Below, piece after piece: positions 1 to 24,623 of a stretch of DNA of 24,623 nucleotides. The stretch comes from a virus. The position numbers and the translations under genes were made by a program. The stretch lies in IMG/VR virus record IMGVR_UViG_3300021142_000170, positions 1-24,623 of that record. One strand, written 5' to 3'. The notes under the pieces are model-generated. The model ran no database searches and was not told the origin of the DNA. It saw only the letters and a list, made by a program, of their open reading frames with translations. Numbering within the stretch: the stretch's first letter is position 1; every line of letters begins with the position of its first letter.

Positions 1-296
1 GCAACATCTGCGCCACCTTCAAGTGCACTATCACCTGATGCTCCCAATGATCCCGCGGCATTTGTGGTGTTTAATGAGGAGGGTGTCATCAAAGCGTCAT
101 AGGCTTTAGGCCCCATTGTTACTGCCGCACTTCCCGCAAGTCCAGTCATTTGACCGGCAGAAGCTGAATTGGCATTATCATTAGCTATTTTTAGTTTGGC
201 TCGTTCTGCCTGCATTTGATTGGCTAAAGCCGTTGAACTATTCTGAGCAGACATAGCCTGCCCTAGGCCCGCTCTACCGTTACTTAATAAACTCAT
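1..296 (-). CDS. Partial small Q/N/A/S-rich virion (ejection-like) protein, N-terminal 98 residues
   Basis: An open frame runs from ATG at 296 to the left edge, so only the N-terminal 98 residues are present. The start is well supported: an AGGAG lies 7 bases upstream and the ATG overlaps the TAA of the preceding gene (TAATG), implying translational coupling. The protein is rich in Ala, Ser, Asn, Gln and Gly with few aromatics. This composition resembles the two preceding proteins and the ejected internal proteins of podoviruses. No catalytic motif is visible. Position at the distal end of the structural operon, after tail genes, fits an ejection or internal virion protein, but that role is inferred from context and composition only. 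Confidence 0.6.
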   Translation of the reverse strand, partial: MSLLSNGRAGLGQAMSAQNSSTALANQMQAERAKLKIANDNANSASAGQMTGLAGSAAVTMGPKAYDALMTPSSLNTTNAAGSLGASGDSALEGGADV

Positions 297-721
297 TAGA
301 CAGCTCCTGAGGCAGCACCTAAGCCACCACTCATGACAGTATTTTTCATATCCTGATCAGTTTGTATGGTTGTATTATTAGCATTAGCGGCACCCGCTGA
401 TTCTGCAATACCAAACTGTGTGCCTTGTTGTTGCCGCTGTTCATCATTCATAGCTTGCCCATAACGTGAAAGGTCTCTGTTTTGCTGGTTTTTCTCACTA
501 TTAAAGACATTAGAATTATCAGCTGAAGCTTGCGCTAATGCTTGCGGTAATAACGTTGTTTGTAAACCACCGTTACCATTCACTTCATTAATTAAGTTAG
601 CTTCTTGGGGTTGAAAACGTGTTTGATAATCGGCCCATTGCTCATTAACTAAATCGGCATTCTTTTGTGATGCCACCATATCAACGGATGAAGGTACTGA
701 ATTTGAACTACTGCCACCCAT
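296..721 (-). CDS. Small Q/N/A-rich virion protein, ejection-like
   Basis: This 141-residue protein begins with a Gly/Ser/Asn-rich stretch. It then has a helical-looking segment (about residues 20-50) with a pattern like Y-x-x-x-x-x-P-x-E, and ends in a Gly/Ala-rich tail. The same layout occurs in the neighbouring 198-residue protein (QK-x-D-Y...Y-x-P-x-E), so the two appear distantly paralogous. It lies 6 bases after the upstream gene and overlaps the downstream gene at TAATG. No signal peptide or membrane segment is seen. Soluble, low-complexity, Gln/Asn-rich proteins after the tail genes are typical of ejected internal proteins. The role is inferred. Confidence 0.6.
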   Translation of the reverse strand: MGGSSSNSVPSSVDMVASQKNADLVNEQWADYQTRFQPQEANLINEVNGNGGLQTTLLPQALAQASADNSNVFNSEKNQQNRDLSRYGQAMNDEQRQQQGTQFGIAESAGAANANNTTIQTDQDMKNTVMSGGLGAASGAV

Positions 722-727
722 AATCTA

Positions 728-1324
728 TTAACTCCCGTATTTATTAATGCCAGCGGCCGCCGCCATACCCAAACCTGTACCATAAGTACCGTTAATGGCT
801 TGCTGTCTATCAAACACATTACTGGCATTGGTATTTTGCCCTTGCACTGATTGACTAGCGACATCGGTTAAGCCACCAATGGCTCCGGCAGATTGCCCTT
901 GCCCCATAGCCACAATACCTTCCTGACCTTTTAGCATGCGATCAGTAACACCCATATCCGCGTTAGAGGCTGCATTAGATTCAGCGCTGGCCATATCAAC
1001 ATAATTTCCGCGTTGTAAACGACCGCCCGTCATAGAGTCACCGACTGATTGCGTTTGAGGACCTTGTGATTGTTTTAAAGTGTTCGCCGCCATGCCAGAC
1101 ACATCATTATGATTGGCTTGGTTGTTCATATTGCTAACCGTATCCATCCATTGATTTTCAAGAGGAACGTATTTAGCTTGGTAATAATCGTATTTTTGAT
1201 TGGCAACATTTGCTAAAGCTTGTTGCTGAGGATTATCTTGTTGATAAGTGGTTGTAGTTCCTCCACCGCCCCCATAAAACTTGGGTGGGGATAATAACCA
1301 TATCCAGAATTTGAATAACCGCAT
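728..1324 (-). CDS. Q/N/A/G-rich virion protein, ejection-like
   Basis: A 198-residue protein. The ATG at 1324 is chosen because AAGGA lies 6 bases upstream and a hairpin of the boundary family ends directly before that site. A start 21 bases further upstream would lie inside the hairpin. The N-terminus is short and hydrophobic (MRLFKFWIWLL), followed by a Gly5-Thr4 run, then a Gln/Asn-rich body and a Gly/Ala-rich tail. The central segment resembles the next gene. It may be an internal virion protein whose hydrophobic N-terminus interacts with membrane or tail. The evidence is composition and position only. Confidence 0.6.
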   Translation of the reverse strand: MRLFKFWIWLLSPPKFYGGGGGTTTTYQQDNPQQQALANVANQKYDYYQAKYVPLENQWMDTVSNMNNQANHNDVSGMAANTLKQSQGPQTQSVGDSMTGGRLQRGNYVDMASAESNAASNADMGVTDRMLKGQEGIVAMGQGQSAGAIGGLTDVASQSVQGQNTNASNVFDRQQAINGTYGTGLGMAAAAGINKYGS

Positions 1325-1335
1325 GTAGATTCCTT

Positions 1336-1350
1336 CTGTCATCACGACAG
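1336..1350 (-). repeat. Boundary hairpin, GTGAT-loop type, upstream of the 198-residue gene
   Basis: On the minus strand this reads CTGTC-GTGAT-GACAG, a perfect 5-bp stem with a 5-base loop. It ends immediately before the AAGGA ribosome binding site of the gene starting at 1324. The same loop with differently paired outer bases occurs at 7061, 10610 and 10654. Confidence 0.65.
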
Positions 1351-1361
1351 TAGTGGGTAGA

Positions 1362-1760
1362 TCAATAGACGGGTAACGTGTACTCCGTCATTGTGCGCCA
1401 TTGCTTTTGCTTGGCTAGTTTCCTAAAGCCTTCACGGGGCGAATTAAAGATAATAGCCTTGGCATGAACACTTTTAGCCATCGCACAAATATCATCGTAA
1501 TACTCAGAGAGGCCGTCATTTGCGGTACTGTAGCACAACCAAACAAATAACTCTTTTGATAAGTTATACCCATTTTCACGCGGTTGAACAATGATAAAAC
1601 CGTCTTCGCAGGTATAGCAAAAAGCCCGTCCCATCATGCACTGCGCGTAAACATCTTCAGAGCGCCAATCCATGTGTAAATCGGTTCTAATACTTTCTAT
1701 ATGCGGCTTAATCCTATCCCAGGCTAAACGTATATCAACTAAATTGAAGCGCCCTATCAT
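1362..1760 (-). CDS. GNAT-like internal/tail-associated protein
   Basis: A 132-residue protein. Its start overlaps the stop of the upstream gene in an ATGA arrangement. The fold pattern suggests a small GNAT domain: an N-terminal helix (FNLVDIRLAWDRI), central strands around the segment CEDGFIIVQ, and a C-terminal helix followed by a strand (REGFRKLAKQKQWRT). GNAT-fold proteins of this size recur in podovirus tail or internal-protein clusters. T7 gp13 is one established relative of that fold. No clear acetyl-CoA Q/RxxGxG/A loop is visible, so acetyltransferase activity is doubtful and a structural or assembly role is as likely. The assignment rests on sequence pattern and neighbourhood. Confidence 0.55.
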   Translation of the reverse strand: MIGRFNLVDIRLAWDRIKPHIESIRTDLHMDWRSEDVYAQCMMGRAFCYTCEDGFIIVQPRENGYNLSKELFVWLCYSTANDGLSEYYDDICAMAKSVHAKAIIFNSPREGFRKLAKQKQWRTMTEYTLPVY

Positions 1761-2029
1761 AGCGACTCTATTGCTGTTTCAAAGGCCGCTTTCGCCGCTT
1801 TAATTTCTACTATTGAAGGCGCCGCAGTAATTGTCACTTTAGCCGCCTGAGCCAATGCTCTAATGCTATCAATCCATGTGCTCATGGTTGTCACATCAGT
1901 TGTCCTCATAACATTTAGTTGCTTATAAATAGGATATTTAGCTGTAATTTTTTGACCCGCTAACTCATTAATAAGCGCTATGTATTCAGATTGCTGTTCG
2001 GTTATGGGTTTTGTAATAACAAATGGCAT
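1757..2029 (-). CDS. Small tail-region protein, function unknown
   Basis: A 90-residue protein starting MPFVITKPITEQQ. The ATG at 2029 is preferred over a codon at 2062 because GAGG lies 9 bases upstream, the codon overlaps the upstream stop (TAATATG), and the longer form would overlap the upstream gene by over 30 bases. The sequence is mixed helical and ends in an Ala/Lys/Glu-rich helix. It resembles small chaperone-like or tail-assembly proteins encoded after fibre genes, but no family could be named. Confidence 0.6.
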   Translation of the reverse strand: MPFVITKPITEQQSEYIALINELAGQKITAKYPIYKQLNVMRTTDVTTMSTWIDSIRALAQAAKVTITAAPSIVEIKAAKAAFETAIESL

Positions 2030-2030
2030 A

Positions 2031-2435
2031 TTAAACAGCCTCGATAGTCGTTTCAAAATCAAGATAAGGCCAGGCAGTTACGGTGATGTTATACGTGCCT
2101 ACTATTGTGGTTGAGAATGTATCTAAACCATTGATAGTACCTGTTATAGTGTCTTTTGTTATTACATTAACAGCAGTAAAAGTACCATCTGGAGCATTGG
2201 TTATGGTAATTATATCAATACCATCAGCAGTCAAAGTAGTCTTTGAAAGTTTAGTTTCTTGAATAGGTCTGGGTATTACTGAACCATTTAAAACATAATG
2301 GGTAGTATCTAATACATGCTCATTAATTTCTAAAAATGCCTCATTATCATTTAATTGATAAGGAATAAATTCTTCAGGCATATCTACTATTTTTAAAATT
2401 TCACCAGTAGTTATGTTATATACTATTGCTTTCAT
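2031..2435 (-). CDS. Tail-fibre-associated protein with a beta-rich C-terminal domain
   Basis: A 134-residue protein. The N-terminal 60 residues (MKAIVYNITTGEILKIVDMP) look like the small N-terminal domain seen in phage fibre-assembly or tail-tip accessory proteins. The C-terminal 70 residues are Thr/Ile-rich alternating strands, resembling an Ig-like domain (SKTTLTADGIDIITIT... GTYNITVTAWPYL). The start has an AAAGAG five bases upstream. By eye the gene is AT-richer than most of the structural operon, as is the adjacent end of the fibre gene, which suggests the two travelled together. The role is inferred from location directly after the fibre. Confidence 0.55.
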   Translation of the reverse strand: MKAIVYNITTGEILKIVDMPEEFIPYQLNDNEAFLEINEHVLDTTHYVLNGSVIPRPIQETKLSKTTLTADGIDIITITNAPDGTFTAVNVITKDTITGTINGLDTFSTTIVGTYNITVTAWPYLDFETTIEAV

Positions 2436-2436
2436 A

Positions 2437-4047
2437 TTATCTCTTTGCTGAAATTGCAGTTATATACCTTGATGTAACATTAGCTTCTACATTTAAGGTC
2501 ATAGTTAAAGTAATAGATGTATTTATTGGTAAAGTGTATAAAATTGTAGCACCCCATGCACCAACAGCATCACTATTAGCATCAATACAATAATCAAAAA
2601 ATATAGCACTACCATTTACGTTAAGAAAACAAGTCCTATAGTCAGCTGCTCCTCCACCAGACCCTACTGTAGTTGCACAAAATCCAAAAGAGATAATTAA
2701 TTGTGTAGGTTCTGTAGTTGATATAACAGGAATAACTAAAGTTTGTATAGTAGCTGCTGTACCAGAACCAGCAGCGGTATAAACTGCTAAAGGAACAGTT
2801 ACAGCATTTCCTTTTATCTGTAATGTATCAACAGCAAGATCACCTATTTGTGCATTTTGTATAGAAGCATTAGCAATATAAGTAGAAGCATTACTGGAAT
2901 TGATTTGACCCCCCAAGTTTACACCTATGGTAGCACCCACAGTAGCATTATCGGCAGGTTTACCAGTACCACTAACTGAGCCCCAATTAACTCCTGTACC
3001 TGACGCAAGAATAACATTACCTAAATTATCTCTGATTGTTAACTGATTTAAATTTAAGTTTCCGCCCGTTTTATCTAAGCTCCATCCTAGCGTTGAGCCG
3101 TTGTAATTATCTGATTGGATGGTACCTGATATTTTGGCATTAGTAATAGCCGCATCTAAGATATCCGCGCTGGCAATCCATGCTTGTATTGCATATAGGT
3201 TTTCAGCGGTGATAGTGTAGCCATTTACCCCATTACCATTGCTGATACTGGTTGAGCCTATAACGCCAGTTGATGCGTTAAAAGGACCATCTATATTGGC
3301 ATTAGAAACAAACCGTACCCAATAAGCATAAGCACTTCCCGGATCTACTGAATCAACAAAAATATGGCCATTGCTAGTGCCCACTAATACCGCTGAAGAT
3401 AGGACGGGGGCATAAACAACTACGCCACCTGTTCCAGTCACAGGTGTTGAATTCAACGTAAAGTTGGCTGTTAAAACCGTACCACCCGACCCAGAGACAG
3501 CAGTGCCATTGTAAGTAAATGTAGCGCCTACAACCGGATTAGATCCTAAACCTATGCTTGTCCAATTTATTGTGCCCAATGCGGTAATAATATATTTAGT
3601 ACCATTAACCAAAGCAGTGATAGCGGGCACTGTAGCACCAATAGACGACCAGTTCGTTGTACCTAACACGTTAATAGTGTAAGAACCACCTACGGTCATA
3701 CTGGAGGCATTCATTAATGCCGGCGCTCTCCAAATCTCTGTATAACTTAGATTGGCATAGGTACTTGCATTCCACGTCACAAAGTTATTAACCCGCATGC
3801 CCTGTACAGCCAAACCCGTCACAGCAGGCGGTGTTGAGGTATCAAGCAAACCAGCAATAGTGGTAGATAAAGCGCTTATGCTGGCACTGGTTACGCCTGC
3901 AGAACTAGACTGATTAGCTGCAGAACTAGACTGATTAGCCACCGAAGCCGACATTGCATTAACCGCTTCACGTACAGCAGATAAAAAATTTCGTAATACG
4001 GGATCACTTGTGGCTGGAACGCTAGGGACTTGACGTTGATCAGCCAT
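2437..4047 (-). CDS. Tail fibre / receptor-binding tail-tip protein
   Basis: A 536-residue protein. Residues about 1-60 are a helical N-terminus with duplicated NQSSSAANQSSSAG. A fibronectin-III-like region follows (PPAVTGLAVQGM...YANLSYTEIWRA...AYAYWVRFVS). Two related blocks with YTINVLGTTNWSSIG and YIITALGTINWTSIG are inserted into it. Next comes a segment typical of lambda-J-like or central fibre proteins (ADILDAAITNAKISGTIQS, GWSLDKTGGNLNL). The distal 110 residues are Thr/Ile/Ser-rich beta and probably form the receptor-binding tip. The ATG overlaps the upstream TAA, with GGAG 8 bases away. The distal third is visibly AT-richer, suggesting tip exchange. The general role is reasonably sure; the receptor is unknown. 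Confidence 0.75.
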   Translation of the reverse strand: MADQRQVPSVPATSDPVLRNFLSAVREAVNAMSASVANQSSSAANQSSSAGVTSASISALSTTIAGLLDTSTPPAVTGLAVQGMRVNNFVTWNASTYANLSYTEIWRAPALMNASSMTVGGSYTINVLGTTNWSSIGATVPAITALVNGTKYIITALGTINWTSIGLGSNPVVGATFTYNGTAVSGSGGTVLTANFTLNSTPVTGTGGVVVYAPVLSSAVLVGTSNGHIFVDSVDPGSAYAYWVRFVSNANIDGPFNASTGVIGSTSISNGNGVNGYTITAENLYAIQAWIASADILDAAITNAKISGTIQSDNYNGSTLGWSLDKTGGNLNLNQLTIRDNLGNVILASGTGVNWGSVSGTGKPADNATVGATIGVNLGGQINSSNASTYIANASIQNAQIGDLAVDTLQIKGNAVTVPLAVYTAAGSGTAATIQTLVIPVISTTEPTQLIISFGFCATTVGSGGGAADYRTCFLNVNGSAIFFDYCIDANSDAVGAWGATILYTLPINTSITLTMTLNVEANVTSRYITAISAKR

Positions 4048-5657
4048 TAACTCAGCTCCGATATAGCATTTGCAATAGCGACAGAATCAATCGAATTTGA
4101 TCCACTCAATGTCATGGTAAATTCTTTAGCTTTATAGCCTGCAGGCAATCTAAACACATTGCTATTTGGAATAGAGACAGGGCCAAACACGCTAACACCA
4201 TCTGCAAAAAGTTGCACCGTGATAGCCCCACTGGCATAAATGCGCCCGGCAGAAGGACAAATAGGTGTTGGCATCCTAAAAGGCTTACTGGTCCATGTGA
4301 AAGTAGATAATGCGCCAGTTTCCCATGACCAAATAATACCGGTTGAATCTAACAAATACAGTGTATCGGTTGATAAATCATTATAACCACCAACAATCGT
4401 AGGAAAACCGCTTAACGTAGTAAGTACATGAGGGCTTTTTCGTGTATCAAACATAAAAGCCGTCGTACTTGAAAAACCTATATATATTCCTTCATAAAAG
4501 AACCCTAATAAGGTGGTAGGTGAGTAAGCCTGCCATTGTGTAAGCGTCAAATAATCCAGCGTAGCAACGGTAATATTGCTCTGAGTGATATTAAGCAATC
4601 CATCTGGTGAAGCGGCCATGACATACCCCCCCATATCCACGCAACTTTTACAATAGGGAACGGATTGTGGGTTATCGATCTTAATAGCGGTTAATGTGGC
4701 CGGATCGGTACCGGTCACTAAATAGGGGCTGCCTTGCGTAAATACGACAATAGAATCGGTAGTAACTGCCAATGCCGTAATTGCATTAGGGAAAGCTAAT
4801 TCATTAGCAGGCGTCCACGCATGCGGCATGTATTTTTCAGATACACATAATGTATTACCAAAAAAACCAATAAAAAAACCATTTGCGGTGGATTTTAAGC
4901 CGATCATTGCCGCATTAGGCGGAAACCATGACGCAGATGGCATGACTTCACCTAGCTGAGTATCAACCAATGAATCTGCATACGTTAAGGTTCCAATAGG
5001 TACATCAGCCACAAATTCATACGTGGTTGATGTAGTACTTTGTGCCGTGCGATAAATACGTCTAAATGCCCCCGTTCCCAAATTATAATTTGTGAGCGAT
5101 TCGGTATTAAAAACAAGATTAGCTGTTTGTGTTGATGTAATGCTGGCCACTGAAACCGGATTAGCCATGGGCGGCCCTTCTTCACCCATAGGCGACACAT
5201 AACTAAAAGTATAGTAACGCTGATAAGCCGTTCCAGTAGCGGTACCTGTTACACCAATACTTGAAATCATACCATTACCCGGCTGAGTAATGCCTAAACG
5301 CATCCCTTGAGCTAATCCAGCCGCTGACGGCATGCCAGTCCATGTATATTGAGGATAAGCGGCTTCACCACCGGTGTAATAAATTCGTCCCCATGTATCA
5401 TTAGGCACAGGACTCATCGCAACGTCTACGTTAGCATTAGCCCAATAAAGCCATGCAGGTGATCCATATTTAAAAATACTTTTAGGCGTAAACCCTAATG
5501 TTGTTGGAGCGGCTACTGCTTGCGTTAACCCCTGTAGCGGCCGAATAGAGCCACGATCAACCCGACAATTTTGCGCAACAACCGCCATGGTGTCATCCAA
5601 TAATGGCGGGTTAACTTTAGGAGCAATGCCTGAAAAACTGCTTATTTTAAGGCTCAT
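4047..5657 (-). CDS. P22 gp10-like head completion / stopper protein (putative)
   Basis: A 536-residue beta-rich protein beginning ISSFSGIAPKVNPPLLDDTMAVVAQNCRVDRGSIRPLQG. This opening is characteristic of a podovirus family that lies between the head-tail adaptors and the fibre. The rest is a series of short repeated strands containing Trp, Phe and Gly, consistent with a beta-propeller. P22 gp10 is a somewhat shorter DNA-stabilisation protein in the equivalent genomic position. It overlaps the upstream adaptor gene by ATGA and abuts the fibre gene (TAATG). The family resemblance is by N-terminal pattern and order, so the exact gp10 homology is an inference. Confidence 0.65.
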   Translation of the reverse strand: MSLKISSFSGIAPKVNPPLLDDTMAVVAQNCRVDRGSIRPLQGLTQAVAAPTTLGFTPKSIFKYGSPAWLYWANANVDVAMSPVPNDTWGRIYYTGGEAAYPQYTWTGMPSAAGLAQGMRLGITQPGNGMISSIGVTGTATGTAYQRYYTFSYVSPMGEEGPPMANPVSVASITSTQTANLVFNTESLTNYNLGTGAFRRIYRTAQSTTSTTYEFVADVPIGTLTYADSLVDTQLGEVMPSASWFPPNAAMIGLKSTANGFFIGFFGNTLCVSEKYMPHAWTPANELAFPNAITALAVTTDSIVVFTQGSPYLVTGTDPATLTAIKIDNPQSVPYCKSCVDMGGYVMAASPDGLLNITQSNITVATLDYLTLTQWQAYSPTTLLGFFYEGIYIGFSSTTAFMFDTRKSPHVLTTLSGFPTIVGGYNDLSTDTLYLLDSTGIIWSWETGALSTFTWTSKPFRMPTPICPSAGRIYASGAITVQLFADGVSVFGPVSIPNSNVFRLPAGYKAKEFTMTLSGSNSIDSVAIANAISELS

Positions 5658-6322
5658 TTTGTGGGTATGTTGTTATTAGCATTACGATCCGCTTCATGTT
5701 TGATGCTCAAAATATCAGCAAACATTTTGTAATGATCTTGGCTACGTTGATAATTGCCTGCGCTTTCGGTACCACGACCAAAAGCCCGATACAATACATA
5801 GTCTAATAAGGGATTTTGGTAATAATCATCAATAGTTATTTTGGTACCCACATTCATATCTGAAATCAAGACAGGGCGTTGTGAGTAAACTATTTCAATA
5901 TAGGTCGGTGTAACGGGTTGAGGTGGCCAAACATAGAACGTTTCATTATCATCTTCAGCGTTATACATGGCATGCACCACTACCGCATTAGGTGTGTCAT
6001 ACGACCAATTAGGCATATAACGGTCTAAAACTTTACGCTCAATCTGCCTGATAGCATTACCCGACAATAAACCAGTAGATCCCATGTTTCTGGTAAATTC
6101 AATGATACGAATAGAATCCTCAGGTGCTATCTGTTTAGCCCCTGCTACTAATTGAATAGCGGTGGTTGCCGTATTTGAGTTGGGTATTAATAATGCAATT
6201 TCAGTTTGTGCATCATTTAACCAACCTAATAATTCGCCCGCCGTCCAATACGTTTGCGACGCATCACCTAATAGTTGTGACGCTTTGTTAATGATAGTGA
6301 CCGCATCAATGGTAGAGGCCAT
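5654..6322 (-). CDS. Phage head-tail adaptor (DUF6682-like), second copy
   Basis: A 222-residue protein opening MASTIDAVTIINKASQLLGDASQTYW. It has an N-terminal helical bundle (ELLGWLNDAQTEIALLIP), a central strand region with FYVWPPQPVTPTYIEIVYSQRP, and a C-terminal helical part (LLDYVLYRAFGRGTES...HYKMFADIL). This matches phage adaptor proteins that attach to the portal. It is clearly a paralogue of the gene just upstream, with nearly every motif in the same order. An AAGGA lies 6 bases before the ATG, within the sequence CGATAAGGAATA that also occurs in the scaffold leader. The stop overlaps the next start. Confidence 0.75.
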   Translation of the reverse strand: MASTIDAVTIINKASQLLGDASQTYWTAGELLGWLNDAQTEIALLIPNSNTATTAIQLVAGAKQIAPEDSIRIIEFTRNMGSTGLLSGNAIRQIERKVLDRYMPNWSYDTPNAVVVHAMYNAEDDNETFYVWPPQPVTPTYIEIVYSQRPVLISDMNVGTKITIDDYYQNPLLDYVLYRAFGRGTESAGNYQRSQDHYKMFADILSIKHEADRNANNNIPTK

Positions 6323-6331
6323 AACTATTCC

Positions 6332-7048
6332 TTATCGGGTGTTAGTTAAATTAGCCGCTGGATTCCCACCTTGATTACCATCTGATTGCGATTGACCGCC
6401 AATAGAAGAATCAATAGTGTATTTAACGCCAATCGATTGCGAAAACATTTTGTAATGTGATTGGCTTTTACCGTCTTGATTGCCGTATTCAGAGTCTTTA
6501 GCAAATGCACGATACAAAATGTAATCTAATAACGCATTAGCATACATATCCTTAATAGTAATTTTAGTGCCAATATTTAGGTCAGAAATTGCCGTTGGCA
6601 ATGAAGAATAAACAATTTCAATGCTACTCATACCTGATGCAGGTTGTGGCGGATACACATAAAAATCAGTGCTAGAATCTTCAGGATCATACGCTACATG
6701 CGTCACAGTTATGCTAGGGGTTGCCGTCAACCATCCTGCAATGAACGATTCCATATATTTTCGAGTCACTTGTCGAATACCTACGCCCGGCGTTGAACCC
6801 CCGACTCCCATATTACGGACAAACGCATTAATTAAAACCGCTCCAGTGGGGGCAGTTTGCTTAGCGCCAGCAGCTAAAGTAACCGTAGACGTAGTTGGAT
6901 TAGCATTAGGCACTAAAGCCACAATCTCTAACTGACCATCATTAATCCAATTTAGAAGTTCAGCCGGCAACCAACGCGTTTGAGAGGCATCAGAAAGTAA
7001 TAATGAAGCCCTATTGGTAATCGTTACTGCGTCAGTCGTTGAAGCCAT
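6332..7048 (-). CDS. Phage head-tail adaptor (DUF6682-like), first copy
   Basis: A 238-residue protein opening MASTTDAVTITNRASLLLSDASQTRW. It shares the whole architecture of the following gene: LLNWINDGQLEIVALVPNA, FYVYPPQPASGMSSIEIVYSS, LLDYILYRAFAKDSEYG and SHYKMFSQSIGVK. It ends in a Ser/Gln/Gly/Asn-rich tail that the second copy lacks. Known members of this type sit under the portal as adaptor or connector. The start has AAGGAA 5 bases upstream, directly after a boundary hairpin. Two copies in tandem might form alternating rings or differentiated layers; that is inference. Confidence 0.75.
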   Translation of the reverse strand: MASTTDAVTITNRASLLLSDASQTRWLPAELLNWINDGQLEIVALVPNANPTTSTVTLAAGAKQTAPTGAVLINAFVRNMGVGGSTPGVGIRQVTRKYMESFIAGWLTATPSITVTHVAYDPEDSSTDFYVYPPQPASGMSSIEIVYSSLPTAISDLNIGTKITIKDMYANALLDYILYRAFAKDSEYGNQDGKSQSHYKMFSQSIGVKYTIDSSIGGQSQSDGNQGGNPAANLTNTR

Positions 7049-7060
7049 GGTGTTTCCTTT

Positions 7061-7075
7061 TCGTCATCACGACGA
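7061..7075 (-). repeat. Boundary hairpin, GTGAT-loop type, upstream of first adaptor gene
   Basis: On the minus strand it reads TCGTC-GTGAT-GACGA. It is followed directly by AAAGGAA and, 5 bases later, the ATG at 7048. Its outer pairs differ from the copy at 1336 but remain complementary. Confidence 0.7.
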
Positions 7076-7078
7076 TAT

Positions 7079-7828
7079 TTAATAGTGTAATTTAACGTGA
7101 TTAATGCCATCCGCTTGCGGATGTCTAAAACCGGTACGAAGGTAGCGTTTAGCCTCCATAACGTACTCATCAAATTTAGCTTTGTAATACTGAGCAAGTT
7201 CTGGATTGCTCCATTCTGTACCAGGTGTTATTAATAATAAATATTTAGAACCTGCTACTAAGCCATCAAACCAACGATTACCAAAATCATAATTTAATGA
7301 CGTGCTTGACCTATTCGGCATGAGAATCAATGACACCACTAAATAATCTGATCTATCAACGTTATCATCCGGCGTTAAAACAAACGTGTTATTAGATTGC
7401 ATAGAAAAAAACTTAATGTCTTTTTCCGCGGTTGCGGTACGCCATCCGGGGTAATTGATGTCCAGCCATTCTGGGCTGGCACCTTGAATATCTCTGTGAT
7501 GAATTGAATAACTTTGAGTATCAATTAAAGTAGTACCGGCAGGAGGAGTAGGCAAGGTACTGGTTGATCCATCTGAAAAGGTGTAAACGGTATAACTACC
7601 ATTAAAAACCATAGGCGATATAACGCTTTCGATTTGAGTGCCAATAGGCGCGGTTATGGTATAAATTCCGCTGCTATAGCTCAACTCACTACTTGCCACA
7701 ACATGCCTTAAAGCCATAGATTCTTTACAAAACAATCTAACGCCCTCTCTAATTGCCCTTAATGCAATAGGAACAGGAGCGCCCGGCGCATCAAGAATAA
7801 CATCATTGAGTAGGTCGTTATATTGCAT
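7079..7828 (-). CDS. Putative head-tail connector / tail accessory protein
   Basis: A 249-residue protein opening MQYNDLLNDVILDAPGAPVPIALRAIREGVRLFCKES. This is the N-terminal pattern of podovirus adaptor-like proteins, with short helices that dock to the portal. A beta region follows (SYSSGIYTITAPIGTQIESV) and a C-terminal helical segment (DGLVAGSKYLLLITP...YYKAKFDEYVMEAKRYL). The layout parallels the two DUF6682-like genes downstream, so it may be a more diverged adaptor or a gp4-like factor. The start has AAGG 6 bases upstream. The upstream small membrane-peptide frame overlaps it by 11 bases. No catalytic motif is seen. Confidence 0.65.
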   Translation of the reverse strand: MQYNDLLNDVILDAPGAPVPIALRAIREGVRLFCKESMALRHVVASSELSYSSGIYTITAPIGTQIESVISPMVFNGSYTVYTFSDGSTSTLPTPPAGTTLIDTQSYSIHHRDIQGASPEWLDINYPGWRTATAEKDIKFFSMQSNNTFVLTPDDNVDRSDYLVVSLILMPNRSSTSLNYDFGNRWFDGLVAGSKYLLLITPGTEWSNPELAQYYKAKFDEYVMEAKRYLRTGFRHPQADGINHVKLHY

Positions 7829-7940
7829 TATTTACCTTGTTTATATAAATAATTAAAATAGGTATTGAGGTCACAAACATTACCCATATCCAAATTAATA
7901 TAAAGCGCCAAGATTGCAGTTCTTTATTATTAAGAAACAC
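7818..7940 (-). CDS. Small single-span membrane peptide (40 aa), unknown
   Basis: A GTG-initiated frame of 40 residues. GGTGG is 7 bases upstream and the stop overlaps the start of the adaptor gene by 11 bases. It has a short polar N-terminus (FLNNKELQSW) followed by a long hydrophobic segment with several Trp and Ile (RFILIWIWVMFVTS, then IPILIIYI) and a short polar end. This is consistent with one transmembrane helix with the N-terminus inside. With the preceding 32-residue frame it fills what would otherwise be a 346-base gap. It could be a holin-like, spanin-like or exclusion peptide. The evidence is only the reading frame, the ribosome site and hydrophobicity. Confidence 0.4.
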   Translation of the reverse strand: MFLNNKELQSWRFILIWIWVMFVTSIPILIIYINKVNNAI

Positions 7941-7944
7941 GTTG

Positions 7945-8043
7945 TTACCACCAACGGATAGCCGATATTAATGGTGCTAATGACCAAAAAATAATAGCGA
8001 TACCAAAACACCTAATAATAAATTCATTATGCGGAATATCCAT
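7945..8043 (-). CDS. Small membrane peptide (32 aa), unknown
   Basis: A 32-residue ATG frame with AAAGG 7 bases upstream. The first seven residues are polar (MDIPHNE), then one hydrophobic stretch (FIIRCFGIAIIFWSLAPLIS) runs almost to the end, which finishes RWW. It lies just downstream of a candidate promoter and 4 bases before the next tiny frame. The two look like a unit, as with small paired membrane proteins in phage operons. No family is recognised. It is too short for statistical support, so confidence is limited. Confidence 0.4.
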   Translation of the reverse strand: MDIPHNEFIIRCFGIAIIFWSLAPLISAIRWW

Positions 8044-8068
8044 TTTTAAGCCTTTCTCTGAATGCAAA

Positions 8069-8096
8069 ATTATTTTTAATCTGCTATATTTGTCCA
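8069..8096 (-). promoter_or_regulatory. Candidate minus-strand promoter before the small membrane peptides
   Basis: On the minus strand, TGGACA and AATAAT are separated by 16 bases, each one base from the sigma-70 consensus. The predicted start is near 8062, about 19 bases before the ATG at 8043. It lies just after a strong hairpin, so it could restart transcription of the distal structural genes. The region is very AT-rich, which raises the false-positive chance. Confidence 0.35.
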
Positions 8097-8131
8097 TAAT
8101 TAATCAGTTGCTATATTCAATTGATTGATAG

Positions 8132-8165
8132 AAACCCTAGTCAGTTGGTCGCTGTCTAGGGTTTT
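8132..8165. terminator. Strong hairpin, probable (possibly bidirectional) terminator
   Basis: AAACCCTAG and CTAGGGTTT form a perfect 9-bp stem around a 15-base loop that can itself pair CAG with CTG. A T-rich run (TTTTGCTTTTT) follows on the plus strand. On the minus strand, the direction of the genes, the stem is followed by the weaker TTTCTATC. It lies 10 bases past the stop of the 102-residue gene. Confidence 0.5.
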
Positions 8166-8174
8166 GCTTTTTAA

Positions 8175-8483
8175 TTAGTAGTGTTCTGCGTCTTCTGCCG
8201 TTTCATCTTCAACAGGGGTTTCTGCGTCTTCTGCCGCCGCCTCTGCTTCATCACCGACTTTTGCTTTTTTTGCTTTACCTGATTTGCTAACTGCTTTAGG
8301 CGCTTCAACAATTTCAAATACATGGCCAAAACCAGAATTTAAAACGTCATCTGCCTGCTCTTCTGTTAATTCAACAAACGGATTTTGTGTATCTGGATAA
8401 AGATCAGGGCTAATACTGGTAATGCCTGTAATGGGGTGTGCGCCAATTAACTCTGTTTTTAAACGTAAAGTAATTTTACTCAT
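8175..8483 (-). CDS. Small head-associated protein with acidic tail, unknown
   Basis: A 102-residue protein. The first 65 residues form a compact alpha/beta pattern (MSKITLRLKTELIGAHPITG ... FVELTEEQADDVLNSGFGHVFEIV). A Lys-rich hinge (KSGKAKKAKVGDE) and a 25-residue Ala/Glu/Asp tail follow. ELTEEQADDVLNSGFGHVFEIV resembles the small domain of head-region proteins encoded after capsid genes. The start has AAGGA 6 bases upstream, right after the terminator of the preceding gene. The function is unknown; a minor capsid or assembly role is inferred from position. Confidence 0.6.
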   Translation of the reverse strand: MSKITLRLKTELIGAHPITGITSISPDLYPDTQNPFVELTEEQADDVLNSGFGHVFEIVEAPKAVSKSGKAKKAKVGDEAEAAAEDAETPVEDETAEDAEHY

Positions 8484-8493
8484 GATAGATCCT

Positions 8494-8517
8494 TAAAAAA
8501 TAGCCATCCTTGGCCAT
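8494..8517 (-). terminator. Intrinsic terminator-like hairpin after the 235-residue gene
   Basis: On the minus strand ATGGCCA-AGGA-TGGCTAT makes a 7-bp stem (one G-T pair) with a tetraloop, followed by six T. It starts seven bases after the stop of the upstream gene and ends just before the next ribosome binding site. It probably attenuates rather than fully stops the operon. Confidence 0.6.
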
Positions 8518-8523
8518 AAGAGT

Positions 8524-9231
8524 TTACAAGTTACCGACGAACTCGCCTTCAACGCCTACAAAAATATTAGGTGTACCAGTAATAGGTGCGCCAGTAGTGC
8601 CGACAGTGATTAATAAAGACAAGTAATAATTGTCTTGTAATACAGTACGGATTTGACCGCCCACCGCTGACTGTCCTCTTGGAACATAAGTTGTACCTTC
8701 AAGACCTAATGGCAATATACATGCTGAACCATTTTGCGCAGAAGTTACGGTAGGCGAAACAGCGGAGCCCGCACCAGAAACACCCGGTAAAGCACCTTGT
8801 CCCGGAACAGAGCCAGAAACAGCACCATTAGCCAATGCAAAGCCAATAGGACGCGTTTGTCCTTGGTCATTTACATAAGTCGTCAATGGAGTGCCGGTTG
8901 ATACGCCTGTTTGAGTTACGTTATAAATACCACCGGGACCTGATTGGTTATAAAGAGAAACTTCTTGTTTACGTAATGCAAACACCGCCGTTGAACTCGC
9001 ATTAGCAATTGCCGCATCCCATGCCCATTTAATGCTATTTAAGCGTGTGCCGGAGGGGACTAAAAATAATGGTATTTCTACTAAGTCACCCGCAGTAACC
9101 GTTAACCCACCCACTGTTGCAGGAATAGCTTGTGCTTGATGAACACCTGACCAAACTGCCTGAGTACCTTCTGGGCCATTAAAGGGTAGCTTAGTAATAT
9201 CATTACCTAGCTGATAAAAATATTGAGTCAT
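8524..9231 (-). CDS. Capsid-adjacent structural protein, possibly decoration
   Basis: A 235-residue, Gly/Thr/Val/Ser-rich, beta-dominated protein (AIPATVGGLTVTAGDLVEIPLFLVPSGTRLNSIKWAWDA; ITGTPNIFVGVEGEFVGNL), with an internal Gly/Ser/Pro-rich section around residues 135-165. It is encoded directly after the major capsid gene, between two intrinsic-terminator-like hairpins, so its dose could differ from its neighbours. A decoration or head-fibre role is plausible. AAGGA precedes the start. It is broadly similar in texture to the 213-residue protein upstream of TerS, but I see no convincing alignment. The function remains unknown. Confidence 0.6.
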   Translation of the reverse strand: MTQYFYQLGNDITKLPFNGPEGTQAVWSGVHQAQAIPATVGGLTVTAGDLVEIPLFLVPSGTRLNSIKWAWDAAIANASSTAVFALRKQEVSLYNQSGPGGIYNVTQTGVSTGTPLTTYVNDQGQTRPIGFALANGAVSGSVPGQGALPGVSGAGSAVSPTVTSAQNGSACILPLGLEGTTYVPRGQSAVGGQIRTVLQDNYYLSLLITVGTTGAPITGTPNIFVGVEGEFVGNL

Positions 9232-9252
9232 TTCATTTCCTTAGAATAGGTT

Positions 9253-9279
9253 AAGAAAGCCCCCTGCTACGCAGAGGGC
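9253..9279 (-). terminator. Terminator-like hairpin after the capsid gene
   Basis: On the minus strand GCCCTCTGC-GTA-GCAGGGGGC forms a 9-position stem with one mismatch, followed by TTTCTT. It lies 7 bases past the capsid stop codon. The short, interrupted T-run suggests partial termination, which would give more capsid than downstream message. Confidence 0.6.
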
Positions 9280-9286
9280 CGTCTGT

Positions 9287-10597
9287 TTAGTATTTGCCCG
9301 CAGAAGCAGTCACAATACTGTTAAACTCAGTAGTACCTACAGCCGGTGCATAAGAGTCAATAACCGCAACACCGTGGTCAGTAATTTGACCGTTAATAGT
9401 GAAACGTGTTTTTGCAGTACCTTCAGTCATTGCCAATGAAATTTCAACCGCAGACTTATGATCTACAAGCTCTTCATTCCAAGCAAAAATGTTAGAACCT
9501 TGTGAACCTTCTTTACCGTAAGCTTTAATCAATGCTTGCGCACCGATGATAAAAGCACGGTCTACACTGAAACCAGATGTAGTTGAAGGCACAGTTACTG
9601 CAGATTCAGCTGTACTGGTAGCGTTGTTTTCCATCATGGTTGAACCACCAGGGAAACGAATTGCATAACGCGACAATTTCTTAACCAAGATGCCGTTCCA
9701 CATAATTGAATCACCCATAAACAATGGGTGGCGTTTAGTACCATCAAAACGTTTAATGGCAGTGCTTAACGCTGATTGCCACAATGCGCCAGATACCTTT
9801 TTCAAGATGGCCCATTGACGTTCAGTTACGAACATGACGTATAAAGGTTCGTTCCATTCGTATTCATCATCTTTTAATTTGATGTTTTGTAATGGCACGT
9901 TTGATTCAAACAATAATGAACCGATGGCATCAATCTCAGACAGTGTTAAAGCGCCTGCATTGGTTATGCCTGTGATACTGGTAGGTGGTGTAACACCTGT
10001 GCCTGTATACATTGCAAAGAAACGACGGTTATACGTTGGCGCTTGCACTGTATTCACCACGATATCAGAAAAATCAGGATCAGTTGACACAGGCACTACC
10101 CAATCCGCAGTCGCTTGATAACCTCGCGCACCGGCTAATTGAATCAAGCAACGTTGATCTTCTAAACGACCCGCCCATCCTTCAAGACCTGCTTGAATGA
10201 TAGTACGCAAATTATGAACGGTACGTTGCTGTGTCATTTTGCCGCCTGTATCTGCCATACCGCGTGAACGGTTAATGTAGATATCAGCGCTTGAAGTCGT
10301 CGCAGTCATCCCTTTACCTTCAATACGTTTATCGCCCATAACAGGTTTACCGCTGAAGATATTGAATAAATCCACAGAGACTCTATCGCCTGATTTAGAT
10401 GTTAAATCCATAATCTTAACGATAGGCATGTCCGGGCTAGACTGACCTTTTAATTTACTTGCAGCGTCACCGATTTTAGGGGCTTCACCTGAAAGTAAAT
10501 TCATAAAACTTTTTTGTTGCTGTACTCCAGCAAAGACGGCCGCGCCATAGACTTTTGCGTCTAAAGCGCTGCCGACGTTAACTTGATAACCTGACAT
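9287..10597 (-). CDS. Major capsid protein (N4-gp56 / DUF4043-type)
   Basis: A 436-residue protein recognised from its N-terminal region. It opens GYQVNVGSALDAKVYGAAVF, has a bulky central region with DRVSVDLFNIFSGKPVMGDKR and INRSRGMADTGGKMTQQRT, and a distal region with VMFVTERQWAILKKVSG, HPLFMGDSIMWNGILVKK and DRAFIIGAQALIKAYGK. This set is typical of the N4 gp56-like (HK97-fold) coat proteins. The order scaffold, capsid, adaptor supports it. AGAGG lies 5 bases before the ATG, immediately after a boundary hairpin, with a second hairpin further upstream in the same leader. A terminator-like hairpin follows the stop. Confidence 0.88.
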   Translation of the reverse strand: MSGYQVNVGSALDAKVYGAAVFAGVQQQKSFMNLLSGEAPKIGDAASKLKGQSSPDMPIVKIMDLTSKSGDRVSVDLFNIFSGKPVMGDKRIEGKGMTATTSSADIYINRSRGMADTGGKMTQQRTVHNLRTIIQAGLEGWAGRLEDQRCLIQLAGARGYQATADWVVPVSTDPDFSDIVVNTVQAPTYNRRFFAMYTGTGVTPPTSITGITNAGALTLSEIDAIGSLLFESNVPLQNIKLKDDEYEWNEPLYVMFVTERQWAILKKVSGALWQSALSTAIKRFDGTKRHPLFMGDSIMWNGILVKKLSRYAIRFPGGSTMMENNATSTAESAVTVPSTTSGFSVDRAFIIGAQALIKAYGKEGSQGSNIFAWNEELVDHKSAVEISLAMTEGTAKTRFTINGQITDHGVAVIDSYAPAVGTTEFNSIVTASAGKY

Positions 10598-10609
10598 ATA
10601 AGCCTCTTT

Positions 10610-10624
10610 TCGTCATCACGACGA
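10610..10624 (-). repeat. Boundary hairpin, GTGAT-loop type, upstream of capsid gene
   Basis: On the minus strand it reads TCGTC-GTGAT-GACGA, identical to the copy at 7061. AAAGAGG and the capsid ATG follow directly. Confidence 0.7.
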
Positions 10625-10653
10625 TAATTTTTTAGCTAATTTTGGGTAATCCG

Positions 10654-10668
10654 TTGTCATCACGACAA
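10654..10668 (-). repeat. Second hairpin in the scaffold-capsid intergenic region
   Basis: On the minus strand it reads TTGTC-GTGAT-GACAA: same loop, different but complementary outer pair. It lies 11 bases after the scaffold stop and about 30 bases before the hairpin at 10610, so the capsid leader carries two copies. Confidence 0.65.
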
Positions 10669-10679
10669 TGGCATTAATA

Positions 10680-11603
10680 TTACATTCGAGCAATGAATTC
10701 AGCTCGCTGGTCTGCAGTCATGCTCATAAAATTGTTAATGAGTGCGGCTTGACTCATATCCTCGGCTCTATCTCTTAAAGACGACTCGGCTGGAATGCCA
10801 GCGCCAAGATCCGATAGACTATTAATCGGTGGCTTTTCAACAGGTTTTGCGGTTGCCAAGGTAGGTTTAACCGGTTCTGCTGCTGGTGTTGCCACCGTCT
10901 TAACAGGGCTGCCATAGATTGCAACCATTGCCGAAGCAACCTTTGCAAACTGTTCTGCCTGAGTAAGATTTGCAAATTCAGGGTCATTAGTGCGCAAGTC
11001 AGTGTCCATTTGTACGGCTCTCGCCCATTTCACAGGATCATTGCGTTGCCAGTGACTCAACTCGGGGTTGTTGTCGATGTTTTCTTGAACCGTTTGAGCA
11101 ATTTTGGCCCCTTCTTCTGCGATACGTTGCGCTTCTCTATCTTCAAGCGTTCTAAGCCGATTCTGATTAGCCACTAAAGCGTCTTGTTGGGACTTTAATA
11201 TCTCGTATTGATCTGGGAAGTATTCTTTTAAATCAGCTAGCTGTTCTTCGGTCATTGCCGAAAATGCAGTTGATTGTGTCGCTTGAGGTGATTTTAATCT
11301 TTCAATTTCATCACGTAACTCTTGCGCTTCCCGTTTGGCGGCCTGTTCTTGTTCTCTCGCTTTGGTTAACGCATCATAAGGAATAACGTGTTTCCCATCT
11401 TTAGAGAGAATTCCTTCAGGTGTTGCCTCATCTTTAACCTCTGCATCGATTGGGTCAGTTGCTACCCCGTCTGTCATCTCGACAGTCGTTTCAACTTGTT
11501 TATCTACTGCTTCATTCGCCTGTAATTCTGCATGTAATTTCAACAGGATTTCAGGGTCATCCGGTAATTCACCACTATCTCTGTACTGCTCTATCAAACT
11601 CAT
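10680..11603 (-). CDS. Scaffold protein (putative)
   Basis: A highly charged, coiled-coil-like 307-residue protein encoded immediately before the capsid gene, the classic scaffold position. It contains a long heptad-like segment (AREQEQAAKREAQELRDEIERL), Gln/Glu/Ala-rich stretches, a Pro/Ala linker near KPTLATAKPVEKPP and a short helical C-terminus (MTADQRAEFIARM), which may bind capsid. The start is ambiguous. ATG at 11603 has GGGAG 8 bases upstream inside a hairpin. ATG at 11621 (adding MSGDIK) has AAGG 5 bases upstream but would start within the hairpin. The former matches the hairpin placement at other genes, so it is preferred. Confidence 0.75.
   Translation of the reverse strand: MSLIEQYRDSGELPDDPEILLKLHAELQANEAVDKQVETTVEMTDGVATDPIDAEVKDEATPEGILSKDGKHVIPYDALTKAREQEQAAKREAQELRDEIERLKSPQATQSTAFSAMTEEQLADLKEYFPDQYEILKSQQDALVANQNRLRTLEDREAQRIAEEGAKIAQTVQENIDNNPELSHWQRNDPVKWARAVQMDTDLRTNDPEFANLTQAEQFAKVASAMVAIYGSPVKTVATPAAEPVKPTLATAKPVEKPPINSLSDLGAGIPAESSLRDRAEDMSQAALINNFMSMTADQRAEFIARM
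11471..11485 (-). repeat. Boundary-type hairpin inside the scaffold coding sequence
   Basis: On the minus strand it reads CTGTC-GAGAT-GACAG, the same stem as the copy at 1336 with one loop change. It encodes part of TVEMTDG, so it could be coincidental or a second regulatory hairpin early in the message. Confidence 0.35.
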
Positions 11604-11607
11604 CTTA

Positions 11608-11621
11608 ATGTCTCCCGACAT
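11608..11621 (-). repeat. Boundary hairpin, GGGA-loop type, over the scaffold ribosome site
   Basis: On the minus strand it reads ATGTC-GGGA-GACAT, a perfect 5-bp stem with a GNRA-type tetraloop. The GGGAG that serves as ribosome binding site lies in the loop and the first 3' stem base, 8 bases before ATG at 11603. It could hide or present the ribosome site. Confidence 0.65.
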
Positions 11622-11725
11622 GATTACCTTATCGCTGGTATGCGTAATCCAACCTTATCGCAGGTTGGCCGCTGGTTTCACGTCTCACGACGATCTGTAT
11701 TCCTTATCGCAGAGATAGAAAATAG
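11622..11725 (-). repeat. Repeat-rich leader upstream of the scaffold gene
   Basis: On the minus strand GCGATAAGG occurs three times (11627-11635, 11653-11661, 11702-11710). The middle copy is the loop of a 6-bp hairpin, CCAACC/GGTTGG (11649-11668). A boundary-type hairpin lies at 11681-11692. The same CGATAAGG is the ribosome-site region of the second adaptor gene (6330-6337). The stretch holds no gene and looks like repeated copies of intergenic start-region modules. One copy, TGCGATAAG, also resembles an extended -10 element. Confidence 0.5.
11681..11692 (-). repeat. Boundary-type hairpin, GTGA tetraloop
   Basis: On the minus strand it reads CGTC-GTGA-GACG, a 4-bp stem with a GNRA-type loop, in the non-coding leader of the scaffold gene. 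It has no adjacent start codon, unlike most other copies. Confidence 0.5.
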
Positions 11726-11775
11726 GCTCAAGAAATAATTCATACCTATTTTTGCGCGTCGTATTGTTGGAGTAA

Positions 11776-11811
11776 TTGACATCAATATTAAGTGTTGTTA
11801 TTATTTACAAC
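11776..11811 (+). promoter_or_regulatory. Promoter of the TumE/TumA-like pair, with overlapping inverted repeat
   Basis: TTGACA (11776-11781) and TATTAT (11799-11804) are 17 bases apart, a near-consensus sigma-70 promoter. The expected start is about 11811, next to the ATG at 11812, so the message is nearly or fully leaderless; no ribosome site precedes that ATG. An inverted repeat TGTTGT-N8-ACAACA (11793-11812) covers the -10 box and is a plausible operator for autorepression by the antitoxin. Confidence 0.65.
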
Positions 11812-12102
11812 ATGAAAGCAGAATTATTATTTAAACAACGTCTTACCCAAGGCTCTAATGGCTTTGTTGAATTGGTTTTATGGCGGTTGCCTAAACCTGT
11901 AGATGGTAGTGTTCACTATTTTAAATATAGACTGGTCTTGGTTATTAAAGGTCAATGTGTATTGCGTTATGACAATGAAGCAGGAAAAGGTGATCACAAA
12001 CATTACGGAGCTGGAGAGATCGCTTATAAATTTGAATCGCCTGAGCAGTTATTAGCTGACTTTTGGTTAGATGTAAATAAAGTGAGGAAAGAATATGAAT
12101 GA
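11812..12102 (+). CDS. TumE-family toxin (DUF6516-like)
   Basis: A 96-residue protein. The pattern FVELVLWRLPKPVDGSVHYFKYRLVLV, followed by GQCVLRYDNEAGKGDHKHYG, matches the TumE/DUF6516 toxin family as I recall it; members usually contain this YDNE...KGDH(K/R)H core. ATG at 11812 is chosen because the promoter's predicted start is adjacent and a TTG at 11776 is the -35 box itself. It overlaps the downstream gene by 8 bases, the typical toxin-first order for this family. It lies opposite to the late genes and between the portal-side and scaffold genes, with its own promoter and terminator. This is the arrangement of a later-acquired cargo module (moron). Confidence 0.75.
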   Translation: MKAELLFKQRLTQGSNGFVELVLWRLPKPVDGSVHYFKYRLVLVIKGQCVLRYDNEAGKGDHKHYGAGEIAYKFESPEQLLADFWLDVNKVRKEYE

Positions 12103-12439
12103 AGTAACTATTGGCATTGCTAGCCAAGAAGCCGTATCAAAACGATTTTTGACGGCATGGAATACTGGGCAACCTCAAGGCGCTTATATTGATTTTGAAA
12201 CAGAAGATCAGTTATGGAAAACCATGACCTTAAAGCGTTGGCAAATTTTAAAAGTCATGACAGGTGAAGGTGAGTTAACAATTCGAGAAGTATCTCGTCG
12301 TGTAGGTCGTGACATAAAAGCGGTACACACCGATATTACAGCTTTGATACTTTGCGGCCTAGTTGACAAGACAGACAATGGAAAGGTGTTATTTCCTTAT
12401 GATGTTGTGCATGTTGATTTTATGCTTAAAGCGGCTTAA
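12095..12439 (+). CDS. TumA-family antitoxin / winged-helix regulator
   Basis: A 114-residue protein of the HVO_A0114/TumA-type DNA-binding group. The N-terminal half carries DFETEDQLWKTMTLKRWQILKVM. A helix-turn-helix spans about residues 60-85 (ELTIREVSRRVGRDIKAVHTDITALILCGLV) with a wing after it (DKTDNGKVLFPYDVVHVDF). GAGGAAAG lies just before the ATG. It overlaps the toxin gene. The family is known as the antitoxin and autorepressor partner of TumE, and here the inverted repeat over the -10 box is the likely operator. An intrinsic terminator follows the stop by a few bases. Confidence 0.75.
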   Translation: MNEVTIGIASQEAVSKRFLTAWNTGQPQGAYIDFETEDQLWKTMTLKRWQILKVMTGEGELTIREVSRRVGRDIKAVHTDITALILCGLVDKTDNGKVLFPYDVVHVDFMLKAA

Positions 12440-12463
12440 AAAACCCGTACTAGACGGGTTTTT
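12438..12463 (+). terminator. Intrinsic terminator after TumA, possibly bidirectional
   Basis: AAACCCGT-ACTAG-ACGGGTTT forms an 8-bp stem followed by TT and ATT on the plus strand. The opposite strand ends in a T-run as well (from the A-run at 12437-12443). It would stop the toxin-antitoxin message and could also end minus-strand message coming from the portal operon. Confidence 0.8.
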
Positions 12464-12486
12464 ATTAAACTTTAAAACTGCTTGCG

Positions 12487-12762
12487 TTATTCAGATTTAG
12501 TCGGCGGTGTCCATCCCAGCTCAATTAGGGTATCAATGACATGCTGATCTTTGGTATCTAATAGCTCTTGTGCATGAGAGATAACCACACCCTCATGTAC
12601 TTGAATCATATCCTGCTTGATAACGCCATCTTCATGACCGGTAAATATTTTAAAGCCGTTTTGCTCTTCGTGTTCTACTTCTTGACGCAAGGGAACACCT
12701 GATAATGCTTGAATCGGTCTAGGTTTACGCTCTACTTCTACAGTGACTGGTTTATATTGCAT
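12487..12762 (-). CDS. Small protein downstream of the portal, unknown
   Basis: A 91-residue protein (MQYKPVTVEVERKPRPIQAL...) with a central alternating pattern (EEQNGFKIFTGHEDGVIKQDMIQVHEGVVISHAQELL) and a C-terminal helix plus Pro-rich end (VIDTLIELGWTPPTKSE). It starts 9 bases after the portal stop. No motif identifies it. It is probably a minor head protein, or a protein ensuring portal assembly, by position only. The toxin-antitoxin pair separates it from the scaffold gene, so the original portal-scaffold operon is split here. Confidence 0.6.
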   Translation of the reverse strand: MQYKPVTVEVERKPRPIQALSGVPLRQEVEHEEQNGFKIFTGHEDGVIKQDMIQVHEGVVISHAQELLDTKDQHVIDTLIELGWTPPTKSE

Positions 12763-12771
12763 ATTTAATAC

Positions 12772-15168
12772 CTATTGTTGGGTTATTTGATTACCTTGTT
12801 GTTCTATACCAGAAGCGACGCCTTGCGCGGGTGATGGCGCTATGGGTGGTTGTTGCATTTGTGGCGGTAAGCTTTGTGTTGGTGTTTGGGGAGCTACAGG
12901 TGCATTAGGGTTAGTTTGTGGATTTCCACCTATAGATTGACCTTGTTGCGGGGTTATTTGCTGACCATCTGCAATACCACCGCCGTTTTTATCAACAAAA
13001 CCTACAGATTTACCGATTGAATCAGCAATAGGCACAATGGCAGGGTTAGCTGCCGCCGCCATTGCCGTTTGTATCATCTCGTATAGACCTTTGCTCGATG
13101 TTTCAACCGTATCAGCTTTAATCTTATCAACCTCAGCCTGCATCTTAGCTATTTGAGCCGCCAATAATTCCGGTGGGTTCTTAGCTTTTAACTCTTGCTG
13201 TAGTTTTTGATTTTCAGCTTGTAATTGAGCCACGACAGGATCTTGACCGCCATCACCTAAGCCTAGACCATTACGCACTAAATCAGCCATTTCTTTACGA
13301 TACGGCAAGTCTGTTGCATTAATAACGAATGGCATCAACATCGCTTGCACATTACCCGGCAACGATTTGACTAGCTCAGTGATTTGAACAAGCTGCTGAT
13401 TGCGGAATGTTGGCGTCGCAGGCGTATCTGCTAAGACGACTTTACAATTAATATGAGATATATCATTAAGAATAGTAGGTTGACCCGTTTTAGGATCAAT
13501 ACACGGTTGCTGAACATTAACGACCTGCCCTGTTGTTGGATCTTGTTGTTGAATAGTTTGCGTCATCTGATTCAAGACAACAATACGGTCATTGCCGTTA
13601 TCATCTGTTACGGTGACTTCATGGTTAGGCATATCTGACAATAACTGAATGACGAGCTCTAACAAGATTTCATCAGCCTGCCGCGCTGCCATATTAAAGT
13701 TATCATTGATATCAGCGAGCGTTACTGCATCTTGCTCAACAAGTGAATTAATAGCTAAACCTGACGTAGCGCCTGAATCACGCCCTAATGTGGCATTATG
13801 CACCCCCACGTTTGTTTGAATCGCTTCTTTGGCAGCCTGCATGACTTGAAACTGCTGTTGAGCCATTTGACCATTTTCTTGTACTTCAAATGATTCACCG
13901 GGTTTATTACGTTTAATAATGTATGCGTCCGGTCTAGCGATTTCTTGAGCTGCTACCGCATGATCTTCAACAGCTTCTTCTGTGGCTATGACGCGTTTAG
14001 CAGACAATAACCAATACATCTTAGACTTACGCGCATTGATCTCATCTTGTGGGCTCATCATAGCCCTGATCAATCCATAAGGAATACCAGTAGCATCTTC
14101 TCTAAAGCCAAAGAACGGTACATACGGAAAGTGTCGATGCTTATACGGACTGGCATAATCACCCACCAATCGCGGCCCAATGTAATAAGCCACTCTCACT
14201 TTGTCGTAAACGGCTTTTTCTGGTTGCACGGCACCTGATTGAGCAATGGCTTGATGCAACGGATCTTTGTCGTCAAACTCCATGATTTTGCCATTAGGCA
14301 TTTTAATAATCATGCCGGTTTCATGTACCTTGTACCAAACCTCATAAACCATCAATCGACGACGCGTGACATTCATCCACTCGTATTGTTCGGTGGTCAT
14401 AGTAAAGCCAGTTGATGAATCAAAAGCATCATTACGTTGGGTTAGTTGACTAAATCCTGTCAAATCCATATCCCAGCCCGCCCGTTCACTCATAGCATTT
14501 CTTATCCAATCGCGCTGTTCTGGAAAGGCTTCCATCAATACGTCTTGGTCATACCATTGTCTACGAACTAAATACCGTCCATCTGAGTAATCTGGCTTTT
14601 TTGCTCGCCAATCGAAATACATTTCTCGTCTATGAATATGCTCATAACGAATTTTAGGCTTAAAAGGATCAGAATTGAATGCCACTTCTACCCAGCTAAT
14701 CCCTACTTTAATCTGCTCAGCATACGCATCAGACTTTGCTCTATTCGCGCGAGCTGAATCACCATGATGTTTAACCTCGATTGATAAAGCTTCAGCGACA
14801 TCGTTATTTGTTTCGCCGGCTTCAGGCTCTACTTTGGTATCAACGCGCGTCTTAGCTTGCATACCAAGTACCGCATTGATAGTGGGTTGTATCAAATTGT
14901 CAATTGAAGGCGGTTGGCCTCGATTAGCCAGCTCTTCTATAACATCTGCATCGAGTTGATTGCCATCATAATAAGCACACTCTCTATCAGCTACCTGTCT
15001 CCATCGAGGTTGATTACGTATTTCATCCAATATGCGTTGGACTTTATAAATATTCCAACTATCCGCTTCAGCATCACCGATTTGTGGGATAAGCTGATCT
15101 TCTGGCGTTAAATGCGTAACATTTTCTTGGTGACTGGTTATTTCAGTCATTTGGTTAAATACCGACAT
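12772..15168 (-). CDS. Portal protein (P22-like)
   Basis: A 798-residue protein; P22 portal is 725. The pattern includes an N-terminal helical domain (RQVADRECAYYDGNQL), a central wing/stem (YFDWRAKKPDYSDGRYLVRRQW), MMSPQDEINARKSKMYWLL and RPDAYIIKRNKPGESFEV, a stem/clip region, then an alpha-helical barrel-like part with coiled coil (QLQAENQKLQQELKAKN). The final 80 residues are Gln/Pro/Asn-rich (IGGNPQTNPNAPVAPQTPTQ), which may be disordered. The start has GGGAG 6 bases upstream inside a GGGA-loop hairpin. Its place between TerL and scaffold supports the call. Confidence 0.85.
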   Translation of the reverse strand: MSVFNQMTEITSHQENVTHLTPEDQLIPQIGDAEADSWNIYKVQRILDEIRNQPRWRQVADRECAYYDGNQLDADVIEELANRGQPPSIDNLIQPTINAVLGMQAKTRVDTKVEPEAGETNNDVAEALSIEVKHHGDSARANRAKSDAYAEQIKVGISWVEVAFNSDPFKPKIRYEHIHRREMYFDWRAKKPDYSDGRYLVRRQWYDQDVLMEAFPEQRDWIRNAMSERAGWDMDLTGFSQLTQRNDAFDSSTGFTMTTEQYEWMNVTRRRLMVYEVWYKVHETGMIIKMPNGKIMEFDDKDPLHQAIAQSGAVQPEKAVYDKVRVAYYIGPRLVGDYASPYKHRHFPYVPFFGFREDATGIPYGLIRAMMSPQDEINARKSKMYWLLSAKRVIATEEAVEDHAVAAQEIARPDAYIIKRNKPGESFEVQENGQMAQQQFQVMQAAKEAIQTNVGVHNATLGRDSGATSGLAINSLVEQDAVTLADINDNFNMAARQADEILLELVIQLLSDMPNHEVTVTDDNGNDRIVVLNQMTQTIQQQDPTTGQVVNVQQPCIDPKTGQPTILNDISHINCKVVLADTPATPTFRNQQLVQITELVKSLPGNVQAMLMPFVINATDLPYRKEMADLVRNGLGLGDGGQDPVVAQLQAENQKLQQELKAKNPPELLAAQIAKMQAEVDKIKADTVETSSKGLYEMIQTAMAAAANPAIVPIADSIGKSVGFVDKNGGGIADGQQITPQQGQSIGGNPQTNPNAPVAPQTPTQSLPPQMQQPPIAPSPAQGVASGIEQQGNQITQQ

Positions 15169-15170
15169 TG

Positions 15171-15184
15171 TTGTCTCCCGACAA
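15171..15184 (-). repeat. Boundary hairpin, GGGA-loop type, at the portal ribosome site
   Basis: On the minus strand it reads TTGTC-GGGA-GACAA, a perfect 5-bp stem. The GGGAG of the loop and first stem base is the only good ribosome site for the ATG at 15168, which follows two bases after the stem. Folding should compete with ribosome binding. Confidence 0.7.
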
Positions 15185-15203
15185 TAGTGAGTGTTTGTTT
15201 AGG

Positions 15204-17870
15204 CTATCGCCAGCTTCGTTTTAATTGTGATCTATCAAATGCTTTGCTTTTACCGGAGTCGAACATATTGCCTGCGGCTACTTCTTGTCCCCATTGGATG
15301 AATGCATCGCTATTACTTACCAATATTCCATTAGCATAATAAGCATGATGCTTATCTATAGTTAAATCATAAACCGGTTTCAGATTGTTGTTTTTTGTTA
15401 ATGCTATCACTGTAGTAACACTTTCTTGAACATGTATGTTTTCTTGTAGGATAAGGCGTTGAAAACTCCGTGTTACATATAATGCAATTCTTTTTAACTG
15501 ATATTCTATTTTCCCACGTCTTTTTTCCATGCTCAGCATGCCATTTTTTACCAGCTTCAGAGGCATGCCACTCTTTAGATTTATCATTAACTGACAATAG
15601 TTGTCTTTTATTTTCCTCGCTTCCAACCCAAGGATTAGTTTTTCCATGCTCTTTTGAGTGATCTGATGCCGATATAAGCTGTAAGTTTTCAATGCTATTG
15701 TTAGCCTTGTCTTCATCAATATGATGAATGTGGTAGCCTTGTGGTATCTCTCCGTTATGGTAAATCCATACTTCCCTATGCAAAAGCTTTCCACCATCTC
15801 TTTTATAATCTGACTTAAAATATCCTTCCGGCTTTCGATAAAAGACAACACCATTAAATTCTTGTGATGGATTCTTTGTTTTTTTTCGCCTAACCATACC
15901 TTGCTGTCTTGTTCCCCAGTTTTCTTCATTAAGGTTGTCGTAATCACCATCAATTGGGAAAACAATAAAACCATTTGCAATCTTACCGACCCTATCATTC
16001 CATAAAACCTGATGTAAAAGGCTTTGCACGCCATTTCGTTGAGATACGTAATATCCTCTTTTAGACCATAACCAGTATTTAACGCCTTGGTATATTCGAT
16101 AACGCCTTTCCGTAGTCCTACACGCATGAATTGTTTGATATTCCATAGTGGCTTCCTATCTGTTGAAATAATGTCATTATAGCATAATGCATCAGCACGT
16201 AAGACTCCTCTTATCGTGAATATCTTATGTTCAGGTGAGCATTCAATTAACTCTCCAGTTGATAGCTCAATAATTATCGTTATTGATTCTTTAATTAATC
16301 CTGAATGAGTAACATCACCAACAAAACCATCAGCTAATATAACCTGATCACCAACAACAACATTTTCAATAGATACTAATCCTCTGGTTGTTGATATTTG
16401 TGTGCCAGCTATCAAACAACCGTGACTATTTTCATCATGTAAAGGCTCATTGGCCCATGATCCTGTCACCGCTACCCAGCGTTTCTTATAATTGTCCAAG
16501 CGCTTGATGCCTTGACCACAATTAGTTTCATCAAATACAGCGGCACTCATAGCTGCTCTGGTCGCCATAATGCCTGACAATTTATTGGTTACTCTTGGCA
16601 CAATCTCAAAACGTTGTCCTGGATAAAGCTCTTCAAGCATTTCTTTAATCGATTTTGATGTATCAGGCGTCGCCCCAATGCGTTTATGATCAGATTCGTG
16701 CGGTATATAGTGTTTACCGTACACATAACCGCGTTCACTGGCTAATAACTGCAAATACCGCACATAGGTGATCAAATCCTCACCGCTATTTTCATAATAG
16801 TTAATAAATCGGTGTTGCAATGTGCCAAACTGATGAAACCAAATAGCAGTCATATCACCTTTACCAATATCCCAAAAGGTATTGATAGGCACCGGTAAAA
16901 CAGGCACAGAAGGCACAATACGCCCCGTTTTTCTAACGGCACTCATTTGCTCAGAGAAATATTTGCCATCCGTGCTGATTTGAAAGGCTTCCTCTGGTGT
17001 GCTTGGGTATTCTTGGCGCATCTTCCACATATCGCCTGAAAAATCAGATTCACAGGTTGCCACATACCAAGCGCGTTTATGCTCTGTCAAAACATGACCA
17101 ATTTTGGCTTCTGTTTCATAAAAGTGTTTTAAATACTTTTCATCAATGAGTACATTTTCAGGATCAATCTCATATTCGTCGGCATCCCACCAGCTATAAA
17201 AATGAAACTTATAATCTTTGATACTGAGCGTGGCTTTTGTATCGTATTGATCCATAGCGCGCTTAGTAATCTTATAAAACTCGCCTTCCTGCCCTTCTGC
17301 GGTTGATTCAATAACCAATATCCCAGACTTGGGCACAGCGGGAATAGAGCCGGTAATTACTTCTTGGGCTTTATCAGGATATTTAGCACAAATCTTACCG
17401 AACTCAGATATATGCAATCGGTGTATCGTGCCTGACCGCATCGATGTAGCCACACGAACCGACGATAAGTTATGCGCAAACTGTATCTCTCTTGCTGAAT
17501 CCTTTACCAAAGGAAATTCAGTTTGCATAAATTTTGGTAAATGATCATAAGCAAATTTAACTTTGTGTCGAAAGATAATCTCTACGGCATCTTTATCCTG
17601 CGCAATAATCCCACATTGAATCGGATCTTTACTAAAAAGCGCTGTGTCTAACCACATAATGGCTATCAGGGTTGTAATACCGCGTTGCCGGGCTTTTAAT
17701 ACGACATTACGATGCCACAATGATTTCATGAGCTCTAACTGCACATCATTAGGTTTAAACGGTACTATTAAACCTTCATCGTTATCGTCATCACCTTTTA
17801 CGATGATTTTATAAATCTCACCGCTGGTAATGCGCCACCAAGGATCATCAAGATGTTCTTTAGTGATCAA
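15204..17870 (-). CDS. Large terminase subunit interrupted by an intein
   Basis: The 888-residue precursor becomes 519 residues after splicing (484 + 35), near the P22 gp2 size of 499. The ATPase carries a Walker-A-like KARQRGITT (59-67), Walker B HISEFGK (153-159) and VIESTAEG (186-193). The nuclease has D334 in FWDIGKGD, D394 in PHESDHK, and the third acidic residue D855 in SHG|SDAF. The intein occupies 485-853, precisely before SDAF, so the active site is completed only after splicing. The start is TTG, with GGTGG 7 bases upstream, overlapping the TerS stop. The 35-residue C-extein is short but in line with P22-like terminases. The frame is open throughout, including 260 codons overlapped by an HNH gene in another frame. 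Confidence 0.9.
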   Translation of the reverse strand: MITKEHLDDPWWRITSGEIYKIIVKGDDDNDEGLIVPFKPNDVQLELMKSLWHRNVVLKARQRGITTLIAIMWLDTALFSKDPIQCGIIAQDKDAVEIIFRHKVKFAYDHLPKFMQTEFPLVKDSAREIQFAHNLSSVRVATSMRSGTIHRLHISEFGKICAKYPDKAQEVITGSIPAVPKSGILVIESTAEGQEGEFYKITKRAMDQYDTKATLSIKDYKFHFYSWWDADEYEIDPENVLIDEKYLKHFYETEAKIGHVLTEHKRAWYVATCESDFSGDMWKMRQEYPSTPEEAFQISTDGKYFSEQMSAVRKTGRIVPSVPVLPVPINTFWDIGKGDMTAIWFHQFGTLQHRFINYYENSGEDLITYVRYLQLLASERGYVYGKHYIPHESDHKRIGATPDTSKSIKEMLEELYPGQRFEIVPRVTNKLSGIMATRAAMSAAVFDETNCGQGIKRLDNYKKRWVAVTGSWANEPLHDENSHGCLIAGTQISTTRGLVSIENVVVGDQVILADGFVGDVTHSGLIKESITIIIELSTGELIECSPEHKIFTIRGVLRADALCYNDIISTDRKPLWNIKQFMRVGLRKGVIEYTKALNTGYGLKEDITYLNEMACKAFYIRFYGMIGSVRLQMVLLFSQLMVITTTLMKKTGEQDSKVWLGEKKQRIHHKNLMVLSFIESRKDILSQIIKEMVESFCIGKYGFTITERYHKATTFIILMKTRLTIALKTYSLYRHQITQKSMEKLILGLEARKIKDNYCQLMINLKSGMPLKLVKNGMLSMEKRRGKIEYQLKRIALYVTRSFQRLILQENIHVQESVTTVIALTKNNNLKPVYDLTIDKHHAYYANGILVSNSDAFIQWGQEVAAGNMFDSGKSKAFDRSQLKRSWR
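15367..16146 (-). CDS. HNH homing endonuclease nested out of frame inside the terminase intein
   Basis: A 259-residue protein read in the -1 frame relative to the terminase. An intact HNH unit spans residues 121-167 (LLHREVW, then GYHIHHIDEDKANNS with IENL, then SDHSKEH; likely H141/H142, N150, H163). A related degenerate unit spans 43-87 (LLHQVLW, FPIDGDYDN, NEENW) in which the His pair is replaced by Phe-Pro. The C-terminus has EWHAS/KWHAE repeats and a zinc-finger-like C221-x2-C224-x14-C239-x3-C243. AGGAAG lies 5 bases before the ATG, and an in-frame TAG four codons upstream fixes the start region. Arg is mostly AGA/AGG, unlike the terminase exteins I sampled, suggesting foreign origin. 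It begins and ends exactly between the intein splicing halves. Confidence 0.85.
   Translation of the reverse strand: MEYQTIHACRTTERRYRIYQGVKYWLWSKRGYYVSQRNGVQSLLHQVLWNDRVGKIANGFIVFPIDGDYDNLNEENWGTRQQGMVRRKKTKNPSQEFNGVVFYRKPEGYFKSDYKRDGGKLLHREVWIYHNGEIPQGYHIHHIDEDKANNSIENLQLISASDHSKEHGKTNPWVGSEENKRQLLSVNDKSKEWHASEAGKKWHAEHGKKTWENRISVKKNCIICNTEFSTPYPTRKHTCSRKCYYSDSINKKQQSETGL
16152..16184 (-). promoter_or_regulatory. Extended -10 promoter and ribosome site of the nested HNH gene
   Basis: On the minus strand TGCTATAAT (16176-16184) is a perfect extended -10 element; no -35 resembling TTGACA is seen. Transcription would start near 16169. AGGAAG (16152-16157) lies 5 bases before the HNH ATG and is one of the best ribosome sites in the window. 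Both elements also encode terminase-intein residues. Confidence 0.55.
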
Positions 17871-18403
17871 TGTTGAGCCACCCCAATAATTTTTCCTTCA
17901 CCGCCTTTAATCCAAGCAGCAAAACTATTTTCTTCTTGGTCTGTATTTTGGTCTTTATTTAAACTTGCATTAGCTTTAATAAGGTCCATGGGCGTTTTAG
18001 CCGCTTCATTACTCATGACCGTAAGTGTTCTAGCAATAGCCAATTCTTCTTCATCTAATGCGTCATCATTAAGTGTTGAAATTTTCTTATTAGCAATACT
18101 TGATAAGCGACTGTAGTTCATTGCGGATAACGTAGCGCCGGTTGCCATGTGTTTTGATATAGCCAATAATTCATTAGCCAAACTAAATGCACCAATTTGT
18201 ATAGTAATTGGTGCTGTTTGTATAGCAATCTCAGTTTCAACTATTTGATTAGCTAATGTTTTAACGTGTTTAATTTGTTTAGAAAATTTCTGACTAATTG
18301 CGCCTCTAGTCACACCAAACTTTTTCGCTAGGTCGATTGCTTTTTCCCCTCTTGAAAGGCGAGTTTCAATTTCTTTCCATTGCTTTTCAGTTAGTTTAGC
18401 CAA
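17867..18403 (-). CDS. Small terminase subunit
   Basis: A 178-residue protein directly before TerL, overlapping it by 4 bases. The N-terminus is a helix-turn-helix (EKQWKEIETRLSRGEKAIDLAKKFGVTRGAISQKFSKQ, residues 5-42), as expected for recognition of the packaging site. A helical oligomerisation region (SLANELLAISKHMATGA...LSSIANKKISTL) and a C-terminal tail follow, typical of TerS. The start is TTG, with GGTGG upstream inside the end of the preceding gene. It works as a ring that loads concatemeric DNA into the TerL motor at the portal. Confidence 0.8.
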   Translation of the reverse strand: MAKLTEKQWKEIETRLSRGEKAIDLAKKFGVTRGAISQKFSKQIKHVKTLANQIVETEIAIQTAPITIQIGAFSLANELLAISKHMATGATLSAMNYSRLSSIANKKISTLNDDALDEEELAIARTLTVMSNEAAKTPMDLIKANASLNKDQNTDQEENSFAAWIKGGEGKIIGVAQH

Positions 18404-18408
18404 AGCTA

Positions 18409-19050
18409 TTACCCACCAATTACCGAAGTGTCTTCTTCAACATCGATTTCATAATCTAATTGAAAACCGCCGGGTAAAGTAGCAGCATTCAAATTGATAG
18501 CAATAAAGTCATTAACACCACGCAGTATCCACGGTTTAATACCTAATTGCTCCAAACTCCAAAGTGTTGGTCCCGGAGCAACGCCACCGTTATTTGCGCA
18601 CACCATAAATTGTTGACCTAATATGCCGTTACCTGCGGGAGTGTTACCGGCACCAAACACAGCACCTAATGACGTTGGCGCGGTAGATCCACTTGATATT
18701 TTTACAACTGCGGTAGCAGCTGCCTCAGTAATATCGTGAGGTGTATAACCTAATTGCGTAAATGTGCCGCCTACATTAGCAGCGGTCCGTCTAATAATTG
18801 ATACGGGGATAATGCCCGCTGCTGTTGATTCAGCTGATAAAATGATTGATTGAATTTTAAGTGTTTTAGAAGCGTTACCTTGAATCACTATAACGTCGGT
18901 AGGTGCAGCTGGTAATTGCGCGGCGGCCAAGCGGCCTGCATAGCTATACACAGGCGTATTTGCCCACGTCATAACTTTTGCAGAACCTTGTACGCCTTGC
19001 AGAACTGAAGCGGGATTGGTTAGTGTTGATTCAAGTAATATCGATTCCAT
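18409..19050 (-). CDS. Structural-looking protein upstream of terminase, unknown
   Basis: A 213-residue Ala/Gly/Thr/Ile-rich beta protein (VIVIQGNASKTLKIQSIILSAESTAAGIIPVSIIRR; FIAINLNAATLPGGFQLDYEIDVEED). Its strands resemble virion decoration proteins. It is the first gene after a candidate promoter, so it would be the first late product. GGGAG, 6 bases before the ATG, lies in a GGGA-loop hairpin as at the portal and scaffold starts. No family is recognised and its place before TerS is uncommon. A virion surface role is inferred from composition only. Confidence 0.6.
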   Translation of the reverse strand: MESILLESTLTNPASVLQGVQGSAKVMTWANTPVYSYAGRLAAAQLPAAPTDVIVIQGNASKTLKIQSIILSAESTAAGIIPVSIIRRTAANVGGTFTQLGYTPHDITEAAATAVVKISSGSTAPTSLGAVFGAGNTPAGNGILGQQFMVCANNGGVAPGPTLWSLEQLGIKPWILRGVNDFIAINLNAATLPGGFQLDYEIDVEEDTSVIGG

Positions 19051-19052
19051 TA

Positions 19053-19066
19053 ATGTCTCCCGACAA
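19053..19066 (-). repeat. Boundary hairpin, GGGA-loop type, at the first late gene
   Basis: On the minus strand it reads TTGTC-GGGA-GACAT: a 4-bp stem, since the outermost pair is T-T. The GGGAG ribosome site is in the loop and the ATG follows two bases after the stem. Confidence 0.6.
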
Positions 19067-19092
19067 TAGATGTGAAAAAAATAGATTTATCC

Positions 19093-19118
19093 CTTATAGC
19101 AGTTATTTAACAGTTATT
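19093..19118 (-). promoter_or_regulatory. Candidate late promoter with an 11-bp-spaced direct repeat
   Basis: On the minus strand TGCTATAAG (19093-19101) is an extended -10 element, one base off consensus. Upstream, AATAACTG occurs twice (19111-19118 and 19100-19107), 11 bases apart, one helical turn. No good -35 is present, so activation through the repeat is conceivable. The predicted start is near 19086, 36 bases before the first late gene. Confidence 0.4.
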
Positions 19119-19127
19119 AAATTGAAT

Positions 19128-19382
19128 TTAAGTACCTGTTTTTTTCAAATCACTTGCTGTCTCTGGGTATTTTCCGGTATTACAAAAGCTCACAAGATCT
19201 AGCATCTTCAGTTTATTTTGCATTACGTTAATAGTCACCTTTGATAGGTATTCAATTTCTACACAAAGGGTTAATTCATGTTCAAAATCAGCTCTTTTTG
19301 CCTGAGTTTTTAATTTATTTTCTTCAAGCGCATGCAAACATTCAATAATATCTTCTCTTTTATCTAAGCTAAATACTTTCAT
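19128..19382 (-). CDS. Small helical protein, unknown
   Basis: An 84-residue mostly helical protein (KREDIIECLHALEENKLKTQAKRADFEHELTLC) with AAGGA 5 bases before the ATG. It overlaps the upstream gene by 14 bases. Its middle resembles a coiled coil. It is the last gene before the candidate late promoter. No motif identifies a function; a small regulatory or host-interaction protein is possible. Confidence 0.55.
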   Translation of the reverse strand: MKVFSLDKREDIIECLHALEENKLKTQAKRADFEHELTLCVEIEYLSKVTINVMQNKLKMLDLVSFCNTGKYPETASDLKKTGT

Positions 19383-19635
19383 TACTATCCTTTAATTTGG
19401 TTTTGTTTAATTCTTGATCTTCAATTTCACGCTGTAACAACATTTCTGCATGCTTTTTAACCTCCCACCGATTAACGCCATTCCAGCTTACGCGTTTATC
19501 AATTGCTTTAATGTATCCTTTTAAAAAGTCTATTTTGCTTCGGTTTATTTCAGGATAGTCTTTGCCTATTTTGTCGAGGTAAGCAATTTCTGTTTCCGTT
19601 GTCCAAAACATTACGTTACTGGGCTTTTTGCTCAT
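19369..19635 (-). CDS. Small protein, unknown
   Basis: An 88-residue protein (MSKKPSNVMFWTTETEIAYLDKIGKDYPEINRSKIDFLKGYIKAIDKRVSWNGV...). The first half has the pattern WTTETEIAYLDKIGK, seen in small phage proteins of unknown role. The second half is a charged helix (VKKHAEMLLQREIEDQEL). It overlaps both neighbouring genes, so it is translated in a tightly packed operon. No function is proposed. Confidence 0.55.
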   Translation of the reverse strand: MSKKPSNVMFWTTETEIAYLDKIGKDYPEINRSKIDFLKGYIKAIDKRVSWNGVNRWEVKKHAEMLLQREIEDQELNKTKLKDSNESI

Positions 19636-19783
19636 TGATTACCTGCTGATTGGCTTTTATGATAAGGTCGATACATGACGTGCATTTTTTAACTTTATTT
19701 CTAATCAAGCGCATTTCACCGATAGGCTTAAACTTTCCGCAGGAAGCACAGTAGAATTCCAGTTTATGAGGAAATGTTTTCAA
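19616..19783 (-). CDS. Small zinc-finger protein (55 aa), unknown
   Basis: The frame contains a four-Cys finger: CASCGKF, then KKCTSC. I chose the TTG at 19783 because AGAGGG lies 6 bases upstream. Another TTG at 19831 gives 71 residues but lies within the upstream membrane-peptide gene and has no good ribosome site. Small four-Cys phage proteins often bind nucleic acid or RNA polymerase, but nothing more specific can be said. Confidence 0.5.
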   Translation of the reverse strand: MKTFPHKLEFYCASCGKFKPIGEMRLIRNKVKKCTSCIDLIIKANQQVINEQKAQ

Positions 19784-19889
19784 ATTTATCCCTCTGTTTT
19801 TTGTAATCTTGCCAACACATATAGCCGACAACCGGTGAAAAGATAATTAAAACCACGCATAAAAAACACCGAATAAAAAAGATTCTCAT
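19764..19889 (-). CDS. Small membrane peptide (41 aa), unknown
   Basis: An ATG frame with GGAG 6 bases upstream. It has a short basic N-terminus with a hydrophobic span (RCFLCVVLIIFSPVVGYMCW) and a charged C-terminal tail (QDYKKQRDKFENISS). The topology suggests one membrane helix with the charged tail in the cytoplasm or periplasm. It starts in an ATGA overlap with the 27-residue frame upstream and overlaps the zinc-finger gene downstream. It may be part of a two-peptide membrane unit, such as holin-like or superinfection-related. Confidence 0.5.
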   Translation of the reverse strand: MRIFFIRCFLCVVLIIFSPVVGYMCWQDYKKQRDKFENISS

Positions 19890-19969
19890 TTTGGTCTCCA
19901 CGTATCATTCATGACGTAACAGAAAATAAGTACAACTAAAACATAAGGCGCATACACTATCGTTTCCAC
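19886..19969 (-). CDS. Tiny membrane peptide (27 aa), unknown
   Basis: A GTG frame with GAGGG 7 bases upstream, coding one hydrophobic span (APYVLVVLIFCYVM) and a polar end (NDTWRPK). The stop overlaps the next start (ATGA). Pairing and coupling with the 41-residue membrane peptide are its main support; length alone gives none. Confidence 0.35.
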   Translation of the reverse strand: METIVYAPYVLVVLIFCYVMNDTWRPK

Positions 19970-19997
19970 AATCAAACCCTCAACATTGGCGTTAAAT

Positions 19998-20216
19998 TCA
20001 TTGCCTATCTTTATCCCATATTTGCCTACATTCAATGCAACACCAACGAGGCGTTCTTATTTCCCCATTGTGCTCAATCTGATCAACTGTATTTCCACAC
20101 TCTAAGCATGTTCCGTCGCCATCGATATTTTTAACAACTTCATCGCGTCTTTGCTTAATAGCAATATCCAGGTGTGTTTGTGATAGATCTGATGCTTGGT
20201 CGCAATAATCAGCCAT
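19998..20216 (-). CDS. TraR/DksA-family C4 zinc-finger protein
   Basis: A 72-residue protein with the typical phage TraR layout. An N-terminal helix carries an acidic start (MADYCDQASDLSQTHLDIAIKQRR), followed by a C4 finger CLECG...RWCCIECR. TraR-like proteins bind the secondary channel of RNA polymerase and mimic DksA with ppGpp, shifting host transcription. The ATG overlaps the RusA stop, with AAGGA 8 bases upstream. Family size and cysteine spacing fit well; activity is inferred. Confidence 0.75.
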   Translation of the reverse strand: MADYCDQASDLSQTHLDIAIKQRRDEVVKNIDGDGTCLECGNTVDQIEHNGEIRTPRWCCIECRQIWDKDRQ

Positions 20217-20580
20217 GAGAATTTTCCTTAATTTCGAAAATCATTTTGCTTACTCCCTTCTGGTATTCTTTGGTAATGATCATAGTTGTAAATATCGAAT
20301 CATCTACACCTAATGCCTTAGAAAATCCGTCAATATGTGCCTTAGCGCTGGCAAGGCTGTTATCTATGTCGAAGTTTCTACGCGTAGGATGTATAAATCG
20401 AATTCTTAAACAGGAAGGGATATTTATTATTTCCCGCCCTATTTTTTCTAACGCAACACGCGTTAATAACTTTGCTTCTTCAAAAGCTTTAACCTTTGCT
20501 TTTTTATAAACGTGATAACTCTTACCATTCTTGTTATTAGGTGATAATTTGCTATCAGGCTTATCAAACTCGACAATCAT
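20209..20580 (-). CDS. RusA-family Holliday junction resolvase
   Basis: A 123-residue protein with the RusA core: HPTRRNFDIDNSLASAKAHIDGFSKALGVDDSIF. The metal-binding Asp residues are probably D71, D73 and D93 or D94, with the following Lys/Ala-rich helix. RusA cuts Holliday junctions in phage recombination and can resolve branched concatemers before packaging. It overlaps DUF1364 upstream and TraR downstream by a few bases, so the three are coexpressed. Length matches the family (about 120). Confidence 0.8.
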   Translation of the reverse strand: MIVEFDKPDSKLSPNNKNGKSYHVYKKAKVKAFEEAKLLTRVALEKIGREIINIPSCLRIRFIHPTRRNFDIDNSLASAKAHIDGFSKALGVDDSIFTTMIITKEYQKGVSKMIFEIKENSHG

Positions 20581-20873
20581 CTATACACCTGCATATAACC
20601 GTTGTGCCGCCAAAAATCGCGCGTCCGTTTTACACCTTCAAAAAACATGAGCTTAATTTCATCGCTAGAAAACCCATGTTTCTTGGTAGGCTTACCGTCT
20701 ACTGCTTGGTGACAGTCGTAACATGCGAAAGCGCCTTCTGAGTCATCTTCTTTTCTCGCCATACCTGCCCCGTTTAGGTGGGCCAGCACCGTTGTTTCAC
20801 TGTTGAAATTACAGACACCAGGAATCCTGATCATGCAGTTTTGATAGCGTGCGCTTTTTCGTAACTTACTCAT
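20577..20873 (-). CDS. DUF1364-family putative nuclease
   Basis: A 98-residue protein with the conserved pattern SKLRKSARYQNCMIRIPGVC, TTVLAHLNGAGMARK and ACYDCHQAVDG. The C13, C21, H32, C51, C54 and H55 positions suggest a zinc-stabilised HNH-like fold, commonly annotated as a phage recombination-region nuclease. It is followed directly by RusA, as in lambdoid nin regions. The upstream BrnTA pair separates it from NinB. Biochemical function of the family is not firmly established. Confidence 0.75.
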   Translation of the reverse strand: MSKLRKSARYQNCMIRIPGVCNFNSETTVLAHLNGAGMARKEDDSEGAFACYDCHQAVDGKPTKKHGFSSDEIKLMFFEGVKRTRDFWRHNGYMQVYR

Positions 20874-20939
20874 CAGCCCTTCTTAAAATGTAACTACAAA
20901 TAACTTGCTAATATTTCTTTTTGTAACGACAATAAGATC

Positions 20940-21218
20940 ATGAAAATCGAATATGACCACGCGAAAAACGAAAAGAACATCCAAGAACGAAATCTTAGTT
21001 TTGAGCGTGCGGTCAACTTTAATTTTGAAACCGCAGTCTTCCTGATTGATGACCGTTTTGATTACGGAGAAATCCGCCATATCGGTATCGGTTATCTTGA
21101 TGGTCGTTTGCATATCTTGTGTTTTGTGTTTATTACTGACGGTATACGAGTCATCAGTTTTCGCAAAGCTAACTCCAGAGAGGCTAAAAAACATGACAAA
21201 CCCCTTACCACTAACTGA
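20940..21218 (+). CDS. brnT: BrnT-family ribonuclease toxin
   Basis: A 92-residue protein with the BrnT signature: EYDHAKNEKNIQERNLSFERAV at the N-terminus, VFLIDDRFDYGEIRHIGIGYLDGRLHILCFVFI in the middle and IRVISFRKANSREAKK at the end (the R-x-I-S-x-R-K-A motif). BrnT is a RelE-like toxin that inhibits translation. It overlaps BrnA by 26 bases in the usual toxin-antitoxin order. A weak promoter (TTGCTA, 17 bases, GACAAT) lies at 20905-20933, ending at the ATG, and TTGT-AACG-ACAA (20921-20932) is a possible BrnA site. It is opposite in strand to all neighbours. Confidence 0.85.
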   Translation: MKIEYDHAKNEKNIQERNLSFERAVNFNFETAVFLIDDRFDYGEIRHIGIGYLDGRLHILCFVFITDGIRVISFRKANSREAKKHDKPLTTN

Positions 21219-21465
21219 TGCTAACGGCGAAGTTCGCGAATTAACGACAATCGATCTTAAAAATGCCATATCGTTTTCAGCATTACCTGAAGATATGCAG
21301 GCCGTATTACGAGGACGAGGCAAACAAAAAGCAGCTACTAAAAAATCCATTACCGTGCGTTTTGATACTGATGTTTTAGAAGCCTTCCGCGCTTCTGGCA
21401 AAGGTTGGCAAACTCGCATGAACGATGCACTCAAAGACTGGCTCAAGGGACATTCTCCAGCGTAA
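21193..21465 (+). CDS. brnA: BrnA-family antitoxin (ribbon-helix-helix)
   Basis: A 90-residue protein whose C-terminal third is the ribbon-helix-helix KKSITVRFDTDVLEAFRASGKGWQTRMNDALKDWL, the BrnA pattern, with an N-terminal toxin-binding segment (LTTIDLKNAISFSALPEDMQAVL). ATG at 21193 is chosen over an earlier in-frame Met that would overlap most of BrnT. BrnA binds BrnT and represses the operon. The module sits between NinB and DUF1364 and converges on NinB. Confidence 0.85.
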   Translation: MTNPLPLTDANGEVRELTTIDLKNAISFSALPEDMQAVLRGRGKQKAATKKSITVRFDTDVLEAFRASGKGWQTRMNDALKDWLKGHSPA

Positions 21466-21467
21466 TA

Positions 21468-21501
21468 ATGGGCTAGACGCACAGCATCACTCATAGCCCA
21501 T
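21468..21501. repeat. Inverted repeat at the BrnA-NinB junction
   Basis: ATGGGCTA (21468-21475) and TAGCCCAT (21494-21501) are a perfect 8-bp inverted repeat with an 18-base loop, spanning the 21-base gap and the last codons of NinB. No T-run follows, so it is a weak terminator candidate. It could also mark the insertion junction of the toxin-antitoxin pair. Confidence 0.35.
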
Positions 21502-21915
21502 AGCCTCACATTGGCGTTTAGATAACGGTATCTTTACGCCTCGATCTGCGGCCACTGATTCTAAAAATGCCATCCATTCAGGCCATTCAACACGTTTAAA
21601 TTCGCGCGTTCTTTTGCCTAACATAACAACGCCGCCGTACAATCCCATGGCTAACTTGACGGTTTCCTCTTTGTAGGCAGCTGTCAGGATATCTTTCCAT
21701 TCTTCTGCGTCTAGCTTTACCATTTGGCCATTAACAGGCCAAAGTAATTGCTCAGCAAAAGCGTTCAAAATAGGCCATTGCGCCGCGTTATTAGCTAGGG
21801 TTCTTGTTTCTGGTTGTATAGTGACAACCATAGGCCTGGTTAATGGCATATCCTCTATCGCTCTTTTGGCGTGCCATTTAGTGCGTTCGTCTGAAACTTT
21901 AAAAATAACTTTCAT
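21487..21915 (-). CDS. NinB-family recombination protein
   Basis: A 142-residue protein of the lambda NinB/Orf family. The opening is a short strand-helix-strand (KVIFKVSDERTKWHAKRAIEDMPLTRPMVVTIQPETRTLANNAAQWPIL). WKDILTAAYK and GGVVMLGKRTREF follow, and the C-terminal helix ends MGYE. Lambda Orf helps load recombinase on SSB-bound DNA. It overlaps the upstream loader-like gene by 4 bases. Order after the replication genes matches the start of a lambdoid nin region. Confidence 0.85.
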   Translation of the reverse strand: MKVIFKVSDERTKWHAKRAIEDMPLTRPMVVTIQPETRTLANNAAQWPILNAFAEQLLWPVNGQMVKLDAEEWKDILTAAYKEETVKLAMGLYGGVVMLGKRTREFKRVEWPEWMAFLESVAADRGVKIPLSKRQCEAMGYE

Positions 21916-22691
21916 GCTTCAATCTCTGCATCTATCAACAACTGTTCAGCTTTTTCAATCATGTGTTTATTTTGAATTTCTTTATTTTTTCGCTCAATTT
22001 CACGATCTAAAATCTCTTGCTGCTTAGATTCAGCCAGTCTTTTCTGGCCGTCTTTCATGGCTTGACTTAATTGCTTCCATCTTGATCGTAGATTTTCGTT
22101 GTTGTGAGGCATATCAGTTACTTTCCCTGATATCAATCCAGCAATAACACCCGCGTCCTGTGGAGCCGGTAAATGCTTATCAGCAACTTCTTGCGTAATA
22201 CGCCCTTGCAACACGGCTTTTTGCAATACCGGCTCAATCAGGGATTTGTCATAGCCTTTGCATACTGTCCAGACAACAGGCTTTTGCATCAAAGATGCCT
22301 CATTGCATAAACGCTCATAAGCGTTCTTAAATGCCATACGCGCCGCAATCCTGTCACCCTCGTTAATCAAATCAAAAGCCACTGCGTAAGCAGCTGCCAT
22401 TTCTTCTGTCCAAACGACACTTTCAAACTCAGATCGTGGCATCATTGCCCACGCCTCGTCAGAGCCAAGGTGTTTATACTTAACATCCAAGCTAGCAATA
22501 ATTTCGGATGGCGTTGGAAAGAATTTATTACTTCTCAGGTGGTTAATAAATGCCTTTTCTACAGCCTCAATTGGGTAAGCCTCTAACAACTGCCAAAAAA
22601 CTCGCATAGTCGATTTATCGGCTTCTTGTCTGTAAACGGATGAACAAGAAGTCATAATCTCTAAAAACTTTTTCTTATCGCTCAAAATCAC
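21912..22691 (-). CDS. Putative helicase loader (lambda P / G39P-like)
   Basis: A 259-residue protein. The N-terminal 70 residues (KFLEIMTSCSSVYRQEADKSTMRVFWQLLEAYPIEAVEKAFINHL...KFFPTPSEI) match the small helical domain of G39P-like helicase loader/inhibitors. The rest is helical and ends in a basic coiled coil (QKRLAESKQQEILDREIERKNKEIQNK). It is encoded right after an O-like initiator, as lambda P follows O. No Walker motif is present, so it is not a DnaC-type ATPase. It would bring host DnaB to the origin; that role rests on N-terminal similarity and order. Confidence 0.65.
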   Translation of the reverse strand: MILSDKKKFLEIMTSCSSVYRQEADKSTMRVFWQLLEAYPIEAVEKAFINHLRSNKFFPTPSEIIASLDVKYKHLGSDEAWAMMPRSEFESVVWTEEMAAAYAVAFDLINEGDRIAARMAFKNAYERLCNEASLMQKPVVWTVCKGYDKSLIEPVLQKAVLQGRITQEVADKHLPAPQDAGVIAGLISGKVTDMPHNNENLRSRWKQLSQAMKDGQKRLAESKQQEILDREIERKNKEIQNKHMIEKAEQLLIDAEIEA

Positions 22692-22694
22692 TTT

Positions 22695-23603
22695 TTAGCC
22701 CTCGTTTAGCCATTCCAACCCCGCCGCTATCGTTTTTGCGGTTTTTGGGTTAAAATTTCCATGTTGTTGAAATGAACCTGAGTTATTCACTTGTCCGGTG
22801 GTACTCAGGTTTTTTTGTTTTATCGCCCAAATTTCTAAAAATGCTTTATCAGGCCCAAAAAATGTAGCGGCCTGTTTGACATACTGGGTACCTATGCTTG
22901 CTTCGTGCTGGCAAAAAGCCAAATACCTCTCAACCCCTGAAGTCATTTCTTCAACCGTAAATCCGTCTCTTAATCTTGCCTTCCACGCGCTAAAGGCTTT
23001 TTCCTTGGGGTTATCACCTTGCCGTTTTGGATATGCGGTAAAGGCTTTTTCAAAATCTTCGCTGTACTCGTTCTTTTTTGCTTTCTTCGGTTCTGAGTTT
23101 TTTTCGCTGGCGGTTGCAGGTGGAGCGTCAGCGTCAAGTGTTATTACCTCTTTTTTGTTTTCATTGTTTAATTGTTTAATTGTTGTTTGTGTACCTTGCG
23201 CTGGCCCTGCGCTGGCCGTGCGTTGTACCTTGGTTGTACCTTCCGTTGTACCATCCGCTGTACCTTGCATTGTTTGTAAATCCTGATATTGTGAATAATT
23301 ACAGATAGTTATCACAGTTGTTACAGTGTTCGACCGTTGTACTATCATTCCGTCACTTTTTAACAACTCCATGAAACCTCGTACCTTGTTGCGTGACCAG
23401 TGCCATCTTTCAGCAAGCGTTAATTGCGAATAAGCCAATTCACCTCGATCACATTCCACCAATACACCATTAAGTAAAAATTTCTTTTTTTCATGGTTGG
23501 CTAACATCAGCATATCTATCCATGCCATCGTTTTATCAGCGTGCTTAAAATCCCAAATCCAGTGATTTTGTATATCCCTATGTAAACAAATCCAGCCTGA
23601 CAT
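22695..23603 (-). CDS. Lambda O-like replication initiator
   Basis: A 302-residue protein. The N-terminal winged-helix part (MSGWICLHRDIQNHWIWDF...MAWIDMLMLANH...GELAYSQLTLAERWHWSRNKVRGFMELLKSDGMI) binds DNA in related initiators. A middle linker of Gly/Thr repeats is encoded by an iteron-like array. The C-terminal domain (FEKAFTAYPKRQGDNPKEKAFSAWKARL...YVKQAATFFGPDKAF) is common to phage replication proteins. The ATG overlaps the stop of the 58-residue gene (TAATG). Location of the repeats within the gene is as in lambda ori. Confidence 0.78.
   Translation of the reverse strand: MSGWICLHRDIQNHWIWDFKHADKTMAWIDMLMLANHEKKKFLLNGVLVECDRGELAYSQLTLAERWHWSRNKVRGFMELLKSDGMIVQRSNTVTTVITICNYSQYQDLQTMQGTADGTTEGTTKVQRTASAGPAQGTQTTIKQLNNENKKEVITLDADAPPATASEKNSEPKKAKKNEYSEDFEKAFTAYPKRQGDNPKEKAFSAWKARLRDGFTVEEMTSGVERYLAFCQHEASIGTQYVKQAATFFGPDKAFLEIWAIKQKNLSTTGQVNNSGSFQQHGNFNPKTAKTIAAGLEWLNEG
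23163..23266. other. Putative replication origin (iterons plus AT-rich DNA) inside the initiator gene
   Basis: On the plus strand TGTACC(T/A)T occurs at 23190, 23224, 23235, 23247 and 23259, the last four spaced 11-12 bases apart. TGCGCTGGCC occurs at 23197 and 23208. Next to them, 23163-23182 carries ATTGTTTA twice in tandem plus a partial copy, an AT-rich block suitable for unwinding. Iterons inside the O gene beside AT-rich DNA are the lambda ori arrangement. Confidence 0.6.
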
Positions 23604-23779
23604 TAGTCTTCTTCGCTTAAAGCGTCTTCAGCCTGTTTTAGCCATTTCCTAAGTAACTTAGATTCATATCTTGATAAATGAAACGACTCTTGATCAGCTG
23701 TCATATCAAAAATAGTAATGTGTTCAAGTTCATTATTAGTGCGCACTGCGTACCGCATTCCAACTTCGAAATCTGCCAT
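23603..23779 (-). CDS. Small acidic protein (58 aa), unknown
   Basis: An ATG frame of 58 residues with AAGGAG 7 bases upstream, one of the strongest ribosome sites here. Sequence: MADFEVGMRYAVRTNNELEHI, TIFDMTADQESFHLSRYESK, then LLRKWLKQAEDALSEED. It has a short beta part and an acidic C-terminal helix. The stop overlaps the initiator ATG, so the two are coupled; it might adjust initiator expression or activity. No family is recognised. Confidence 0.65.
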   Translation of the reverse strand: MADFEVGMRYAVRTNNELEHITIFDMTADQESFHLSRYESKLLRKWLKQAEDALSEED

Positions 23780-23812
23780 GTTGTTACTCCTTCAATAACC
23801 CTTAAATAAAGA

Positions 23813-23865
23813 TGCAAGACGGTACGGTAAGGGGCCGTATATTCGGGAGCTACCCTAGCCTTGCA
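23813..23865 (-). other. Possible structured RNA element between two small genes
   Basis: TGCAAG (minus strand, ending 23860) pairs with CTTGCA (23813-23818) to close a 53-base segment. Within it are two more hairpins: GGG-TAGCT-CCC and ACGG-CCCCTT-ACCGT. This could be a three-way junction. It covers the stop of the 73-residue gene and precedes the 58-residue gene by about 30 bases. The stems are short and may be chance. Confidence 0.25.
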
Positions 23866-24076
23866 AAACTGGTTCATACTTACTACACACGCGCTCGACA
23901 TCAGGCCAACAGACCTTGCCGCCCAGCGCTTTAAAATTCTTATCGTAGAGATCTGGTCTAGGTCTACGTCGTTCAAACTTATCTAGCCATGTTTCCATCG
24001 GCCCGCAACTGCCTATACCATCACCCCATCCTATTTTGTCGCGGGTAAAGTGACGACATTCCGCACAAGTAACCAA
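23855..24076 (-). CDS. Small Cys-rich phage protein, zinc-binding
   Basis: A 73-residue protein with CAECRHFTRDKIGWGDGIGSC and later GGKVCWPDVERVCSKYEPV. This CxxCxxF...GxGxC pattern is common in small phage proteins that probably bind zinc. The only usable start is TTG at 24076; the TAA frame boundary lies 12 codons upstream and no ATG or GTG is available. An AGGA is close (2 bases), so initiation is probably weak. Function unknown. Confidence 0.65.
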   Translation of the reverse strand: MVTCAECRHFTRDKIGWGDGIGSCGPMETWLDKFERRRPRPDLYDKNFKALGGKVCWPDVERVCSKYEPVLQG

Positions 24077-24102
24077 ATTCCTATAGTTCTTTTGGTTCTG
24101 TA

Positions 24103-24294
24103 TTAATTCTTATCAAAAATTGTTTTCATACGCCTGAAATCAGCACGTTTTTTATCGACATATTCAATAATCAATAATCGAGATAATTCAGACTTACAAG
24201 TGCCTTCAAGTTCAGCTAAACGCTCGAACTCCAATTGATAATCTTTTGGTAAGTGAGCCACTATTGAAGCATCGTTTTTATCAACCATAACCAT
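24103..24294 (-). CDS. Small RHH-like protein
   Basis: A 63-residue protein. SIVAHLPKDYQLEFERLAELEGTCKSELSRLLIIEYVDKKR resembles a ribbon-helix-helix DNA-binding protein (a strand, then two helices with S-E-L-S-R-L). A start at 24288, the second Met, is also possible; neither has a clear ribosome site. It heads the minus-strand block and is divergent from the KTSC gene, so it may act on the shared intergenic region. That is inference. Confidence 0.55.
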   Translation of the reverse strand: MVMVDKNDASIVAHLPKDYQLEFERLAELEGTCKSELSRLLIIEYVDKKRADFRRMKTIFDKN

Positions 24295-24324
24295 TAACCC
24301 ATTACGAAATTAAAATTACCCTTA

Positions 24325-24333
24325 TGCTAGAAT
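24325..24333 (+). promoter_or_regulatory. Extended -10 element of the KTSC gene promoter
   Basis: TGC-TAGAAT on the plus strand is an extended -10 element one base off consensus. The predicted start is near 24340, 34 bases before the GTG. No -35 consensus is visible. Confidence 0.4.
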
Positions 24334-24373
24334 CTAAATTCGCCAATCTATCAACTAACAAAAGGGTAAAACC

Positions 24374-24580
24374 GTGCAAATGCAAAACGTCCTTTCAAGT
24401 GCCATTCAAGCGATTGGCTATGATCTACATAACAATCGTCTATTTATTCAATTTACTCATAACCCAAAAATCTATGAGTATTACCGTGTACCTGAATCCA
24501 TCTACTCAGGCTTTATGGCGGCAAGATCTAAGGGTGATTATTACAATATTCACATTCGAGACCATTACAAACCGGTCTAA
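24374..24580 (+). CDS. KTSC-domain protein
   Basis: A 68-residue protein that is nearly one KTSC domain: VLSSAIQAIGYDLHNNRLFIQFTHNPKIYEYYRVPESIYSGFMAARSKGDYYNIHIRDHY. The family is usually short, and in some cases fused to Lys-tRNA synthetases; its function is unknown. Here the C-terminal KTSC motif itself is not evident. GTG is the start, with AAGGG 7 bases upstream. It is on the plus strand, divergent from the early block. The last 43 bases of the window hold no gene I can support. Confidence 0.7.
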   Translation: MQMQNVLSSAIQAIGYDLHNNRLFIQFTHNPKIYEYYRVPESIYSGFMAARSKGDYYNIHIRDHYKPV

Positions 24581-24623
24581 CAACAACAGAATCGCTGTTT
24601 GCATATTCATTGCCCGTCACCGT

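Follow-up and report, generated by a model that had tools for sequence, protein, structure and literature searches.

An intein in phage terminase genes with a putative HNH homing endonuclease gene nested in a different reading frame

Group I introns often carry HNH genes, and fractured genes, in which a free-standing endonuclease gene lies between the two halves of a split intein, were reportedly described by Dassa in 2009. The nearest published case to the locus described here is the out-of-frame HNH of ShiLan; in mycobacteriophages the ShiLan domain and Pacc40 are HNH insertions hidden out of frame within methylase genes (PMC11855218). No splicing domain is detectable in ShiLan, the insertion is believed to remain part of the methylase, and no ribosome site was found for it (PMC11855218). 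Searches of open-licence full texts turned up no intein described as housing an out-of-frame endonuclease, and with this scope priority is not certain. Here we describe a 24,623 nucleotide stretch of virus DNA (IMG/VR record IMGVR_UViG_3300021142_000170, positions 1 to 24,623), referred to below as the window, whose terL gene very probably holds a composite homing element, an intein with its endonuclease slot occupied by an HNH homing endonuclease gene that lies in the -1 frame and is translated on its own.

The terL intein of the window and its nested gene

The window contains a terL ORF of 888 aa on the minus strand (15204-17870) which encloses an intein of 369 aa, running from terL residue Cys485 (16418) to Asn853 (15312) and inserted after His-Gly, ahead of the Ser-Asp-Ala of the TerL nuclease motif. 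The terL frame is continuous across the insert with 0 stops and the host gene is not two cistrons. The features of the locus are as follows.

16419..17870, minus strand: terL N-extein, residues 1-484, comprising the ATPase domain and the beginning of the nuclease domain (PHROG terminase large subunit, 2.8e-26 over 25-484)
15312..16418, minus strand: intein, Cys1-Asn369 (Intein_splicing, intein_Cterm; site empty in L004/L005)
16149..16418, minus strand: N-terminal splicing half with blocks A and B (AlphaFold, Foldseek)
16156..16158, minus strand: TAG stop in the HNH frame (sequence, phase)
16154..16157, minus strand: AGGA, ribosome-site-like (sequence; Shine-Dalgarno (SD)-like sites enriched across the family)
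15367..16146, minus strand: putative HNH homing endonuclease gene, -1 frame, 259 aa (HNH_3, phase +2, predicted fold)
15655..15789, minus strand: HNH_3 catalytic core, HNH residues 120-164, motif GYHIHHIDEDKANNSIENLQL (profile coordinates, conserved residues)
15367..15369, minus strand: HNH stop TGA inside the block F codons TAT GAT (same place in 37/72 unique nested loci)
15312..15428, minus strand: C-terminal splicing half with blocks F and G, VYDLTIDKHHAYYANGILVSN and then S across the junction (AlphaFold)
15204..15311, minus strand: terL C-extein with +1 Ser (+1 is Ala in intein-less relatives)

The intein frame matched Intein_splicing (8.4e-10) and Hint_2 (5.1e-5), its only Pfam matches, and NCBIfam intein_Cterm (9.8e-7); profile searches with both collections gave no endonuclease domain in this frame, in agreement with the sequence-only reading, which had seen no endonuclease motif in the frame of blocks A/B and F/G. 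The splicing residues C1, H64, N369 and the +1 Ser are all present. Block B reads SxxH instead of TxxH and the penultimate residue is Ser, and because of these two deviations the efficiency of splicing is uncertain. Two relatives that are 88% identical in the N-extein (L004 and L005) have the exact insertion site empty, with Ala at the +1 position of the occupied allele's Ser. One further contig (L002) is identical to the window throughout, and an independent assembly from a different metagenome (L003) has 10 differences in 12.6 kb and zero in the intein. In AlphaFold predictions of the intein frame both Hint halves are confident (pLDDT 93-98 for residues 1-90 and mostly 83-97 for residues 331-369, low only at 325-331) and the overlap in the middle is of low confidence, with Foldseek returning the DnaB class 3 and gp41-1 inteins (E about 1e-6), and thus a Hint fold. 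By its blocks, its predicted fold and its empty sister alleles the insert is an intein, a Hint protein-splicing element that is predicted to splice.

The HNH ORF (15367-16146, minus strand, 259 aa; HNH_3, E=6e-21 with Pfam) lies wholly within the intein at phase +2 relative to terL, equivalent to -1, and starts with an ATG at terL codon 575. A TAG at 16156-16158 stands in the HNH frame 9 nt upstream of this ATG, which rules out an in-frame N-terminal extension, and AGGA at 16154-16157, a mere 4-nt match to a ribosome site, precedes the ATG by 7 nt. The stop TGA is formed from the Tyr-Asp codons TAT GAT of intein block F. The complete -1 frame gene from codon 575 to block F, with its own ribosome site and an upstream in-frame stop, had been proposed from the sequence and is borne out here. 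Among 36 relatives H141, H142 and H163 are invariant and N150 and N154 nearly so; the catalytic motif of the window HNH is intact, making it a putative homing endonuclease that would cut or nick the empty allele. Its predicted structure has a pLDDT of 92 and its best fold match is I-HmuI, a modest one (E 0.055, prob 0.96). A PDB sequence search with the HNH protein gave nothing useful, and no promoter-like site stands out upstream of the gene. Profiles and structure predictions for both frames, a check proposed alongside the original reading, place the intein in one frame and the HNH in the other.

A family of loci with the same layout

Relatives of the HNH were drawn from viral contigs and from one-genome-per-species contigs. 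Among 169 HNH frames, 96 lie within an open ORF of another frame that has intein blocks, all but one of them in the same phase, and the sole in-frame HNH is that of an intein in a ribonucleotide reductase (L153). In a search that allowed stops, 87 of the HNHs that are flanked by both intein halves lie in a continuous host frame with 0 stops and at phase +2, a nested class that is defined by its open frames. The controls for this class were free-standing HNH relatives and a sample chosen independently of the HNH. As the intein alignment had no stretch conserved enough for a locus search, contigs for this sample were picked out solely by DNA matching the intein motif HEYFANG. All 70 of its loci with both intein halves (70/70) have an open frame; a -1 HNH is present in 65/70 (61 found by HMM and 4 by reading frames) and an in-frame HNH in 0/70. 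The four missed by the HMM filter have the HNH intact at phase +2 when judged on reading frames. The remaining 5/70 are mini-inteins without an HNH, so that both kinds of relative which the original reading had suggested looking for, phages with the intein and no HNH gene and other inteins with an out-of-frame nuclease, are found in this sample.

The out-of-frame HNH layout of the window is thus no one-off but recurs in a family with about 90 further members in phages and prophages. The N-exteins of family members are terminases, and the insertion point of the intein is in nearly all loci ahead of the nuclease motif Asp of TerL. Annotated carriers include Tetrasphaera phage TJE1, Acinetobacter phage Highwayman and Rhodobacteraceae phage LS06-2018-MD07, whose records show TerL only. 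There is no second annotated terL in the TJE1 and Highwayman records, and that of LS06-2018-MD07 has an additional short upstream CDS named terminase large subunit.

A number of related loci are arranged differently. In L133 (1331-4732) a single TerL-like ORF is interrupted by two inteins; they occupy two conserved TerL sites other than that of the window, and each has a -1 HNH nested in it. L132 (333-4706), from the archaeon Nitrosotalea, combines a nested-HNH intein and an in-frame LAGLIDADG intein sequence in the same terminase-like gene. In L098 (923-3190) the HNH is nested in the +1 phase rather than -1, likely an independent origin. A relative of the window TerL (L008, 2173-4575) has a different intein at the Walker A motif. 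Free-standing members of the HNH family adjoin terminase genes in L017 (2492-3133) and L020 (2483-3124), phages in which terL is intein-less, and HNHs of this kind are a possible source of the nested gene. In L148 (3300-4727) a complete terL is followed by an HNH gene and then by a second copy of the terL 3' end (LGDCFRYALVNFEYSTYKQ), which looks like an element carrying its own gene end.

At about 18 loci the same HNH family lies between IntN and IntC and the host frame is broken, with the IntC having its own candidate start, in several cases at or near the HNH stop. Examples of this split layout are Lactobacillus phage CL2, a Leuconostoc contig and clostridial contigs. In L021 (1643-2774), L146, L048, L105, L058, L116 and L114 terL-IntN ends, a separate HNH follows, and then comes IntC with the TerL C-terminus and a candidate start. 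The split loci look like fractured genes with split inteins; L021 and the others are candidates for naturally split inteins within a phage gene that is essential, and may supply new ones for protein engineering. Entry of a free HNH gene into a mini-intein may have had two outcomes, the nested form and the split one.

Use of both reading frames and alternative explanations

In order to assess whether the open frame could be fortuitous, the HNH protein was held fixed, its synonymous codons were re-drawn and stops were counted in the intein frame. For the window alone the intein frame was stop-free in 0.4% of re-draws. Across 95 nested loci there are 0 intein-frame stops, compared with 251 (codon permutation) to 453 (free synonymous) expected, and the third frame of the same loci contains 1754. 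When only the 71 unique loci are counted the overlap again has 0, and 24 free-standing relatives of the HNH family have 5.6 stops per locus in the corresponding frame. The +1 locus L098 also has 0 stops, with 12-14 expected. Substitutions in 15 non-overlapping pairs fall 627/496/993 by HNH codon position, and the overlap DNA has an amino acid identity of 0.69 read as HNH compared with 0.52 read as intein; by these comparisons the HNH frame is evidently under protein-level selection. Within the overlap the intein frame varies most at the second position of its own codons, the pattern to be expected if selection there asks for little more than an open frame.

The start and stop of the nested gene fit the slot. 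An SD-like site of at least 5 nt is found at the first HNH ATG in 23/65 loci (shuffled mean 5.1, maximum 12); the figure for ATGs internal to terL is 7.8%. A ribosome site of at least 4 nt is missing from the first HNH ATG in about half of the nested loci. In Bacteroidetes-type loci the ATG is made by xxA TGG over the conserved Trp of block B, and the HNH stop is on the block F Tyr in 37/72 unique nested loci, so that the gene takes up the whole of the canonical endonuclease slot. The single phase of nearly all cases can be explained by the number of intein-frame stops that an HNH creates, which is lowest in -1 (about 2.6-4.8 per locus, compared with 12-19 for the other phase) and gives a chance insertion its best prospect of survival there; common descent may add to the bias. 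Distance matrices for intein, HNH and terL correlate weakly (0.21-0.32) and are too saturated to date the origin.

These data bear on several other ways in which the locus could be read. A sequencing indel or a recent mutation that broke a normal in-frame intein-HNH fusion might be suspected from the tract of eight A on the coding strand (8 T in the window, 15879-15886) inside the HNH gene, and from the existence of a conventional in-frame HNH intein in the L153 ribonucleotide reductase. However, the tract is of equal length in the independent assembly, which has no intein difference at all, alignments of relatives cover HNH residues 9-243 and extend to either side of it in one frame, the HNH has its own start and stop codons, and about 90 divergent loci keep the same out-of-frame relation, leaving this explanation hardly credible. 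A sequencing indel we reject on the independent assemblies and the conserved phase. The sequence-only reading had itself raised an indel and in-frame homologues as the outcomes to look for; the independent assembly proved identical in the intein and the homologues are overwhelmingly out of frame. Programmed -1 ribosomal frameshifting, by which ribosomes on terL-IntN would slip to make an IntN-HNH fusion and no free HNH, has in its favour that the HNH occupies the very frame a slip would reach, but we consider it very improbable, as the HNH core is not preceded by an excess of slippery heptamers (11 loci, 13.1 expected), the window has its stop 9 nt before the ATG with no heptamer between, and start codons with ribosome sites are enriched.

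The HNH could also be the ordinary ORF of an RNA-level element, a self-splicing intron or other mRNA removal, as might be thought from the frequency of HNH genes in group I introns. This is scarcely tenable, since there is no Rfam match within 14800-16800, the insert has intein blocks A, B, F and G together with a Hint fold, and the whole of it is kept stop-free, which an intron would not need. A last possibility is that the intein does not splice, TerL being inactive or another copy being used, with the open frame a residue of the past. The SxxH of block B and the penultimate Ser of the window, which deviate from the consensus, could be taken that way; this too is very unlikely given that stops are avoided in every nested locus, that TJE1 and Highwayman carry the insert in their only annotated terL and that a +1 Ser or Cys replaces the Ala or Leu of empty sites.

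Mobility, proposed mechanism and comparison with known systems

Evidence of mobility comes from an Acinetobacter phage with the same layout as the window's phage. The terL of the cultured phage Highwayman differs from that of phage Acba_21 by exactly 981 bp extra, the intein, and by 15 differences in the rest (1287/1302 identical). All 15 cluster at -163 to +12 nt relative to the insertion, which would have a chance of about 1e-13 if differences were evenly spread. Outside the gene the two phages agree at all of the 390 nt before terL and at 99.7% of the 1400 nt after it. The +1 residue is Leu in Acba_21 and Cys in Highwayman, and the insert is absent from dozens of other Acinetobacter phages. 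The cluster is in all appearance a homing co-conversion tract, as break repair from an intein-bearing donor leaves, and the pair shows on sequence grounds that intein and HNH were gained as one unit, and recently, presumably after a cut. Together with HNH-less mini-inteins and free-standing HNH kin, this whole-unit gain upholds the original description of a free-standing type of HNH gene nested in a mini-intein.

We propose that ribosomes initiating at terL would read through the whole insert, and that the overlap would form an unstructured peptide between the halves of the Hint fold, which would splice TerL. The start codons, ribosome sites and selection point to internal initiation that would give a separate HNH protein, and this would cut or nick intein-less terL at the nuclease motif. 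Repair would then copy the intein, the HNH and some flanking DNA, in line with the co-conversion tract of the relative. Little would be demanded of the intein frame beyond a stop-free overlap.

On the comparisons above, out-of-frame dual coding is probably the rule in how the TerL inteins of a large family, in phages and prophages of bacteria and archaea, are built, with splicing and homing carried out by separate polypeptides from overlapping frames, at least two origins (-1 and +1), several TerL sites entered, and a connection between mini-, nested and split inteins. The two halves of the intein life cycle would then be divided between two genes sharing DNA, and the capture of a mini-intein by a free nuclease gene becomes a testable route. 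The family also represents a large hidden set of overlapping genes missed by annotation, with TJE1, Highwayman and others annotated only as TerL, and the cultured, sequenced phages among its carriers make the layout open to direct test.

The element resembles ShiLan in its other-frame HNH within a stop-free host frame, its homing-like distribution and its changed +1 residue (PMC11855218). It is not a ShiLan-type element, however, as it includes a splicing domain, with the full set of intein blocks around the HNH; it also differs in having terL as its host gene and in the enrichment of ribosome sites across its family. Large in-frame inteins (the LAGLIDADG PI-SceI, or the HNH intein of L153) likewise have an endonuclease between blocks B and F that spreads the intein, and in L153 and L132 in-frame types occur beside the nested-HNH family, but there splicing and nuclease form one polypeptide whereas here two frames would give two polypeptides; the window, at phase +2 like 65/65 of the HNH-bearing inteins in the HEYFANG sample, is not a conventional endonuclease-bearing intein. 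With fractured genes it shares a separate endonuclease gene between IntN and IntC; their host gene is two cistrons, whereas the unbroken, stop-free frame of the window sets it apart from a split intein. Its layout is real, neither chance nor artefact, and an apparently new and widespread variant of endonuclease-bearing inteins. As in group I introns with nested endonuclease ORFs, the splicing element and the nuclease would be separate products of overlapping DNA, and the I-HmuI family of HNH enzymes provides the best fold match of the nested HNH. These introns splice by RNA, whereas the intein of the window would splice by protein, and for this reason the other frame must stay open.
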